The notes beneath the pieces are model-generated. The model did not search any database, was not told the DNA's origin, and saw nothing but the letters and a program-made list of their open reading frames with translations. A DNA stretch of 64,000 nucleotides, taken from the NCBI GenBank assembly GCA_002840895.1, contig PHCZ01000004.1:62001-126000 (forward strand). Reading direction: 5' to 3'. Below, one piece after another: positions 1 to 64,000 of the stretch. The stretch is from Bacteroidetes bacterium HGW-Bacteroidetes-8. Lineage in GTDB: Bacteria > Bacteroidota > Bacteroidia > Bacteroidales > UBA932. Within the stretch, counting starts at the first letter, position 1. Each line of letters begins with the position of its first letter. The translations under genes and the position numbers were made by a program.

Positions 1-1904
1 GACAACTCAATATCAACGAACTTAAAAAAGTAGTTGACCCCAGTTTAGTAACCGAAACTGAACGTTACGAATTTCGTTGGTTTGGCAAAAGCAACGCCAA
101 GCGTGAAGCCTTTACGCCTACAGATGCTACTTTGGTCTATGACGAAAACAGAAGCGTAAATCCCACCGAAAGCGAAAACATCATTATTGAAGGCGAAAAT
201 TTAGCGGTTCTAAAATTATTAAGCAACAGTTACCGTGAACAAGTAAAGTGTATTTACATTGACCCTCCTTACAACACAGGTAAAGACTTTGTGTATTCCG
301 ATAAATTTAACCAAGACAAAAAAGAATACTGGGAAGATACCGAAGTAACTGAAAATGGTTTTAAAATAGACACCAATACCGAAACAGATGGACGTTTTCA
401 CTCCAACTGGCTCAATATGATGTACAGCCGTTTGTTGATTGCTAGACAATTGCTCCAAGAGAATGGAATTATCGCCATTCACATAGATGAACACGAGGAA
501 CATCATTTAAGAAAATTGTGTGAGGAAGTTTTTGGAGAGGAAAATTTTTTAGGGATTGTGGTTTGGGACAAATTAAATCCAAAGGGTGATGCAAGAGCAA
601 TTAGCTATCAACACGAAAGTATTGTTTTATTTGCAAAGAACAGTGAGTTTTTATTAAGTAATACTGAGTTAAGAAGAGAAAAACCTAATGCTCAAGCTAT
701 TTTAAGAAAAGCTGAAATTTTGTTTAAAAAAATAAATAAAACAGATTTAGAAACTGTTAATGAAGAATTTAAGGAATGGATTAAATGTCAAGAAGGATTC
801 AGTGGCGGAGAGAAAGCTTATTCTAAAATTGATGAAAATGGAAAAGTTTATAGAGGAGTGTCAATGGCCTGGCCCAATAAGAAAAAAGCACCCGATGAGT
901 ATCTTATTCCATTAATTCATCCCATAACAAAAAAAGAATGTCCCATTCCAGAAAGGGGTTGGCGAAATCCACCTAATACAATGAAAGAGCTATTAGAAAA
1001 GGATTTAATTCTCTTTGGAGAGGACGAAAGAAAGCAGCCAGAACGAAAATATCTTTTAGAGGAAAATATTTTTGAGAACATACCAAGTATTCTCGAATTC
1101 GCAGGTAGTGATGATGCTTTTTTTAAGAAATTAGAGTTAGAATTTGACAATCCTAAACCGTTTAAATTCTGCAAAGATTTTCTAAAACCATTAATTTCTA
1201 CAGAAGACATTGTACTCGATTTTTTCGCGGGCTCAGGTACAGCTGGTCACGCTATAACCGAATTAAACCAAGAAGACGGAGGCAACCGAAAATACATTTT
1301 AGTTCAACTTCCCGAAGCCACAGATGAAACAAGCGAAGCCTACAAAGCAGGTTATAAAAAAATTAGCGACATTACCATTGAACGCAATAAGCGAGTTGTA
1401 GAAAAAATTATCAAAGAAAAGAAAACTGCTCAACCAGATTTATTTGACGCAGAAGTTAATGCGCAAGAGCAATTAAAAGGGCTTGGTTTTAAAGTATTCA
1501 AACTACAAAAATCCAATTTCCCGAGAGTAGAATATGCACCTGACCCAAATAAAACGCACGAAGAAAATATTGAAGCACTCAAGAAATACATCAGAGATAA
1601 AGAAGCTCAATTAATTTCTGCCTTCAATAAAGAAGAATTAATCACAGAAATTTTACTCAAAAACGGTTTTAAACTTAATTATACTTTAACGAAGCAAGAG
1701 CAATTTACCAAAAATGAAATTCTTTTTGCCACAGATGGAGACAAGGAAGCCTTGGTTTGCTTAGATGGCGATTTGGTAGAAGAAACTATAGAATATTTTA
1801 AGAAAAACACCGAGCAAAAACTCATTGTGCTAGAACGTGCCTTGGACACCACCAAAAAATGGAATCTAAAACACTATATGAAAGATAATTTTAAAGCGTT
1901 TTAG
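1..1904 (+). CDS. Type III-like DNA adenine methyltransferase (Mod), 5'-partial
   Basis: The reading frame is open from base 3, so the gene begins before the window. The TTG at 132 is an internal codon, because the residues before it read through without a break. It carries the N6-adenine methyltransferase motif IV DPPYNTG (nt 261-281) and, further downstream, motif I DFFAGSGT (nt 1218-1241). That order (IV before I) is the beta class used by type III Mod subunits. The stretch between them would be the target-recognition region. The C-terminal 190 residues are charged and helical. The stop is 2 bp before the SIR2-like gene, so the two are probably co-transcribed. No Res helicase-nuclease follows, which is odd for a type III system; one could lie upstream, outside the window. 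Family assignment is firm; the specificity is unknown. Confidence 0.88.
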   Translation, partial: QLNINELKKVVDPSLVTETERYEFRWFGKSNAKREAFTPTDATLVYDENRSVNPTESENIIIEGENLAVLKLLSNSYREQVKCIYIDPPYNTGKDFVYSDKFNQDKKEYWEDTEVTENGFKIDTNTETDGRFHSNWLNMMYSRLLIARQLLQENGIIAIHIDEHEEHHLRKLCEEVFGEENFLGIVVWDKLNPKGDARAISYQHESIVLFAKNSEFLLSNTELRREKPNAQAILRKAEILFKKINKTDLETVNEEFKEWIKCQEGFSGGEKAYSKIDENGKVYRGVSMAWPNKKKAPDEYLIPLIHPITKKECPIPERGWRNPPNTMKELLEKDLILFGEDERKQPERKYLLEENIFENIPSILEFAGSDDAFFKKLELEFDNPKPFKFCKDFLKPLISTEDIVLDFFAGSGTAGHAITELNQEDGGNRKYILVQLPEATDETSEAYKAGYKKISDITIERNKRVVEKIIKEKKTAQPDLFDAEVNAQEQLKGLGFKVFKLQKSNFPRVEYAPDPNKTHEENIEALKKYIRDKEAQLISAFNKEELITEILLKNGFKLNYTLTKQEQFTKNEILFATDGDKEALVCLDGDLVEETIEYFKKNTEQKLIVLERALDTTKKWNLKHYMKDNFKAF

Positions 1905-1906
1905 GT

Positions 1907-3193
1907 ATGGCAGAGGAAATAAATGAAAACTGGAAATATATTTTAATCAATGGAAAATCTAAAACTATTGAAGTTAAGGTCAAGCCATCAGATTTCAAAA
2001 AAGGAAGACTTATAAATTTATCCGATATTCGACCATTTAATAAAAAGGATTCGGAGGGCAAAGACATAGACCCTACTGCTGAACTGGCTAATAATGAAAA
2101 GCGTACATTTTATAAAGAGTTTTTCCAGAAGCCATTTAAAAATTTAGTGTTTCTATCAGGTGCTGGTTCATCAATGGATGTTGGAGGTAAATCAATGTAC
2201 CAACTTTGGGATATTGCAGAAAGAAAATTCCACTTTGAAGAAAAGGATAAGGCGATTGTAAAAAGTGATTTCAAAGATTTCTCTTCAGCTATAAATTTTG
2301 ATTATGAATCGAAGAATCTGGAATCCTTATTATCACACATTGAAGGAGTCATTAAGTTTTCGGGTGACTCAAAAATCAAACTTAAAGATGGAGAACAAAA
2401 TCTTTTAGAAATTAAGAAAGTAATTTTTAAAACGATTAAGGATGAATGTACAATCCCAAAGCCCCCAAATGATGCATTTCCGCACAAAGTATTGCTTGAA
2501 AAAGTGTTGCAACGCAAGCAAACCAGCCCAAGAGTAAAAATATTTACTTTAAATTATGACTTGCTATTTGAAGATTCCGCAACAGCTGTAAACGCTATTG
2601 TTATTGATGGATTTTCTTATACATTTCCAAGAACATTCAGCGGTAGATATTTTGATTATGATATTGTACAAAGAGAAGGAAGTAAACTAAAAGAAGAAGA
2701 TAATTTTGTTCAGCGTGTTTTTCATTTACATAAATTACACGGTTCTATTAATTGGGAAAGGAATAAAAATGCAGGAACAGTTGAAATTAAAGAAAATTCC
2801 GAAGAACCTTTAATGGTTTATCCACGAGAAGCCAAATATGAAGATTCCTACGAACAACCATTTTTTGAAATGATGGCACGTTTTCAAAGAAATCTTAGGT
2901 TAAATGATGATACCTTGTTGGTTTGCCTTGGATATAGTTTTAACGACAAACATATCAATGCGGCAATAGAAGAAGCGTTTAACCAAAACCCAGGATTTAG
3001 ACTAGCTGTAATTGACCCATTTTTTGATAATCCTAATGGATCTAAATTACTTCAAGAACTTAAAAGCAAAGCTTTAGAAACAGAGCGAATTATAATGGTT
3101 TCAGAAACATTTACCGACTTTGCCAGTCATTTCCCAGAAATTCAAACCTATAATGACGTAAAACAAGTTACTTTAAATATAAAAAATGACTAA
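1907..3193 (+). CDS. SIR2-like domain protein (defence NADase candidate)
   Basis: A 428-residue protein. After a roughly 75-residue N-terminal extension it shows a SIR2-type nucleotide-binding start, VFLSGAGSSMD (residues 81-91). A TLNYD motif follows at 214-218, then KLHGSINW (276-283) with a histidine in the usual catalytic position, and a late CLGYSFNDKHI segment typical of SIR2_2-like proteins. In such defence proteins the domain hydrolyses NAD+ during phage infection. It lies 2 bp after the methyltransferase and overlaps the HerA-like ATPase by 8 bp, which indicates translational coupling. SIR2 next to HerA is an established anti-phage pair. The NADase role here is inferred from family and context. 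Confidence 0.85.
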   Translation: MAEEINENWKYILINGKSKTIEVKVKPSDFKKGRLINLSDIRPFNKKDSEGKDIDPTAELANNEKRTFYKEFFQKPFKNLVFLSGAGSSMDVGGKSMYQLWDIAERKFHFEEKDKAIVKSDFKDFSSAINFDYESKNLESLLSHIEGVIKFSGDSKIKLKDGEQNLLEIKKVIFKTIKDECTIPKPPNDAFPHKVLLEKVLQRKQTSPRVKIFTLNYDLLFEDSATAVNAIVIDGFSYTFPRTFSGRYFDYDIVQREGSKLKEEDNFVQRVFHLHKLHGSINWERNKNAGTVEIKENSEEPLMVYPREAKYEDSYEQPFFEMMARFQRNLRLNDDTLLVCLGYSFNDKHINAAIEEAFNQNPGFRLAVIDPFFDNPNGSKLLQELKSKALETERIIMVSETFTDFASHFPEIQTYNDVKQVTLNIKND

Positions 3194-4892
3194 AACCAAA
3201 ATAAGTCCTTTCAAGCACGAATACTTTCTTGGTTATATCAATCAGGTGTTACCGCAATTTGTGAAAGTTCATTTTCCATCTTCGGTATTATTGAATGGAT
3301 TCACTCATTTTGGTAAAGAATTTAACGGTGGTTTAGTGGGTAGTTTTGTCGTGATTGAAGGCGATAAATATGGTTTTTTAGGTAGAATTACAGAATTATC
3401 ACTACCAGAATCAGAACGACTTTCTTTGAATGAGAAAGCATTTCAAACCAGTGATTTTCATCCTACAGGAAAAATTGAAATTCTTTTATCTTTTGATTTA
3501 TACAACCCTTTTGATGTCAAGAAAGGATTAACAGCCTACCCAAATATTGGGGCAAAAGTATTTGTAAGTTCAGGAGAATTGGTACAACAATATATGTCAA
3601 GGTTTGGTGTGAGAAATGGCGAAGAAGTCAAAGAGCCACCATTACTTGGTAGTTTAGTTTCAAGTCCAGATACAAAAGTTAAAGTAAATCTTCAATCTAT
3701 TTTTGGGAGACATTGTGCCGTAGTTGGCACAACAGGTGGCGGAAAAAGCTACACCGTAAGCAAACTTATTGAGTCATTAATTGCAACTGGAAATAAAGCC
3801 ATTTTAATAGATGCAACTGGGGAATATTCAGGTAGCTACAAAGGCATTAAAAGTATAAATGTTGGTAATGGAGAAAATATTTTTCATTATTCACAACTTA
3901 CAATTGATGATTTGTTCTTTATGCTCAAACCATCCATAAGAACACAAATGCCAAAACTTATGGAGGCAATTAGATCTTTGAAAATCGCAAAAATGTTAAA
4001 TGGTTCAGATATAACATACAAAGGAGAAACAGTAAAGATAGAAGAAGGTAATGTTAAAAAAGAAAATGCAAAGAAAAAGCCTTATGATGTGTTTTATTAT
4101 AAACATATTGGTACTATTGAAAACGGTTTAGCAGATTTTGATTTTACTAAACTTGCTAAGCAAATTAATGAAGAGTGTGCATATGATAAAGGAACTCATT
4201 GGGAAAACATTTATCAAGTTGATGTGTCTTATTGTATAAGTCTTATTTCTCGAGTAAACAATTTAGCAAACACCCCTGAATTTAACCAGATATTTGGTTT
4301 TCAAGAAGTTAAAAAAGAGACCGATATAACTAATCTTATTGATTCTTTTGTTTCTATAGAAAATACAACTGATTCGTTGCTAAGATTAAATTTGGAAAGT
4401 GTTAAGTATGATTTTCAAGTTAGAGAAACGTTAGTCAATGCAATAGGAAAATATCTTTTGAACAAAGCACGTAACAAAGATTTTGAGAAATCTCCTGTAG
4501 TCGTATTAATTGATGAAGCTCATCAATTTCTAAATAAATCAATAAAAGACGAGTACTTTGACACAAAACCATTAGATGCTTTTGATTCAATTGCCAAAGA
4601 ATGTAGAAAATATGGTTTATTCCTCTGTATTGCAACGCAAATGCCAAGAGATATTCCAAGTGGAACACTAAGTCAAATGGGTACTTTTATCGTTCATAGG
4701 CTTATAAACTACAACGACAAGGAGGCGGTAAGTAATGCTTGTAGTACTGCCAATAAAAACACGTTGGATTTTTTACCAATTCTAGGAGAAGGAGAAGCCA
4801 TTTTAACAGGCGTAGATTTTCCAATGCCAATCATTATGAAATTTGACAAACCTACAATAGAACCAGATTCAAGCACACCAAAATTAAACTAA
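3186..4892 (+). CDS. HerA-like ATPase (DUF87 type)
   Basis: A 568-residue FtsK/HerA-superfamily ATPase. The first 170 residues look like a HAS-barrel region. Walker A GTTGGGKS is at 181-188, the Walker B-like VVLIDEAHQF near 440-450, and a sensor-like ATQMPRDIP segment follows. HerA proteins form hexamers and act as DNA translocases. In SIR2-HerA defence pairs the ATPase assembles with the SIR2 protein. The start codon lies inside the SIR2-like gene. No NurA nuclease gene is next to it, unlike the archaeal DNA-repair pair, so the partner is probably the SIR2-like protein. Confidence 0.87.
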   Translation: MTKTKISPFKHEYFLGYINQVLPQFVKVHFPSSVLLNGFTHFGKEFNGGLVGSFVVIEGDKYGFLGRITELSLPESERLSLNEKAFQTSDFHPTGKIEILLSFDLYNPFDVKKGLTAYPNIGAKVFVSSGELVQQYMSRFGVRNGEEVKEPPLLGSLVSSPDTKVKVNLQSIFGRHCAVVGTTGGGKSYTVSKLIESLIATGNKAILIDATGEYSGSYKGIKSINVGNGENIFHYSQLTIDDLFFMLKPSIRTQMPKLMEAIRSLKIAKMLNGSDITYKGETVKIEEGNVKKENAKKKPYDVFYYKHIGTIENGLADFDFTKLAKQINEECAYDKGTHWENIYQVDVSYCISLISRVNNLANTPEFNQIFGFQEVKKETDITNLIDSFVSIENTTDSLLRLNLESVKYDFQVRETLVNAIGKYLLNKARNKDFEKSPVVVLIDEAHQFLNKSIKDEYFDTKPLDAFDSIAKECRKYGLFLCIATQMPRDIPSGTLSQMGTFIVHRLINYNDKEAVSNACSTANKNTLDFLPILGEGEAILTGVDFPMPIIMKFDKPTIEPDSSTPKLN

Positions 4893-5057
4893 TAGAATTT
4901 TAAAAATAAAAAAAAGCTAAATAATTATAAATTAGTTGATATTCTAAAATACAACAATCTAAAAAAACTTTCTCAAATGAGGTTTATTACAATTAATAAA
5001 ATTCAATGTATGCGAGAATTAACTAATTTTTCTAATTCATAGCAATATGAGATAAGA

Positions 5058-5363
5058 ATGGCAGACAATAACAATAATAGTACATCTGTAGAACAGAAAT
5101 GGTATGAAGAACCTGTAAAAAAATGGTTTGCTATTATAGCAGGTTTCATCTTTATTGCAGGTTTGGGTTATTCATTTGCAAGAATTCAATTAAATATTGA
5201 ATTTAGAATGGAAAGATATGAGATGAAACAAGAATTTAATGAGCATTTACAAAACCAAATCAATAGTTGTAAAGAAGAAAAGCAATCACTTCAAAATCGA
5301 AGGGTAGAAAACATTGAGGAAACTATTAAAAATTTAGAATCTAAATTAAATGAAGTTAAGTAA
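5058..5363 (+). CDS. Small single-pass membrane protein with coiled coil
   Basis: A 101-residue protein of no recognised family. A polar N-terminus is followed by one hydrophobic helix (about residues 26-44, WFAIIAGFIFIAGLGYSFA) and a charged C-terminal coiled coil rich in E, K, N and Q. It follows the HerA-like gene by 165 bp on the same strand and overlaps the next gene by 14 bp. It might belong to the Mod-SIR2-HerA unit, but the gap allows an independent promoter. Function unknown. Confidence 0.6.
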   Translation: MADNNNNSTSVEQKWYEEPVKKWFAIIAGFIFIAGLGYSFARIQLNIEFRMERYEMKQEFNEHLQNQINSCKEEKQSLQNRRVENIEETIKNLESKLNEVK

Positions 5364-6006
5364 TAAAAATAATTCAAATTATATTATAGTTGCCCTATTC
5401 ATTGGATTGGCAACTACTATTGGAATTTCAAGCTTACTTTATTTAGATAATAAAGATTTGGAAAACCAAGTTTTAAAAAGAGAACATTTAATTAAAAAAA
5501 CTATTTCAGAAGATAGTATTTTGAGTAAACAAAAATCTAAAACTGACAGTATCATCAATCATTATATTAAAGATTGTGATATTTTAATTAACAACGAAAA
5601 AGTCTCTACAGAGGAATTATTGGAGTATATGCATAGCCAAATAAGGACTATAGAAAAATTACAGATTGAAAACTCAAAAATATTAGATTCACTTAAAGTA
5701 TATAGGTCATATATTGAACTATCTAAATCCAATTTAAATGTGAATTACAAATCCGAAGAAAAAGACAATAAACTAATTTCTACAATAATTTTACCCACTG
5801 ATTCATTAAAAATATATAAAAAGCTTTACGAATTAATGAAAAGAGACTATGGTATTTCCTACGATATTGAAAGCCAGGATGAATATATTCAATATAGTAA
5901 AAGATATACAAAATTAGACTCCGCACTCTTTGTTTATAAATATTACAAGCACGTTTTGACAGGAGATTCTTTAGGTAATATAACAATCACTTTACCAGAA
6001 AAATAA
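5350..6006 (+). CDS. Membrane-anchored coiled-coil protein
   Basis: A 218-residue protein of no recognised family. It has one N-terminal hydrophobic segment (about residues 11-31), possibly an uncleaved signal anchor. The rest is a long polar, lysine- and serine-rich helical region that would face the periplasm. The ATG lies inside the end of the preceding gene in another frame, so the two small membrane proteins are translationally coupled and may work as a pair. Both are very AT-rich. Confidence 0.6.
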   Translation: MKLSNKNNSNYIIVALFIGLATTIGISSLLYLDNKDLENQVLKREHLIKKTISEDSILSKQKSKTDSIINHYIKDCDILINNEKVSTEELLEYMHSQIRTIEKLQIENSKILDSLKVYRSYIELSKSNLNVNYKSEEKDNKLISTIILPTDSLKIYKKLYELMKRDYGISYDIESQDEYIQYSKRYTKLDSALFVYKYYKHVLTGDSLGNITITLPEK

Positions 6007-6125
6007 ATAAAAGGACTATAATTATATAGAGTAACTTTATTCTGCTCTTCGGGGCTTGCATCACCTTACCTCCTTATTCTCCTTAGCATTCCCAGTCAAC
6101 CCAAACAATTTACGATGGCACTCCT

Positions 6126-6153
6126 GTAGCCTTCCCTAAAAAGGGAAGGCTAC
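6126..6153. terminator. Perfect 12-bp stem-loop between converging genes
   Basis: GTAGCCTTCCCT (6126-6137) and its exact complement (6142-6153) enclose a 4-nt AAAA loop. No T-run follows on either side. It may be a factor-dependent or processed terminator for the converging genes, or part of a dispersed repeat; it lies just left of the IS21-like repeat copy. Confidence 0.4.
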
Positions 6154-6170
6154 ATTACCTTCATTTAAAA

Positions 6171-6385
6171 AGCTATTTCGACCGTTTACAAGCACAATTC
6201 CGGTTGAATTTGTGCAACATGGGTGTCTATTTCCAAAGTACCTCCATTTATTAAGTCCACAATTTCCTAATGTCCATACAATAGTTATATTCCTATATCC
6301 AAGCAGAGGGGTCAGTATCAACCGGAATGGCTGCTTTAATAAAATTGGATTTTTTGGGGAGGGTCAGCTTAGCCCGGTATATCCA
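6171..6385. repeat. Dispersed IS21-end-like repeat, copy 1
   Basis: This segment aligns along its whole length, with gaps, to 10959-11169 and 20181-20393. Shared blocks in order: AGCTATTTCG, then CCGGTT with AATTTGTGC, then GGTCAGTATC-N3-CGGAATG, then GGCT or GGAT before GGGGAGGG, then CAGCTTAGCCCGG. Repeated GGTCAn-CCGGAAT units resemble the multiple terminal repeats of IS21-family elements. No transposase remains, so it is read as a solo end or a non-autonomous remnant. Its right end (6364-6385) supplies the stop codon and last residues of the CoiA-like gene. Confidence 0.6.
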
Positions 6386-7824
6386 AATATTTTTTTAACA
6401 AAATCCTGATGTGAGATTTTTATAAATGTATTACTATTTTGAAGATGAAAAATACTGTTTCCAAAATCTAAATAAAGTGGTTTTTTAGCAAAGTCCCAGG
6501 TTTTTCTTTTATACTTCCAGTGATACCCATATACACCTTTATAATCTTTCATGATATCATATCTGCGCTTTTTTATTGCTTTCTCAGCTCTTTCATTAGC
6601 CTTAATTTCCTCAAGTTGTTCCTGCCTGATGGTTTCCTGTAATTGTTCCTCTTGAACTTTTAACTCATTTTGCAATTCCAAATTCTTATCTTTTAATTTA
6701 ACTATTGTAGCCTTACCATTCATTTTTTCAGTTCTTAGAAAGCTCTCAATATCAATTTTTAAAGTATCTTTCTGTTTAAATTGATTATTCTTAACCTTTA
6801 AAATATTCCCTTCAAGTTTTACAATTTCAGTATTAAGGGTTTCAATAATAGTAGTAAAGTCTATAACCAGAATATAATTTTGATTTCGAGACATCCTATC
6901 AAAATCTTGAGCAGAAGAAAAATTGATAATGTCCGGAAAGAAAGAATTCATACTTTCTTTTTTTATCAATTTGCAGATTTTATAGTGTTTGGAGCTAATT
7001 AACTTATAATCTACAATTGTGAAATTTTCTAAACTAGGGATTTTACATTTTTCAAAAGTTTCAATTTTTTCTAAATGCGATTTTTTTAATTTGATAGTTT
7101 CTGTATATTCTTCTAAAGTTTTGGACAATAGTGGTAAACCTTCTCTAATAGCAGACTTGAAACTTTTTAATGGATTGTAATAGCCCAAAGTCCCTTCTAA
7201 AAATTGGTCAACGGTCTGATTTAAATCACTTTCAAGCTTTATTATTTCGTCAATGTTATCTGTTAATTTTCTTATTTTATAACCATTTGAATTTATTTCT
7301 CTTTCAATAGTTGTAATATCATTTTTTAAAGCACTTACGTTAACACTGTCTTTTGAAAAAATAGAATCTAAATTAAAAGTAGGATTGGTTTTGTCTAAAT
7401 AACTAAGCTGTGCTGTTACTACACTCCATATTTCAAAGTTTTCTTTGAACCCTTCAGCATTTATAAGCCATATCATGTTGCTATAAAACCTCTCACGCTT
7501 CTTCACGTCAGTGGAAGAAATAGAGGAGTTTTGAAACTCAACAACTAAGCCTGAAGTTGTTTTTATATCTGCTCTGTGAATTTGTTCTCCATCGCTTACT
7601 ATAACCTCTTGCCATTCTATAGGAAATTTCTTTTTCCATTTACGATGCCATTCAGTTTCATTTTCTTTCCAAAAATCACATTTGGCCAAATCTATATGCC
7701 TCCAATGATGAATATTTATTTCACCACAATATGCCCTTACTTCATTTTTACAAACCTGGCATTTCCCAAGCCCGCCTTTATATGCTTGAATTCTATTTCC
7801 ATTAATGTCTAGTGCAATTAACAA
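6364..7824 (-). CDS. CoiA-like nuclease-domain protein with long coiled coil
   Basis: A 486-residue protein. The N-terminus carries a CxxC pair and nearby His residues (HHWRH), suggesting a zinc site. Then come TEWHRKWK and the CoiA-type nuclease motif HRADIKTTSGLVVEFQNS, in which D and E-x-Q match the restriction-like fold of competence protein CoiA. The second half is a long charged coiled coil. CoiA in Gram-positive bacteria acts in natural transformation; Bacteroidota relatives are common in islands and may act on foreign DNA. The last residues (GYTGLS) and the TGA stop fall inside the IS21-like repeat, so the original C-terminus may have been replaced. Confidence 0.75.
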   Translation of the reverse strand: MLIALDINGNRIQAYKGGLGKCQVCKNEVRAYCGEINIHHWRHIDLAKCDFWKENETEWHRKWKKKFPIEWQEVIVSDGEQIHRADIKTTSGLVVEFQNSSISSTDVKKRERFYSNMIWLINAEGFKENFEIWSVVTAQLSYLDKTNPTFNLDSIFSKDSVNVSALKNDITTIEREINSNGYKIRKLTDNIDEIIKLESDLNQTVDQFLEGTLGYYNPLKSFKSAIREGLPLLSKTLEEYTETIKLKKSHLEKIETFEKCKIPSLENFTIVDYKLISSKHYKICKLIKKESMNSFFPDIINFSSAQDFDRMSRNQNYILVIDFTTIIETLNTEIVKLEGNILKVKNNQFKQKDTLKIDIESFLRTEKMNGKATIVKLKDKNLELQNELKVQEEQLQETIRQEQLEEIKANERAEKAIKKRRYDIMKDYKGVYGYHWKYKRKTWDFAKKPLYLDFGNSIFHLQNSNTFIKISHQDFVKKIFGYTGLS

Positions 7825-8015
7825 ACGGTATTCTTTTTAGATTTAAATAATTTTTAGTAGGCTGATAAATAAAATTGCATCACATAAATAAACACCCCGG
7901 TCTTTGGGCACATCATATTCAATCAGATAAATTATTTGTTGAATGAGATTGGTTAAACATCCATTACAAAGCGTTGTTTAACTCACTTTTTATGTAGGCT
8001 AATAGAAAGTGTGCT

Positions 8016-9074
8016 CTAATTTAATTTCTCTTTACCTGCGCTAGGATTATTGCTTTCAAGCTCTACTGCTCTTAAGTTTATCGAGTTTATTTTCATTAGC
8101 TTCACAGATTTGCATTCCATTATCTCTTGGCTAAAAATGACAATATTATTTCCTTCTGGGTGCAATGAGCTGCTAAATCTAATTCCATTCGCTCCGGTAA
8201 ATACCTTGATAAATTCACAAATAAACTGAGTAGGTATATATTCAAGTTCGCTGTCATACCTGCGCATAGGTTTTGATAAATCCCTGCTTATTCTTTGTCT
8301 TAAAAGTTTGCTCTTTATTGTCTTGTTTACGGTATTCGCATTCGGTTGAAATAACGGTGTGTCCTCTGTGAAATCAACTAGTTTTACTGAATCAAATCCA
8401 TTTTTTAATTGAAAGGTCCCAACACTCAACTCATCTAGATATGATGCTCTTACTTCATAAAGCACAGTGTCTGGTTTATCACTTAGATACAAAAATGGAA
8501 TTCCTGATGGATTTGCTCTACCACCGGCAGCAAGTTCCTTAGGGGGGCAATTCATTACTTCAGTCTCATAAACAGGTAAACCACTTTGATGGTGAAGCCT
8601 GGCACGATACAATGGAATATCAGATGTTAATTTATATTGGGTATTGAAAAATCCATCCCAACCCAAATCTTCAATACGCTCTATGTTTATCACAAATCGA
8701 TTGTTCCACTTTAGCTCTTCCTTTAATAACTCCCAGTGACTATAATTTTCAATGATATCATTTGTATAATCAACCAACTCATTGGCGGAAGTGACCTCTG
8801 TTGAAAGCTGGGGCAACACAAAATTTAAAATTTTATTCGCTACACCATGAGAACTAAAAAAACTCCAATGGCCTTGTATTTTGGCATTTAATGGTTCTCC
8901 TGTTTGGGTGAGCTGGTAGTTATCAATCAGTTCTTGAAAGAAGTCTAACATTTCTGCAATATCCAATAACTGTTGGTTTTCAGAATCACATACATTACAA
9001 TTCCCTTTTTCAGAAGAGGACGAAATAAAACCTTTAAGCTCTTTGTCGGCAAAACAATTGGAACAAACTTTCAT
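8016..9074 (-). CDS. RES-domain protein with HEPN/RES-type N-terminus
   Basis: A 352-residue protein. The N-terminus has two CxxC-type pairs (CSNC, CNVC), a zinc-ribbon signature, followed by a helical region like the N-terminal domain found on RES proteins. The second half is a RES domain: PLYRAR gives the Arg, LYLSDKPDTVLYEVR the Glu, and a later serine completes the R-E-S set. RES toxins degrade NAD+. The gene follows the sce7725-like gene by 5 bp, so it is the last member of a three-gene operon. No classical Xre-type RES antitoxin is adjacent, so the flanking genes may control it. Confidence 0.78.
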   Translation of the reverse strand: MKVCSNCFADKELKGFISSSSEKGNCNVCDSENQQLLDIAEMLDFFQELIDNYQLTQTGEPLNAKIQGHWSFFSSHGVANKILNFVLPQLSTEVTSANELVDYTNDIIENYSHWELLKEELKWNNRFVINIERIEDLGWDGFFNTQYKLTSDIPLYRARLHHQSGLPVYETEVMNCPPKELAAGGRANPSGIPFLYLSDKPDTVLYEVRASYLDELSVGTFQLKNGFDSVKLVDFTEDTPLFQPNANTVNKTIKSKLLRQRISRDLSKPMRRYDSELEYIPTQFICEFIKVFTGANGIRFSSSLHPEGNNIVIFSQEIMECKSVKLMKINSINLRAVELESNNPSAGKEKLN

Positions 9075-9079
9075 GACAA

Positions 9080-10015
9080 TTACCTATTTTTTAAATACTC
9101 GCTTAAGACCAATAAGTGGTTTTTAATAGATAATTTCTTTACGGTTCCTAAACCGGGATAATGCTGATCATCAAAATAGTTTACTAATTCTTCTATTGAT
9201 GAATTATCTAAGTCATGCGCTCTGCAATACGCTACAGCTTTTGCAGCTGCTTCAGCAAATTTTCCCTGGACGTTTGCAATGGAATCATTAGTGTCTGAAG
9301 TAAAATGCCTTATCCATATTTGATCCTGCCCGTTTAGATAGGTCAAATGAATGACGACAGCTCGTGGTGTACTGCCTCCATCAGTGTATTCACTGGGCAA
9401 AACTGTATAATCAGAAAACCCTTTGAAGCCTTCATCTTGAAAATAAAGATGTTCTTCTGAAAACCTATGCTCTTCTATGTCAAGAAAATCACTATTTCGG
9501 GCTTGCTTTTCAAATAAATCATCTAACCTTATATAGTTTTTATTTAAACCTATAAGGTACCTATGCAAAGCCCTGTTTCTTCCGGGGTCTTCAACATTAA
9601 TCGATTGAATGGCATCAGACTCAACCAATGCCTTAAAATCGTCATCATCCACACTTAAATCATTCTGGCAGATTAGCATACAATCAGTCAGTCCATATTG
9701 TGCAACACTTTCATTTATAAATTCAGAATTGTTCCTGTAATGAAATGCAGGCTTAAAATTATCTTCATCTAAGCTATTCAAGTATTCAAGATACTGAGTA
9801 TGATCACCGGCAAGCTCACCCACCATGGGATTTACAATAAGATAAGCTGTTTGTTGCCGTTCTAGAAAAACTTTATAAGCGAGGTTTAAATTATTATGTG
9901 CTTCTTTAACGGGCTCAATAATGGGGGTTATAACACCTTGAAGTGCCTCTTCAATGGCTAATTCCCTCAATGCAATTAGCTCAAATTGTCTTGCCCTTAA
10001 AAATGGATAATACAT
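9080..10015 (-). CDS. sce7725 family protein (T4 beta-protein-like)
   Basis: A 311-residue protein starting MYYPFLRARQFELIALREL, the characteristic opening of the sce7725 family, with an early ITPIIEPVKEA segment as in beta-protein-like folds. No catalytic motif is evident to me. It sits 5 bp downstream of the sce7726-like gene and 5 bp upstream of the RES gene, a conserved-looking order. In Sorangium the name-giving genes sce7725 and sce7726 are also neighbours. Biochemical role unknown. Confidence 0.75.
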   Translation of the reverse strand: MYYPFLRARQFELIALRELAIEEALQGVITPIIEPVKEAHNNLNLAYKVFLERQQTAYLIVNPMVGELAGDHTQYLEYLNSLDEDNFKPAFHYRNNSEFINESVAQYGLTDCMLICQNDLSVDDDDFKALVESDAIQSINVEDPGRNRALHRYLIGLNKNYIRLDDLFEKQARNSDFLDIEEHRFSEEHLYFQDEGFKGFSDYTVLPSEYTDGGSTPRAVVIHLTYLNGQDQIWIRHFTSDTNDSIANVQGKFAEAAAKAVAYCRAHDLDNSSIEELVNYFDDQHYPGLGTVKKLSIKNHLLVLSEYLKNR

Positions 10016-10020
10016 ACAAT

Positions 10021-10899
10021 TTAGGTATGAAGTTGTGTTTTTAGATTTGCGATCATTTGATTTCTTTCAGCTTTATTCATTTTAAGCGCTAAGCACAATT
10101 GGTTAAATTCTTTATAGTATCTGGTGGACAAAGTGTTCGTTGTGCCACGTTTTTTAATTTGCGCTATAAACAGTTTATTTAATTCTGTGCTTGGTATTTT
10201 TTCTATAAGCTCTTTACAAATAATGAATTGATTAAAACTGGTCATTTTTGGAAGACTACCATAGAAATATTTCACTATTTTTTTATACTCCTCAGTATGT
10301 AAAATATTCATTAAAGTAGCTGAATCTATTTCTAAATTAATCTCAGCATCTCTATGTAATTGAAATCTATTTCTACCATCACTATTAAAAGATATCAAAC
10401 CAATATTCTTTGCATATTTCTCATAGATACTCAGTTTTGATTCCGGTACTATGAGAAAAATTTGGTTAAAAGCTTTTCTGTAATTTTCTAGCTGTAAGGG
10501 AAGCCTGGTATCAGTATCATAGCCCGTTTTAATTTCAAATATTTTTGAATGGCCATTAAACATAACTAAATCTGCTATTGCATTGCCCACCCTAAATTCA
10601 TTAAACACCTTTGAGTTCTGTTCGCCTATCTCTTTTATCAGCCAATCGTTTAAAAATGTATTTTTAAACACATATTCATTTTGATAATGAGACTCTAATA
10701 TGGAATAAACATACTTAAGGTAATCCATATAGGTTGCCTTATTTAATTTATACCATTGTTCATCATAACGTTCAATCTTATAATTAATGGAAGTGAAGTC
10801 TTTTTTATACCATGAAAGCACCTCACTCCTTGAAAACAAGGAAGAATAGTCACGTAATTGATTATTATGATAACTTAACCCAATTTGCATTTTATCCAT
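10021..10899 (-). CDS. sce7726 family protein, PD-(D/E)XK-like nuclease
   Basis: A 292-residue protein. The middle shows VGNAIADLVMFNGHSKIFEIK followed by TGYDT: an Asp, then E-I-K, the core of a PD-(D/E)XK nuclease, followed by an L-x-x-Q-LENYRKAFNQIFLIVPE stretch typical of this fold. It is the first gene of the operon with the sce7725-like and RES genes. The IS21-like repeat copy 2 lies directly upstream (10959-11169), so the promoter must be within or close to that repeat. A nuclease role is inferred from the motif. Confidence 0.72.
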   Translation of the reverse strand: MDKMQIGLSYHNNQLRDYSSLFSRSEVLSWYKKDFTSINYKIERYDEQWYKLNKATYMDYLKYVYSILESHYQNEYVFKNTFLNDWLIKEIGEQNSKVFNEFRVGNAIADLVMFNGHSKIFEIKTGYDTDTRLPLQLENYRKAFNQIFLIVPESKLSIYEKYAKNIGLISFNSDGRNRFQLHRDAEINLEIDSATLMNILHTEEYKKIVKYFYGSLPKMTSFNQFIICKELIEKIPSTELNKLFIAQIKKRGTTNTLSTRYYKEFNQLCLALKMNKAERNQMIANLKTQLHT

Positions 10900-10958
10900 T
10901 TAGTTATATCAAAGATACTATTTTCCATTTTAAATAGTAAAATTGCTAATTTAAACCA

Positions 10959-11169
10959 CTCATTCCGGCCGTTAGTGCCAGTCAACACGGTTCAACTTGT
11001 GCCACAAAATAATCTACCCCCACAGCACCCCTCAACACATTATGTCCCTCCAGTCCCTTATGTCCCTAAAATAAGCTATTACGTTTTCAATAGCTGGGGG
11101 CAATATCCGTAGGAATAGCAGCTACTTTTATAATGGCTTTTAGGGGGGCAGCTTAGTCCGGAATGTCCA
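10959..11169. repeat. Dispersed IS21-end-like repeat, copy 2
   Basis: Same family and orientation as 6171-6385 and 20181-20393. It shares GTGCCAGTCA, CGGTTCAACTTGTGCCACAA, the GGCAATATCCG unit and the GCAGCTTAGTCCGGAATGTCC end. It lies between the sce7726-like gene and the end of the nucleotidyltransferase gene. With copy 1 it brackets the CoiA/RES/sce7725/sce7726 block as direct repeats. Confidence 0.62.
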
Positions 11170-11262
11170 CTATGATGAAAAAAGTGTCCTTTTGCCCAGG
11201 AATGAATCTCAGTTTTCAACCGTTTGTGCAGTATGAGACACAGTTTCGCTAAATGTTTTAAA

Positions 11263-12036
11263 CTATAAGTCTAAGTAAAATTGTTTTTTATAAACAATCC
11301 CTTTAATAATCTCATGTGACATAATATAAATATCAAGATCCTTTAATGTATTATCGTATTTTGGGTACTTGGTTTTAACTTCTTGAAGTCTAGAAATACT
11401 TGAGTTCGAAGTATCTGCCAGTTGCCCCAACTTCTTTAAAAGATAAATTTTTACATTGTCTGAGAAGGTTGCTCCTGTTGTTTTTTGTATATAAAAAGCT
11501 CGCAAAATGTTTGCTTCTGTAGTTGGATTCAGATTTTTATAAAAAGAATTTTCCTGAAGAATATCTAGAGTACCAGTTTTCAAAAAATTATTGAAGTATT
11601 GGATGTTAAAGTTGAAGCTGTGTAAATTAATTGCCAAAGCGTCATAGTTATAAAAACAGCCTTTAACAATACTATGGATTTTATCCTCTTGATTTAATTT
11701 TACGAGTTTTTCTTTAAACGCCCAATTATTTTCTAAGCTCCACATATCAACTTCAAAATCTTCCAATCTCAATTTAATTCCATTATGGCGGTTAACTTTG
11801 AATTCTATACCTGACGCAGTAACTTTTTCCATAAGTACAGAATTAGGTAAGTCGACAATAATATCTAGATCACGTGATTTTCGATGAAAGAGAAAGTCAC
11901 GAAAATATCCTCCGACGATATATGCCGTTCCTTCGACAAAGATATCGAACAAAAGAAACTTGAAAGCTTTGTGATCATTTAGGAAGTTGTTAACATGCTT
12001 CTTAAATTCAGGCTTAATTTCAGCTAAATTTCTCAT
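11263..12036 (-). CDS. CCA-type nucleotidyltransferase head-domain protein
   Basis: A 257-residue protein. The motif VGGYFRDFLFHRKSRDLDIIVD (residues about 41-62) is the class II polynucleotide nucleotidyltransferase head signature (GGxxRD with a D-x-D pair) seen in CCA-adding enzymes and poly(A) polymerases. It lacks the long C-terminal body and HD domain of a housekeeping CCA enzyme, so a different substrate is likely. Its ATG overlaps the stop of the dGTPase-like gene by one base (TAATG), so the two are translationally coupled. It may tailor a nucleotide or RNA substrate jointly with that phosphohydrolase; this is inference. Confidence 0.72.
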   Translation of the reverse strand: MRNLAEIKPEFKKHVNNFLNDHKAFKFLLFDIFVEGTAYIVGGYFRDFLFHRKSRDLDIIVDLPNSVLMEKVTASGIEFKVNRHNGIKLRLEDFEVDMWSLENNWAFKEKLVKLNQEDKIHSIVKGCFYNYDALAINLHSFNFNIQYFNNFLKTGTLDILQENSFYKNLNPTTEANILRAFYIQKTTGATFSDNVKIYLLKKLGQLADTSNSSISRLQEVKTKYPKYDNTLKDLDIYIMSHEIIKGIVYKKQFYLDL

Positions 12037-13418
12037 TACACCTTGATTCCACTTAATTCTTGAAATAAACTAATTGCATATGAGTCGGTCATTCCAGAGA
12101 TAAAGTCCACAATCAACTGCAGTTTTTTATATTCCTCATTGTTATACTCTTCTATTTCTTCAAATACCTTTCGATGACTTGACGCAATGATCTTGTAAAA
12201 CCTATTTTCTCTAGTATTACCGCTGATGGTAAAGTTAGGGCTTTTTGCTTCCTCACAGAAAATCCTTAACAAGCCATAAACGGCCTCCCAACCTGCAATC
12301 TCTTTCTTTATGATGTTCTTATCACTAAACACCCGCGATTGCAGTTTTTTATAGGCCTTTCGAACATCCGCGGCATTTGAAACATCAATTATCTCGGCTT
12401 CTAAAGTGCCGTTCATTATTTTTTCATAGTGTTCTTCGAAAGCATTGACAACTCCTTCAATCATTAACTGTTGTGTAAATATTCTGAACTGTTGAATCAT
12501 CAAATTTTCTGATTCTGAATCTTCACGGAACTTCTCAATTAAAAAGTCCATTTTTTTCAGGACACCTTCTTTGTTATTTGTCAGATGGTTTTCAAATATT
12601 TTTCGGATATCGTAAAAGTTTATTATCCCTAGTTTAACTCCATCTTCAATGTCAGCTGCACTATAAGCTATATCATCCGCAGCCTCAAGAAGATATACAA
12701 CAGGATGCCGTCTATTTCCCAATTGGAGTTGAGTGTTTATCGTTTTGTATTTCTTTTGTTCCGATTGAAAATACCCAAATTTCTTTTTAGCAATTTCCGC
12801 GCTATCTTTTCCTAAATTTCCTTCTACTGAGTTACTAGGATATTTAACAATAGAAGCTAGGCTGGAAAAAGTAAGATTGTATCCATATTGATCACCAAAA
12901 TATGAGAGTTTTGACAAAATTCTAAAGGTTTGAACATTTCCGTCAAAGTTTGTAAAATCAGCTTTTTCTATGGGTTTAAGTGTTGTTTTATTATTAGCGA
13001 AAAAATCCTGAAAAAATGTTTTCACCGCTTCTTCACCAAAATGTCCAAAAGGTGGGTTTCCTAAATCATGAACCAAACCAGCAACGCGAAGGAGAGAACT
13101 AAGGTTCCCTTTCAGTGAAATATCTAAATCATTTTTTTCTAATAACTTCTTCTCAATACTTTGGCCAATAGAACTGCCAATGTAACTTACTTCCAAAGAA
13201 TGAGTCAATCGTGTTCTGATAAAATCACTTTGTTCTAGAGGAAAGACTTGTGTTTTGTCCTGTAATCTTCGGATAGGTGCACTCGAAATTAACCGGCCAT
13301 AATCATTTTCGAAAGGATTCCTACCATCGGATGGAATAGTGGAGGACTTTTCACGGAATCTTTTATCGCTCAATAGCAAAGTCCACTTATCTTTATATGA
13401 CATAATATTTTTTTTCAA
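12036..13418 (-). CDS. dGTP triphosphohydrolase-family HD protein
   Basis: A 460-residue HD-domain protein of the dGTPase family. The opening R-x-P-FENDYGRLISSAPIRRLQDKTQVFPL stretch, H73 in RLTHSLEV, the HD pair in LVHDLGNPPFGHFGEEA (117-118) and ADDIAYSAADIED downstream supply the metal-binding residues. Enzymes of this family remove triphosphate from dGTP or other dNTPs; some starve phages of nucleotides. A second ATG five codons in (MSYKDK) is an equally good start. Coupling to a CCA-type nucleotidyltransferase and its position within a defence island argue for an accessory rather than housekeeping role. Confidence 0.85.
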   Translation of the reverse strand: MKKNIMSYKDKWTLLLSDKRFREKSSTIPSDGRNPFENDYGRLISSAPIRRLQDKTQVFPLEQSDFIRTRLTHSLEVSYIGSSIGQSIEKKLLEKNDLDISLKGNLSSLLRVAGLVHDLGNPPFGHFGEEAVKTFFQDFFANNKTTLKPIEKADFTNFDGNVQTFRILSKLSYFGDQYGYNLTFSSLASIVKYPSNSVEGNLGKDSAEIAKKKFGYFQSEQKKYKTINTQLQLGNRRHPVVYLLEAADDIAYSAADIEDGVKLGIINFYDIRKIFENHLTNNKEGVLKKMDFLIEKFREDSESENLMIQQFRIFTQQLMIEGVVNAFEEHYEKIMNGTLEAEIIDVSNAADVRKAYKKLQSRVFSDKNIIKKEIAGWEAVYGLLRIFCEEAKSPNFTISGNTRENRFYKIIASSHRKVFEEIEEYNNEEYKKLQLIVDFISGMTDSYAISLFQELSGIKV

Positions 13419-13562
13419 AGTTAATTAATATTGCCACTAAATTAACAAAAGTGTTCATGTTTGGTAGTAACTACCACAGGAACGCTGAATTATTGCCTGC
13501 AATGTTTCTCTGCTATATATAAGTGTTAGAGCTAATATCACCTAAATTAGAATTCATATCAT

Positions 13563-13808
13563 CTAATTTATTCCAGATTTTCTCAAGTCTTCTATTTTAT
13601 ATGTACTGACATTGTTTTCCCCAGGCATTTCTTGATAAACATTTTCCATCTTATTTAAGAGTTGTTCTGTAAGGTCATTCTGATTTTCCATTAGCTCAAT
13701 TAATTTGTCAAGTTTTTTCTCAACATCATAAAGACTTGTTTCTGCTGGCAAGTCATTTTTAATATCATTCAGTGTATTGTTGATTTCATTTAGTACATTT
13801 TCATTCAT
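13563..13808 (-). CDS. Small helical protein
   Basis: An 81-residue acidic, asparagine- and leucine-rich protein that looks fully helical (heptad-like spacing through residues 5-55). No family recognised. It is separated from the neighbours by about 145 bp and 190 bp, so it is probably its own unit. Confidence 0.45.
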   Translation of the reverse strand: MNENVLNEINNTLNDIKNDLPAETSLYDVEKKLDKLIELMENQNDLTEQLLNKMENVYQEMPGENNVSTYKIEDLRKSGIN

Positions 13809-13997
13809 AGTGTTTTTAATTTAATTGATATATTATTAAACATTTCATATAATTCATTTTTAAGGAGCATAATTCACTAGCTGAGACAACGAAAGTTTCT
13901 AAAGCAAGTAAGAATTCGATAGGCACAATTGCAGAGAGCTATCAGTAGACAATTTTCCAAGTTATCTCATAAGCAATAGATTAAGATTGTATTTAAC

Positions 13998-15011
13998 CTA
14001 GTGCTTTTCAAGATGTGATGTAATTTCGTCTAATTCCTCGAGCTGTTTTTGATATAAATTAATCAATGCTTTTATGTTTGCTGTAATATAAAATTTTTCC
14101 AACCGTATACCCTTGATGGAACTTAAACAAGCTGTAATAACATTTGAAAGTGGTTTTGTTTGAGGTTCTAATCTATAACGACTTAAAATGTTTACCATAG
14201 GGAGAAAAAAATGCTCGTCTAAAACATAAGGGTTAAAATTTCCATCAGCTAAATGAGGTATAATATATTCTGTATACAACTCGGCTAATGGCTTGTATCT
14301 TGCATCATTAATTGGGTCTGCACCAATTTCTTTTTCGATAGCAATTCCGTAATCAGCAAAAGCAATATTAAATGCCTGAATATTTATTGTGAATTCGGTA
14401 GTATTTTTTGAAATACCAGCTAAATACTTTTCAAATTTTTCATTAGTAGTTTTAAAAAGATGTTCTAAAATACTAATATAACCATTCGTTCTATTTGAAA
14501 TTTTTATTACATTCTTAAAATCTAGATCCTTATTTTTTAATTCAATAAACTTTATTAATTCACTCTTATCTAATGACTTAAAAACTTCTCCGCTTACAGC
14601 TGAATATAAACCTAGATTTGGTATATTGAATTCATCAGTAACATTTTCGGTCTGAAACTTTTCAAGTGATTCTATTTGCTGTTCGAGGGGTTCTTTTAAA
14701 CTTCTCAACTCTGCAATCCATCTTTCCCCAGCCTTTTTGATTTTCTTTTTATTTGACCGGATTTCGAGAAATCCTTTTACCCAAATACCCAGTAATAAAG
14801 TGAAAATCGGTAATAAATATTTAAGCCAATCAACTTTACTATTTTTTTCAATCATTACAACTTTTGTTAAGCCATCTTGATTTAAAGGGATAATTAATTC
14901 ATTTTTGTCAAAATTGAGTGCTGTAGTGTCATTTGATCTTATATTAAATGGCTCTTGGCTATGTACAAATACTGAAAACAAAATCAAGTATGTTGTAAAA
15001 ATTCTATACAT
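13998..15011 (-). CDS. Signal-peptide membrane protein of unknown function
   Basis: A 337-residue protein. It starts with a signal peptide (residues 1-18, ending VHSQ) and has one transmembrane helix near residues 64-82 (LKYLLPIFTLLLGIWVKGF) followed by a basic stretch, so the large helical C-terminal part is predicted to be cytoplasmic. No catalytic motif seen. It stands alone downstream of the TIR operon, on the same strand. It could be a membrane partner of that operon, but the 168-bp gap makes this uncertain. Confidence 0.55.
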   Translation of the reverse strand: MYRIFTTYLILFSVFVHSQEPFNIRSNDTTALNFDKNELIIPLNQDGLTKVVMIEKNSKVDWLKYLLPIFTLLLGIWVKGFLEIRSNKKKIKKAGERWIAELRSLKEPLEQQIESLEKFQTENVTDEFNIPNLGLYSAVSGEVFKSLDKSELIKFIELKNKDLDFKNVIKISNRTNGYISILEHLFKTTNEKFEKYLAGISKNTTEFTINIQAFNIAFADYGIAIEKEIGADPINDARYKPLAELYTEYIIPHLADGNFNPYVLDEHFFLPMVNILSRYRLEPQTKPLSNVITACLSSIKGIRLEKFYITANIKALINLYQKQLEELDEITSHLEKH

Positions 15012-15179
15012 ATTTTTTCATAAAGTTTTTTCGCTTTTCTAAGAAGCTGATTATGATACATTTAACTATCAACTAAGCACAAACTACCATAGAAGTATAA
15101 AGATTGTTTTAAACACTGAACCGCCACTTTTAGGCAGGTTCTGTTATAGTTTGTCTTACTTTCTTTCTTTCTGTCCTTG

Positions 15180-15650
15180 TCATTTGTCCTTGCTTAACAG
15201 TCCAATAATAGCTAACAAAGCTGCGCCACCTAAAATCCAAGGAACTATGTCATCAGAATTTTTTGATGTAACAGGTTGAGAAGGTGTCATTCTTCTATTT
15301 ATTTCGTCAATCGTAACTTGTGGTCTGTTACGGTTAAATCTAATATAGTTTCCCTTAAATAGTTGGTGTACTTGAACAGTGTCTTCAATAAGTAATAGAT
15401 TAGGCACATTTCTCTGAACCGCATAATCCCACTCTTCTAAAACTCTGTTTCTTTCATTTCCAGTTCCTGTAATAACACCTATAAAAAGATGAGAAGTTCC
15501 TATCTCACTCATTGTGTTGAAGTCCATTATATTGCTGTAAAAATTTTGACTTGTTGTAACTATAAAGCCTTTCTCTCTTAGCTTAGATGAAAGCAAAGTC
15601 AAGATATATTCGTTGTTGTCTGTCACACTATATGATACGAATGCTTTCAT
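15180..15650 (-). CDS. TIR-like protein with C-terminal membrane anchor
   Basis: A 156-residue protein. Residues 1-110 look like a TIR domain: KAFVSYSVTDN start, alternating strands and helices, and the RVLEEWDYAV helix with E72/E73 where TIR NADases carry the catalytic Glu. After a polar linker it ends in a hydrophobic helix (about 138-152, VPWILGGAALLAIIGLL) and a short basic tail, so it would be tail-anchored. Its ATG overlaps the stop of the Mrr-like gene (ATGA). NAD+ cleavage on infection is inferred from the fold only. Confidence 0.65.
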   Translation of the reverse strand: MKAFVSYSVTDNNEYILTLLSSKLREKGFIVTTSQNFYSNIMDFNTMSEIGTSHLFIGVITGTGNERNRVLEEWDYAVQRNVPNLLLIEDTVQVHQLFKGNYIRFNRNRPQVTIDEINRRMTPSQPVTSKNSDDIVPWILGGAALLAIIGLLSKDK

Positions 15651-16159
15651 AATGAAAAGATATTATTAGTCACGCAATAGTTGAAGTAGCTCGGAAAGTA
15701 TTGCTGTAATATTTCCTTTTGAGCTTTCACCAAAATTAGTCGTTTAAGTTGTTCACCACTCCAAACGGAATATTTATTTTCAAATTTGCAATTTTTCTCT
15801 AAGCGCTCAAATAACTCTGTCAACTTTGAAGTTGGCTTTTCTCTGCACACAAGTAAATAGCCCGCTGCATTATATGAATGAAGTAAAGTTGGAATATTTA
15901 TGTCTGCAATTTTATCAGTAGATATATTAGAGCTGTGGAATTTACATTGGACAACCCACCGTCTTTCAAATGTCATTACAGTATCAGTAACTTTAAAAGT
16001 CACAAGAATATCTCTGCCTCCGTCAGTTCCAGTCCCTGAGGGTTTAACATTAACGTCAATAATTTTATGGTCTTTCTCATTCTTTAAGTCCTCAAAGTAT
16101 GAGATAATTAAGTCCTCAAATTTTCTGTCGTCTGTAATTTCGTTAAAATTCAAAGTCAT
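15647..16159 (-). CDS. Mrr-like restriction endonuclease domain protein
   Basis: A 170-residue protein made of one PD-(D/E)XK nuclease domain: FEDLIISYFEDL helix with E15, GTGTDGGRDILVTF with D50, then WVVQCKFH with Q71-x-K73, the Mrr-type variant. No separate DNA-recognition domain is present. It lies between the 3TM gene and the TIR gene and overlaps the latter by 4 bp. The combination suggests a sensor or DNA-damaging partner of the TIR effector; this is inference. Confidence 0.75.
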   Translation of the reverse strand: MTLNFNEITDDRKFEDLIISYFEDLKNEKDHKIIDVNVKPSGTGTDGGRDILVTFKVTDTVMTFERRWVVQCKFHSSNISTDKIADINIPTLLHSYNAAGYLLVCREKPTSKLTELFERLEKNCKFENKYSVWSGEQLKRLILVKAQKEILQQYFPSYFNYCVTNNIFSL

Positions 16160-16204
16160 ATTTTTTAATTGCAGGGTTGTAGTCTTCCCTTGTCTTTTTT
16201 TCTT

Positions 16205-16591
16205 TTAAAAATATTGAAAAAGGATTTTGATTATGAAAAGATAAGCAATAAACATCAAAGTGAATTTTATATAATAAAATGTATAAAGTACTCTACTTCT
16301 CCATTTCGTCGTTTGAACATCAGCAGTGTTTGAAATTCCATTTTTTTGTTTATTATTATAAAAAATTATCCATATTATACCACCTACAAGATATTGAAGA
16401 AAATCAAAAACTAATGATAGTGCAATGAGTACCAAGGGCAATAAGAGTTCCGAATCGCTCAATTTCAATTCTGGAAATGTAGTTTTAACAATCCAAATAA
16501 TACCTATCCCGGCAAAATTAAGCTGTCGAGCTATTTCACTAGCTTTTGCTGTATATTCATGAGATTTTTTTTTATAATTTTCTAATTTCAT
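16205..16591 (-). CDS. Three-helix membrane protein
   Basis: A 128-residue protein with an N-terminal amphipathic segment (KKSHEYTAKASEIARQLNFAG) and about three hydrophobic helices (residues 27-36 weak, 50-77, 105-127). I recognise no named family. It resembles small membrane proteins that accompany TIR or nuclease genes. Its start overlaps the stop of the HU gene by one base (TAATG), and it precedes the Mrr-like gene by 45 bp in the same operon. Confidence 0.55.
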   Translation of the reverse strand: MKLENYKKKSHEYTAKASEIARQLNFAGIGIIWIVKTTFPELKLSDSELLLPLVLIALSLVFDFLQYLVGGIIWIIFYNNKQKNGISNTADVQTTKWRSRVLYTFYYIKFTLMFIAYLFIIKILFQYF

Positions 16592-16884
16592 TATTGAGAT
16601 TTCATTGGTCCAGTATCATCAGTATTTCTTAAATCAGAACCTGGTTTAAATTTAACAACTTTCTTAGCTGAAATATTTATAATTTTGCCTGTTTGAGGAT
16701 TCCTGCCTTCTCTTGCAGCTCTTTTAGATACTGACCAAGAGCCAAAACCAACTATTGAAACTCTATTTCCTTTCTTTAAGGTTTTTTCAACATTGGTTAA
16801 AAATGATTCTAAGGCTTTTTTAGCTGATGCTTTTGTTATACCAGCATCTTCAGCCATTGCTTCTATTAGTTCTGATTTATTCAT
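16591..16884 (-). CDS. HU-family DNA-binding protein
   Basis: A 97-residue HU/IHF-type protein: MNKSELIEAMAEDAGITKASAKKAL dimerisation helices, VSIVGFGSWSVSKRAAREGRNPQTGK beta-arm with the R-N-P-Q-T-G-K tip, and KVVKFKPGSDLR. It bends DNA non-specifically. It is the first gene of a tightly spaced operon with a 3TM protein, an Mrr-like nuclease and a TIR protein, an unusual place for HU. It may organise bound DNA for that system or simply be a housekeeping paralogue upstream of it. Confidence 0.9.
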   Translation of the reverse strand: MNKSELIEAMAEDAGITKASAKKALESFLTNVEKTLKKGNRVSIVGFGSWSVSKRAAREGRNPQTGKIINISAKKVVKFKPGSDLRNTDDTGPMKSQ

Positions 16885-17059
16885 ATTATATGGTTTTATT
16901 ATTTAATAAAGTTACTTAATTCTATAATATTAATTACCAATTTGTATTGCATCTCGACATTTTTTTTTAAAATTAATTCAACAATCTTGTTCTGACTTCA
17001 ATAACTTACAGTGAATCGCAAAACTTCTATCAATTATAAATCAGCACGTTTTGAATAAT

Positions 17060-17077
17060 ATGAGGAATTCCGCATTT
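17060..17077. repeat. 18-bp inverted repeat, left arm, flanking the DUF2779 gene
   Basis: ATGAGGAATTCCGCATTT, 27 bp past the DUF2779 stop. The exact reverse complement is at 19208-19225. No target duplication is visible outside the pair. The core GGAATTCC is itself palindromic. Confidence 0.75.
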
Positions 17078-17103
17078 ATACAATTGTTTAATTTCCTTTT
17101 AAC

Positions 17104-19077
17104 TTAATTGTCCACAACCTCCCTTAAATGCTCATAAATCATCACCATTGCCAGGGTATCCAGTTCACAATACCGCAACAGGGCATCCTTGATTTCGTTG
17201 CGTTCAGCTTCGCTCATATCCGTATACTGCAGTTTTCCATAAGCAGTCATAGCAGCACCTCCGTCACTAATGTCTTCCATTTCAGATACCAATTCAAAAT
17301 CGTCATCCCACTCTTCAAAAAGCGAGGGTAGGGTTTTGTAAGGGTCCTGTACATTTTCACCTGCGATATTTAACCACACTTTTCCGGCATCAAAATTCAA
17401 AGAGTTCAATCCAATTTCTCCAATGGGCTTCGTATACTTTTTCTGGATATAAGCACTACTCTCAAATACTGCCGGCAGTACCTTCTTAATCGAGTTCGAC
17501 CCCTTGGTAAAGGGGTTGTAATAATAATCCTTAATAACCTTGCACAAGTCAATCATAGCCCGATCACCATTCCAGGTTCTACTGCTATTGCCTGTGGGCC
17601 TGGTGATGGATTGTGCAAAAGCGATGAGGTCATTTTTATCAGCTTCCTGTGATTCCAGAAGTTGCACCATTACCTGATTAAGCACGGTATTCTCATGATT
17701 CGAAAACATAAATATAGAACCTTCATTCTTGCCCAACGAAGCCTTCAAGGCCCTCAAAAATTCAAAATTCGGAAATTCTCCCGCATTCACATTAATATAC
17801 TGTCTGGCGTGTTCCACACGTCCATCCTCGTGGAAAATATGATGTGAAAACTGAAAGGCTACCTGCTCATAGGGCTTTTGACCGGCAAAAAAGGGTAAGG
17901 GAGCTGTTGAGGTCTCAAAGTCAATAAAATTCAAAGGATATTGCCAACTATCCAGTGCAGCTTTGAGTTCTTCTTTAAGGAGATAGGGTATAGGGTCATT
18001 GGCAATAGATTTTTCACGTTGAATCAATTGCCGCTCCACCCTCGACATACTTCCGGGTTTGGCATTAAGGTTCCCAAAATCAGATTCATCAAGTTCTTCC
18101 AGTAATAATTTTCCCTGTTCCTCTAAGCTTTTCCACGACCTAAAATCCCAAATCTCAAAGGCATTCGGCTTTTTAAATTGCACATCGGTCCAACCCATTT
18201 GTTTAGAAAAACACTCTTGAAAACCCGACTTTAAATGGGCTGTCTCTTCCTCAGTTTTAAATTCACACTGCTTACATACTGGAAACTTGAGGGGATAACC
18301 AAAATATCGGTCATTTTCATAAGTATCTGAAAGTACCTGTATGGAGGTTTCAAAATCGTATTCTTCCAGAATTCTGTGTTGCCCGGACTCAATTCCCTGC
18401 AGAGGAACAGAAACATCTACCTTGGTCAAAACAGATTGTTCTGCCGGGTAATCAAGCTTTTCAAGCTTACATTCCACACCCGTTCGGTTGTCAGCTTGCT
18501 TTGTGACTCTAAATAACTGATTTAGACCATCAATGGTAGTAGTCTTATGCTTATCGGCAAGCATTAAGAAAGGAGTCACAGTAAAATCCTCATAAGACTT
18601 CTCAATAACATACTTCTGAAAAGCAACATCAAAAAGATAATACTTCCAACCGCCGCTAAGTCCACCGCGCTTTCCTATAAACTCATACTCACAATCAGAA
18701 GAATCAAACGACTTTGCTTTGACCTCAATCAAGTTAATATTGTTACCTTTTTTTTCAAGGATATCCACCCGTATAAAGAGATTATTGTACCGAAAAGCAG
18801 CTTCAAAAATAACAACGTTCTCTCTTTTTAGTAATTCATTTGTAGCAGCAATCTTCTCCTCATAATCATAACTCCCATCAGATTTTCTATCCTCAATAAG
18901 AATGCCCCCGGGATAATGAAGCTTGGCCAATTCCTCAACCTGAAACCCACCAGACGCCAGCGCCTCCAAAAATGGATCCTCCACTTTGGTGTCGGCATAC
19001 TCCTTTTTCTTGGTATAAAACAACTTGTTAGGGCACTCCAGCCCCAGTTTGTAACGCGATTTGGTAAGGTATCTCAT
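17104..19077 (-). CDS. DUF2779 protein, nuclease/exonuclease-like
   Basis: I place the start at 19077 (MRYLTKSRYKLGLECPNKLF), 17 codons inside the longest frame, because family members open this way. The 657-residue protein has an N-terminal PD-(D/E)XK-like region (IRVDILEKKGNNINLIEVKAK) and Cys residues in LECPNK and CKQCEFK that could bind an Fe-S cluster, as in AddB/Cas4-like nucleases. Later comes an RNase H/DnaQ-like start, LNFIDFETSTAPLPF (near nt 17925), followed by the DUF2779 C-terminus. The role is unknown; nucleic-acid processing is likely. The gene is closely bracketed by an 18-bp inverted repeat. Confidence 0.8.
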   Translation of the reverse strand: MRYLTKSRYKLGLECPNKLFYTKKKEYADTKVEDPFLEALASGGFQVEELAKLHYPGGILIEDRKSDGSYDYEEKIAATNELLKRENVVIFEAAFRYNNLFIRVDILEKKGNNINLIEVKAKSFDSSDCEYEFIGKRGGLSGGWKYYLFDVAFQKYVIEKSYEDFTVTPFLMLADKHKTTTIDGLNQLFRVTKQADNRTGVECKLEKLDYPAEQSVLTKVDVSVPLQGIESGQHRILEEYDFETSIQVLSDTYENDRYFGYPLKFPVCKQCEFKTEEETAHLKSGFQECFSKQMGWTDVQFKKPNAFEIWDFRSWKSLEEQGKLLLEELDESDFGNLNAKPGSMSRVERQLIQREKSIANDPIPYLLKEELKAALDSWQYPLNFIDFETSTAPLPFFAGQKPYEQVAFQFSHHIFHEDGRVEHARQYINVNAGEFPNFEFLRALKASLGKNEGSIFMFSNHENTVLNQVMVQLLESQEADKNDLIAFAQSITRPTGNSSRTWNGDRAMIDLCKVIKDYYYNPFTKGSNSIKKVLPAVFESSAYIQKKYTKPIGEIGLNSLNFDAGKVWLNIAGENVQDPYKTLPSLFEEWDDDFELVSEMEDISDGGAAMTAYGKLQYTDMSEAERNEIKDALLRYCELDTLAMVMIYEHLREVVDN

Positions 19078-19207
19078 TGGAAATAATTTTATCAATACTC
19101 CAAACAACCGGAGATTGTTAGTAGCCAAAATGATTTTAATCAGGGGAGTGTTTTTTTTAAACTAATAAAATCAATTCTTACGAAGATATAACTATTCTAA
19201 AAATTAG

Positions 19208-19225
19208 AAATGCGGAATTCCTCAT
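19208..19225. repeat. 18-bp inverted repeat, right arm
   Basis: AAATGCGGAATTCCTCAT, the perfect reverse complement of 17060-17077. It lies 131 bp upstream of the DUF2779 start codon. With the left arm it delimits a 2166-bp cassette. Confidence 0.75.
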
Positions 19226-19303
19226 TTTACCTTAACTTAGTTATAAATACTATATAAATTACTATACTCATACTACCTGTTAAAAGATTAAAAATAAATT
19301 ATA

Positions 19304-20056
19304 ATGGCAACATTAAAATACCACCCACTGGTCCAGAAAACAAAGGTTGAATTAGAGAAACTGGATAAAATAAAAGATATCAGACGGAAAGAGGAGCGTA
19401 ATGATAAAATTGAAATTTTACCCATTTCTGTAGAACCAAAACTAAGGTCAAGAGCATTAAAGTTTATGGATACTTTGATTAAGAAACTTGAAGAAAACAA
19501 CCATAGCATCAAATTTGAATATGATCGGTGTCACATTGAAATGTATGGCCAATTAACCGAAATTTATTTAAGACAAAAATTTTATAGAAAACGTAAAAGA
19601 GACAGTTCAGGATATGAATATGAAGAGCTTGAAAAAAGTAATAAACTTGAATTTCTAATAGGCTATGTATATCACAAAAGCTGGATTGATAAAAAAACGA
19701 AAAGTCTGGAAGACTACCTCCCGGCAATTTATGACCACATAGAAAAAGACAGTAAATTCTGGGATGACCATTTTAAAGAAAAAAAAATAAAAGAAGAACA
19801 AAGAGAGGCCCAAAAAAAGATAGAGGAAGAAATTGCCAGGCAAAAAGCCCTCGAGGAAGAAAAGTTGCAAAAATTAATAACAGATTCCGATAACTACCAT
19901 AAAGCAATAAACATCCGAAACTATCTGGCGGCACTTAAAACTAAAATTCAGCACTCCAAAAATGATGAGGTCGGTGAAATTCAAAACTATTTACAATGGG
20001 CCCATAAAAAAGCAAATGAAATAGACCCTCTTTTCAACTTTCCCAAAAATATATAA
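19304..20056 (+). CDS. Charged coiled-coil protein of unknown function
   Basis: A 250-residue protein, very rich in K and E. Residues 160-195 form an unbroken charged helix. The C-terminal part (NYHKAINIRNYLAALK, then YLQWAHKKANEIDPLF) resembles the tail of Bacteroidota island proteins with a KADWIDP-like ending, but I cannot name a family. It stands alone, divergent from the DUF2779 gene. Confidence 0.55.
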   Translation: MATLKYHPLVQKTKVELEKLDKIKDIRRKEERNDKIEILPISVEPKLRSRALKFMDTLIKKLEENNHSIKFEYDRCHIEMYGQLTEIYLRQKFYRKRKRDSSGYEYEELEKSNKLEFLIGYVYHKSWIDKKTKSLEDYLPAIYDHIEKDSKFWDDHFKEKKIKEEQREAQKKIEEEIARQKALEEEKLQKLITDSDNYHKAINIRNYLAALKTKIQHSKNDEVGEIQNYLQWAHKKANEIDPLFNFPKNI

Positions 20057-20086
20057 CAATTTGTCATCTCAACTCCCTGAACTTAT

Positions 20087-20115
20087 GATCTTCGAGGTTT
20101 GCAACCTCGAAGATC
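20087..20115. terminator. Perfect 13-bp hairpin downstream of the coiled-coil gene
   Basis: GATCTTCGAGGTT (20087-20099) pairs exactly with 20103-20115 around a TGC loop, 30 bp after the preceding stop. No T-run follows. It could act as a terminator or belong to a palindromic dispersed element that starts near 20058. Confidence 0.45.
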
Positions 20116-20180
20116 CAATAGTCTCCTTTACACTGCCAATCCTAACCAAACATGTTCAATGGTTTTCCCAACATTCAATT

Positions 20181-20393
20181 AGCTATTTCGGCCTCATTGT
20201 GCCAGTCATGCCGGTTCAATTTGTGCCACAAAGTAATCGACCTCCAAAGCATCCATTTTGCATTACGTTTTTCCAGTCCCTTCAGTCTCTACAATATTAG
20301 CTATTTTAATAACATATAGAGTTGGTCAGTATCCGCCGGAATGTCAACTACTTTAAAATTGGCATTAGGGAGGGGGTTAAATCCGCTAGAATT
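20181..20393. repeat. Dispersed IS21-end-like repeat, copy 3
   Basis: Third member of the family at 6171-6385 and 10959-11169. It shows AGCTATTTCGGCC, GTGCCAGTCA, CCGGTTCAATTTGTGCCACA, GGTCAGTATCCGCCGGAATG and the GGGAGGGGG block in the same order. It lies directly downstream of the 203-residue protein gene, whose TGA stop (20403-20405) begins just past it. Confidence 0.62.
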
Positions 20394-20402
20394 ATTTTTC
20401 GG

Positions 20403-21014
20403 TCAATTTAAAATTGTTGTTATAAACCATAGTATTATTCCACCAATAATAGTTACAAAAAGTCCAATGAGTATATCTTTAAAAATTTGTGTAGTCGTTT
20501 TAGGTAGTTTGGTTACCGAGTTTTCCGTTTGTCGAGGCGATGATTGAATTTGTTTACCTGTGACCTTACTTTCATTATAAATGATAGTACCAGTAAAATT
20601 ATTTGTTCTAACGTTCATGTCTGACTTATCAATTTGCTCTTCATTGTCGAGCAAAAGAACAACTTCGTTTTTTAAAGATTTCAATAAACTCTTAAGGTCA
20701 AAAAGTCCATTTAGCCAGGCTCTTTTTATGTGTTCTCGATCATTCGTTATGATTTTGAAATCTCCAATTTTAGTATCAAAGTCAATTTTGTTCCACCCGT
20801 ACATATGGTCTTGTCGACCAGGAAATTTTACATTGATAAATGCTGCAACTTCTTTAAGTATGTCGTCAAGTTTTTCGTAAGTGTCAAGGAGTAGAATTTT
20901 GTCAGTTTCTGATAACATATACCCATCGTCAGCTGCTCTTAAATGCAAAATTTCTGGCAAGTTATTAGTTCTGGTGATTAAGTCGTCAATTATTTTTAGG
21001 TCTCTGGTTGTCAT
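20403..21014 (-). CDS. Tail-anchored protein of unknown function
   Basis: A 203-residue protein. The N-terminal 125 residues are soluble and mainly helical. A serine/threonine-rich linker follows, then one C-terminal hydrophobic helix (about 181-200, DILIGLFVTIIGGIILWFITT). No family recognised. It lies 38 bp downstream of the ImmA/IrrE gene on the same strand and could be the final gene of that operon. Confidence 0.5.
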   Translation of the reverse strand: MTTRDLKIIDDLITRTNNLPEILHLRAADDGYMLSETDKILLLDTYEKLDDILKEVAAFINVKFPGRQDHMYGWNKIDFDTKIGDFKIITNDREHIKRAWLNGLFDLKSLLKSLKNEVVLLLDNEEQIDKSDMNVRTNNFTGTIIYNESKVTGKQIQSSPRQTENSVTKLPKTTTQIFKDILIGLFVTIIGGIILWFITTILN

Positions 21015-21052
21015 TCTTTAACTTCATTAAAACGCTTCTTGTTTATCAATAC

Positions 21053-21841
21053 TTACTCTTCCCAAATAATACTAAGAGCCTTCCCCTTGAATGTAATACA
21101 ATGTTCAAAAAATTTTCTATGAATGTCTTCTTCCTTAACATACTTGAAAATATCCACCGCCCAAATTTCTTCTTTTTTAAACTGGCTGTCGGTAATATCT
21201 CTAAAATATTCTCCCATCACTGTATTAGGTGCTACCTTATTTTCGTATAACAAATATTGAAAAGGAAATTCTTCACTACTATATTTCCAACATATATTAC
21301 CATTTTCCCCGTATAGAATCATTATATCGTGATTCCCAATATCAGCAAATCTAAACGCACAAGCAGTTCTGCTAACGTTGTACTCATCTTTCAAAAAATC
21401 AATTAATTCTATACTGAACTTTTTGCGATAAAAGTCTTTTGAGAACCTCTCTTGGGGCATCAATAAACAAGATGCAAATAAATCTGCTTCTCGCTCGATC
21501 TGATTAAACTGCTTTTGGTTTGTTTTTGATGGATGCGGCTTCAACAATCCCTTTTTCAACCCTATTCTATGTGAGTCTATATAATAGTGCCCAAGCTCGT
21601 GAGCCAGTGTAAATCGTCCTCTTGGAGTACTAGGTCTATTTCCTAAGTCTGTGTTTATATGAATATTGAACTTCCCATTGTCATAAAAAGTCATTCCATC
21701 AAAAGTGTTCTTCCCATAACTATCGTAATATACAGACAACTCTTCATCCTCTAATATCTTATCAAGTGGTGTTATCTTCTCTGGATACTCCAATGCAATA
21801 CTTTCTGCAAGTTCCTTTATATTTGGTCTATTACGAATCAC
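21053..21841 (-). CDS. ImmA/IrrE-type metallopeptidase
   Basis: A 262-residue protein. The zinc protease motif HELGH (residues 81-85) is followed by EREAD (116-120) and FASCLLMPQERF, the ImmA/IrrE pattern. Such enzymes cleave repressors or anti-sigma-like proteins to switch on stress, mobile-element or defence genes. Its start overlaps the 113-residue gene by 11 bp, which itself overlaps the sigma-factor gene. The likely substrate is therefore a product of this operon or of a neighbour. Confidence 0.87.
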   Translation of the reverse strand: MIRNRPNIKELAESIALEYPEKITPLDKILEDEELSVYYDSYGKNTFDGMTFYDNGKFNIHINTDLGNRPSTPRGRFTLAHELGHYYIDSHRIGLKKGLLKPHPSKTNQKQFNQIEREADLFASCLLMPQERFSKDFYRKKFSIELIDFLKDEYNVSRTACAFRFADIGNHDIMILYGENGNICWKYSSEEFPFQYLLYENKVAPNTVMGEYFRDITDSQFKKEEIWAVDIFKYVKEEDIHRKFFEHCITFKGKALSIIWEE

Positions 21842-22172
21842 TAGAATCTTGGCTGTGTTTTTTTATCATTTTATCAATGATATGCTGTGGTATTTCTTTT
21901 TTTCCTTTTCTTGCGACCATTCTTAGGCTTTCTATTTCATCATCAACATCATTCTCGAAAATTGTAATAACCTTTGGTTCTCTGTGGAATGTATTATTAA
22001 TTATAGCAATGGGATCAATTGATTTATCATCCAATTTATAGTCATAATCATCAAATAACTTATTGAACCTATCAAGTTCCAGTTCATTACTTGGAAATAG
22101 AAATCCTGTAGAACTTAACCAACTGTCCAAGTGTTCTACTTCAAATAACCCTATTTTTTTAGACTTTCCCAT
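21831..22172 (-). CDS. Small protein between sigma factor and ImmA-type protease
   Basis: A 113-residue acidic protein with no family I can name. It overlaps the sigma-factor gene by 14 bp upstream and the protease gene by 11 bp downstream, so the three are translated together. By position it is a candidate anti-sigma factor and protease substrate. Its C-terminal third is basic and helical. Confidence 0.6.
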   Translation of the reverse strand: MGKSKKIGLFEVEHLDSWLSSTGFLFPSNELELDRFNKLFDDYDYKLDDKSIDPIAIINNTFHREPKVITIFENDVDDEIESLRMVARKGKKEIPQHIIDKMIKKHSQDSSDS

Positions 22173-22842
22173 TGGTAATGTTTAAATAGTTATGAACGTG
22201 TCTGTTAGCATCTCCATAATATGTGTTCACGGATTTTTGGGTTAGTGAAAGTTTTTCTCTTAATAGTTTGGTAATTGTTCTGGGTACTTTTTTACCCTCT
22301 TTTTGGTAGGCTCGGTATGTAAAATATATGATTCGATGTTTCTCTGTCAATTGTGCAAGAGCATTCTCGATGGTTTTCAATTTGGCGACTATCTCTCTTT
22401 TGGCCTCAATATTTTCAATATTCAGAGTATCAACCAATTCTTCTGCATCATTTACTAAACTTAAATCTTCCTCCTCTGTTGGTTCTGCGCAATTGTTCTG
22501 TTTGCCATATTTAATTATTTGGGTGTATAGAATTCGATACATCCAAATAAGTATCCCTTTGTCCAAATCTTTGGCCTTAGACTTCTCTTTATCAAAAGTA
22601 GGATACTTCCATACTCTAGCAAAAGTACAGTTTGCTATTTCCAAAGCAACCACCTCACTATATCTATATTTATTACAATATATCTCAGACTTCTGTTTTA
22701 TATCCTTACCAAAACGATAACAGAATTGCACAAAAGCCAATTGGGCTTCAGCAGGAAATTCTTCTTTAAAAGAAATATACTCTAGCAGTTCAACGCTAGG
22801 CATTTTCTCAAAATCTATGTTTTGATTCGTATCTGTATTCAT
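22159..22842 (-). CDS. Sigma-70 family RNA polymerase sigma factor
   Basis: A 227-residue protein. The region-2-like part runs through CNKYRYSEVVALEIANCTFARVWKYPTF with GILIWMYRILYTQIIKYGK. Region 4 is at about 165-220: ALAQLTEKHRIIYFTYRAYQ, then an HTH ending in TQKSVNTYYGDANRHVHNYL. This matches the two-domain (ECF-type) layout. An 8-bp inverted repeat lies directly upstream of the start (22844-22879). Probably the regulator of the operon it heads. Confidence 0.72.
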   Translation of the reverse strand: MNTDTNQNIDFEKMPSVELLEYISFKEEFPAEAQLAFVQFCYRFGKDIKQKSEIYCNKYRYSEVVALEIANCTFARVWKYPTFDKEKSKAKDLDKGILIWMYRILYTQIIKYGKQNNCAEPTEEEDLSLVNDAEELVDTLNIENIEAKREIVAKLKTIENALAQLTEKHRIIYFTYRAYQKEGKKVPRTITKLLREKLSLTQKSVNTYYGDANRHVHNYLNITNGKV

Positions 22843-22843
22843 C

Positions 22844-22879
22844 TATATACCAAAACGGATATATCTATTAAGGTATATA
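22844..22879 (-). promoter_or_regulatory. Inverted-repeat operator candidate before the sigma-factor gene
   Basis: TATATACC (22844-22851) and GGTATATA (22872-22879) are exact inverted repeats 20 bp apart. The left arm begins two bases from the sigma-factor ATG. Two half-sites two helical turns apart suit a dimeric regulator. Confidence 0.45.
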
Positions 22880-22986
22880 AGTGAACGGCACTCATAAAAC
22901 CTAAATTTAACTAATATAATGTTAGTAAATAATTAATGGGGAGATTCAAATATAAGGAAAATTATAACCAATTTAAAATTAGAACC

Positions 22987-23112
22987 ATGGCAAAGGATTC
23001 ATCTGGCAAAAAATTCAACAGAATACCAGAACACAAAAGAAATGTAGGTGGTAAAATAATTACCGTTAAAGAACACATTAGAAGCAACAGAAAAGACAGC
23101 AAAGGGAAATAA
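22987..23112 (+). CDS. 41-residue basic protein
   Basis: ATG at 22987 and TAA at 23110-23112 give MAKDSSGKKFNRIPEHKRN and a further 22 residues rich in K, R, H and G. The pattern (MAK, GKK, basic, H-x-RSN) is shared with the 33-residue product at 27573-27674 in the transposon, so the frame is probably real. Function unknown. It lies 226 bp before the CBASS operon. Confidence 0.5.
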   Translation: MAKDSSGKKFNRIPEHKRNVGGKIITVKEHIRSNRKDSKGK

Positions 23113-23338
23113 AGAGCGATTTTCTGGGTTCAAAATAAAAGAATGTTCACAAACTGTGAGCCTCAAAAAAATATTATTGGAAAAAACATAAATCCAATAA
23201 AAATAAGGTTGTATGGTTGCTATAACATTAGATAGTAGCCTTTTAAAGGTATTAGAAAAGAATAAGCTATCACATTAAGTTGTGTTCACTAAAGTTTTCT
23301 ATCTGGTATTGGAATATGATTAAAAAAAAATAAAAAAT

Positions 23339-24085
23339 ATGTTGGAATTTTTACTAAAAATAATTTTTGCTAGATCTGTAGCTAAACTATGGGAAAATAA
23401 AGACTTACTAGATCTTTACCTAAAAACACTTTTCGGTAAATATCGAAATAAAGAGATTAGATTTTCGATTAGTTATCTTTTTAAAATCCAAATACCAGGT
23501 ACTGATAAATATTTACTTGTGTTGAACAGAAGAATAGAAAATCAATTACAGCCGGTGGGCGGTGTTTATAAGCGCTATGGTGACGACAAACTCTTTAATG
23601 AATGGGGGTATTCACCTGACAATAAACACAATGGATTAGATGTGGATTCAGAGAGTGATGGTGATTTAAGATTTAAAGTTATTGGGAAAAATGTCGTCAA
23701 AGTCATTAAATGGTTTGACGAAGGAAAAGAAAGAGAGGTTAGTGCTGATAGAGAATTTAATGAAGAACTCATTAATACTTCTATTATGAATGCCCACGTA
23801 TTTAGGCAAATAAAATATAAGCATATTAGACGATTTTCAAAACACTTAAAATGGAGTGAGTTCTTTAGTTGTTATGAAGTTCTTGTTTTTGATGTCTTCG
23901 AGCTACTTCCAAATGAAGAACAAAAAGAAGCGCTTAAAACTTTGAGCCAAAATAAAAACAATCTGAAAAATGGTTATGCTATTGTCAGTTCTGATGATAT
24001 CAGACAGTTACGATTTATGGAAAACGGTAAACAAATTGCTCGTATTGGAGCGCAAACTAAATTATTAATCAACCAAAAATTTTAA
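23339..24085 (+). CDS. CBASS-associated NUDIX-domain protein (Cap16-NUDIX-like)
   Basis: A 248-residue protein matching the SMODS-associated NUDIX family: LFKIQIPGTDKYLLVLNRR, LQPVGGVYKRYGD, and the NUDIX-type REFNEELI box. Cap16 effectors usually carry two transmembrane helices before this domain; no convincing membrane helix is seen here. The CD-NTase gene starts 4 bp after the stop, so it is the first gene of the CBASS operon. It may bind or hydrolyse the cyclic-nucleotide signal; whether it is the sole effector is unclear. Confidence 0.72.
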   Translation: MLEFLLKIIFARSVAKLWENKDLLDLYLKTLFGKYRNKEIRFSISYLFKIQIPGTDKYLLVLNRRIENQLQPVGGVYKRYGDDKLFNEWGYSPDNKHNGLDVDSESDGDLRFKVIGKNVVKVIKWFDEGKEREVSADREFNEELINTSIMNAHVFRQIKYKHIRRFSKHLKWSEFFSCYEVLVFDVFELLPNEEQKEALKTLSQNKNNLKNGYAIVSSDDIRQLRFMENGKQIARIGAQTKLLINQKF

Positions 24086-24089
24086 AAAA

Positions 24090-24929
24090 ATGATAGACTT
24101 ATTTAATAATTACAGACTACAACGGGAAGAACTATTAGCACGAATAGCGCAAGAACTTCAGTTAGACAAAACAAGGATTGAAAGAATGGAAAGAGCATAT
24201 CATTCAGTAGCAGAAGTATTAAAAAAAGATGATGATTTCTTCAATGATTTAGAAATTGAAATTTACGCTCAAGGTTCAAAAAGGATTGGTACCACAGTAA
24301 AACCCATAAATGATGAAGATTTTGATTTAGACACTGTTCTTCATATATACGATCTATATTATAATCATTCGCCGGAGATAATCTATAATGCCTTGAGAAA
24401 AGCTTTAGAAAAGAATCCTTATTATAAATCAATAATGGAAAGAAAGGCCAGATGTGTTAGACTTAATTTTAAAAGCGATTTTCACATGGACATATTGCCG
24501 GCTTGTATGCCCACTAGTTTTGATAAAGAAAAAATCAAAATTCCTGAAAGAGGACTGAAAAATTGGTCTACTGCAAACCCAAAAGGCTTTGCAGGCTGGT
24601 TTCTTACAATAGCTAATTCATTTGACACTTCCTTGTTAAAAATGCACTCTAGGGAGTTATTAGAAGCTAAAGTTGAATCAGAACCATTGCCTGATGAACT
24701 CTACTTGAAAACCCCTCTTCAAAGAGCAGTACAGCTCATAAAACGATATAGGGACATTTACTTTGAAAATAAAGATTATCGGGTTTCAAGTATTGTTATT
24801 ACTACACTTGTAGCAGAACTCTATAATGGCGAGGGTTCAATTTTTGATGCCATTGATAATATTACTCAAAAAATAAAAGATAGTTATACAGTCTCTATTA
24901 AAGCAGGCAAAAGATTTAAAGTTTGGTAA
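24090..24929 (+). pseudogene. CD-NTase (CBASS signal synthase), N-terminal part, interrupted by transposon
   Basis: The frame encodes 279 residues of a CD-NTase/SMODS enzyme: QGSKRIGTTV (GS at 62-63), DEDFDLDTV with the catalytic Asp pair, and DFHMDILPACMP with the third acidic residue. It runs into an IS1595-type element at 24925 and ends at a TAA in the element's inverted repeat. The missing C-terminal helices are encoded at 28743-29080. Joining 24924 to 28743 gives FKVFNPVNPDEDF in frame. The truncated protein keeps the active site but lacks a normal C-terminal part, so loss of function is likely but not certain. Confidence 0.88.
24917..24924. repeat. 8-bp target-site duplication, left copy
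   Basis: TAAAGTTT, identical to 28735-28742. This is the expected 8-bp duplication for IS1595-family insertion. Confidence 0.9.
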
Positions 24930-24991
24930 TGATATAGTATTTAGACCCAATTAAATAAATATTTTACTGAAGGGTTGAACGTCGATTTTTT

Positions 24992-25195
24992 TCAGTCCTT
25001 TTTTTCTTTCTTCAAATATCTTCTCACATAAGACGGCATAGTCCAAATTATTGCTAATATAGATATACCACCCGAAACAATTCCCGCCCAAAAAGTAACA
25101 CAAAGGTCGTAGTATTCTCCAAAACCAATAGAAAGTATTGAAATTAAATAAATACCAACAGGTACATTGATTTTTGGGATTTGAAAACTACTCAT
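24992..25195 (-). CDS. 67-residue two-helix membrane protein (transposon passenger)
   Basis: Two hydrophobic segments (about residues 11-25 and 32-53) with a basic C-terminus (RRYLKKEKKD). It overlaps the preceding lysine-rich ORF by 8 bp and is the last gene of the passenger operon, ending about 43 bp from the left inverted repeat. No family recognised. Confidence 0.55.
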   Translation of the reverse strand: MSSFQIPKINVPVGIYLISILSIGFGEYYDLCVTFWAGIVSGGISILAIIWTMPSYVRRYLKKEKKD

Positions 25196-25316
25196 CCTTT
25201 TTCTTTTTGGATTTATCCTTCTTTTCCTTCTTTTCTAGTTCCTCAACCTCTTTAGGGTCGGTTTGAAGGAAACGGCGCATAGTTTCGTCTAAACTTTCTT
25301 CTTTTTTCTTGCTCAC
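25188..25316 (-). CDS. 42-residue lysine/glutamate-rich protein (transposon passenger)
   Basis: The GTG start at 25314-25316 overlaps the TGA of the upstream gene (GTGA). The product opens MSKKKEESLDETMRRFLQTD and ends in a lysine run before TAG at 25188. It overlaps the 67-residue gene. The interlocked starts and stops support translation, though composition alone is weak evidence. Confidence 0.45.
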   Translation of the reverse strand: MSKKKEESLDETMRRFLQTDPKEVEELEKKEKKDKSKKKKDE

Positions 25317-25912
25317 AGATTAAATTCTTTAGGAAACATTTTTAATTGAACATTAAGGTCGTATTTAGCAGTATATTTCAATTCAAACTCATACCAAGTT
25401 TTACATTCTTTCATTACTGCAATAGCTTGGTTAATGAAGTTTTCCATAAGCAATAAACCTTCATCGTTTAAAAACTGAAATAATTTATATTTTTTCACAT
25501 GACCGTAAAGAACAGGATTCTCTATTTTCAATAAAGTAGGAAGCACATCTTTATCAAATCGGGCATAAATGAACTGCTTTATCCAAAGGGCGCACACCGG
25601 TGGCTTATTAAAGTCATTCGGATTTATATCATGCCATTGGTTCAACTTGTACATAAGAGAGAAAAAGGGCTTTCTATTTGGGAACATAGGAGCATATTTA
25701 CCTACTATATTACTTATAACATCCTTTTCTTGTTTTAGCGTTGTTACCCTGCCGTCTCTAAGGTAGATTTTTTCTAACTCTATGTCAACATTTTTTTCAG
25801 GGACTAATGCTTCTGTTCTTAGAAATAATTCCTGTTGCTCCTGTTTATCATGAATTATTTTTAATTCGTCCTTAATGAAGCCTTTCTTTTGTTCTTTCTT
25901 TTCCTTTGCCAT
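25313..25912 (-). CDS. P63C-domain-like protein (transposon passenger)
   Basis: A 199-residue protein. The second half fits the P63C domain pattern: YAPMFPNRKPFFSLMYKLNQW, IYARFDKDVLPTLLKIENP, KYKLFQFLNDEGLLLMENFINQAIAVMKECKTWYEF. The N-terminus is lysine-rich. P63C proteins occur in phages and mobile elements; the function is unknown. The gene follows the protease gene by 2 bp. Confidence 0.6.
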   Translation of the reverse strand: MAKEKKEQKKGFIKDELKIIHDKQEQQELFLRTEALVPEKNVDIELEKIYLRDGRVTTLKQEKDVISNIVGKYAPMFPNRKPFFSLMYKLNQWHDINPNDFNKPPVCALWIKQFIYARFDKDVLPTLLKIENPVLYGHVKKYKLFQFLNDEGLLLMENFINQAIAVMKECKTWYEFELKYTAKYDLNVQLKMFPKEFNL

Positions 25913-25914
25913 AA

Positions 25915-27165
25915 TCAGAGAGTATTATAATTGAGGTTCTTATTTCGGGTTTGACAAACAACTTTCAACGGCTTAAAATTGTCGTACAGGTCAAAACTAA
26001 AGTTATTCAAAAGCCTGCTAAAATCTTCTTTTGGGAAAAATCGATTAAATCGACCGTATGCCTTACTATCGCCATAATCCCATAAGTAAAAAACGTATAT
26101 TAGGCTCGGATGTACGTGGTTAAGACGAGCAAATTCTTCAATGTAATCAGAGTTGTGAATGTGAGGAAGTATAGCTTTCATTTTCTCATCTGGAAAAAGA
26201 TATTGTCGGGCGAAGTTGTCTGCCTCATCTTCGTCAATACCTATAGTATGAATTGCTAATCCTGACTGATTGTCTTTGCTGGAGTCTATAGAAAAATGCT
26301 GCTTCTCTCTTAGAATAATTTCCCAATCATATAGCACATGGAATAACTCGTGAACCAATGCAAACCATATTGTGGGGTAAAATTGTGTGTACTTAGTTAA
26401 GGCAATACAAGGTTTACCACCATGACTAAATGTTACCGCTCGGATATGTACATCTTGATTGTATTTGGGGACTACGATAAGTGTAATCCCTAACTTGAAA
26501 AGTTTTTGAGCAACAACGGTAAGACCATTTTCAACATCCATACAGTGCCACCTAATCTTAGGGAAATAATCTATTAAGCCCTCCCTATCATATTCATAAG
26601 GGTTAGGTGTTCTGTCAATACTTTCCTTTACAGCTGCATACCAAAACTGTAAATTTCTATGGTTTGTTTTTCGTTTAGCAGAACTAAACACGCCGTCAAT
26701 GTGATGTTTTTGATGCTCAAAAATACTATCATATCCAAAAAAGGAATTTATCCTGTCTTCGATTTCCTCAAAATCGTTTATGCTTTTAATAAACCCTATT
26801 TTCTTTAGGCTGGGAAGGTCAAAATAATTTACAATGAAATTACGCTTCTTAGTAAGTTCGATGCTTTCGTTATAAGAATCTAATGCAAGGTCAAAATATT
26901 TCTCAATCAAAATATCATGCGGAATATCTAAAAAGTCAGACATTTTTAGAATTGAAACAAAGTCGATTTTTTTAGAATCACCTTCTAAAAAAGCATCTAA
27001 AGTTTTATTGTCCCAATCTAAAATTTTACACGCTTGATTTTTAGTTATTGATAAATACTCAATACGCTGTTCAAACAACTCTTTAATCTGAAATGTATTT
27101 ACCCTATCATCTTTACTAAAAAGACGATTTAATAACTTATCTACATCTTTATGACGGTTGTTCAT
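25915..27165 (-). CDS. HTH-ImmA/IrrE metallopeptidase (transposon passenger)
   Basis: I place the start at 27165 (MNNRHKDVDK). The longest frame begins at 27195, but that ATG overlaps a promoter -7 box (27193-27200). The 416-residue protein has an N-terminal Xre-like HTH region (ITKNQACKILDWDNKTLDAFLEGD). A long middle section precedes the zinc protease motif HELFH and DEDEADNFARQYLFPD, the ImmA/IrrE signature. It heads a four-gene operon inside the transposon and may regulate it by cleaving a repressor. It is not closely similar to the ImmA-type protein at 21053-21841. Confidence 0.82.
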   Translation of the reverse strand: MNNRHKDVDKLLNRLFSKDDRVNTFQIKELFEQRIEYLSITKNQACKILDWDNKTLDAFLEGDSKKIDFVSILKMSDFLDIPHDILIEKYFDLALDSYNESIELTKKRNFIVNYFDLPSLKKIGFIKSINDFEEIEDRINSFFGYDSIFEHQKHHIDGVFSSAKRKTNHRNLQFWYAAVKESIDRTPNPYEYDREGLIDYFPKIRWHCMDVENGLTVVAQKLFKLGITLIVVPKYNQDVHIRAVTFSHGGKPCIALTKYTQFYPTIWFALVHELFHVLYDWEIILREKQHFSIDSSKDNQSGLAIHTIGIDEDEADNFARQYLFPDEKMKAILPHIHNSDYIEEFARLNHVHPSLIYVFYLWDYGDSKAYGRFNRFFPKEDFSRLLNNFSFDLYDNFKPLKVVCQTRNKNLNYNTL

Positions 27166-27192
27166 ATCTGGAATATTAGAAAAATATCTGCA

Positions 27193-27219
27193 CAAATATA
27201 ATCAAAAATACCAACAAAA
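27193..27219 (-). promoter_or_regulatory. Bacteroidota-type promoter of the passenger operon
   Basis: On the minus strand a TATATTTG -7 box (27193-27200) and TTG-type -33 sequence (near 27213-27219) precede the HTH-ImmA gene. Transcription would start near 27186, which decides for the internal ATG at 27165. Confidence 0.5.
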
Positions 27220-27232
27220 ACAGGTGTTAATA

Positions 27233-27262
27233 AAAAAGTTTAGAAAAAAATCTAAACTTTTT
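27233..27262. terminator. Bidirectional terminator-like hairpin
   Basis: A 12-bp perfect stem (AAAAAGTTTAGA and its complement) around six A. Runs of T follow the stem in either direction. It sits between two divergent promoters, so it may insulate them or act as an operator. Confidence 0.5.
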
Positions 27263-27272
27263 CAAATTATCG

Positions 27273-27280
27273 TATATTTG
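27273..27280 (+). promoter_or_regulatory. -7 box of the rightward tRNA-like / small-protein unit
   Basis: TATATTTG matches TAnnTTTG exactly. A transcript from about 27287 would run through a GC hairpin, the tRNA-like sequence, the pseudoknot and the 33-residue gene. Confidence 0.45.
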
Positions 27281-27292
27281 TTTTTAGAGAAT

Positions 27293-27323
27293 AAAAAACC
27301 CCGATGTGCGGTCGGGGTCAATT
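27293..27323 (-). terminator. GC-rich hairpin with T-run on the minus strand
   Basis: ACCCCGA (27298-27304) pairs with TCGGGGT (27312-27318). On the minus strand it is followed directly by TTTTTT (27293-27298), a canonical intrinsic terminator. On the plus strand CAATTTTT follows, a weaker version that could attenuate the tRNA-like unit. Confidence 0.6.
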
Positions 27324-27343
27324 TTTGTTATGTGTAATTAGAA

Positions 27344-27417
27344 GGGGCAGTAGCTCAAATGAATAGAGTATTTGGTGTCGTACCCAAAGGTTACGGGTTT
27401 GAATCCCGTCTGCCCTT
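27344..27417 (+). tRNA. tRNA-like gene with 8-nt anticodon loop
   Basis: The cloverleaf folds fully: acceptor GGGGCAG/CTGCCCT (one G-T pair), D arm GCTC/GAGT with a 9-nt loop, anticodon stem TTTGG/CCAAA, 4-nt variable loop, T arm ACGGG-TTTGAAT-CCCGT. The anticodon loop is TGTCGTAC (27376-27383), eight rather than seven bases. If U33 is 27378 the anticodon is CGU (Thr); if 27376, GUC (Asp). The D loop lacks the usual GG pair and the T loop has TTTGAAT instead of TTCGAAT. CCA is not encoded. It may be a decaying tRNA, a frameshifting tRNA, or a tRNA mimic carried by the transposon. Confidence 0.6.
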
Positions 27418-27427
27418 CTTCTAATAC

Positions 27428-27435
27428 AAATATAC
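27428..27435 (-). promoter_or_regulatory. Candidate promoter antisense to the tRNA-like gene
   Basis: CAAATATA on the plus strand is TATATTTG on the minus strand. A transcript would cross the tRNA-like gene in antisense and meet the strong minus-strand terminator at 27293-27318, giving an RNA of about 125 nt. No clear -33 element was found. Confidence 0.3.
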
Positions 27436-27515
27436 GTTAAATGTTGCTAAATGTTGCAAAGCGTAACACAATTTAACACAGTATTAAAACAAAACCCCTG
27501 CTGTAACAGAGGTTC

Positions 27516-27546
27516 AGCCGAAACTCTTACGGCTTGGTGTTAAGAG
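27516..27546 (+). promoter_or_regulatory. H-type pseudoknot upstream of the 33-residue gene
   Basis: Stem 1 AGCCG/CGGCT (27516-27520 with 27530-27534). The hairpin loop contains CTCTTA (27524-27529), which pairs perfectly with TAAGAG (27541-27546), forming stem 2. It ends 26 nt before the ATG at 27573, the right place for translational control. It resembles small pseudoknot riboswitches in shape only. Confidence 0.45.
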
Positions 27547-27572
27547 CAATATTAACCTTAATCTTTACTATT

Positions 27573-27674
27573 ATGGCAAAGACAAATGGGGGCAAAAAAA
27601 AAGTTTATGTAGCCCCACACCGCAAGTCTAATGGCACAAAGGTAAAACCTCATTACAGGTCAACACCGAACTAA
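27573..27674 (+). CDS. 33-residue basic protein (transposon passenger)
   Basis: ATG at 27573, TAA at 27672-27674. The product starts MAKTNGGKKKVYVAPHRKSN and ends HYRSTPN. It resembles the 41-residue product at 22987-23112 in layout. A structured leader lies upstream and a strong terminator downstream, which supports a real expressed gene. Function unknown. Confidence 0.55.
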   Translation: MAKTNGGKKKVYVAPHRKSNGTKVKPHYRSTPN

Positions 27675-27688
27675 AACGTCATTAGTTT

Positions 27689-27720
27689 AAAGAGGGGGTT
27701 AATAACTCCCTCTTTTTTTT
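27689..27720 (+). terminator. Intrinsic terminator after the 33-residue gene
   Basis: AAAGAGGG (27689-27696) pairs with CCCTCTTT (27708-27715), followed by an unbroken T run to 27720. It also lies just past the stop of the converging transposase gene. Confidence 0.75.
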
Positions 27721-27726
27721 GCAATA

Positions 27727-28668
27727 TTAGTTGTTTTTTATCAATTCTTCGTACTTCAATCGTTCTCCTTCACTATTAGTCATTGCAAGAGCCATTCTTG
27801 AAGAGGCGTTCATATTCCTTGTATTGTATCTAAACTCAAATTCATTCAAATAAGCCTGTAAGTGCTTTTTACTTGTCCAATGGTAGATGCCGTGAACACC
27901 TCTTTTAAACAAAGACCAAAAGCCTTCTATTGTGTTTGTGTGAACTATACCATCTACATACTGTCCTTTCCCATGCTTGATGATATAATGTGAGTAATTT
28001 TCAGAAAGACCGTTATAGCCCCACCATTCATCGCTCATAATTGTTGACCCTGCTGAAACGTTTTTCCCGATAATTGGCTGTATAGTCTTTCCTTTGGTGT
28101 CTTTTACGTACTGAACAATTATATCCCCACCTCTTTTTACCATTCCAAGAACAGGGGCTTTGGTTGAAACTGAACGCCCTTGTGTTCCTTTTACCCTTTT
28201 AGAAAGATGTTTGTTCTTTTCTTTTCCACCAATGTAGCTTTCATCAACCTCAATAATACCGTCCAAAGGTTGATTAAACGATTTCGTGCGGATAATCAAC
28301 CTTATACGGTGCAACATAAACCAAGCTGTTTTCTGTGTAACCTCAATATCCCTTGATAATTGATGTGATGAAATACCTTTCTTGTGTGAAGTAGCTAAAT
28401 ATATTCCTAATAACCACTTTCCAAGTTTCACGTTAGAACCTTCAAAAACAGTTCCTACTTTTACGGTAAACTTTTTTCTACATTCTGAACACTTGTAGTA
28501 AACACCGTCTTTAAAGGTGTATATTTTTTCAGAATGGTTACAATGCGGACAAAACGGCTTTCCGTTCCAACGCCAATGAGCAAACAACTTGTTACAAGCT
28601 ATTTCGTCATTTGCGATTCTAGATACTTCTAATAGGGAATTAAATTTGGTTTCGGTAACTTTACACAT
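27727..28668 (-). CDS. IS1595-family transposase (ISXO2-like DDE)
   Basis: A 313-residue transposase with an N-terminal zinc ribbon (C40, C43, C60, C63 in CPHC and CSEC) and a DDE-type core: IIEVDESYIGGKEK, IMSDEWWGYNGL and VHTNTIEGFWSLFKRGVHG. Length and motif order match intact family members, and no frameshift is seen, so it may be active. Its promoter seems to overlap the right inverted repeat. Confidence 0.93.
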   Translation of the reverse strand: MCKVTETKFNSLLEVSRIANDEIACNKLFAHWRWNGKPFCPHCNHSEKIYTFKDGVYYKCSECRKKFTVKVGTVFEGSNVKLGKWLLGIYLATSHKKGISSHQLSRDIEVTQKTAWFMLHRIRLIIRTKSFNQPLDGIIEVDESYIGGKEKNKHLSKRVKGTQGRSVSTKAPVLGMVKRGGDIIVQYVKDTKGKTIQPIIGKNVSAGSTIMSDEWWGYNGLSENYSHYIIKHGKGQYVDGIVHTNTIEGFWSLFKRGVHGIYHWTSKKHLQAYLNEFEFRYNTRNMNASSRMALAMTNSEGERLKYEELIKNN

Positions 28669-28690
28669 AACTTATTGATTTTGCACATAT

Positions 28691-28722
28691 CAAATATACA
28701 ACAAATATTTGGGTCTGCAAAA
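28691..28722 (-). promoter_or_regulatory. Transposase promoter overlapping the right inverted repeat
   Basis: On the minus strand TTTTG (within the terminal repeat, about 28717-28722) is spaced 19 bp from TATATTTG (28691-28698). This fits the Bacteroidota promoter layout and would let the transposase regulate itself by binding its own end. Confidence 0.5.
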
Positions 28723-28734
28723 TATATCATTACC

Positions 28735-28742
28735 TAAAGTTT
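28735..28742. repeat. 8-bp target-site duplication, right copy
   Basis: TAAAGTTT, identical to 24917-24924 and directly abutting the right inverted repeat. Confidence 0.9.
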
Positions 28743-29080
28743 TTAATCCGGTGAATCCCGATGAAGATTTTACAGATTCCTGGTCCCAAAATCATTATGA
28801 TAGCTTTTATAACTTCATATCTGATTTTCACAAAAAATGGCAAAATCTGAAAAACTCATTTGAAACAAGTAATTCAGATTACATTGAGTTGTTTGGTGAA
28901 GGTATTTATAAAAAGTCACTCACTGAACAAATTACTATGTACTCAAAAAATTCTGATGATGATCTCACACGTTTTACAGGGTTAATCATTGGAAATAATG
29001 CAATGACAGATTCTAAAGGAAACATTAATGTAAATACCGGTATAAAGAATGAACCTCATCACAGCTTTGGAGGCAAGTAG
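28743..29080 (+). pseudogene. CD-NTase, C-terminal part, cut off by the transposon
   Basis: The frame continues the CD-NTase from the N-terminal fragment. After the junction it reads FNPVNPDEDFTDSW, a stretch typical of CD-NTase C-termini, then a helical segment ending HHSFGGK. It has no start codon of its own except ones supplied by the transposon end. Removing 24925-28742 restores a protein of about 391 residues. Confidence 0.85.
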
Positions 29081-29489
29081 AATATCTGAAATTAAGAAAA
29101 ATTGGTTTGTGTTTTTAAATACCGAAAAATCACTTGTAGAAAAACATTTTGAGTGGCTAGATTTAAAGATACTCACCAATAAAAAGATTCTATTTGGTAA
29201 AGGAACTTTATATTTTAAAAACAAAAGTTATGATATAGAACTTTACTATTCACCTTTTTTCAACTTTCGATATGATAGAATTTCTATTAAAGACAAGTCT
29301 ATTAAATACAGTGATGCTATTCATCTTTACAAGGATATGACTTTATGTTTGTACCATCCCCTAATTGATAAACCTTTATTACGGGGTATACCATTGTATA
29401 AGATGATTCCCTGGATTATCGAATGGATAATTCTCTATGAAAAATATAAACAATATGGTGTATGGTTAGGTAAAGAAATTAAACATTAA
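29049..29489 (+). CDS. E2-like protein of short type II CBASS
   Basis: A 146-residue protein with the prokaryotic E2-like pattern: YYSPFFNFRYDRISIKD, an IHLYKDMTLCLYHP block with candidate catalytic C100, and the ending PWIIEWIILYEKYKQYGVWLGKEIKH with spaced Trp/Tyr and a final His. In short type II CBASS such an E2 acts on the CD-NTase. It overlaps the CD-NTase C-terminal fragment by 32 bp. The transposon now separates it from the operon promoter. The annotated start could be slightly further downstream. Confidence 0.7.
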   Translation: MNLITALEASRISEIKKNWFVFLNTEKSLVEKHFEWLDLKILTNKKILFGKGTLYFKNKSYDIELYYSPFFNFRYDRISIKDKSIKYSDAIHLYKDMTLCLYHPLIDKPLLRGIPLYKMIPWIIEWIILYEKYKQYGVWLGKEIKH

Positions 29490-29979
29490 TGGAATATAAA
29501 ATATATAGTTCTTAATTTATCCAAGGTATTAATGTCTAATAACAATTGGTCATCTCAATTCCCCGGGTTGCAAAATCCAGCGCCCTCATTCCATGCTCAC
29601 GTAGGCGGGCATCTCGTCAATCAAACCCCAATCATAAATACATTAACACTCTGTATTATTAACCCATTCCGGGCTTCCTCTGTCTTTTGCAACCCTCCGC
29701 GCGCCCCACTTCTGTGGTTTTTTGCGGCCCCCACTGAGCCCTGTCGAAGTGTCACGATTTTTGCCCCAACACTAATGCAGCCCCAGCTAGTGTGCGATTG
29801 CATCGCGTTCTCCTAGAATTCATTCCCCCGCAAGTGCACAATTGAATCGCGATCTACATATTTAAGTACTTCTAGGATAAATAATCTCAATAATCATTTT
29901 TATAAAAAATTAGCTCTTCAAAAGAAAAGAACCTGTTATTGAAAATAAAGGCTAGTAAAAAAGGGGTTGTTCCTCTAGG
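29490..29979. other. Gene-free stretch with dispersed repeat fragments
   Basis: No gene seen. It holds AACAATTGGTCATCTCAATTCCC (29540s), similar to 20058-20080. A GCGCGCC to TTTTTTGCG block near 29698-29733 and CACGATTTTTGCCCC (29752-29766) recur at 36955-37002. CACTGAGCCCTGTCGAAGTG (29733-29752) is of the kind widespread in Flavobacteria. Two CGATTG/ATCGCG palindromic motifs lie at 29792-29855. This looks like a repeat-rich end of the defence island. Confidence 0.6.
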
Positions 29980-30354
29980 CTAGTTAGTATGCCATGCTCT
30001 TAAAACACTAATGTCCAGACGTTGTAAATTATCAAGAATATAATCCGCCAGGATCTTTTCACTACTTGCAGAACTAATACTTTTTGAAGTTAATTGAATG
30101 ATCCCATTAGGGTCGCCAAATATATTGGCTTCATCACATTCTATATAAGGATAATATTTACCTTCATTTTTAGCAGCATCAGGTAAAACATCAAAACTCT
30201 TGATACCATACTTTTTTAAAAAGTCTGCAAGAAATCTCACATACGTCCGTTTTTTGCTTTTTAAAAATTGGCGATGGATATAATCCAGTGTATCTGTTTT
30301 TGGTTCCCTCAAAGCGGCTGCCAAAGCCTGTTCCAATATAACTGCTCTTGTCAT
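29980..30354 (-). CDS. Hypothetical protein
   Basis: A 124-residue soluble protein with no recognised family: helical N-terminus with a basic stretch (LKSKKRTYVRFLADFLKKYG), then YYPYIECDEANIFGDPNGIIQLTS. A clear promoter (30404-30411) on its strand and a palindrome shared with the HelD-type gene lie upstream, so it is likely expressed. Confidence 0.5.
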   Translation of the reverse strand: MTRAVILEQALAAALREPKTDTLDYIHRQFLKSKKRTYVRFLADFLKKYGIKSFDVLPDAAKNEGKYYPYIECDEANIFGDPNGIIQLTSKSISSASSEKILADYILDNLQRLDISVLRAWHTN

Positions 30355-30377
30355 TAAAGTAAGGGTTTGTGAATCAT

Positions 30378-30461
30378 ACCAAGTAGCACGACTTGGTAAA
30401 GGGCAAATATAAATAGAATAAGTTTAACAAGGTATTTTTTAAGACTTGTTTTATATTTGCC
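30378..30461. promoter_or_regulatory. Divergent promoter region with nested palindromes
   Basis: Minus-strand TATATTTG at 30404-30411 serves the 124-residue gene; plus-strand TATATTTG at 30452-30459 serves the HelD-type gene. The two boxes lie in a 12-bp perfect inverted repeat (GGCAAATATAAA, from 30402, and its complement ending 30461). A separate hairpin ACCAAGT/ACTTGGT is at 30378-30397. Confidence 0.55.
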
Positions 30462-30518
30462 ACTTTCATATTTCAAAGGGGTTTACACAGTCCTTAATCC
30501 CGTTTCAATACCTATACT

Positions 30519-32567
30519 ATGACTGAAGAAAAAAAAGAGCAAAAACATCTTCAAGTCCTTATCCACAAAGTTGATCAGGCAATCGACAAAATTAATACCC
30601 GCATTCAAAAGCAATCCAACGAAATCAACGACCTTAAAACCCATTTACAAGAGCATAAACGCGATATGGATCACCTTGAAAAAAATGCCGTAAGGGAATC
30701 TGTATATAATGTAGCCTTACAAGGGGATCATTCTGTTGACAAAAAAAAGAGGTTGCTAAGGTTAAAAAACATACCCTATTTTGGTAGAATCGATTTTAAA
30801 GAAAATACCAAAAAAAAACCGGCACCCATTTATATTGGTGTCCACAATTTTCAAGACGAAGAGAGCCATCAAAACCTAGTCTACGACTGGCGGGCACCCA
30901 TTTCCAGTATGTTTTATGATTATGAAACAGGAGAGGCTGCCTATGAGACCAGGGATGGGGAAGTTCAAGGGCATATCTCCCTTAAACGACAATTTCGCAT
31001 CCGCAACGGAAATATGGAATATATGATTGACAGTGATGTGACCATTCAGGATGAAGTGCTTCAAAAAGAACTCAATCAAGCTTCCTCTGGCAAAATGAAA
31101 AACATTGTAGCTACCATTCAACGGGAGCAAAATACCATCATTAGAAATGAAAACGCTAAACACCTAATCATTCAAGGGGTAGCAGGATCGGGCAAAACAT
31201 CCATTGCACTTCACAGGATAGCTTTCCTGCTCTATAAATTCAAAGACACAATTACCTCTCAAGACATCCTTATCATTTCACCAAACAAAGTCTTTGCAAG
31301 CTACATCTCTAATGTACTCCCTGAATTGGGAGAAGAAACAGTAGCCGAAACCAATATGGAAGAGATTGCACAACAACTCTTCGACTACCAAATGAATTTT
31401 AGGTCCTTCTATGACCAGGTGGCTGAACTGCTCGAAAAAAACAACCAAAAATTCATTGAGCGCATCCAATTTAAATCCTCGGTAGATTTGATTAAAAAAA
31501 TGGACGATTACTTGCTGTTTCTCGAAAATAACGGGTTTAAACCCATTGATATATTTGTCAATAAAAAACCGATACCGGCCTGGTTTATTGAAGAGAAATT
31601 TAAACAATACAGCCGCCTGCCCCTATTGAACAGGTTTAATGAGGTGGTACGCGAAATTGTCAATAATGTCTGGATGTATTACAACTATGAAGTCCAAGGC
31701 AAAGAACGAACAGAATTACACGCAACCATCAGAAAAATGTTTCCCTCCACCAATCTGCGAAAACTCTACAAAGGGTTTTATGAATGGTTAGGTGAACCTG
31801 AATTGCTCAAAACACGTAAAGGCAACGTCTTTGAATACAGTGATGTATATCCTTTGCTCTACCTTAAAATGAAACTCGAAGGCCTAAAACCTTTTACAGA
31901 TGTAAAACACTTGGTCATTGATGAAATGCAAGACTATTCTGCAGTACAATATAAAATTCTAAATAAACTGTTCAATTGCAAAAAAACCATTCTCGGCGAC
32001 ATCAACCAATCGGTAAACCCTTTTAGCGCTTCAAATATGGATACAATTGCCGATATTTTCACTGATGCCATTGCCATGACAATGACCAAAGGCTATCGAT
32101 CAACTTATGAAATAACCCAGTTTACAAAAAAAATAAGCCAAAATGTAAATGTGGAGCCCATTGAAAGACACGGTGAAGAACCAAAAATCTTGAAATGTAA
32201 AAATGAAGAAGAGGAACTCAACACCATCAAAAACGAACTCAAAAATTGGGATACCAAAAAGTTTAAATCATTGGGTATTATATGTAAAACACAAAAGGAA
32301 GCCAATGCACTCTATGATGCAATTGACCAACATCATCAAGTGCAACTTCTCAACGCACTAAGTGTTGCTTTTGGAAGTGGTATTGTCATCACAACGGCAC
32401 ATCTCGCCAAAGGCCTTGAATTTGATCGGGTCATTGTACCGTTTGTTACAGAAAATAACTATAAAACACCATCAGACAGACAAATGCTTTATGTAGCCTG
32501 TACCCGGGCAATGCACAAACTTATGCTTACATACTCAAAAAAACCATCAACTTTTATAAACCGTTAA
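30519..32567 (+). CDS. helD: HelD/HelR-type UvrD-like ATPase
   Basis: A 682-residue protein: N-terminal coiled coil (about 10-70), then VYDWRAPISSMFYDYETGEAAYE typical of HelD, Walker A GVAGSGKTSIALHR, HLVIDEMQDYSAVQY (motif II), GDINQSVNPF (III), KGYRSTYEI (IV) and TTAHLAKGLEFDRVIVP with YVACTRAMHKL (V-VI). HelD proteins release RNA polymerase from stalled complexes and can protect from rifampicin. The methyltransferase gene follows after 2 bp. Confidence 0.9.
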   Translation: MTEEKKEQKHLQVLIHKVDQAIDKINTRIQKQSNEINDLKTHLQEHKRDMDHLEKNAVRESVYNVALQGDHSVDKKKRLLRLKNIPYFGRIDFKENTKKKPAPIYIGVHNFQDEESHQNLVYDWRAPISSMFYDYETGEAAYETRDGEVQGHISLKRQFRIRNGNMEYMIDSDVTIQDEVLQKELNQASSGKMKNIVATIQREQNTIIRNENAKHLIIQGVAGSGKTSIALHRIAFLLYKFKDTITSQDILIISPNKVFASYISNVLPELGEETVAETNMEEIAQQLFDYQMNFRSFYDQVAELLEKNNQKFIERIQFKSSVDLIKKMDDYLLFLENNGFKPIDIFVNKKPIPAWFIEEKFKQYSRLPLLNRFNEVVREIVNNVWMYYNYEVQGKERTELHATIRKMFPSTNLRKLYKGFYEWLGEPELLKTRKGNVFEYSDVYPLLYLKMKLEGLKPFTDVKHLVIDEMQDYSAVQYKILNKLFNCKKTILGDINQSVNPFSASNMDTIADIFTDAIAMTMTKGYRSTYEITQFTKKISQNVNVEPIERHGEEPKILKCKNEEEELNTIKNELKNWDTKKFKSLGIICKTQKEANALYDAIDQHHQVQLLNALSVAFGSGIVITTAHLAKGLEFDRVIVPFVTENNYKTPSDRQMLYVACTRAMHKLMLTYSKKPSTFINR

Positions 32568-32569
32568 AT

Positions 32570-33190
32570 ATGAAATGTCCTTTATGCTTCACCATGCTAA
32601 GGGTTTTAAAAGATCCCCTTTACTATGATTGCCAATTTTGCAAGGCTTTGGTCAAAAACCACAAACTATTACCCTCAAAAGAGGAAGAAATTCAACGGTA
32701 CAAATCTCACAATAACGATGTAAACGACCCGCGTTATCAAAAATTTACAGCTCCTGTTTGGCAGTATATCTTAAATCATTGCAAGCCACAACATAATGGT
32801 TTGGATTATGGATCAGGAACCGGGCCTGTAATCTCAAAAATGCTTTCAGATCAAGGGTATCAAATCAAACAATATGACCCCTATTTTTGCCGTGACTCAT
32901 CGGCTTTAAATAATAAATACCATTACATCGCTTGCTGTGAAGTAGTTGAGCACTTTTTCAGCCCTATAGAAGAATTTGTAAAACTGGATAAAATGCTACT
33001 CCCAGGAGGTATATTTGTGGGAATGACTTTATTGTATAACAACGCTGTAGACTTTGAAAAATGGGCATACAGAAAAGACCAAACCCACGTTTTTATCTAC
33101 AGAAAAGAAACCATTAAGTTCATTGCCAACCAATTCAATTACCAACTGCTTGAACTCACTGACAGGTTTTTTGTCTTCAAAAAAAACTAA
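32570..33190 (+). CDS. Zinc-ribbon SAM-dependent methyltransferase
   Basis: A 206-residue protein with an N-terminal CPLC and CQFC zinc-ribbon pair, then a class I methyltransferase core LDYGSGTGPVISKML (motif I), YDPYF and CCEVVEHFFSPIEEF. Substrate unknown. It is co-transcribed with the HelD-type gene and converges with the DksA-like gene 10 bp away. Confidence 0.8.
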   Translation: MKCPLCFTMLRVLKDPLYYDCQFCKALVKNHKLLPSKEEEIQRYKSHNNDVNDPRYQKFTAPVWQYILNHCKPQHNGLDYGSGTGPVISKMLSDQGYQIKQYDPYFCRDSSALNNKYHYIACCEVVEHFFSPIEEFVKLDKMLLPGGIFVGMTLLYNNAVDFEKWAYRKDQTHVFIYRKETIKFIANQFNYQLLELTDRFFVFKKN

Positions 33191-33200
33191 AATTAGTTTA

Positions 33201-33527
33201 TTAACGCGCACATTGCACACACAAACGGCTTTCCGGGCGTATGAGAAGTCGCCCCTCAGGGATGGGCTTTTTACATTTTACACAAATACCAAAATCTGAA
33301 TCATTCAACCTGTCCAAAACGTAAGACAATTGCTGCAAACGCTTTTTGGCTTCAAACAAGGCTGCATCATTGACACTTTTGTTATTGATGGCATCCATAC
33401 GCGATACCCGGCCTATCGCATCATCTGGTGCTACAGCTTGGGTCATGCCTTCATACAATTTGACTGCATTTTCAAGTTTATGAATCTCTTCAAACACTTT
33501 TTCTGTAAATGCTAATTTATCGATCAT
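33201..33527 (-). CDS. TraR/DksA-type zinc-finger protein
   Basis: A 108-residue protein: helical hairpin N-terminus, then DSDFGICVKCKKPIPEGRLLIRPESRLCVQCAR, the DksA C4 zinc finger and its preceding D-x-D-F-G turn. It would act in the RNA polymerase secondary channel. Short for DksA but typical of Bacteroidota TraR/DksA proteins. Confidence 0.87.
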   Translation of the reverse strand: MIDKLAFTEKVFEEIHKLENAVKLYEGMTQAVAPDDAIGRVSRMDAINNKSVNDAALFEAKKRLQQLSYVLDRLNDSDFGICVKCKKPIPEGRLLIRPESRLCVQCAR

Positions 33528-33554
33528 AAATTTTTATTTTAAAATTACTTAAAG

Positions 33555-34645
33555 TTACTTGGATTTTCGAACAACATAGGAATATAATTTTATCTCCCGG
33601 GTTTCAAATGCAGCTATCAAAATGGATAAATAATAGTTCCACTTTCGGTAAAATCGCATTTCACGATCTGTCCTGATCTTACCACTATGCTTTCTGAAAT
33701 TTTGCTGCCACGCAAGTAACGTCTTTACATAATTTGGGTTTAAATGCTCCATTTCTTCAAAACAAAATGCTTTTCAACCAATCCTATCGTTTGTGCCAAA
33801 CGGCGCAGTGGCCGATGCTTAGGTAAAACAAAATCATTTAAAAGGGCACTTTGATTGTTTCCGCTTTTTCCACTTGAGAATAAATCAAAAACCCCAATTC
33901 CGGTACGCTTAAGTTTAAAATCTACAGTCTCCATAAATGCTTTATAATTCATAACACCACCATCGTCATATTGCTGAAGGCTAACTATTTTATCAAAAAC
34001 TCCCTTTATTTCCCTTTGGTCTTTTAGTACTATTGTAATAGGCAATCCCTTACATAGCTTTGTGGCATAAGCATGTTGCTGTTGTGATTGGGTAACACCC
34101 ACTACTTTAACCCCATAATGTTTGGCTGCATAAAAAGCCAATCCTCCCCATCCACAACTCATATCCAATAAAGTCTCATCTTTCTTAAGTTGCAGTTGCT
34201 CACATACAGTAAGCAATCGTTGTTCCTGCGCTGTGTTTATATCTGATACACCCTGCCAATCACCACTTTGATAAAGCAAAAAACTCCCAAGCATCTTTTG
34301 ATAAAAAGGATAATCCGCTGCTTCACGATGCAAACAAGCCTGCAAATCTTCTTTTCCCGGAAAGCGCATAAATAAATTGTCTTGTAGTTCTAGGCTCCAC
34401 AAACGCACTTGTTGATTTGCCTGTTGTTCTACTTGATAATCAAAAACACGATTGAAAAAACGATCCAACCTTTTACATTCCCACCAACCTTCCACATAGC
34501 TCTCCCCTAAACCCCGGGCGCCATCTTTCAAAATGCGCCTGTAAAAATCAGGATGATAAACACGTATATCATAGGGCTTTTGACCCTCAATTGTAATTCC
34601 GGCTTGCTCCAATAAGTTTTCAATAATTTCTTTATAGGGGTTCAT
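33555..34645 (-). pseudogene. Cyclopropane-fatty-acid synthase-like gene, frameshifted
   Basis: Two frames together match CFA synthase. 33740-34645 carries the N-terminal part with YVEGWWECKRLDRF and the SAM-binding LDMSCGWGGLAFYAAKHYG. 33555-33752 carries the C-terminal NPNYVKTLLAWQQNF to RFYRKWNYYL. They join if one A/T is restored in the 4-base run at 33759-33762 (minus-strand TTTT), giving HFVFEEMEHLNP. Besides the frameshift, the family's E-H-V-G and H-T-I-G active-site segments are replaced (SLQQYDDGG, DLFSSG), so the protein was diverged before breaking. Confidence 0.75.
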
Positions 34646-34925
34646 AATTTATTTTTTTAGATGAATTCAAACGATTTACAGTTCAGATGTAAGCATACAC
34701 CCGATAATGCAAATCAAGTTTATAATAACAAAATAACAAATTGAACCCTTTTAGGGCGGAGTAAGGAAAGTAAAGCTCGGTAATTTGTAGAGTAAATTCG
34801 TCATATACTTAAACGTGTTCACAAATCTAATCTTTTTCATTGCTTTTTGGAAATGAAAAGCAAAAGAAGTTGCCCTTCCTTATAGCTAACTTCTTATATC
34901 TAAGATTTAGACACTTGTTAGCTAT
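34646..34925. other. Intergenic stretch without a recognised gene
   Basis: AT-rich, no convincing frame on either strand. GTTAGCTATAA (34917-34927) echoes TATAGCTAAC (34881-34890) as an inverted pair (TTAGCTATA/TATAGCTAA). Otherwise nothing seen. Confidence 0.4.
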
Positions 34926-34975
34926 AAAAAAATCCCAGATTGTAAATTCCGCCAAAACGGAAAGTATCTGGGATT
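34926..34975 (-). terminator. Intrinsic terminator of the SulP gene
   Basis: AATCCCAGAT (34931-34940) pairs with ATCTGGGATT (34966-34975), with an inner TTCCG/CGGAA stem. On the minus strand a run of seven T follows. It lies 21 bp after the SulP stop. Confidence 0.8.
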
Positions 34976-34995
34976 CCACAACAAAATAAATAAGT

Positions 34996-36525
34996 TTATA
35001 TTTTATCTGTAAGCACCTTATATGTTGGGTCTTCCATTACATTTACATCGATGATTTGTTCAGCATTTTTCAATAACTTTTTACAATCCGGGCTCAGGTG
35101 TTTTAAATGTACTGTTTTCCCTACTTTTAGATACCGCTCTGTAATTTTATTCAAAGCCTCAATGGCCGACATATCCACAACACGGCTTTCAGCAAAATCA
35201 ATAATAACCTCATCCGGGTCACTTAATACATCAAATTTTTCATTAAAAACAGCCACCGAACCAAAAAATAATGGACCCCATATTTCATAATGTTTAGCGC
35301 CATCTTCATCAATATACTTGCGGGCGCGAATGCGCTTGGCATTGTCCCACGCAAATACCAAAGCAGCAATTATAACCCCCACCAACACAGCCAGTGCCAA
35401 GTTGTGCAGTACCACGGTAACAAGCGTCACCAATACCATCACCAAAACATCAGATTTGGGCATCTTATTGAATGTTTTTACACTTGCCCATTCAAAAGTT
35501 CCTATGGCAACCATAATCATAAGTCCGGTAAGTGCAGCCATCGGTACTTGTTCTATCAAGCCGGAGCCAAACATTACAAAAACCAAGAGCATAACCGCTG
35601 CTACTATGCCCGCCAAACGGGCACGAGACCCTGAAGTGATGTTGATCAAACTTTGCCCTAGCATTGCACATCCGCCCATACCTGAAAACAAACCGGACAT
35701 AAAATTAGCAGCCCCCTGAGCCACAGCTTCCTTATTTCCACGACCGCGGGTTTCGGTAATTTCATCTATAATATTAAGCGTTAGCAAACTCTCTATAAGC
35801 CCCACCCCGGCAACTATTGCAGAATAAGGCAGTATAATCATAAATGTCTCCCAGGCAAAAGGCACTTGAGGAATGTGAAACGGTGGAAAACCCCCTTGTA
35901 TGGAGGCAATATCTCCAACTGTTTTGGTATTAATACCAAAAACCACAACCAATCCAAAAACCACCAATATCGCTATTAACGTTGCAGGTACTACTTTGGT
36001 AAGTTTGGGTAAACCCCATATAATAAACATCGTTAATAGGACAAGCCCTAATAAAATATAAAGTGCTTCACCGGTAAGCCAATTCCCACTGGGGTCTTTA
36101 AACTGGTCCAGTTGAGACATAAAGATAATAATCGCAAGTCCGTTTACAAATCCAAATATCACCGGGTGGGGCACCAATCGTATCAATTTACCCAAACGCA
36201 AAAATCCCGCTGCCATTTGAATAATACCTGCCAAGATAACTGCAGCAAAAACATATTCTACACCGTGTGATTGTGCTAATGCGATTATTACTACGGCAAT
36301 AGCACCGGTAGCTCCTGAAATCATTCCCGGTCTTCCACCAAATATGGCAGTAATCAGACCCACGACAAAGGCAGCATAAAGACCCGTAAGAGGTGATAGG
36401 CCGGCTATAAGTGAAAAGGCAACAGCTTCAGGTATTAAAGCAAGGGCTACAGTTAAGCCCGATAAAACTTCTGTTTTGTAATCTACTTTTTGTTTGAGAT
36501 CAAATAAATTTAAATACTTTTTCAT
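34996..36525 (-). CDS. SulP-family anion permease with STAS domain
   Basis: Start chosen at 36525 (MKKYLNLFDLKQKVDYKTEV), ten codons into the longest frame. About 509 residues. Twelve or so hydrophobic segments begin with SGLTVALALIPEAVAFSLIAGLSPLTGLY, the SulP signature. The C-terminal STAS domain includes VIIDFAESRVVDMSAIEALNKI. Transports sulfate, bicarbonate or a related anion across the inner membrane; the substrate cannot be read from sequence. Confidence 0.9.
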   Translation of the reverse strand: MKKYLNLFDLKQKVDYKTEVLSGLTVALALIPEAVAFSLIAGLSPLTGLYAAFVVGLITAIFGGRPGMISGATGAIAVVIIALAQSHGVEYVFAAVILAGIIQMAAGFLRLGKLIRLVPHPVIFGFVNGLAIIIFMSQLDQFKDPSGNWLTGEALYILLGLVLLTMFIIWGLPKLTKVVPATLIAILVVFGLVVVFGINTKTVGDIASIQGGFPPFHIPQVPFAWETFMIILPYSAIVAGVGLIESLLTLNIIDEITETRGRGNKEAVAQGAANFMSGLFSGMGGCAMLGQSLINITSGSRARLAGIVAAVMLLVFVMFGSGLIEQVPMAALTGLMIMVAIGTFEWASVKTFNKMPKSDVLVMVLVTLVTVVLHNLALAVLVGVIIAALVFAWDNAKRIRARKYIDEDGAKHYEIWGPLFFGSVAVFNEKFDVLSDPDEVIIDFAESRVVDMSAIEALNKITERYLKVGKTVHLKHLSPDCKKLLKNAEQIIDVNVMEDPTYKVLTDKI

Positions 36526-36555
36526 TGAATTTTTTTTAATAAAATGTAAGGACAA

Positions 36556-37200
36556 TTAAGTAGCCTCAATTGTCTGTTATAAATGGTATAAAAGTGTGTA
36601 GGAGATACCTTTACCTAGGGCGGGGTAAGCTGTGTAAATTGATATGAAGAGGTAATGATTTTCATCTTAAGCGCGCAAAAATAGTGTTATTTTACGGATA
36701 GGAAACCTTTTTTTTGATGTTTTTTATATCAATAAATTGTTAGCAAAACTTTACTTAAATTTTTATAAGATCAATATTTTTGTGCATACCCATTTCCTAA
36801 TTAAATACTTTTAAAATTAATATACAATAGATACAGCTTAACTAATCTCATCCGTACAACTCCCCACAACCCAAAACCCAGATTTTTTTGAAAACGAAAG
36901 TACAGTTTTGATAAAGTGGTGTTTTCAAAAAAAGCCTCAGTCTTTTGGGTTGTTCCGCGCGCCACACTTCTGTGGTTTTTTGCGTCACGATTTTTGCCCC
37001 ACCGCAAATGCAGCACATTGCGCCATTGCGATTAACGGTCATTGCGAACGTAGAGAAGCAATCCCGCAATGCCACAAAGAGCTGCCCAACCGCACAAGCA
37101 AAAAATCCCGCCACAAAAAACCACCCCAAGCTATATTTACATAACGGCTAGTTTTAATTCAAAAAAAATGCAACTATATTTTTAAGCGGTAATTTTTTTT
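36556..37200. other. Gene-free stretch with dispersed repeats
   Basis: The frames here are short and compositionally repetitive. GCGCGCC to TTTTTTGCG (36957-36986) followed by CACGATTTTTGCCCC (36988-37002) matches a block at 29698-29766. GGTCATTGCGAACG with AGAAGCAATCCC (37027-37064) is of the GTCATTGCGAGG-type repeat common in many bacterial genomes. No gene supported. Confidence 0.55.
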
Positions 37201-37223
37201 GAAGTTAAAACTCCATTATGTAA

Positions 37224-37616
37224 AATAGCCCCTAAGCCTACGCGCTAATTTGAACTAAAATCAAAAATAGGGGCTATTCACGAGTACCAATAAAAAACAA
37301 ACAACTAGGTCACGAGCTAAATAGCCGCTCACCAGCCGCACAGCATCGTTAGTTTAATAACATTCATCAATAACCGAAAGGAGTGGAATAGATTCGTGAG
37401 TTAAAAAAACTCATCAATGCATTCCCGTTCACGTCGTTTAAACCCGCCCACCCCATTCAGCGGTTTCAGAAATGGGCAATGCATCACAACACCATAAATG
37501 TGCAAAAGGCAGGTGCAATGCGTTTACATAATAAAAAGTATCAAATAGGGATACTTATACATTTAAAACCAGTAGTTGCACCAGCCTTTAGCACCGCTTA
37601 GAAAGAGTGCTTTTTT
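37224..37616 (+). ncRNA. Putative structured non-coding RNA ending in a terminator
   Basis: Successive perfect or near-perfect stems: AATAGCCCCTA/TAGGGGCTATT (37224-37234 with 37268-37278); TGAGTT/AACTCA (37397-37402 with 37408-37413); ATGCATT/AATGCAT (37417-37423 with 37478-37484) enclosing CCCATT/AATGGG; GGCAGGTGCAA/TTGCACCAGCC (37508-37518 with 37576-37586, one mismatch). A terminator follows: AGCAC/GTGCT with TTTTTT (37590-37616). No convincing open frame. It does not show tmRNA, RNase P or 6S signatures I know. Boundaries are guesses. Confidence 0.4.
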
Positions 37617-37706
37617 AAAAACCTTTCAATACTTCAAAACCCTCAATCCCACAACGGCCGGCAACACACACGCTAGCAAAATTCTAATAGCATATTCGAT
37701 ACTACT

Positions 37707-37731
37707 CCCCCTCTCTCTTTAGGAGAGGGGG
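37707..37731. repeat. CCCCCTCTC/GAGAGGGGG hairpin repeat
   Basis: Nine-bp perfect stem followed by CAGGGGGGTGAGG. Sequences of this type (CCCCCTCTCC-GAGAGGGGG-GGGGGTGAGG) are scattered through Bacteroidota genomes. A diverged relative may be present at 49610-49650. Confidence 0.55.
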
Positions 37732-37914
37732 CAGGGGGGTGAGGACCGTGCGCGCCGCCAGCCTCAAACCTCAAATAATTGAAAATATCGTGTTCCCTAA
37801 ATTTAAAAAAGCACCCTTTCCAAACACCATTCAGTACTTTCAACACCAAGCATTGCCCATTTCTGAGCGAGCAGTCCCGGGTTACAAAAAACAAAAAGTT
37901 AAATCCTATAAAAC

Positions 37915-37947
37915 TTGGAAATATTCCAAAAATACCACCTAATTTTG
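37915..37947 (+). promoter_or_regulatory. umuDC promoter with overlapping palindromic operator
   Basis: TTGGAAATATTCCAA (37915-37929) is a perfect palindrome (6-bp arms, 3-bp spacer). Its TTGG also forms the -33 element, followed at near-standard spacing by the -7 box TAATTTTG (37940-37947). The ATG at 37952 lies only 4 bp after the -7 box, so the transcript would be leaderless or nearly so. A LexA-type or UmuD-linked repressor could bind the palindrome. Confidence 0.6.
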
Positions 37948-37951
37948 TAGT

Positions 37952-38401
37952 ATGAATCTCAGAAAACTGCAACATAAAAACCCACTCACTTTCTACAACG
38001 CTTCCGTTTCTTGCGAAGTCGAAATACCATTAGTATTCAGTAAAGTAAGCGCAGGGTTCCCATCACCTGCAGATGATTTTCTGGACATCAACATCGACCT
38101 CAACAAACACCTGGTTAAAAACCAATACACAACATTCTTTGTCAAAGTCTCCGGCAACTCCATGCAAGATGTCGGCATAAGCGATGGTGATATCCTCATT
38201 GTAGATAAAAGCCTGGATCCGGCAAACAACAAAATAGCCGTTTGCTTCATTGATGGCGAATTCACAGTCAAACGCATCAAAGTAGAAAAAGACTGCGTCT
38301 GGCTCGTAGCCGAAAACCCAGACTACAAACCCATCAAAGTAACCGATGAAAACGAACTCCTTATCTGGGGAATAGTCATCAACGTCATAAAATATCTCTA
38401 A
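37952..38401 (+). CDS. umuD: UmuD-like S24 self-cleaving peptidase
   Basis: A 149-residue protein. Cleavage site A34-G35 in VSAGFPSPA, nucleophile S70 in [10 protein letters not shown] and general-base K107 in FTVKRI are spaced as in E. coli UmuD (24-25, 60, 97). On RecA stimulation it cleaves itself and activates the Y-family polymerase encoded next. The stop overlaps the umuC start (TAATG). Confidence 0.92.
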
Positions 38402-39666
38402 TGTTTGCACTGGTGGATTGCAATAACTTCTATGCCTCCTGTGAGCGTGTCTTTAACCCTGGCCTCAACGGCAAACCCGTTGTGGTCCTGTCCAACAACG
38501 ACGGTTGTGTCATTGCCCGTTCCAACGAGGCCAAAGCCTTAGGTATTCCAATGGGAGCACCGGCATTTGAATATAAAAAGACATTCGAGCAACACAATAT
38601 CAACGTATTCTCATCCAATTACGCCCTCTATGGCGATATGAGCAACCGCGTGATGAACCTACTCAGAGAATTCACACCCGATATCGAAATCTACAGTATC
38701 GACGAAGCCTTCCTGCAGTTCAATGGATTCGAAAAATTTGACCTCCATGACATCGGCCTCCAAATGAAAAAAGGAGTCACCCAAGGCACTGGCATTCCCA
38801 TCAGCATCGGATTTGCACCCTCCAAAGCCTTGGCAAAAGTAGCCAACAAAATCGCCAAAAAGTTTGACAAACAAACCAACGGCGTACACCTCATAGACAC
38901 CGATGAAAAAAGAATCAAAGCACTCAAATGGCTCCCCATTGAAGATGTATGGGGCATAGGCCGGCAACACGCCAAAAGACTCAAAGCAAAAAACATCCAC
39001 AACGCCTGGCAATTCACCCAACTTCCTGACGACTGGGTCCGTAAAAATATGGCTGTGGTAGGCCTCAGATTAAAACACGACCTCGAAGGAAAACCAACAC
39101 TCCCCCTCGAAGTTAAAAACCCCAAAAAGATGATCGCCACCACACGCTCCTTTGAAAAGATGTACACAGAGTTCAATGATATAAAAGAAAGAGTATCCAC
39201 CTTTGCCGTTTCCTGCGCCGAAAAACTTCGCCGTCAAGATTCACACTGCAACCTTATAATGGTATTCCTTCACACCAACGGCTTCCGGAAAGATCTCCCC
39301 CAATACGGTCGCAACATCGTCATCAACACCCATTATCCAACCAATTCAAGCATAGACCTCATCAAATACGCTCAGGCAGGCCTCAAAGTCATTTACAAAC
39401 CCGGTTACCACTACAAAAAAGCCGGTGTTATTGTTATGGGCCTGTCACCCACTAACCAAAAACAACTCTCCCTCTTCACAGAAAGCAACCCCAAACACGA
39501 GCCTATAATGCAAATCGTTGACCGCCTTAACAAAGCCTACGGCAACAACAAAATCAAATTCGGCAGCCAATCCCTCGGCCGCCAGTGGAAAATGAAACAA
39601 GAACGCCTCTCCCCGCGCTACACCACAAATATTCTTGAAATACCAACAGCTTGCTGTAAACAATAG
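38401..39666 (+). CDS. umuC: UmuC-like Y-family DNA polymerase
   Basis: A 421-residue protein: [18 protein letters not shown] (catalytic D6 and steric-gate region), [19 protein letters not shown], and [10 protein letters not shown] with the catalytic D-E pair; then the thumb helix-hairpin-helix [20 protein letters not shown] and a little-finger domain. A short QKQLSLF-like motif (about 356-362) would bind the beta clamp. Error-prone translesion synthesis after DNA damage. Confidence 0.93.
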
Positions 39667-39712
39667 ATTAAAATTTGTATTTTAGTTTACTACTAAAAAT
39701 AAAGTTCAAATT

Positions 39713-39916
39713 ATGGGAACATCATTATGGAAAGTAACAGCATTGCGTGATAATTCAAAATTAAAAAAAGGAATGTCAGCAGAAATATTTCAAGCAAATA
39801 GCGTTAATAAACCATCTCAAAGAGTCATTTGCGAAAACTTAAATTCAAAATACGGTACTAGCATTAGTGAAGGGAGTTGTGGTTTAACAAATTTTGATAT
39901 TATTAAACTCAGTTAA
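39713..39916 (+). CDS. Small hypothetical protein
   Basis: A 67-residue protein (MGTSLWKVTALRDNSKLKKG start, ending LTNFDIIKLS). The layout resembles short Bacteroidota proteins of unknown role, but I cannot name a family. It follows umuC by 46 bp on the same strand. Confidence 0.55.
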   Translation: MGTSLWKVTALRDNSKLKKGMSAEIFQANSVNKPSQRVICENLNSKYGTSISEGSCGLTNFDIIKLS

Positions 39917-39972
39917 AAATAACTAATATTCAAAAAACCAATCGTGGTGTTCCATAATTAAGAAATATAATA

Positions 39973-40578
39973 ATGCCGAATCCTATTCAATCCTTTATAA
40001 GATTAATCCTTGACAACAACATTTTATCGATGCCTATGATTGAATGGTGGCTTTTAAAATATTCAGATCATTACAAAAGTGCTTATGATTTTTTTTATAA
40101 TCAAAACTTATATGAAATAGAGGAAGGTTCGGTTATGCGTCTTAATCTATTTGGAAAACCTACTGACCAAAAAAAGTTTCTAGAATTGTATGAAGCACTG
40201 GATAAGGTTTCAGGTTATCATAGAAATGAAGCATATTTTGAGCAAGAAATGGTCGATTACAATAAAATTAAGAAGTCGCAGTCTGATTTAAAAAAATGGG
40301 TTATAAAAAATGAGTATTTAGGAGCTGACAAGTATGTTTGTTTTTTTGTCGACTATTTAGATTATGATAAAAATAATGAAGAAGAACATTTAAGTGTTTT
40401 TGTTTTGCCTTTTAAAGAACTCGACATCTACATTGACCGACAATACTTCAAAAATACGATTGAATTTTTAGAAATATTTAATGAACTCTTTTGGAGTCAA
40501 GAAATTTATCCCGAAAGTCCAATATTACAAAGTATAAATTTAGAAATGAACACAAATAGAGTTATTCCAAATGAATAA
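39973..40578 (+). CDS. Hypothetical protein
   Basis: A 201-residue soluble acidic protein with many aromatic residues and no recognisable motif. More AT-rich than umuC upstream and the SRAP gene downstream, which suggests recent acquisition. Confidence 0.5.
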   Translation: MPNPIQSFIRLILDNNILSMPMIEWWLLKYSDHYKSAYDFFYNQNLYEIEEGSVMRLNLFGKPTDQKKFLELYEALDKVSGYHRNEAYFEQEMVDYNKIKKSQSDLKKWVIKNEYLGADKYVCFFVDYLDYDKNNEEEHLSVFVLPFKELDIYIDRQYFKNTIEFLEIFNELFWSQEIYPESPILQSINLEMNTNRVIPNE

Positions 40579-40760
40579 ACTTTCACCTATGTAATATTGC
40601 ATTAATAAATATCATTAACACAGACTATCTCAATTGGAACAATTAATTAAATTTAAAATTCGTAATTTAGTTCTCATATCAGTGAAAAATATTAATATCG
40701 TTGATTGTCTTAATACCTTAAAAATTAATTGATATTTAGTATAGAAAAAGTTATCTAAAA

Positions 40761-41699
40761 ATGGAACAAGTAAATTTTTATATAATAATTAATGACAGAT
40801 ATTTCAGGCACGAATATGAATCTGATGACTATCATTTAGAAAAGGTATTTTCAAAAGACAAAATTATAGAAATTATTGACGATTTCAATGACACTTCATT
40901 TCTTCAAACACAACTTATAATAACTAATGATAAAGAATTGTTGTCTAAATATTTGATAACCATTAATGAAGATGAGTTTAAAATGCTATGTCTCTTAGAT
41001 AATTTTGACAAGAAGAATATCCGTATTAATTCTGCTTTTTTTAAATCTTACAACAAGCAAGCTTTTGAATACTATTTGAAAATAAAGGAAGACCAAATAA
41101 TATCAGCGAGTATGGATTTTAGAAGTGAAACTAGCTATCCATACGATCACGACCCATCTATTGGAATTACATCCACTTACCTTAATGGATGGATAGAAAA
41201 CAAAGAGTTTTCATACTTTGAAACACCTCAAAGATATTTAAATGAGGAACAAACAAACAAAGAATTCTATTTAAAAGATATAAAAAAAGGTAATTTAGAA
41301 ACCTTAAATAGTCTTATAAATATAAATATCCTTGATATTGGAAAAGATGATAACTTTCCAAGTATCAATTGGGAATTAAGAAAAGGATTACTTAGGTACT
41401 TTGATAAAGTTTCTTCTAAACGTCTTTATATTTCACAATACCACTTAGATGCACTTTCAAAAGACAATGATTTAGTTCTTACTATTGATACACAATTAGA
41501 TCCAAACCACTACATTGAATATTATGTAACTGGTATTGAAAATATTGATGAACAAGAATCCGATTTTAAAACTCAGACAAATTTTGATGAGACAGATTCA
41601 CCAAAATATGATAAATACAATGGTGTATACGGTTTAGACGACAATACAATTGATAGTGCTTTCGAAGGTGACCCTGAAAATTATTGGAATATTGATTAG
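40761..41699 (+). CDS. Hypothetical acidic protein
   Basis: A 312-residue soluble protein, rich in D, E, N and K, with no recognised domain. The C-terminal 60 residues are strongly acidic. Like the preceding gene it is AT-rich and wedged between SOS genes. It might be an immunity-like protein, but nothing proves that. Confidence 0.5.
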   Translation: MEQVNFYIIINDRYFRHEYESDDYHLEKVFSKDKIIEIIDDFNDTSFLQTQLIITNDKELLSKYLITINEDEFKMLCLLDNFDKKNIRINSAFFKSYNKQAFEYYLKIKEDQIISASMDFRSETSYPYDHDPSIGITSTYLNGWIENKEFSYFETPQRYLNEEQTNKEFYLKDIKKGNLETLNSLININILDIGKDDNFPSINWELRKGLLRYFDKVSSKRLYISQYHLDALSKDNDLVLTIDTQLDPNHYIEYYVTGIENIDEQESDFKTQTNFDETDSPKYDKYNGVYGLDDNTIDSAFEGDPENYWNID

Positions 41700-41877
41700 A
41701 TGCTTTTTAGTTTAAAGATAAATTTGAATTTAAATTATCCACAAAGAAAACCAATCAGGGTATGCAATCACTTCACGTTTTATTAAATCTTATTTTACAT
41801 TACTGTATAGTTTTATTGCCTTTAAAAATCACTGTTTTTAAATAATCTTCAACTCGTAAAAACAAAACACAACCGCC

Positions 41878-42615
41878 ATGTGCTTCCACACCTCCCAAAC
41901 CAAAAAAGTCACAAAACTTGAAAATCGCTTTAAAGCAAGCCTCCACGACGATGATGCACGCGATGCCTATGATATCCCCTCATACCATTTAAACGGCTTT
42001 GCTCACCCCAATATGCTCATCATCCCCCAGGAAGAACCTGCAGCATTGGTAGAAGGCAAATGGGGTATAGTCCCTCAAAACAAAAAACCAGAAGAAGTTA
42101 GTGATTATTATAAAAAAGGCGTTCGCTATGGTGGTGGTTTAAATGCACAATCAGAAAAGCTGTTCAACCATTTCATTTATAAACACGTGGCACATTCCCG
42201 GCGTTGCTTAATCCCAGTTACCGGTTTTTTTGAGCCTCATGAAGCGAAAGGGGATAAATATCCCTTTTACATTTCCCGAAAAGATAACGATGCCTTTGCT
42301 TTGGCAGGTATCTATACACTAATAGATGGAATGCCAACATTTTCAATCTTAACGAAGACTGCATCCCCGCTATTTGAAAAAATTCACAATACTAAAAATA
42401 TAAAAAGGCAACCTGTTCTAATCCCCACATTAAACGAGCAAAACTGGTTAGCAGACAACCTCAATGATAAGGATATTCAACACCTCATCAACGCTCAATA
42501 CCCCGAAGAAGAACTCAATCCATACACAGTAAGCAAAGACCTCTTCAGCCCAAAAATTCACAGCGATGTAAAGTCTATCTTAGAAAAAGTAGATTACGAA
42601 AACGTCTCAATCTAA
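41878..42615 (+). CDS. SRAP (YedK/HMCES-type) abasic-site shield protein
   Basis: A 245-residue SRAP protein: catalytic C2 after the initiator Met, LNAQSEKLF, RRCLIPVTGFFEPHE with the active Glu, and a late RQPVLIP. These proteins crosslink to abasic sites in single-stranded DNA through Cys2. The location near umuDC fits the SOS-response-associated annotation. Confidence 0.88.
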   Translation: MCFHTSQTKKVTKLENRFKASLHDDDARDAYDIPSYHLNGFAHPNMLIIPQEEPAALVEGKWGIVPQNKKPEEVSDYYKKGVRYGGGLNAQSEKLFNHFIYKHVAHSRRCLIPVTGFFEPHEAKGDKYPFYISRKDNDAFALAGIYTLIDGMPTFSILTKTASPLFEKIHNTKNIKRQPVLIPTLNEQNWLADNLNDKDIQHLINAQYPEEELNPYTVSKDLFSPKIHSDVKSILEKVDYENVSI

Positions 42616-42676
42616 TCCCCGCGAACGTGTCCGCTGAAAGTTTACTTAAGGAATAATGTATAAGGATAAATCGCTA

Positions 42677-42895
42677 CTATAAATATCCCTTCTTTGATAG
42701 TATCACAAAAAGATGAACAATATTATGAGCGCCAAATTCTTTTCTTAATTTCTTAAGCTCTTTTTCAATCATACTTACACTGTTAGGTAAAATTTCTCTT
42801 TCTTTTAGATACTCAGAAACCTCAGCTTGAGTATATCCAACGGCCATTTTCTTAACTATCATTTTTTGAATCCTGTTCATAAATCTAAAATACAT
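42677..42895 (-). CDS. Small LuxR-type HTH protein
   Basis: A 72-residue protein that is essentially one HTH: IVKKMAVGYTQAEVSEYLKEREI, then SVSMIEKELKKLRKEFGAHNIVHLFVILSKKGYL, matching the LuxR-family recognition end. There is no receiver domain. Possibly a stand-alone regulator. Confidence 0.65.
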   Translation of the reverse strand: MYFRFMNRIQKMIVKKMAVGYTQAEVSEYLKEREILPNSVSMIEKELKKLRKEFGAHNIVHLFVILSKKGYL

Positions 42896-43321
42896 TATTT
42901 TTTAAATTTTAGAAGCTCAGTTATAAGTAAATTATAGCTACTCCTTTCATTCTAAAGAGTGTAAAGGAAAAACAACTTGAAAATAAATATTAGATAAATT
43001 TTCCGAAAACAAATAAAAAGGAAGCAAAGTTAGTGGGCTCCCTCCACCAGCCGCCAAAGCACTGTCAAGGTCAAGCCTCCGGTTTTGAAAAAAATCTCCA
43101 CCCTCCATGCTGTACTTCTTTCAGCATCTCTCATTACTTTACTAACCTCTCACCACTCACCACTACTCACTAAAAACCGGGTAGTATTTTTTCCAAAAAC
43201 CTTGACAGCGCAGCCACGCCCTCAGTGATAGGGCTTTCTTTTTTTTTGTTTTTTCTTTTGTTCCGAAAAAAATATGTGAGCGAAGCGAGCGAAAGCATAA
43301 TTAATTTTTAAATCCATAATT
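42896..43321. other. Gene-free stretch with long-range inverted repeats
   Basis: CTGTCAAGGT (43062-43071) is complementary to ACCTTGACAG (43199-43208), and CCGGTTTT (43079-43086) to AAAACCGG (43173-43180). Nested, they could fold the 147-bp segment into one large stem. The loop holds CTCACCACT-type repeats. No frame supported. Confidence 0.5.
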
Positions 43322-43744
43322 ATGCTTAATTTCAAAATCAAAACCCACAAACACGGAAGGTTTTACAACACACCGCACTTCTTCATCCTAAACAAAGGAA
43401 ACAACGCCGGAAAACCTTCATTTGAACCCTACAGAAATGCGTTTGTCATTTTCTGCAACAACCAAAGCGACCTCCAAAAACTCTATTGGATATGCGCCAT
43501 CCTCCACGCTGGTAGCCTGTTCAAACCTTACCACAAAGGCTCCGTCATCACGTTTGTATCCATTTGCGACATCAAAAACCTGATTATAGAATGCCTGTTC
43601 AATTACGATGGCCACTACTGGCAGGAACGCTTCAAGGTCCTCAAAAAACTGGAAGAGGCAGAAGAAAACCTGCGCAAGCAGTCGGTCAATCTCAAAAATT
43701 ACAAAATCTTAATGATGAGGTCTTACCAACCGCAATTAAACTAA
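43322..43744 (+). CDS. DUF6943-like protein
   Basis: A 140-residue protein with an opening KTHKHGRFYNTPHFFILNKG and a middle NAGKPSFEPYRNAFVIFC, LQKLYWICAILHAGSLFKP that fit my memory of the DUF6943 family; function unknown. The stop precedes a hairpin at 43747-43764. Confidence 0.55.
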   Translation: MLNFKIKTHKHGRFYNTPHFFILNKGNNAGKPSFEPYRNAFVIFCNNQSDLQKLYWICAILHAGSLFKPYHKGSVITFVSICDIKNLIIECLFNYDGHYWQERFKVLKKLEEAEENLRKQSVNLKNYKILMMRSYQPQLN

Positions 43745-43746
43745 AA

Positions 43747-43816
43747 AACAGGGCGTCAGCCCTGTTTACACCAATAAAAAAAGCCCGGTACACCAAAACC
43801 GGGCTTTCTCACCAAA
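43747..43816. terminator. Two hairpins between converging genes
   Basis: ACAGGGC-GTCA-GCCCTGT (43747-43764) and AAAGCCCGGT/ACCGGGCTTT (about 43789-43816). On the minus strand the second is followed by a T run (TTTTTTT), so it should terminate the 45478-43822 operon; the first may serve the plus-strand gene. Confidence 0.7.
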
Positions 43817-43821
43817 CCAAC

Positions 43822-43998
43822 CTACTTCCCAAACCACCGGGAAATAAACCGCAACAACACCGAAGCAATAAAACTCGCCACAGCGCCAATAAATGCCATG
43901 ATAACCGTCGTAAACACATCCTCCACAGGCAAATTCGGCAACAAGCCAAATGCAGTGCCACCTATAAAACTCACTTTATGAAAAGAATGTGATTCCAT
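43822..43998 (-). CDS. 58-residue membrane protein
   Basis: ATG at 43996-43998, TAG at 43822-43824. The product starts MESHSFHKVSFIGGTAFGLL and has one long hydrophobic stretch (about residues 29-52) with a basic C-terminus. It follows the 84-residue gene by 2 bp. Size and topology resemble holin-like proteins, but no phage genes accompany it. Confidence 0.55.
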   Translation of the reverse strand: MESHSFHKVSFIGGTAFGLLPNLPVEDVFTTVIMAFIGAVASFIASVLLRFISRWFGK

Positions 43999-44000
43999 AA

Positions 44001-44255
44001 CTAAATACCTAATGCAGGCACTTCACCGCCCGGTTCATCATTATCATCATCCTCATCCATCACAACCGCCTGACTCACCACAGTGGCCACAGTTCCGGCA
44101 ACCGTCACATAAGTGGCAATCGTAAACAAAGCAGTCGGAATCGCCACAGGAGCAGCCAAAATGGCACCACCTGCAGCAGTCAGCGCAATCCCAATATTTC
44201 GCAACGTCCTAAAAAACTTAGGAGTCGGTTTTGTATAACGTTCTTTTAAATTCAT
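44001..44255 (-). CDS. 84-residue membrane protein, holin-like layout
   Basis: A basic N-terminus, an Ala/Gly/Val/Thr-rich hydrophobic middle (about 21-65, probably two helices) and an acidic tail DEDDDNDEPGG. No family recognised. It is part of the operon with a DUF5675 gene. Confidence 0.55.
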   Translation of the reverse strand: MNLKERYTKPTPKFFRTLRNIGIALTAAGGAILAAPVAIPTALFTIATYVTVAGTVATVVSQAVVMDEDDDNDEPGGEVPALGI

Positions 44256-44278
44256 AACTCAAATCAAAATTAAATTAG

Positions 44279-44707
44279 CTAATTAATCCCCTCACCGGCA
44301 TCAAACACCGCTGAGGTAATGTTCAAAAACAAAGGTTCCTTTTTCATTCGGCACCGTTCAATGAATAGCAAGAGTTTGTCTAACGCTTTACGCGAAAGCA
44401 ACCCGGTTCCTATACCCGTTAAATGTGTAACCGGAGCCAAACACCCCCGAAGTTCTTTCATCGCATCATTCGCAGGATGTACCAAAATCCCCGTACGCCC
44501 GGGAACATTCTTAACCACCAAATGATGCTTAAACCGGTCCGTATACCAAAGCGCCAGCTCATAACGCCCATCAGGAATACACGAAATATTCCGTGCATTT
44601 TCCTTCCAGGGCAATTCAATCATAAAACAGATAAACTTCCCTTGATGAAAAAGGGCACCATTGGTGCCCCCTTCAAACTGATTCCTGAACAATTGCAATT
44701 CCATCAC
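44279..44707 (-). CDS. DUF5675 family protein
   Basis: A 142-residue protein: ALFHQGKFICFMIELPWKEN, IPDGRYELALWYT, GILVHPANDAMKELRGCLAPVT. The H-P-A-N and G-C-L-x-P pair matches the DUF5675 pattern, sometimes compared with cell-wall enzymes of the L,D-transpeptidase fold. The role is unproven. Confidence 0.75.
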   Translation of the reverse strand: MMELQLFRNQFEGGTNGALFHQGKFICFMIELPWKENARNISCIPDGRYELALWYTDRFKHHLVVKNVPGRTGILVHPANDAMKELRGCLAPVTHLTGIGTGLLSRKALDKLLLFIERCRMKKEPLFLNITSAVFDAGEGIN

Positions 44708-44722
44708 CCAATGAAATCATGA

Positions 44723-45478
44723 TTACACTTGATCAACACCAATCAAACTGAGGGAGTTGTAAGCACCGTTTTTCAACGGGTACATATCACCATTCACCTC
44801 TTGGTAAAAGCTCACACCAAGCACCTGCAACAGCGGCAGGGTAGAGTTAGCAGTCACCGTAGAGACAAGATTGATTAGCGCAGTCGCCTGAGCATCCCAA
44901 GGCAGAATCGCAGTCTCCTGACTGTCAAAAACAAACTCCTCGTTTTCGAAGTCAACTTCAGCCAACCCGCTCACGATTTTAAAATGAGTAGTTCCACCGG
45001 GAGCATCGATACTCGCATTAGGAGTAAACGCCGGGATTTCTACATCCAACGTACCGGCAACCCGGTCCAGAGTTGGAGTGTAATCAGCAAACATCACGGT
45101 ACTCAACTTCCCGTTGATGTTAAACTCAAACCCGTTGATCAATGCCATATCCCCATCAGGGATGGTTCTCAACCCACGTTCATTGGTTGGGTCCGTCTTA
45201 ATCACTCGCATAAGTGATTGAGTTAATCTGCTGGTCACTCGTTTGTCCTTTGCATTCTGCAACAGCAAACGAATGGCCTTTCTCACCAATTTACCACCGG
45301 CACCGGCACGTCCAAATTCAGCCCCATTTTCACGGGTTCTTTGAAACGCCGGGTCGTTGGCAATTCGGTTTTTGTCCACGCCACCTTTTTCACGAGCCAA
45401 ATGCCCGTCGGCGGTCTTGTAAAAGGTAACACCTCCAATGGTACCTTTCAACCTGATAATTCCGGTCTGTCTTGCCAT
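44723..45478 (-). CDS. Conserved Bacteroidota protein of the 'MARQTG' type
   Basis: A 251-residue protein opening MARQTGIIRLKGTIGGVTFY, followed by KTADGHLAREKGGV and NDPAFQRTRENGAEFGRAG. This opening recurs in Bacteroidota genomes, as I remember it, but I know no function. The rest is beta-rich. First gene of the leftward operon. Confidence 0.65.
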   Translation of the reverse strand: MARQTGIIRLKGTIGGVTFYKTADGHLAREKGGVDKNRIANDPAFQRTRENGAEFGRAGAGGKLVRKAIRLLLQNAKDKRVTSRLTQSLMRVIKTDPTNERGLRTIPDGDMALINGFEFNINGKLSTVMFADYTPTLDRVAGTLDVEIPAFTPNASIDAPGGTTHFKIVSGLAEVDFENEEFVFDSQETAILPWDAQATALINLVSTVTANSTLPLLQVLGVSFYQEVNGDMYPLKNGAYNSLSLIGVDQV

Positions 45479-45723
45479 AACTATTCGATTTTTTGATTAA
45501 TAAAAACCAAAAGTATAAGCACACACCACCTCTCAAAGAACCCCATTTCCGATACCAACCACCTTTTCCGAAACAGACCATTTTAACCGCAAACACCAAA
45601 TCAAACCAAAACAGATGAAACCATAATCCACCCAACAAAAAAACACCACCACAACCCATTAAAACATTGATTAACGCCCTACGATGCTGTATCTTTGAAG
45701 GGTAGATGAAGTATGGATAAAGT

Positions 45724-45924
45724 ATGAAGTATTCAAAACGGATATGTATTTACCCAAAAGATATTCAGCGTATCACCGGCAAGAGTGAAAGACACGCCCG
45801 GAACCTCTTGTCCAAGATCAGAGAATACTTAAACAAGGAACCACACCAATTCGTCACCACAGAAGAATTTGCAAGTTTTACGGGCATAAAAAAGGAATTG
45901 GTAGAGGAGTTTATTATCGATTAA
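45724..45924 (+). CDS. Small HTH-like protein
   Basis: A 66-residue protein: IYPKDIQRITGKSERHARNLLSKIREYL is a good helix-turn-helix, followed by FVTTEEFASFTGIKKELVEEFI, a second HTH-like element. Divergent from the 'MARQTG' operon. Confidence 0.55.
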   Translation: MKYSKRICIYPKDIQRITGKSERHARNLLSKIREYLNKEPHQFVTTEEFASFTGIKKELVEEFIID

Positions 45925-46150
45925 TCAGGGTGAAGATTCAATAAGTTTCACTTTGATTGAATAAGCAAATTTTGTATATTTATTCTTCATTCACGAAACC
46001 AAAGTGAACCAAAATGTTCTGTTCTTATTGTGAGATATTTGTGAGTTCAAAGAATGATAATCAAACAAACTCAATGTTTATAAGGGTTTAGGTAGGGCGT
46101 ACATCGTCTTGTCATCCCGACCAAAGAGTTTACCAAAACTCGCAAATATT

Positions 46151-46188
46151 AACCTAATTATATGTAAATCATATAGTTAGGTTTTTTT
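46151..46188 (+). terminator. Intrinsic terminator
   Basis: AACCTAATTATATG pairs with CATATAGTTAGGTT (14 bp, one wobble) around TAAAT, followed by seven T. No gene precedes it closely on the plus strand, so an unannotated transcript may end here. Confidence 0.65.
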
Positions 46189-46241
46189 GTGTCACCAAAC
46201 GAAACCAAAATTTATCGCAATTTATGTGAGTTTTTGGGGTG

Positions 46242-46296
46242 ATTTGTGAGATATTTGTGAGATATCTGTGAGTTATTTGTGAGTTATTTGTGAGTA
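46242..46296. repeat. Five tandem 11-bp iteron-like repeats
   Basis: Units ATTTGTGAGAT, ATTTGTGAGAT, ATCTGTGAGTT, ATTTGTGAGTT and ATTTGTGAGTA follow without gaps. Two further units lie at 46027-46047. An 11-bp period puts each unit on the same face of the helix. Confidence 0.8.
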
Positions 46297-46604
46297 AAAT
46301 TTTCAAAGAAATTTCAATAAATACAATACTTCGCAAAGATTTCACTACAAAAATCAGGGTATTTTTGCCCGAAAATTTGTGTACTCCCTCAACCACTAGA
46401 GTATAAAATGAAAACCTTCTACCCACGAGGGGCTTTTTTTGATGCTTTTAAAAGCGAGGCGACGTTCTTGTTGGAAAAGTCCTTGGGCTTCTTTTTTGTG
46501 AGAATGGTATCAAAACAACGTCAATTGTAGTTTATAAAACTGCTTTAATTTATCGTATATTTACAAAACGTTCTTTAAAGTTTTGAGTTGAAAAACTGTT
46601 AAAA

Positions 46605-47060
46605 CCTCTTTATCCGTTCGGCATGCTCTTACCCGGAAGGCACGCAAACACCAGTGATTACAGGTATGGCTTCGGTGGAAAGGAGATGGATAATGAGGTC
46701 AAAGGTGAGGGGAATTCTACGAATTATATCTTTAGGATGCACGACCCAAGGGTTGGAAGATTTTTTGCAATGGATCCTATTTTTGATAATTTCCCTTTGA
46801 ATTCACCATATGCATTTAGTGAAAATTAGGTTCTAATGTATATTGAACTTCAGGGGTTAGAAACTGCAAGACCTTCAAATTATAGACAAGTTCCACGATT
46901 TAGAGCAAATGAAAATGGGAGCTTTATAATATTGCACGAGCGATACAAAGAGGCGAGTACAAGCAAGAAACTACTATTAGATTTAGAAAACCATTTTACT
47001 CAAATGGGGTACAAATTGAGCACAAATCCTATCCTTGCGGTAAAGTTTATCATAATTTAA
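46605..47060 (+). pseudogene. Rhs-repeat C-terminal remnant with nonsense codon
   Basis: The frame reads [51 protein letters not shown] and SPYAFSEN, the conserved Rhs core end. A TAG at 46827-46829 interrupts it. The same frame continues VLMYIELQGLETARPSN, the usual position of a variable Rhs tail. The rest of the Rhs protein is absent upstream, so this is an orphan 3' fragment. The tail has no recognised toxin motif. Confidence 0.75.
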
Positions 47061-47089
47061 TCTTATGATTTCACTTTTTTTTCAAATCA

Positions 47090-47431
47090 TCAGCTACGAC
47101 TAAAATCTGAATACCATTCGCCAATCGAAGCCATATAATCCAAAATCAAATCGACACATTCATCAACGGTAGGTTGAGGTATAACATCTTTAATTAATCC
47201 GGTCTCCATAGCACGCTCAATATACAGGTACACATGATTTTTAAAATCACCGTCGCCGATGAGGTTTCCTGTATGGGTATTCCATTTATCACGAAATCCT
47301 TCTTCAATATAATAGAAGTCTTTTATGTCCAGTGGAGTGGCTTTGCGTAAGGCCACATAGGCCACCATATCCATATAATCAAATTCCCGGGGTTCAAATG
47401 AATCTTCAAGGTAAGCAAAAGGTTTTTCCAT
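47090..47431 (-). CDS. Hypothetical protein downstream of WYL regulator
   Basis: I prefer the start at 47431 (MEKPFAYLEDSFEPREFDYM), eight codons into the longest frame. About 113 acidic residues, no recognised family. It follows the WYL gene by about 30 bp on the same strand and is probably co-transcribed. Confidence 0.55.
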   Translation of the reverse strand: MEKPFAYLEDSFEPREFDYMDMVAYVALRKATPLDIKDFYYIEEGFRDKWNTHTGNLIGDGDFKNHVYLYIERAMETGLIKDVIPQPTVDECVDLILDYMASIGEWYSDFSRS

Positions 47432-47463
47432 AATTATGGTTTTTAAATTAAACATAAATCAAT

Positions 47464-48366
47464 CTATTTATAACGAGCCAGCGCCTCCTGCAACTTTCTC
47501 ACAACTTGACTACGTAACGATTCCGGCTCTAAAACTTTTACCTGGTTGCCCAACGATAGCAATTCCATCACAAAATCATGGGACGGATGTACATAGAGCT
47601 CAATACGATATTCCTTATCGTTATTGATAAGTTCTTTTTGGCTGGAATGCAGCGGTAGTGATTCTATATATTTTCCTTGTTCGACAGTAAAAGACAACAC
47701 CACTCGTTCGGGTTTGGAAGCATCACCCACCACACCAAAACAATATTGAAAGGCAACTTCAGGATTGTAGCCTTCAGGAGGCGTAAAAGGCGTTCGGGTA
47801 ATTTCCAGATTAGTGATACGGTCCAGGCCAAAAGTTTTAATTAGGTCGTCCTTATGGTCTTTGGCGATCAAATACCAACGGTAACGAGCTTCCTTGATAG
47901 CAAGGGGTTGTACGATACGCAATGTGGGCTCCTCAAAGCCTTCCCAGTACTTTTCATGGGTAAACCGGATTTCCACCTTGTTTTTAATGGCATGCAACAA
48001 ACCGTGCAGGTTTTCTGTTCCCGAAGGTTTTCGCTTTTCGGGGATGATATGCTGCTCCATCGAACTCGACAGATTCAAGGCATTAAACATCTCAAATGAC
48101 TCCATCATACGATTCTTGTAGGCATCAGATCCATCGTAAACAATTTCATAGACATTCCGGCTGCGGTCATTTTTGATTTCAATATTGTAGAGCGAGGCTA
48201 TTTGCTGAATGTCCCTTTGGAAAGTACGTTGGGACACTACCAGGTTGTAGCCGGTGATTTCACTCTCTAATTCCAGAATAGATTCAATTTCCTCAAAACT
48301 ACGTGGACGTATCCTCAATTTGGAAATCAAAAGCAGTTGACGAAGTTGGGTTTCATGGACAGACAT
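47464..48366 (-). CDS. WYL-domain transcriptional regulator
   Basis: Start chosen at 48366 (MSVHETQLRQLLLISKL), since a -7 box lies at 48393-48400, right in front of the next upstream ATG. About 300 residues: N-terminal winged HTH, WYL domain (LAIKEARYRWYLIAKDHKDDLIKTFGLDRI) and WCX-like C-terminus. WYL regulators often sense nucleic acid or nucleotides and repress phage-defence or DNA-damage genes. Confidence 0.85.
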   Translation of the reverse strand: MSVHETQLRQLLLISKLRIRPRSFEEIESILELESEITGYNLVVSQRTFQRDIQQIASLYNIEIKNDRSRNVYEIVYDGSDAYKNRMMESFEMFNALNLSSSMEQHIIPEKRKPSGTENLHGLLHAIKNKVEIRFTHEKYWEGFEEPTLRIVQPLAIKEARYRWYLIAKDHKDDLIKTFGLDRITNLEITRTPFTPPEGYNPEVAFQYCFGVVGDASKPERVVLSFTVEQGKYIESLPLHSSQKELINNDKEYRIELYVHPSHDFVMELLSLGNQVKVLEPESLRSQVVRKLQEALARYK

Positions 48367-48392
48367 AAGTTGGTATTTTAATTCTTTCATTT

Positions 48393-48426
48393 CAAAGATA
48401 AAATATATAAACGACAATATATGTCG
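48393..48426 (-). promoter_or_regulatory. WYL-gene promoter and palindromic operator
   Basis: Minus-strand TATCTTTG (48393-48400) is a good -7 box. CGACA-ATATA-TGTCG (48412-48426) upstream is a palindrome positioned for autoregulation. Confidence 0.5.
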
Positions 48427-48501
48427 CTATCGGAACGTATCTTCGAATAAGAAGCAAAGAGCTTAAATTATATATATTATAAACCTTTAATAAGTACCAC
48501 T

Positions 48502-48693
48502 ATGAAACCCTACAGAGAAAAAATTCTAATGACTTACAAATTCCTTTTAGAAACTCACGAAGAGCTGCAGACAAGAACAATCAACGTCGGGATGACCGGT
48601 GTAATGGCAGATGTCAACAGCGTTTTCAAAGAAGGCGATACTTACAACTTTGACCGAGGAAGAACTGGAAGAAATGGAGGATACCATAAATGA
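48502..48693 (+). CDS. Small hypothetical protein
   Basis: A 63-residue protein divergent from the WYL gene, N-terminal half helical, C-terminal half rich in G, R and D. It is followed by a terminator at 48707-48731. Coding is plausible, not certain. Confidence 0.4.
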   Translation: MKPYREKILMTYKFLLETHEELQTRTINVGMTGVMADVNSVFKEGDTYNFDRGRTGRNGGYHK

Positions 48694-48706
48694 TTAATTA
48701 TTCATA

Positions 48707-48731
48707 AATCCCTCTGTCATGCAGAGGGGTT
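48707..48731. terminator. Hairpin between converging genes
   Basis: AATCCCTCTG pairs with CAGAGGGGTT (one wobble) around a 5-nt loop. It is close to both the small plus-strand gene and the 3' end of the DnaB-like gene. Confidence 0.5.
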
Positions 48732-49502
48732 CTATTCACTATGAATTTCTGAAAAAACTAACGATTTACGCTCGTTAAAATGAAATTGTAAAACCTTGCG
48801 AAAACTTATCCCAGTAGGAGTTTTAGCAAAATTTAATTCTAGCTGATTGGCAGTACTGGTTCCGTCTTCCCATTTTTCTATCTGGAAATATTCCGGGCGA
48901 TAAAACAGAACAATGTAATCTAACATACATATAAAACGATCTGTATAAATATCGATTAATCGGGGTCGCTTTTTATGCCCCTTGCGCTTTTCAATAGATG
49001 GTTTTAATTCAGAAAGTATCAGAATAGGAATTTGAAGTTCTTGAGACAAACATCGTAGTCTTTCTAAAGTATCCTCCTTCTTATCGTGAAGTATAAAGCA
49101 ATCGTCATTCCTGATGTTTTCAAAATTGTCTATGATCACAAATGGAAATTTAAAAAGGTGATGTAAATTTCTTGTTTGATTACAGACTTTTTCCAAATCC
49201 CAACCGTTAATTTCGTCAAGAAAAAATACCGGTGCTTTGTTATTTTTAAAATAGACAGCATTTTGATCCATTTCCATCCCCAAGGCTTCCCACTTTTTTA
49301 TAAGATAGTCCTTACTTGTTCCGGTTAAAAATACAGGCACATTCCTCACATGTTCAATATGACGCTGCAAGAGATTGTGCAAAAAATTTAGCTTCATACT
49401 ACCCGGCCGGCCACCAATAAAAATAAGCCGTGCTTCAGCAATATTTTCCAAACAGTTGTTTAAATGTTCTGCACCGAATAACGGCTTTGAAAGTGTTTTC
49501 AT
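48732..49502 (-). CDS. DnaB/RecA-fold ATPase-like protein with altered Walker A
   Basis: A 256-residue protein resembling the C-terminal RecA fold of replicative helicases: LIFIGGRPGSMKLNFLHNLL in place of GxRPGxGKT, FVIIDNFENI as Walker B, LQIPILILSELKPSIEKR as the sensor segment, RPRLIDIYTDRFICMLDYIVLFYRPEY like the DnaB end. The P-loop G-K-T is replaced by S-M-K-L, so ATPase activity is doubtful. Confidence 0.6.
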   Translation of the reverse strand: MKTLSKPLFGAEHLNNCLENIAEARLIFIGGRPGSMKLNFLHNLLQRHIEHVRNVPVFLTGTSKDYLIKKWEALGMEMDQNAVYFKNNKAPVFFLDEINGWDLEKVCNQTRNLHHLFKFPFVIIDNFENIRNDDCFILHDKKEDTLERLRCLSQELQIPILILSELKPSIEKRKGHKKRPRLIDIYTDRFICMLDYIVLFYRPEYFQIEKWEDGTSTANQLELNFAKTPTGISFRKVLQFHFNERKSLVFSEIHSE

Positions 49503-49762
49503 AAGAGTGAATTATTTGATTGAATTAATTTAAATATCTGGCTTCTCCAGAGCCGCACTCATACAATCCTTAAATAGGTTTACACAGCGCAATTCTACAT
49601 CTGTAATTAAGTTCCCTTCACCACCCTTTAGGGAGGGGAAAGTGAAGGGGACGTATTAAATTCACCACCACGTCAACCAGCCCCCACCCCCCCTCGGTCA
49701 GCCAAAGGCGAAGAGGCCACCACTCAATGACTCAATGACTCACAAACTCACAAACTCAAAAA

Positions 49763-50854
49763 CTACCGAAACCCAATCACCTTCCGCTCTCCACGCTCAA
49801 CGCGGTTCACAGCTTCATAATTGTAAAGTTCCGCAAGGGTAATCGGAACGGTAGTTCGATGTTCAACATTGAGTTCCTGAAGTAACACATTGCTTTTTTC
49901 AACTGTAAGGTTTTCAAACTCATACATTAGCTGTAGTCTTCCCTTACGTAGCAACGCCTCGTCAATATTTTTAACGTGCGTATTAAACGTAGCGATGACC
50001 TGTATAGACAAACATTCCCCCAAAATGCCGTCAGTTAAGTTGAGCAGGGTAGAAAGGCTTGAGTTGCGTTCGTTTTCGCGCGAAGCAATCAACTGCTCGG
50101 CATCTTCAATGACAAAAACAGTATTCTTGTTGTTGATTAAAAAACGAGTGAGTTCCATATGGTCCAACTGCCCGGCCATATTAGGAGACAGAAAAATCAC
50201 CTTTTTCTTCATTTGACAGATCAAATGACGGATATAGGTGCTTTTACCCGTGCCCGGTTTACCGTGCAGCAAAAACAAACCATTACTGTTTTTTTGGCAT
50301 AACTTCTGTAGTATGCTATTATGAACCTCCGTAAAACCATCATTATAGTGTTTCTCCAGATTGAGTTTAGGCTTTTTATATTTTACCTGCTCGGTGTCAA
50401 TACCATGAGGCGTAGCTATCATCAAGTGGATGCTTGATTTTTTCTTCTTTTTTTGAAGATGCTGAAAAGCCAAATCCCTTAGGGAACAAACCAATGCTGT
50501 TTCCTTGCCCGTGTGATGAATGTTTAATTTGTCATACTCCAGATTGACCATAAGATTTCCTTCCAGGAAATAAAATACTTCACTAAATAGTTCTTTCCGC
50601 TTTTTGTCATATTCCTTGAGTTCCACTCGTTCCAGTATGGTGCCTGCAAATTCAATTTCCAGTTGTTTTTTAAGATTCCGTGACTTGACATCGTTAACAG
50701 TCAAGATACTTGGATACTTCCCAAAAGAGGCAAAATAAAAGCGATTATTGTGATAATTTTTCGCCCCTGAAAAAACATCATAAACTTGTGAATTGTTGTT
50801 AAACGGCCTGCGTCTTTCCCATGTATCTTTCATTATTTCTTGATTTTTAAGCAA
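49763..50854 (-). CDS. AAA ATPase (BCS1/FtsH-like fold)
   Basis: A 363-residue protein: N-terminal 150 residues unassigned, then Walker A LLHGKPGTGKSTYIRHLI, Walker B NTVFVIEDAEQLIA, sensor 1 QVIATFNTHVKNID and the Arg-finger region EALLRKGRLQLMYEFENL. It resembles single AAA-module proteins of Bacteroidota. Neighbouring DnaB-like gene on the same strand, 260 bp downstream. Confidence 0.78.
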   Translation of the reverse strand: MLKNQEIMKDTWERRRPFNNNSQVYDVFSGAKNYHNNRFYFASFGKYPSILTVNDVKSRNLKKQLEIEFAGTILERVELKEYDKKRKELFSEVFYFLEGNLMVNLEYDKLNIHHTGKETALVCSLRDLAFQHLQKKKKKSSIHLMIATPHGIDTEQVKYKKPKLNLEKHYNDGFTEVHNSILQKLCQKNSNGLFLLHGKPGTGKSTYIRHLICQMKKKVIFLSPNMAGQLDHMELTRFLINNKNTVFVIEDAEQLIASRENERNSSLSTLLNLTDGILGECLSIQVIATFNTHVKNIDEALLRKGRLQLMYEFENLTVEKSNVLLQELNVEHRTTVPITLAELYNYEAVNRVERGERKVIGFR

Positions 50855-50930
50855 ATCTAAAAGCGAAATGCGTCAAAAGGTGGCGGTATGAAAATAAATT
50901 AAAACGACACACCTTGTCCGCACCCCAACT

Positions 50931-50938
50931 TACTTTTG
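50931..50938 (+). promoter_or_regulatory. -7 box before the UVR-motif gene
   Basis: TACTTTTG matches TAnnTTTG, 22 bp before the ATG at 50961. The -33 element is not clear. Confidence 0.35.
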
Positions 50939-50960
50939 AGCAAACATTAAAAGTAAAATC

Positions 50961-51152
50961 ATGTCCATCCTTCAAGAATATAACAATAATACAAATCTCC
51001 TAAACAGCAAAATTGAAGAAACACTAAAGGCAGTCGCTCAACTCAAAGAAACCGTTGTGAAACTTAAACATTTTGAACGCGCAGCTCAAATTCGGGAAAT
51101 GGAGAAACAGCTGGAGCAAATGAAAAGAGACGTTTTCAGTTTCACAGTTTAA
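50961..51152 (+). CDS. Small UVR-motif-like helical protein
   Basis: A 63-residue coiled coil. LKHFERAAQIREMEKQLEQ resembles the UVR motif through which UvrB binds UvrC, also found in Clp and small proteins. It could mediate a protein contact; no catalytic part is present. Confidence 0.5.
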   Translation: MSILQEYNNNTNLLNSKIEETLKAVAQLKETVVKLKHFERAAQIREMEKQLEQMKRDVFSFTV

Positions 51153-51221
51153 TGTGTAAAAACATCATCAAAAAGAAATTAAAAATGAAAACAAAATACA
51201 AAGAAATCATGCAAACTATAA

Positions 51222-51453
51222 TGGCTTATTGATATAAATTCTTCGGGTAAAAACTTATACTATAGAGTAGGTGTAGAATCTTTAGCAATAAAAGGGGTTG
51301 ATTCATATAAATTAGAATCTCTTGAACTAGAATATCAAAACATTTATAATAATTTTGTTAGAGACCAAATTGATATTGAATCTGAAGAGCCATATGACCT
51401 TCAACTTTCAAAAGCTAGAATGTTGACAAAAAGTACATTAATAAGCCATTAGT
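51222..51453 (+). pseudogene. Open frame without start codon, probable gene remnant
   Basis: The frame from 51222 to the TAG at 51451-51453 has normal-looking composition (NLYYRVGVESLAIKGVDSY, then EEPYDLQLSKARMLT) but no ATG, GTG or TTG near its beginning. It looks like the 3' part of a lost gene. Confidence 0.4.
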
Positions 51454-51588
51454 CATAATCCAGCCTATTTTTTTATAACGATATAGGCAAAATTTGCCCT
51501 CAACAACAAAACGAGAGTAAATTTTCATTACATTTACACTCGTAAAAGAATCACAAGTAAAAATTGCCCTTGTCTAAATTGATTAACA

Positions 51589-52686
51589 ATGAATAATAAA
51601 GTTAACTTCAATCCTGCAATTCCATATAACGATTTACCCTTATTACCACCACAAGCAGAAATAGAAAATATTATAATTCTTAAAAAGGCAATTGCAGCGA
51701 GTAGGGCATTATCTGAATTGAAAGGAGCCATTACAAATTTGCCAAATCCAACATTATTTATTGATACTATAAACTTACAAGAAGCACAAGCCAGTTCTGC
51801 AATAGAAAATATAATCATAACACAGGATGAATTATTTAAAGCTTCTATAGCCGAAAAGAAAAATGATAATCCGGCAACAAAAGAGGTAATGCATTATAAA
51901 GATGCATTATGGTATGGTGTGGAGCAAATAAACATACGTCCAATATTAAGCACAAATTTATTTGTCGCATTAGTACAAATTATCAAAGAAAATAAATCAA
52001 GTATTAGAAATACTCCAGGAACACAATTAAAAAATCCTATTACAAATACAGTGGTCTATACACCTCCGGAGGGAGAAAATATCATTCGCGATAAACTTAA
52101 AAACCTTGAAGAGTTCATCCACGCAGAAGATAATATAGATCCATTGATAAAAATGGCAATCATACATTATCAATTTGAAGCAATACACCCATTTTTTGAT
52201 GGAAACGGTCGTACAGGCAGAATAATCCTTTTGCTTTATCTCAAAATGGCAGGAATACTTGATTTGCCAGCTTTATATTTGAGTAATTACATCATTCAAA
52301 ATAAAAACAAGTATTATACAAATTTGCGAAAAGTGACAGAAGAAGGAAACTGGCAAGACTGGATAATGTATATGCTAGATATGGTAGAACAAACCGCATT
52401 AAAAGGAAGAAACCAAATAGCAGAAATCGAAGCATTGATGAATAATATGGAAAAAAAAATTCAACAGCAACTTCCCAAAATTTATTCAAAAGATTTAATG
52501 GAAGAATTGTTTCGATTACCTTACACAAAAAGAAATCAACTAGAAAAAGCAGGTTTAGGCAACTTAAAAACAGTGGGTAATTATTTAAAGGAACTGGAAA
52601 ATCAAGGTTTCTTGATAAGTGAACAAGTAGGAAAAGAGAAATTGTATTTAAACTTTAAATTATTAGAAGTTTTAAAAGCAAAATAA
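51589..52686 (+). CDS. Fic family protein
   Basis: A 365-residue protein. The Fic motif IHPFFDGNGRTGRI (HxFxDGNGRxxR) is at nt 52186-52227. The N-terminal inhibitory helix SSAIENI (SxxxEN) occurs upstream of it, the class II arrangement. A C-terminal winged HTH (YTKRNQLEKAGLGNLKTVGNYLKELENQGFL) follows. Fic enzymes transfer AMP to a protein target. Its self-inhibitory motif makes a separate antitoxin unnecessary. Confidence 0.92.
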   Translation: MNNKVNFNPAIPYNDLPLLPPQAEIENIIILKKAIAASRALSELKGAITNLPNPTLFIDTINLQEAQASSAIENIIITQDELFKASIAEKKNDNPATKEVMHYKDALWYGVEQINIRPILSTNLFVALVQIIKENKSSIRNTPGTQLKNPITNTVVYTPPEGENIIRDKLKNLEEFIHAEDNIDPLIKMAIIHYQFEAIHPFFDGNGRTGRIILLLYLKMAGILDLPALYLSNYIIQNKNKYYTNLRKVTEEGNWQDWIMYMLDMVEQTALKGRNQIAEIEALMNNMEKKIQQQLPKIYSKDLMEELFRLPYTKRNQLEKAGLGNLKTVGNYLKELENQGFLISEQVGKEKLYLNFKLLEVLKAK

Positions 52687-53050
52687 TAAAGTAAATTAAC
52701 CATCCACACCCTTCTCAAGCCGGGTGTCGAATATGATATTGAAAGAGCGTATGTCTTCAAACTAATTTGGATTTTTCCTTAAGGAGTGTTTGTTAAATAT
52801 TTCAAATTTAGTGATTTTGAAAACACTCTCTTAATTATAGTCTAAAGTAGTCCACTTTTTGCTGACGATTTACATAGTAAAAAAAAATGAAAATCATCTT
52901 TTTTACTTATAATTTACGGTTATAAATAAACACTTTGGTAGGGTTTTTGGTGGAAGAATTGTTATTAGTACAAACCAACAAGTACAATGAAACATACATT
53001 AAATTCTCTAAAAACCTGAGAATCTCTAAAAAGAAACATTTACGCGTATA
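52687..53050. other. Intergenic stretch without a recognised gene
   Basis: AT-rich with no convincing open frame. An AAGCCGGGTGTCGAATATG segment near 52718 is more GC-rich than its surroundings but matches nothing I know. Confidence 0.4.
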
Positions 53051-53096
53051 ATTCACAAAAAAAAGACCTGAAAATTTCAGGTCTTTTTTTTGTGAA
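53051..53096. terminator. Bidirectional terminator
   Basis: A nearly perfect palindrome built around GACCTGAAA/TTTCAGGTC with eight A before and eight T after, and flanking CAC/GTG. It ends 13 bp from the superoxide dismutase stop. Confidence 0.85.
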
Positions 53097-53109
53097 TGTT
53101 ATGAAGATT

Positions 53110-53685
53110 TTATTGAATAATTCCTCCGCAACTAATGCGTCCTCCAGCATTTCCTGTTGGTTGTGTTACAAAATCGTCTGTGCCAGCATGCACAATGATG
53201 GCTTTTCCTAAAATGTCTTTCTTTTCATCGCCGCAGCCAATACACCATTCATTTGTTTTAAAGGCTACTTCACCGTTTCCTTGTGCGTCTGCGTTGAAGT
53301 TTCCTATATCTCCTTTATGATAACCACTTGTGTCGCCCCATTTGCCATGTTGTTCAAAAGTAGGATTCCAATGACCTCCAGATGATGTGCCGTCTGCAGC
53401 AGTACAATCTGCTTTTTCATGTAAATGTATTGCATGCGTGCCTTCTTGTAATCCCGAAAACGAGCCTATCATTTTTACGACTCCTTCTTCTTGGGTAAAC
53501 GTTATTAAGCCTTTTGTGTTTGTTTCACTTTTTGGCTCCATAACAACTTTTATTTCTGTTTTTTCAGCAGCCACCATTTCTTTCTGGGTAGTATCTTCCT
53601 CTTTAGGTTCTTGCTTTTTATTGTCTTTACAACTGGTAATTGAAAATGCAATAATCATTAATAGTAAAATGAATGAGTTTTTCAT
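53110..53685 (-). CDS. sodC: Cu-Zn superoxide dismutase, lipoprotein
   Basis: Start placed at 53685 (MKNSFILLLMIIAFSITSCK); the longer frame to 53748 would run through the promoter. 191 residues. Lipobox SITSC predicts membrane anchoring. Metal ligands appear in HAIHLHEKADC, GGHWNP, HGKWGD and IIVHAGTDD; the disulphide Cys in ADC and GGRISCGG. Detoxifies superoxide in the envelope. Single gene between terminator and promoter. Confidence 0.92.
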   Translation of the reverse strand: MKNSFILLLMIIAFSITSCKDNKKQEPKEEDTTQKEMVAAEKTEIKVVMEPKSETNTKGLITFTQEEGVVKMIGSFSGLQEGTHAIHLHEKADCTAADGTSSGGHWNPTFEQHGKWGDTSGYHKGDIGNFNADAQGNGEVAFKTNEWCIGCGDEKKDILGKAIIVHAGTDDFVTQPTGNAGGRISCGGIIQ

Positions 53686-53717
53686 AATGTTAATTTTGAA
53701 TGGATTTAAATTGACAA

Positions 53718-53749
53718 TAAAGTTAATGTGGATTATTGTTTTATCCAAA
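53718..53749 (-). promoter_or_regulatory. Promoter of the superoxide dismutase gene
   Basis: Minus strand: TTTGG (53745-53749), 19-bp spacer, TAACTTTA (53718-53725), seven of eight matching TAnnTTTG closely. It decides the start codon at 53685. Confidence 0.6.
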
Positions 53750-53776
53750 GATTTAGAATAGAATTATGAAAAGCTT

Positions 53777-54991
53777 TTACTCTCTTAATTTTGTGAGTAC
53801 TTGAACTTTATTGTGAAGCGTTTTATGTACAGGGCATTTATCTGCAATTTCTAATATACGGTCTCGTTGTTTTGTGTCTAAACTACCTTTTAAGTGAATT
53901 TCTCTGCTGAAAGTATCTATTTTTGCTTCTTGATATTCACAATTTTCACAATCTATGGCATGTTGTTTGTCGTACTTTATTTTAACTTGTACCTCGTCAA
54001 TTTCCCATTTTTTTTGCTTTGCATACATCTGTATCGTCATTGCGGTGCAGGCTGCAAGCCCTGCAGATAAAAATTCATATGGTGAGGGGCCAAAACCTGT
54101 GCCTCCATATTCAATGGGTTCATCAGCTACCATAAAATGATTGCCCACTGCCATTTTGGTCAGAAATCCATCTTTAGAATTTAAGCTAGCCAAAATAGCT
54201 GTTTTAGAAACTATTTTTTCTTGTTCAGGGACTTGTAAATATTTACTCGCCCAGCTACTAATCATCAAACCTACATATTTTGAATCTTCTTTTTTTGTAA
54301 GTAAGTGGTCAGCGCCATCTAATGAAATGAAACTTTTAGGGTGTCTTGCAGCACTGTATATTTCCTCAGCATTATTTATTCCAACAAGAGAATCTTGTGG
54401 TGAATGCATTACCAAAATTGCTTTTCGCAACTTTTTCACTATATCTGGTAGTGATTTAGTTTTTAAATCATTTAAAAATTGTTGTTTTATAGTGAAGTCT
54501 CTTCCGCTTAAGTTTACTACAGCTTGACCTTTGGTTTCAATTTCCTCAATACTGCTTTTTAATAATTTTTTTATATGATTTGGATCAGAAGGGGCACTTA
54601 TGGTAGCTATAGCCTTAATGCTTTCTATTTTTTCAGCAGCAAAAATAACAGCGGCACCACCCAAAGAATGCCCAACTAAAATTGTAGGTGCTTGATGGTT
54701 TTTCTTTAACCAATTAGCAGCGGTAATTAAGTCTTCTACATTACCAGAAAAATTTGTGTCTGAAAAATCGCCGGCGCTTTCTCCTAAGCCTGTAAAATCA
54801 AAACGCAATACGCCAAAACCTTTATCTGCCAATTCTCGGCTAATATTTACAACGGCACTTAAATTTTTATTGCAGGTAAAACAGTGTGCAAATAAGACAA
54901 AATTATGGGGATGTTGGTTATCTGGAAGCTCTAACCTTCCCGATAATTCTTCGCCTTTGTTATTTGTAAAAGTAACTTTTTTAAGATCCAT
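53777..54991 (-). CDS. Fusion of alpha/beta hydrolase and OsmC-like domain
   Basis: A 404-residue protein. Residues 1-250: alpha/beta hydrolase with nucleophile elbow VGHSLGGAA, MHSPQDSLV acid and GADHLL histidine. Residues 270-404: OsmC/Ohr-like domain with LAACTAMTIQMYAKQK and CPVHKTL, the two Cys of the peroxide-reducing site. This fusion is common in Bacteroidota. Probably removes organic peroxides or esters. Confidence 0.9.
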   Translation of the reverse strand: MDLKKVTFTNNKGEELSGRLELPDNQHPHNFVLFAHCFTCNKNLSAVVNISRELADKGFGVLRFDFTGLGESAGDFSDTNFSGNVEDLITAANWLKKNHQAPTILVGHSLGGAAVIFAAEKIESIKAIATISAPSDPNHIKKLLKSSIEEIETKGQAVVNLSGRDFTIKQQFLNDLKTKSLPDIVKKLRKAILVMHSPQDSLVGINNAEEIYSAARHPKSFISLDGADHLLTKKEDSKYVGLMISSWASKYLQVPEQEKIVSKTAILASLNSKDGFLTKMAVGNHFMVADEPIEYGGTGFGPSPYEFLSAGLAACTAMTIQMYAKQKKWEIDEVQVKIKYDKQHAIDCENCEYQEAKIDTFSREIHLKGSLDTKQRDRILEIADKCPVHKTLHNKVQVLTKLRE

Positions 54992-55084
54992 TTAATTGTT
55001 TTTAAGTTTTTTAAAACTGTTGGGTTTGTCGATAGCATTTTCTTTGACTTACAATAAAATGGTTTTTTGGTAATCCTGTTTTTC

Positions 55085-56974
55085 TTAATGAGTTTCTTTT
55101 AAGTATTTATTTAAAAACGCCAAAGTCTTCTCATAGGCGGCTATTTGATTTTCTTTTTTAACAAAGCCATGTCCTTCGTCTTCAAATAATACATATTCTA
55201 CAGGCACACCATTTTCTCTTACTTTTTCTACAATTTCATCAGACTCGATTTGAAGCACTCTAGGGTCTTGAACGCCTTGTAGCACCATTAATGGTTTGGT
55301 GACATTTTGGGTATGAAACAATGGAGATATTTTTTTTAATCGAATGCTATCTTCGGTATATGGGTTGCCCATTTCTAAATATAAGGCGTCTTTAAACGAT
55401 TCCCACCATTTTGGTATGCTTTTTAAAGTGCGTATCCAGTTTGTTACACCGTAAATGTTTACACCAACTTCAAATTCTTCAGGTGCAAAAGTTAGTGCTG
55501 CCATGGTCATATAACCTCCGTAAGAGCCACCTATAATTCCAATTTTGGTAGAAATTATTTCTGGTTGTTTTGCTAACCAGTTTTTTCCTTCTATACAGTC
55601 TTGTAAATCGCCTTCGCCATGATTTTGGTCGTCTAATTGATAGAAGGTTTTTCCATAGCCACTGCTGCCTCGGTTGTTGACGGCAAGAACGGCATAGCCA
55701 TGATTTACGAGATATTGAATAAAGGAATTAAAATTTTGTCTGGACTGCCCACCTGGACCACCGTGTACCCAAACTAAAGCTGGTACAGGATTTTCTTTGG
55801 AAGCATTTAGGGGTTTGTAATACACGGCTGGAATTTCTAATGCATCAAATGAAGGATATCGAATAATTTGAGCAGCTACAAGGTCTTTCTGGTTTATTTC
55901 GGTATTTAAAACATTGGTGAGTTTGGTACTTTCCTTACTTTCTAGGTTATACACATATAGGTTTGTGGGTGTATGGGAACCACCTACATTTATTATGGCT
56001 AATGTTTCATCCTTTGAAAAATCAATTCCAGTTATAAATTCATTTTCAAAATTGGGCAAATCTAAAGGATTTCCTGTATCATTTTTAGTAACTTCTATCT
56101 TGTTTGCAGCATCTTCATTGATATTGATAAATTTGTATTTTCCATTATGACTGACTCCCATTCCGGAAATATCCCAATTTTTTTCTGTTATTTTTTCCGA
56201 AGTATTTTCTGCTATCGAATATTTCATTAGGTAAGAAAATTCACTTCCTAGGTTTGTTGTGTAATACAGATATTTATTGTCTTTAGAAAATGTTTGTGCT
56301 GCATTTCCGCTTTGTTCTTTGTTTATTTTTGTAAAGATTTTTTCTTTTAAATTGTAAATAAACAAATCTGAATCATTCGTGTTTATGGCTTTACCTAATG
56401 CTATATAATTGCCGTCATCAGAGATGTCTCCATAATCATAGCCTTCTTTGTTTTCAAATATCAGTTTAGAAATAAATGAGGTTATATCCATTTGATAAAC
56501 ATCTGTATATCTGGAATCTCGTTCATTGCTTCCATAATAAAAACTTTTTTTGTCTTTTGCCCAGCTGTAAAATAAGGCTCTTACATTTTTTTCGGGAGTT
56601 AGTCGTTTTAGGTTTTCACCATCTTTTACAAATATTTTATAAATTTCATCACCATTACCATCCATTCTAAAGAGAATTCGTTCGTCTTCTGGAAAGAAGG
56701 AAATGGCATAAATTGAAGCGCTATCCGATTTTGTAATAGGCATCATTTCGCCACCAGATGTTGGAATGGTGTACATATTAAAAATACCCGAGCGGTTACT
56801 GGTTACTAAAATTTTGGATTTATCTGGAGAAAAACTACTACCAAATACAGATTCATTGTCCATAAATTGTTCAATAGTATAGGAGCCAACTTCTCTTTTT
56901 TCGTCTTGTTTTTTTTCGGATTTGCAGGAATATATGAAAACTAGTGCCGCTGCATAAAGTATTGTTTTTTTCAT
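55085..56974 (-). CDS. S9 family prolyl oligopeptidase-type peptidase, lipoprotein
   Basis: A 629-residue protein. N-terminal lipobox (LVFIYSCK), a seven-bladed beta-propeller-like region (repeated FSPDKSKI, SFFPEDERI, FSKDNKYLYY), then the peptidase domain with the serine in GIIGGSYGGYMT, Asp in LQGVQDPRV and His in EDEGHGF. Exported, degrading peptides at the envelope. Confidence 0.92.
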   Translation of the reverse strand: MKKTILYAAALVFIYSCKSEKKQDEKREVGSYTIEQFMDNESVFGSSFSPDKSKILVTSNRSGIFNMYTIPTSGGEMMPITKSDSASIYAISFFPEDERILFRMDGNGDEIYKIFVKDGENLKRLTPEKNVRALFYSWAKDKKSFYYGSNERDSRYTDVYQMDITSFISKLIFENKEGYDYGDISDDGNYIALGKAINTNDSDLFIYNLKEKIFTKINKEQSGNAAQTFSKDNKYLYYTTNLGSEFSYLMKYSIAENTSEKITEKNWDISGMGVSHNGKYKFININEDAANKIEVTKNDTGNPLDLPNFENEFITGIDFSKDETLAIINVGGSHTPTNLYVYNLESKESTKLTNVLNTEINQKDLVAAQIIRYPSFDALEIPAVYYKPLNASKENPVPALVWVHGGPGGQSRQNFNSFIQYLVNHGYAVLAVNNRGSSGYGKTFYQLDDQNHGEGDLQDCIEGKNWLAKQPEIISTKIGIIGGSYGGYMTMAALTFAPEEFEVGVNIYGVTNWIRTLKSIPKWWESFKDALYLEMGNPYTEDSIRLKKISPLFHTQNVTKPLMVLQGVQDPRVLQIESDEIVEKVRENGVPVEYVLFEDEGHGFVKKENQIAAYEKTLAFLNKYLKETH

Positions 56975-57063
56975 TTTTAAGGAAGTAATATTTAGTTAGT
57001 TAGTTGTAAGTTACTAATGTACAATAATTTTCTAAAGACAAAACATATTTATTTTAGGCTTAC

Positions 57064-57669
57064 CTATTTGGAATTCTCTTTTAGTTTGCGTTTTTTTATA
57101 CGTTTTGGATTGTACCACAAATAAAATCCTGTGATAGAAAGCATCATTAATCCTAAGCAGGTAATAGTTACATAGATTTTTTTTACTTCTTCGTTGTTAC
57201 TTTTTATAAAAAAATCGATTATGGAACCATCATGAATTTGTTCTATAATATCAGATGTTCTTGTTTTTACTGAAAGGATTTTGCCTGATTTGATGCCCAC
57301 TTGTACTTCACTGTAATGATTATAAAATCGCACTTTTGCAACTCCTTTTTCTGGACGAATGTCTATTCGATCTACTGTGGCATCTAAATCGGTGTTTTCA
57401 AGAATGTATAAAGAGGCTATTTGCTGAATTTTTTCAATAGGAAGTATTGGTGTATTTGTGATGTCTTTTTGTGTAGGAGGTAAAAGGTTTAAATCTTTTT
57501 TCCAAGCTAAAAGTAAGCCAGAAACTCCAATAATAAACATAAAAACAAACAAAGTAATAGCTATATATTTGTGAATTTTGCGATGCCAACGTGTGTTTTT
57601 AGCAATTTTTTTTGAGGGATTTATCAAGTGGGTTTTTTTAGGAATTCCAAAAATAAACAAATCTCTCAT
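57064..57669 (-). CDS. PepSY-domain membrane protein
   Basis: A 201-residue protein with two transmembrane segments (about 35-57 and 168-188) around a periplasmic PepSY-like domain (VDRIDIRPEKGVAKVRFYNHYSEVQVGIKSGKILSVKTRTSDII). The end YLWYNPKRIKKRK is typical of PepSY-associated TM proteins, often linked to iron uptake or reductases. Confidence 0.82.
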   Translation of the reverse strand: MRDLFIFGIPKKTHLINPSKKIAKNTRWHRKIHKYIAITLFVFMFIIGVSGLLLAWKKDLNLLPPTQKDITNTPILPIEKIQQIASLYILENTDLDATVDRIDIRPEKGVAKVRFYNHYSEVQVGIKSGKILSVKTRTSDIIEQIHDGSIIDFFIKSNNEEVKKIYVTITCLGLMMLSITGFYLWYNPKRIKKRKLKENSK

Positions 57670-57695
57670 AAAACCTACTGAAAAATTCTTAAACC

Positions 57696-57739
57696 TGCCT
57701 TAGGAATCGCTTATATTTGTCATAATATAACCTAAGGCA
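57696..57739 (+). promoter_or_regulatory. Promoter with 9-bp inverted repeat before the FAD oxidoreductase
   Basis: TGCCTTAGG (57696-57704) and CCTAAGGCA (57731-57739) are perfect inverted repeats. The -7 box TATATTTG (57712-57719) lies between them and the right arm runs into the ATG. A regulator bound here would block transcription or initiation. Confidence 0.5.
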
Positions 57740-59289
57740 TGCAAAAAGAGTTAAGTATTCAAGTGGTTCCCGAAATTGCAGCAAATTCGTCAGCGCTTCA
57801 ACATTTTGTTTCCAAACATTCTGGAATTCCCTTCCATGAAATTTCACATATAGAAATTTTAAAACGAAGTATAGATGCAAGACAAAAAAGCATTAAAATT
57901 AATCTAAAACTACTCATTTTTATACAAGAAGATTTTATAGAGAAATTGCCGCAATTGCCTAACTATAAAGATGTTTCTAAGCAAGATGTTATTCTTATTG
58001 TAGGTGCTGGACCAGCCGGTTTATTTGCAGCATTGCGTTGTATTGAACTTGGCAAAAAACCTATTGTAATTGAAAGAGGAAAAGAAGTTAGAGCTAGACG
58101 TCGCGATTTAAAAAAATTGAATATCGAACATATTGTAAACGAAGATTCTAATTATTGTTTTGGTGAAGGTGGAGCAGGGACGTATTCTGACGGAAAGTTA
58201 TACACCAGGAGTAAAAAACGTGGAGATGTTCAACGCATTTTAGAATTATTTGTAGCTTTTGGTGCAACCAAAGAAATTTTAGTGGAAGCACATCCTCACA
58301 TCGGGACCAATAAACTTCCAGCGATTATTCAGGATATAACAAAAACAATTATTGAATTTGGTGGCGAGGTACTTTTTAATAGTAGAGTAGTTGACATACT
58401 TACTCTTAATGAGTCGATTATAGGTGTAGCACTTCAAGATGGAGGAATCATTAATTGTAAAAAATTACTTCTTGCCACAGGACATTCTGCTAGAGATATT
58501 TTTGAATTACTATATAAAAAACAAATCGCCATAGAAGCAAAACCATTTGCCTTAGGAGTTCGTGTAGAGCATCCTCAAGACCTTATTGATAGCATTCAGT
58601 ACTCGTGTGATTATCGTGGCGCGTTTTTACCACCTGCGCCTTATAGTATTGTAAAGCAAGTGGATGGAAGAGGTGTTTATTCTTTTTGTATGTGTCCTGG
58701 TGGGATCATTGCGCCTTGTGCTACATCACCAGGTGAAATAGTTACTAATGGTTGGTCGCCCAGCAAACGCGATCAGGCTACTGCTAATTCAGGTATCGTG
58801 GTGGAAGTGCGTCCGCAGGATTTTAAATCTTTTGGAAATTCGCCACTTGCTGCCATGTACTTTCAGCAACAGGTAGAACAAAAAGCTTGGCTAGAAGGTG
58901 GTAAAACCCAAACCGCGCCGGCACAGCGATTAGTTGATTTTAGTTCTGGAAAATTGTCATCAAATTTGCCCATTACGTCATATAAACCAGGAGTTACCTC
59001 TGTGGAATTAGGAAGTGTTTTGCCATCCTTTATTTATAAAACGTTACAAGAAGGGTTTAAAGAATTTGGAAAAAGCATGAAAGGATATTTTACAAATGAA
59101 GCCGTAGTGCATGCCACCGAATCTAGAACCTCGTCTCCAGTTAGAATTCCAAGAAATAAAGATACTCTGGAGCACATTCATATAAAAGGATTGTATCCTT
59201 GTGGAGAAGGTGCTGGCTATGCAGGAGGTATTATTTCTGCAGCTATTGATGGTGAAAAATGTGCAGAACAAGCGGTAATTTCATTATAA
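57739..59289 (+). CDS. FAD-dependent oxidoreductase (NAD(P)/FAD type)
   Basis: A 516-residue protein: N-terminal 75-residue domain, Rossmann VILIVGAGPAGLFAALRCIELG, GKKPIVIERG, then NYCFGEGGAGTYSDGKLYTR, CMCPGG with two Cys, and a C-terminal GLYPCGEGAGYAGGIISAAIDG FAD-binding end. A family of flavoproteins widespread in bacteria; substrate unknown. Confidence 0.85.
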   Translation: MQKELSIQVVPEIAANSSALQHFVSKHSGIPFHEISHIEILKRSIDARQKSIKINLKLLIFIQEDFIEKLPQLPNYKDVSKQDVILIVGAGPAGLFAALRCIELGKKPIVIERGKEVRARRRDLKKLNIEHIVNEDSNYCFGEGGAGTYSDGKLYTRSKKRGDVQRILELFVAFGATKEILVEAHPHIGTNKLPAIIQDITKTIIEFGGEVLFNSRVVDILTLNESIIGVALQDGGIINCKKLLLATGHSARDIFELLYKKQIAIEAKPFALGVRVEHPQDLIDSIQYSCDYRGAFLPPAPYSIVKQVDGRGVYSFCMCPGGIIAPCATSPGEIVTNGWSPSKRDQATANSGIVVEVRPQDFKSFGNSPLAAMYFQQQVEQKAWLEGGKTQTAPAQRLVDFSSGKLSSNLPITSYKPGVTSVELGSVLPSFIYKTLQEGFKEFGKSMKGYFTNEAVVHATESRTSSPVRIPRNKDTLEHIHIKGLYPCGEGAGYAGGIISAAIDGEKCAEQAVISL

Positions 59290-59326
59290 AATGAACATAT
59301 AAAGTTAAAAACTTCATGCTTTAAAG

Positions 59327-60325
59327 TTATTTTATTTCCTCACGACCATCGGCATGAATGGCAAATCGGCCTTTTTTGGGACTGTGCACATGTTCATGGC
59401 TGGGCCAAGGCCATCCACCAAACTGATCTTTGTGGTATTGAGAAATAGTTTCTTGAATGCCTTCTTTTGAATTAGCAACAAAAGGGCCTTGCTGAACTAC
59501 AGTTTCTCCAATGGGTTTTCCTTGCAAGAATAAAAATTCAGCAGGAGTATTGCCGTTTGTGATGGTTATTTTTTCGGTTGAAATTAAATCTAGTGAGTGC
59601 TCTTGCGGAATGGTAAATCCTTCGGTAACTATTTCATTACCTTTATAGAAAAACAAGGTTCTGTTTATACCTTCTGAAGCGGTAGGAATTTCCCAAGTTG
59701 CTCCGGCTTCCATTTTGATGGTCCAGATGGCAACTTCATTATTAGGGTCTGCTGCCCAGGAATTTGGGGTAGGAGATGGGGCTTGAACGCCATTAAAAAT
59801 TCCTGCAATTATTTTTATTTGCATTCCATTTTCCTTTAGTACAGGAATTTCTTCACTCCATAACATTCTAAAGTGGGCATCTACATTTTTGCTTTTTCTA
59901 GGAAGATTAAGCCACAACTGAAATAATAACAAGGGGTTGTTTTTATCTGAATTTATAAGTGGAAACATTTCGCAATGCATTACACCTTTTCCTGCGGTCA
60001 TCCATTGTGCATCGCCATTTCCAAATCGACCTGCTGCACCTAAGGAGTCACTGTGGTCTGCAAAACCTTCTTCTACGAGCGTTACGGTTTCAAAACCACT
60101 ATGTGGGTGCGCAGGAAACCCCGGAACCTTTGAGCCATGATACATACGCCATCCATCTTTTAGAGTAAAATCCTGACCAATGTATCTTCCTTTTAGTAGG
60201 TTTAAATCTGGGCCTAAGTTTTCTTTACCGGGAGGATAGTTGTCTTTGTGATATGCACAAAATAGAAAGGGATCTTGTGTTTCCCATTGAAAACCTAGTT
60301 GTTTTATTTTTTTTATAGCAGACAT
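59327..60325 (-). CDS. Pirin family protein
   Basis: A 332-residue bicupin. The metal site comes from PGFPAHPHSGFETVTLVEEGFADHSDS with two His, later GVMHCE with His and Glu. Pirins bind iron; some have quercetinase activity or act as redox-sensing cofactors. Converges with the FAD oxidoreductase gene. Confidence 0.9.
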   Translation of the reverse strand: MSAIKKIKQLGFQWETQDPFLFCAYHKDNYPPGKENLGPDLNLLKGRYIGQDFTLKDGWRMYHGSKVPGFPAHPHSGFETVTLVEEGFADHSDSLGAAGRFGNGDAQWMTAGKGVMHCEMFPLINSDKNNPLLLFQLWLNLPRKSKNVDAHFRMLWSEEIPVLKENGMQIKIIAGIFNGVQAPSPTPNSWAADPNNEVAIWTIKMEAGATWEIPTASEGINRTLFFYKGNEIVTEGFTIPQEHSLDLISTEKITITNGNTPAEFLFLQGKPIGETVVQQGPFVANSKEGIQETISQYHKDQFGGWPWPSHEHVHSPKKGRFAIHADGREEIK

Positions 60326-60384
60326 CGCTCTTTTTTTTGAAAGATAAAATTACATCTATTCTGCGAAAAATTTTGCTAATTGAT

Positions 60385-60417
60385 ATAAAAAAAAGGCTTC
60401 TGTTTTTTAGAAGCCTT
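60385..60417 (-). terminator. Intrinsic terminator of the LysM gene
   Basis: AAGGCTTCT (60393-60401) pairs with AGAAGCCTT (60409-60417). On the minus strand eight T follow. It is 15 bp past the LysM stop. Confidence 0.85.
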
Positions 60418-60431
60418 AAAAGCGGAAGCAT

Positions 60432-60812
60432 TTATAGGTTTGGAATTTTTAAAATTTGCCCTGGATGAATCAAATCAGGATTCTTTAGTTGGTCAGTATT
60501 TGCTTGAAAAATAGTATTATATTTACTTGGGTTTCCATAATATTGTTTAGCAATTTTAGAAAGTGAATCCCCACTTTTAACAATATGCTTAGCATATATA
60601 GAATCATCTGTTACTGTTATGTCTGCTACAAGGTCAATTGGGCTTTCTCCTCCTATACTTTTAATTTCATTCCAAAGTAAATCTTTTTGATATTGATTTT
60701 CGGCCGTTCCTTTAATATAAAGTTTTCCATTTTCTTCTTTAACTTCGCCATTTTTAATTTGAAGATGTTCACCTAAGTCTAGAACTTTTTGATATTTATT
60801 TTTTACCATCAC
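60432..60812 (-). CDS. BON-LysM protein (Kbp/YgaU-like)
   Basis: A 126-residue protein: BON-like N-terminal half (LQIKNGEVKEENGKLYIKG), LysM domain in the second half (HIVKSGDSLSKIAKQYYGNP, IFQANTDQLKNPDLIHPGQILKIP). No signal peptide, like E. coli Kbp. A potassium-binding or envelope-linked role is inferred. A second start two codons in (MVKNKY) is equally possible. Confidence 0.88.
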   Translation of the reverse strand: MMVKNKYQKVLDLGEHLQIKNGEVKEENGKLYIKGTAENQYQKDLLWNEIKSIGGESPIDLVADITVTDDSIYAKHIVKSGDSLSKIAKQYYGNPSKYNTIFQANTDQLKNPDLIHPGQILKIPNL

Positions 60813-60904
60813 TTTTTTTTTAAGGTTAATGAACGAAAGGTATAAAATTTTTATGTTTTAAAGAAAATAAAAAAATAAATAGTTTTTTGATTGGTAAAAT
60901 TAAA

Positions 60905-62668
60905 TTATAAAATTTCTTCAGCCATAAATTGTACCTCATATAAATTGCGGTAATATCCATTTTCAATTCTAAGTAATTCTTGGTGTGAACCCTTTTCAAC
61001 AATTTTTCCTTCGTCCATCACAATAATGGTATCTGCTTTTTTGATGGTTGCAAGGCGGTGTGCTATGACAATTGATGTTCTTCCTTCGGTAACTTTTAAG
61101 GTTGCTTTTTGAAGTAGTTGTTCTGAATAAGAATCTACAGACGAGGTCGCTTCATCAAGAACTAATATTCCAGGATTGCTTACATAAGCTCTTAAAAAAG
61201 CAATGAGTTGTCGTTGTCCTGACGAAAGCATTCCTCCGCGTTCTTTTACATTAAAATGATAGTCGTCTGGCAGTGTCATTATAAATTTGTGAATGCCAAT
61301 GTCTTTAGCGGCCTGCTTTACCTCTTTTTCTGAAATTTCTGGATTGTTTAGTGTAATGTTTCCTAAAATGGTATCCGCAAAAAGAAATACATCTTGAAGA
61401 ACCACACTTATTTGACTTCGCAACTGTTTTAAAGGCACATTTTTTATGTCGGTATGGTCAATGGTTATTTTTCCTTTCTGAATTTCATAAAAACGGGAAA
61501 GTAGGTTGATAATAGTAGATTTTCCTGCACCTGTAGCGCCAACAATGGCAATAGTTTGATTGGGTTGTACTTCAAAAGAAATACCTTTAATAACCTCTTC
61601 CTCTTGATCATACCCAAAATGAACATCATGAAAAACGATATGCCCTTTTATATCTTTTAACTCTTGTGTGCCTTTATCTTCTATGGAGGCTTCGGTATCT
61701 AAAATTTCAAAGATGCGATTTGCGGCTACCATACCCATTTGAAGGGTGTTAAATTTATCGGCAATTTGGTTTAAAGGTCTAAAAAGCATTTGCGAAAGAC
61801 GTATGAATGCAACGATGACACCAATAGTGATTGTGCTGCCTGCAATGACCTTTAAGCCCCCATACCACATAATTAAACCAATAGTAATAGATGCTGTCAT
61901 CTCTGTTACTGCAAAGAAAATCGAGTTGTACCAAACGGTTTTTATCCAGGCATTTTTATGTTTGGTATTAATTTCTTCAAAATTTTTGTATTCCGTTTCT
62001 TCTCTAGTAAATATTTGAACTATTTTCATTCCGGTAAGTCGCTCTTGAATAAAAGTATTCAAATTTGCCACTTGATTTCTTACCTCTTCAAATGCTTTTT
62101 TCATGGCTTTTTGAAATACTCGTGTTGCATAAAGAATGAAAGGAAACACAGCCAAGACGATAAGAGTAAGCTCCCAACTTCGGTAAAACATAAAAGCTAA
62201 GATGACAAGCATTTTAAGCAAATCACTTGCAATGGTAAACAAACCTTCCCCAAAAATACTTGAAATGGTTTCTATATCGTTTACCGCTCTTGTAGTAAGC
62301 CTTCCTACCGAACTTTTATCAAAATACCGCATTTTAAAATACAGGATTTTATCAAACAGTTGCACTCTGATGTCGCGAACAACACTTAAACCCAGCCAAT
62401 TAGAAAAGTAGATAAAAGAAAATTGAAAAATAACCTCAAGCACTAAAAAAGCACCCATTAACGAAATGAGATAAACAAAATTTTCATAGTCTTTAGGAAC
62501 AATAGAATTGTCTATTATATATTCTAAAAGTATAGGTTGAAGCACCGAAAGTCCTGAAATAAGTATGGCAGATAGGGCAACAAACCAAAAGATAAGTCGG
62601 TAAGGCTTTGTAAAATGCAGCAGCCTGCCAAATAGTTTAAAATCAAATGCATTGCCTGATAATGCCAT
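60905..62668 (-). CDS. ABC exporter, fused permease-ATPase
   Basis: A 587-residue half-transporter: six TM helices in the first 320 residues, then Walker A GATGAGKST, Q-loop SVVLQDVFLF, LSSGQRQLIAFLRA signature, Walker B ILVLDEATSSVD and H-loop IVIAHRLAT. MdlB/MsbA-like lipid or drug exporter. Its ATG is 1 bp after the truA stop, so the two form an operon. Confidence 0.93.
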   Translation of the reverse strand: MALSGNAFDFKLFGRLLHFTKPYRLIFWFVALSAILISGLSVLQPILLEYIIDNSIVPKDYENFVYLISLMGAFLVLEVIFQFSFIYFSNWLGLSVVRDIRVQLFDKILYFKMRYFDKSSVGRLTTRAVNDIETISSIFGEGLFTIASDLLKMLVILAFMFYRSWELTLIVLAVFPFILYATRVFQKAMKKAFEEVRNQVANLNTFIQERLTGMKIVQIFTREETEYKNFEEINTKHKNAWIKTVWYNSIFFAVTEMTASITIGLIMWYGGLKVIAGSTITIGVIVAFIRLSQMLFRPLNQIADKFNTLQMGMVAANRIFEILDTEASIEDKGTQELKDIKGHIVFHDVHFGYDQEEEVIKGISFEVQPNQTIAIVGATGAGKSTIINLLSRFYEIQKGKITIDHTDIKNVPLKQLRSQISVVLQDVFLFADTILGNITLNNPEISEKEVKQAAKDIGIHKFIMTLPDDYHFNVKERGGMLSSGQRQLIAFLRAYVSNPGILVLDEATSSVDSYSEQLLQKATLKVTEGRTSIVIAHRLATIKKADTIIVMDEGKIVEKGSHQELLRIENGYYRNLYEVQFMAEEIL

Positions 62669-62669
62669 A

Positions 62670-63410
62670 TTAAATATTTATTTTTTCTGGATATTCTATT
62701 TTGGTTAAATACAAACCTTCAGCTGGCACAGATGCACCTGCTTTACTTCTGTCCTTGCCTTTAATTATTTGGTGTAAGTCATGTATTGTAATTTTTTCGG
62801 AGCCAATATCTAATAAAGTACCAACAATTGCGCGCACCATATTGCGGAGAAAACGATCTGCTTTTATGGTAAAAATAAGTTCATTATCTAAGGCAATCCA
62901 TTCCGCTAATTGAATAGTGCAATTATAGGTGTTTACATCGGTTTTTGATTTAGAAAAGCATTGAAAATCTTTATAGAACAATAAGACTTTAGCGGCTTCA
63001 TTCATTAAAGCTATGTTTGGTTTATGGTGTATCTGAAAGGCATAACCTACGGTAAAAGGGTTTTTTAAAAGGGAAACTCGGTAAACATAGGTTCGGGACA
63101 AAGCATCAAATCTGGCGTGTGCATTTTTATGAACCTCGAAAATGGATTGAATAGCAATATCGTTAGGAAGCAAGGAATTCAATTTAAAAACCAAATCCAT
63201 AGGATTCCAATCCTGAAATGTATCAAAATGCGCAAAAATTTGTTTTGCGTGAACCCCTGCGTCGGTTCTTCCGGCACCTACAATTTTTATAGGTACTCTA
63301 AATAAAGTACTTAAAGCCTTTTCTAAAGTTTCTTGTACCGAAATAGCGTTGGGTTGGCACTGCCAGCCAAAGTAGTTTTTACCATTGTAAGCTATTTCTA
63401 TAAAATATCG
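62670..63410 (-). CDS. truA: tRNA pseudouridine synthase A
   Basis: I choose the TTG start at 63410 (read M-R-Y-F-I-E-I-A-Y-N-G), because family members begin here and a -7 promoter box (63438-63445) lies inside the longer frame. About 246 residues. Catalytic Asp in GAGRTDAGVHAKQIFAHFD; FLRNMVRAIVGTLLDIG near the end. Isomerises U38-U40 in tRNA anticodon arms. Confidence 0.92.
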   Translation of the reverse strand, partial: RYFIEIAYNGKNYFGWQCQPNAISVQETLEKALSTLFRVPIKIVGAGRTDAGVHAKQIFAHFDTFQDWNPMDLVFKLNSLLPNDIAIQSIFEVHKNAHARFDALSRTYVYRVSLLKNPFTVGYAFQIHHKPNIALMNEAAKVLLFYKDFQCFSKSKTDVNTYNCTIQLAEWIALDNELIFTIKADRFLRNMVRAIVGTLLDIGSEKITIHDLHQIIKGKDRSKAGASVPAEGLYLTKIEYPEKINI

Positions 63411-63437
63411 CAAGGATTCTGTTACTTTTGTTTGTTG

Positions 63438-63445
63438 CAAAGATA
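63438..63445 (-). promoter_or_regulatory. -7 box of truA
   Basis: TATCTTTG on the minus strand matches TAnnTTTG exactly. It lies 28 bp before the TTG chosen as truA start and overlaps the longer frame, arguing against an upstream start. Confidence 0.5.
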
Positions 63446-63490
63446 CACAAACCAAAGAATGCTTAAGGGCATTCTAATTCTTAAATAAAA

Positions 63491-63982
63491 GTGAAAAAAA
63501 TTTTATTACTTTCCGATACGCATAGTCATATGGACGATAAAATCCTTAAATATGTAAAACAAGCCGATGAGGTATGGCACGCCGGAGATATTGGTAAAAG
63601 AGAAGTTATAACTGCTATAGAAACATTAACGCCAGTAAAAGGCGTTTATGGCAATATAGACGATGCAAAAATTAGGCAGGAATTTCCGTTACACAATCGT
63701 TTTTATTGTGAAGGTGTAGAAGTGTGGATTACGCACATAGGGGGCTATCCGGGAAGATATAATTCGGAAATACGCTCAGAAATTTATGCAAATCCGCCTA
63801 AATTATTTATTTCTGGGCACTCTCATATACTTAAAGTTATGCATGATAAAAAAACGGGGTTGCTACACATGAATCCTGGAGCCGCAGGTATTTATGGTTT
63901 TCATCAGGTGCGAACCATGTTGCGCTTTGTGATTGAAGGTGAAACAATTCGGGATTTGGAAGTGGTGGAGTTTAAAAAATAG
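63491..63982 (+). CDS. YfcE/MJ0936-type metallophosphoesterase
   Basis: A 163-residue protein with a GTG start. Metal-binding motifs in order: LLSDTHSH (D-x-H), VWHAGDIG (GD), GVYGNIDD (GNxD), WITHIGGYP (GH-like), FISGHSHI (GHTH-like). A small phosphodiesterase; substrate unknown. Divergent from truA. Confidence 0.9.
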   Translation: MKKILLLSDTHSHMDDKILKYVKQADEVWHAGDIGKREVITAIETLTPVKGVYGNIDDAKIRQEFPLHNRFYCEGVEVWITHIGGYPGRYNSEIRSEIYANPPKLFISGHSHILKVMHDKKTGLLHMNPGAAGIYGFHQVRTMLRFVIEGETIRDLEVVEFKK

Positions 63983-64000
63983 ATTGCAAGACTTAAGAAA

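What the first reader, a model, noticed from the sequence alone, without database searches (positions are those of the whole stretch)
24090..29489. CBASS signal synthase cut by a cargo-carrying IS1595 transposon, with the original frame recoverable
The CD-NTase frame stops inside an inverted repeat at 24925 and resumes at 28743. An 8-bp duplication (TAAAGTTT) flanks the element. Deleting the element plus one duplication gives an in-frame junction (KVFNPVNPDEDF). This shows a recent loss or reversible switching-off of a defence system by an element that brings its own putative regulatory or defence genes. The truncated enzyme keeps its catalytic residues and could still make signal without normal E2 control.
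Basis: seen in the sequence. Interest (0 to 1): 0.75.

Follow-up and report, generated by a model that had tools for sequence, protein, structure and literature searches.

The report
Jumping gene interrupts phage-defence enzyme gene
A mobile DNA element that carries its own passenger genes has landed inside, and split, the signal-making enzyme gene of a bacterial anti-phage system; the insertion is real, but it is an ordinary kind of gene inactivation and nothing shows that it works as a switch.

Summary
An IS1595-family element of 3,810 bp (24925-28734) sits between two copies of TAAAGTTT (24917-24924, 28735-28742). Its 26-bp ends match at 22 positions and its transposase frame is open. It splits the cyclase (CD-NTase) gene of a CBASS locus: Sa_NUDIX effector, cyclase, E2, with a divergent CapH/CapP-like pair. 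Searched apart, the two pieces match consecutive parts of one cyclase profile (1-281, 279-392 of 393); in 7 of 10 uninterrupted homologous ORFs both hit in order.

Most likely: an IS1595 element with passengers transposed into the gene and inactivated it. 'Reversible' is not supported: passages of one review describe such excision as possibly copy-leaving, and no other allele was found in 24 same-genus genomes, many incomplete. 'Truncated enzyme still signals' is not supported: about 28% of the profile is missing, tail included.

Cargo: an HTH-M78 gene (PD-Lambda-2_B profile, 4.6e-21) next to a P63C gene, a pair also on five Hymenobacter plasmids. It is not a PD-λ-2 system: A and C were not found. 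Six of 44 distinct related elements carry DNA methylase or restriction genes. A tRNA-like passenger is unexplained.

The parts
21053..21841 (-). CapP-like ImmA/IrrE peptidase (CBASS-type regulator)
   Evidence: PADLOC PDLC04141 capP E 3.6e-61
21831..22172 (-). CapH-like repressor
   Evidence: PADLOC PDLC04142 capH E 5.2e-13
23339..24085 (+). CBASS effector with SMODS-associated NUDIX domain
   Evidence: PF18167 E 2.8e-60; PADLOC PDLC00693 2TM effector E 5.8e-93
24090..24929 (+). N-terminal piece of the CD-NTase (cyclase) gene, 279 aa; most of the last codon and the stop codon come from the element
   Evidence: PF18144 E 1.1e-18; PADLOC PDLC00815 positions 1-281/393, E 1.9e-132
24917..24924 (.). 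target-site duplication, left copy (TAAAGTTT)
24925..28734 (.). IS1595-family element with passenger genes (tIS), 3810 bp, ends 22/26 alike
24992..25195 (-). passenger ORF, 67 aa, hydrophobic, no family match
25313..25912 (-). passenger gene, 199 aa, P63C domain; starts 2 nt after the upstream stop
   Evidence: PF10546 E 7.3e-7; spacing
25915..27195 (-). passenger gene, HTH-like plus M78 (ImmA/IrrE-like) peptidase with HELFH; an ATG start at 27165 is more likely than the listed TTG
   Evidence: PADLOC PD-Lambda-2_B E 4.6e-21; H272, E273 and H276 invariant in 9 aligned relatives; Pfam M78 below cut-off
27344..27418 (+). passenger tRNA-like gene with 8-nt anticodon loop (ARAGORN 'tcgt')
   Evidence: ARAGORN; RF00005 49.2 bits
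27573..27674 (+). passenger ORF of 33 aa followed by a terminator-like hairpin
   Evidence: tblastn relatives on 2 plasmids; hairpin 27689-27715
27727..28668 (-). IS1595-family transposase, 313 aa
   Evidence: PF12762 E 1.1e-48; NCBIfam NF033547 223 bits, cut-off 75
28735..28742 (.). target-site duplication, right copy (TAAAGTTT)
28743..29080 (+). C-terminal piece of the cyclase gene (ORF 28709-29080, whose first codons are element DNA)
   Evidence: PADLOC PDLC00815 positions 279-392/393, E 3.1e-37
29049..29489 (+). E2-like conjugating enzyme of CBASS, single cysteine at residue 100
   Evidence: PADLOC PDLC00862 E2 E 1.4e-47

Best explanation
An IS1595-family element with passenger genes (a 'tIS') transposed into the cyclase gene of a CBASS locus that has an effector, a cyclase and an E2. 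It duplicated 8 bp of target and so split the gene. SHOWN from sequence: the insertion, the duplication, the open transposase frame with its whole Pfam domain, the continuity of the two cyclase pieces, and the absence of other lesions in the effector and E2 frames. INFERRED: the locus no longer makes its signal. The first piece lacks the last quarter of the enzyme and its C-terminal tail, and the element carries terminator-like hairpins on the + strand (27298-27318, 27689-27715), so the E2 gene downstream is probably poorly expressed too. INFERRED: the element spreads by copying and keeps passengers that serve the element or host. The HTH-M78/P63C pair is probably a stress- or phage-responsive regulator or toxin-antitoxin-like module. 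This is an ordinary loss of function, not a switch.
For: Exact 8-bp duplication and inverted ends; 1 hit in 40 shuffled draws of loci over 9 kb against 33 of 55 real loci over 9 kb. Transposase families PF12762 and NF033547. 46 of 109 other transposase loci gave a delimited element with 8-bp duplications; in 41 of the 46 both ends begin with GG as here, many continuing much like this one. The cyclase pieces give consecutive profile hits: PDLC00815 1-281 then 279-392 of 393, PDLC00816 9-277 then 293-406. In 7 of 10 distinct uninterrupted homologous ORFs both pieces hit the same ORF in order. The closest, on a Sutcliffiella horikoshii plasmid, reads straight through the site and is followed by an E2 gene and a CBASS phospholipase. 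One copy of the element and one cyclase match in the held genome.
Against: No allele of the same species or genus to compare with: 0 of 24 other same-genus genomes have a cyclase match. Three of the 10 homologous ORFs matched only the first piece. Loss of function is inferred, not measured. The genome is a metagenome-assembled one (record title), so the insertion might be fixed or might be one variant of a mixed population.
Confidence: 0.87

Rival explanations
1. Reversible switch: the element excises precisely and restores the cyclase, so CBASS is phase-variable.
For: The duplication is intact and both halves are undamaged, so nothing in the sequence excludes it.
Against: One copy only, and no related flank in the genus in which an empty site could be seen. 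Passages in PMC5704250 say that excision of IS1595-type elements might be replicative, leaving the copy in the original site. No second recombinase was recognised among the four element ORFs scanned.
Confidence: 0.04
2. The 279-residue first piece is still an active cyclase that escapes E2 control (gain of function).
For: The GSxxxxT motif at residue 62 and the acidic motifs at 77 and 131 lie in the first piece.
Against: About 112 of 393 profile positions are lost. The block right after the break (N-P-x-N...W) is found by a strict pattern in 4 of 10 intact homologous ORFs, so it is common but not universal. [quoted passage not shown]
Confidence: 0.06
3. Assembly error: unrelated contigs joined at a repeat.
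For: The genome is a draft MAG in 22 contigs.
Against: A misjoin would not be expected to give an 8-bp duplication exactly at matched inverted ends typical of the family, nor consecutive halves of one gene on the two sides.
Confidence: 0.03
4. Defence exchange: the cargo (HTH-M78 plus P63C) is itself a defence module, so the insertion swaps one system for another rather than simply losing one.
For: The M78 gene matches PD-Lambda-2_B at 4.6e-21 and, weakly, capP and RmrA models. The M78-P63C pair is on 5 Hymenobacter plasmids. 6 of 44 distinct related elements carry DNA methylase or restriction genes.
Against: No PD-λ-2 A or C partner. The window's P63C gene matches only families of unknown function; a P63C protein of a related element (L039) also matches a phage anti-repressor family, and the M78 gene matches a phage transcriptional-regulator family, so a purely regulatory role is as likely. 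No phenotype can be tested here.
Confidence: 0.2

Closest known systems
IS1595-family insertion sequences with passenger genes (tIS; e.g. MTnSag1/tISSag10 and tISCpe8, named in PMC5704250 passages)
   Same: IS1595 DDE transposase, inverted ends of about 25 bp, a target duplication, passenger genes inside (their duplication length was not in the passage seen)
   Different: Passengers here are an HTH-M78/P63C pair, a tRNA-like gene and small ORFs; none of 46 other delimited elements has a tRNA call inside, and tblastn with the M78 protein against the loci then held hit none of the transposase loci other than the window's own (lists cut at 24 rows)
CBASS type II short (E2 only), with Sa_NUDIX effector and CapH/CapP regulators
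   Same: Effector, cyclase and E2 in order, E2 overlapping the cyclase end; CapH/CapP-like pair divergent
   Different: Cyclase split by the element; a weak sigma-70-like gene (22159-22842) overlaps the CapH gene; cyclase ends in Lys, where the passages of PMC11153139 name Ala or Gly as typical
PD-Lambda-2 (three-gene anti-phage system; PMC9519451 passages)
   Same: Second component is an Xre-type HTH fused to a peptidase, as here
   Different: No match to the other components; partner is P63C instead
Cyclase and E2 genes on Sutcliffiella horikoshii plasmid NZ_CP082921.1
   Same: Uninterrupted cyclase of 374 aa, 40% identical to the first piece, then an E2 gene (PDLC00876 E 5.4e-61)
   Different: Effector is a phospholipase, not Sa_NUDIX

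Membership tests
IS1595 family | IS1595-type DDE transposase with zinc ribbon | tested here: met
   PF12762, PF12760; NF033547 223 bits, cut-off 75
IS1595 family | 8-bp target duplication (recalled as typical) and short inverted ends | tested here: met
   the same in 46 of 109 related loci
IS1595 family | Transposition activity | not testable with these tools
   single copy in the genome
CBASS, E2-only type II | CD-NTase of the SMODS/DncV kind | tested here: met
   gene is interrupted. NCBIfam cyclase models are matched below their cut-offs
CBASS, E2-only type II | E2-like gene next to the cyclase with a catalytic cysteine | tested here: met
   PDLC00862; single Cys100, catalytic role inferred; no Pfam or NCBIfam match
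CBASS, E2-only type II | Recognised effector | tested here: met
   Sa_NUDIX, PDLC00693
CBASS, E2-only type II | No E1 (Cap2) or JAB peptidase (Cap3) gene beside it | tested here: met
   six ORFs from 29532 to 34645 scanned with PADLOC: no E1 or Cap3 model among the rows shown (one ORF's list cut at 25 of 28); five ORFs upstream of the effector likewise
CBASS, E2-only type II | Working signal synthesis | not testable with these tools
   gene split; inferred lost
CapH/CapP regulators | HTH repressor plus ImmA/IrrE peptidase next to an immune operon | tested here: met
   PDLC04142 and PDLC04141
PD-Lambda-2 | Component B (HTH-peptidase) | tested here: met
   PDLC03982 E 4.6e-21, residues 82-367 of 426
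PD-Lambda-2 | Components A (HigB-like) and C | tested here: not met
   no PADLOC match for the 67-, 199- and 33-aa passengers at E up to 10

The most novel reading that the evidence does not exclude
IS1595 elements of this clade act as small carriers of defence genes (restriction-modification sets, and an HTH-M78/P63C module). Here one such carrier replaced a resident CBASS with its own system, so that defence genes displace one another by single transposition events. The element also carries a tRNA-like RNA of unknown role, possibly with an antisense transcript.
Probability: 0.18. Interest if true: 0.6.

Novelty: new member of a known kind. Interest (0 to 1): 0.34.

Why it matters
It is a clean, fully delimited example of how an anti-phage system is lost: one transposition, both halves still present. 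The cargo adds a lead. An HTH-M78/P63C gene pair occurs on plasmids and in an IS1595 element, and related elements carry restriction-modification genes. If such carriers are common, defence turnover could be driven by very small transposons as well as by large islands.

Tried and rejected
Looked for the element elsewhere in the held genome: one full copy; the only other match was a host tRNA-Arg. Looked for other cyclase alleles: 0 of 24 other same-genus genomes and 1 of 16 genomes of other genera of the order (31% identity); 7 of 344 others in a class-wide draw, best piece 38% identical; viral contigs, none. The upstream flank has only short matches in the genus and the downstream flank matches 2 of 24 others at 66-77% in pieces away from the cyclase. 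P63C in viral contigs: none with that query, although later showed P63C passengers in two loci fetched by the transposase. L005 first looked like a second genome with the same element; it is the window's own contig, identical over 11,248 bases.

tRNA passenger: no similar DNA in the phage or plasmid collections; 0 of 295 other genomes of the phylum with the anticodon-arm pattern at up to 3 mismatches; 0 exact in viral contigs; none inside the 46 other delimited elements. Loci L030 and L040 have tRNAs and an undelimited transposase and could not be judged. I did not adopt a working four-base-decoding tRNA: in my reading of the loop position 33 is G, not U, and a seven-base loop with one mismatched stem pair would read as anticodon TCG.

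A PD-λ-2 system was rejected because components A and C were not found. Structure prediction was not used. Papers: PMC9519451, PMC11153139, PMC5704250 and PMC13373217 were seen as passages only. In the listings (titles and abstract starts only; one search gave no paper) I saw no report of an IS1595 element carrying defence genes or of a CBASS gene cut by an element; those papers were otherwise not opened, apart from PMC5704250, and the library is open-access only.

Full report
WHERE IT IS. The window matches 100%, over 11,248 bases, a contig titled 'MAG: Bacteroidetes bacterium HGW-Bacteroidetes-2'. The held genome has 2.9 Mb in 22 contigs. It is a metagenome-assembled genome; that it comes from groundwater is recalled, not from a call.

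THE OBSERVATION. The insertion is there as described. The 8-bp repeat TAAAGTTT occurs at 24917-24924 and 28735-28742. Between the copies lie 3,810 bp whose first and last 26 bases are inverted copies at 22 of 26 positions. The cyclase frame ends in a TAA provided by the element's end. As a chance control I applied the same rule (exact 8-mer, inverted ends alike at 16 of 24 and 11 of the first 14 positions, within 5 kb of a transposase match) to 40 draws of loci over 9 kb with shuffled flanks and found 1 hit. Of 117 held loci with a transposase match, 8 are copies of the window's own element; of the other 109, 46 gave a hit, and of the 55 of these 109 that are over 9 kb, 33 did. Loci from whole genomes have only about 1.5 kb of flank, so misses there mean little. 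Two pairs among the 46 are identical (L035/L036, L058/L059), leaving 44 distinct; a third pair (L085/L093) is 94% identical. A few boundaries may still be chance.

THE ELEMENT. The transposase is IS1595 family by Pfam and NCBIfam. Its best matches are 54% identical in the viral contigs and about 50% over most of its length in 392 other genomes of the order; two Bacteroides plasmids share 72% DNA identity over part of the gene. In 41 of the 46 delimited relatives both ends begin with GG; the five others are L082 and four more distant genome loci (L112, L116, L124, L128), whose ends are of another type. The genome holds one copy. A Bacteroidota-type promoter match (-33 TTTG, -7 TAnnTTTG; consensus recalled) for the transposase overlaps the right end (28691-28721, minus strand). 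One search found 9 such matches in the window with 4.9 expected, and 9 of 100 shuffles reached 9, so the match alone is weak evidence.

THE TARGET. Upstream of the cyclase is an effector gene with an Sa_NUDIX domain; downstream and overlapping is an E2-like gene. A CapH/CapP-like pair, known elsewhere as a DNA-damage-responsive control of immune operons (PMC13373217 passages), lies divergently upstream. No E1 or Cap3 model appeared for six ORFs downstream. The cyclase pieces were searched apart. The first matches PADLOC cyclase PDLC00815 at 1-281 of 393 and the second at 279-392. Among 10 distinct uninterrupted homologous ORFs, both pieces hit the same ORF in order in 7, and only the first piece hit in 3. 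The intact gene on a Sutcliffiella plasmid reads straight through the site and is followed by an E2 gene. The solved structure 9woo_A (396 aa, 'Cyclic GMP-AMP synthase') matches the first piece in two stretches within 7-292 and, weakly (E 0.04), the second at 297-333. In the plasmid collection the first piece matches 146 records and the second only the Sutcliffiella one.

WHAT THE INSERTION DOES. The first piece keeps the GSxxxxT and acidic motifs but loses about 112 profile positions and the tail. In the type II system of PMC11153139 (passages) a change of the last residue abolished immunity; [quoted passage not shown] So the likely result is loss, not escape from control. The element also carries terminator-like hairpins on the + strand at 27298-27318 and 27689-27715; 6 terminator-like sites were found on both strands, 1.9 expected. 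Transcription through to E2 is therefore probably reduced; that is inference.

WHY NOT A SWITCH. [quoted passage not shown] No other allele of the cyclase was found in 24 other same-genus genomes, of which about half are under 90% complete or over 5% contaminated (12 of 25, own included, pass both). Precise restoration is possible in principle but nothing here favours it.

THE CARGO. The largest passenger has the HExxH motif of M78 peptidases (HELFH) and matches the PD-Lambda-2_B profile at 4.6e-21, with weaker matches to capP and RmrA models; it also matches a phage transcriptional-regulator family (phrog_2439, 2.6e-9). Pfam M78 itself is below its cut-off (16.6 against 22 bits). Two bases after its stop starts a P63C gene. 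M78 relatives are on 19 plasmid records. P63C relatives are on 5 Hymenobacter plasmids, in each of them directly after the M78 relative: 1 to 5 bases apart in four and 46 bases apart in one, by the annotation; on H. qilianensis the M78 match spans two annotated ORFs. M78 relatives on a Pontibacter and an H. tibetensis plasmid are followed by an annotated hypothetical protein that the P63C search did not hit, and L007 and L009 from other genomes by small ORFs with no PADLOC or PHROG match. P63C proteins also occur as passengers in two other delimited elements, L038 and L039; the L039 one also matches a phage anti-repressor family. PD-λ-2 has two further components (PMC9519451 passages) that were not found here, so the cargo is PD-Lambda-2_B-like in one gene only. 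Its function is unknown; a toxin-antitoxin-like or phage-responsive role is inference.

OTHER ELEMENTS. One search listed 88 passenger references of 70 aa or more; I left out the 6 of L005, L036 and L059 (own or duplicate) and scanned 82 proteins, the two from the window included, against PADLOC and Pfam (the PADLOC table showed 25 of 130 families). I looked at 30 of the 82 singly. DNA methylase or restriction domains are in L025, L028, L035, L041, L054 and L055, that is 6 of 44 distinct elements, and these account for the methylase and nuclease rows. 42 of the 46 come from a viral-contig collection, so the share is biased.

THE tRNA-LIKE PASSENGER. At 27344-27418 lies a tRNA call (49.2 bits), closest in the genome to tRNA-Arg(ACG) at 79% over 61 bases, with an 8-base anticodon loop. 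It lies within matched flanks (inverted repeat 27267-27291/27416-27440). The minus strand has a promoter match at 27427-27460 and a terminator-like hairpin at 27319-27297; the minus-strand 133-nt RNA folds better than all 200 shuffles (z -4.9), while the plus-strand tRNA alone has z -2.0. The longer stretch contains the terminator hairpin, so the two scores are not like for like. Which strand is the product is open.

VERDICT. A true, well-delimited insertion of a known kind of element into a known kind of defence gene. The likely effect is inactivation. The cargo is the more interesting part and is not resolved here.

Noticed in passing
27344-27418 (+) and 27288-27420 (-): A tRNA-like gene with an 8-nt anticodon loop inside the transposon, 79% like the host tRNA-Arg(ACG) over 61 bases; the minus strand has promoter-like and terminator-like sites and a strong fold (z -4.9). 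No relative found.
   Followed up: partly
27573-27674 (+) and 22987-23112 (+): Two short basic ORFs (33 and 41 aa) look alike (42% over 33 aa, E 0.04, so weak), one inside the transposon and one upstream of the CBASS operon; unannotated relatives of the first on a Synechocystis and a Marinobacter plasmid.
   Followed up: partly
L025, L028, L035, L041, L054, L055: Related IS1595 elements with 8-bp duplications carry DNA methylase or restriction genes as passengers (6 of 44 distinct delimited elements).
   Followed up: partly
22159-22842 (-): A weak sigma-70-like gene (TIGR02985 E 3.5e-5, below its cut-off) overlaps the start of the CapH-like gene, as if it formed one operon with CapH and CapP; no PADLOC match.
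   Followed up: no
L053:7082-8014, L077:7050-7988, L102:7113-8018: DUF3800 proteins recur as passengers of related IS1595 elements (3 of 82 passenger proteins).
   Followed up: no
L007:2643-3152, L009:2636-3106, L172:4173-4679, L173:4211-4711: Other HTH-M78 relatives are followed by a small gene that does not match P63C, suggesting exchange of partners; these small genes were not aligned with each other.
   Followed up: partly
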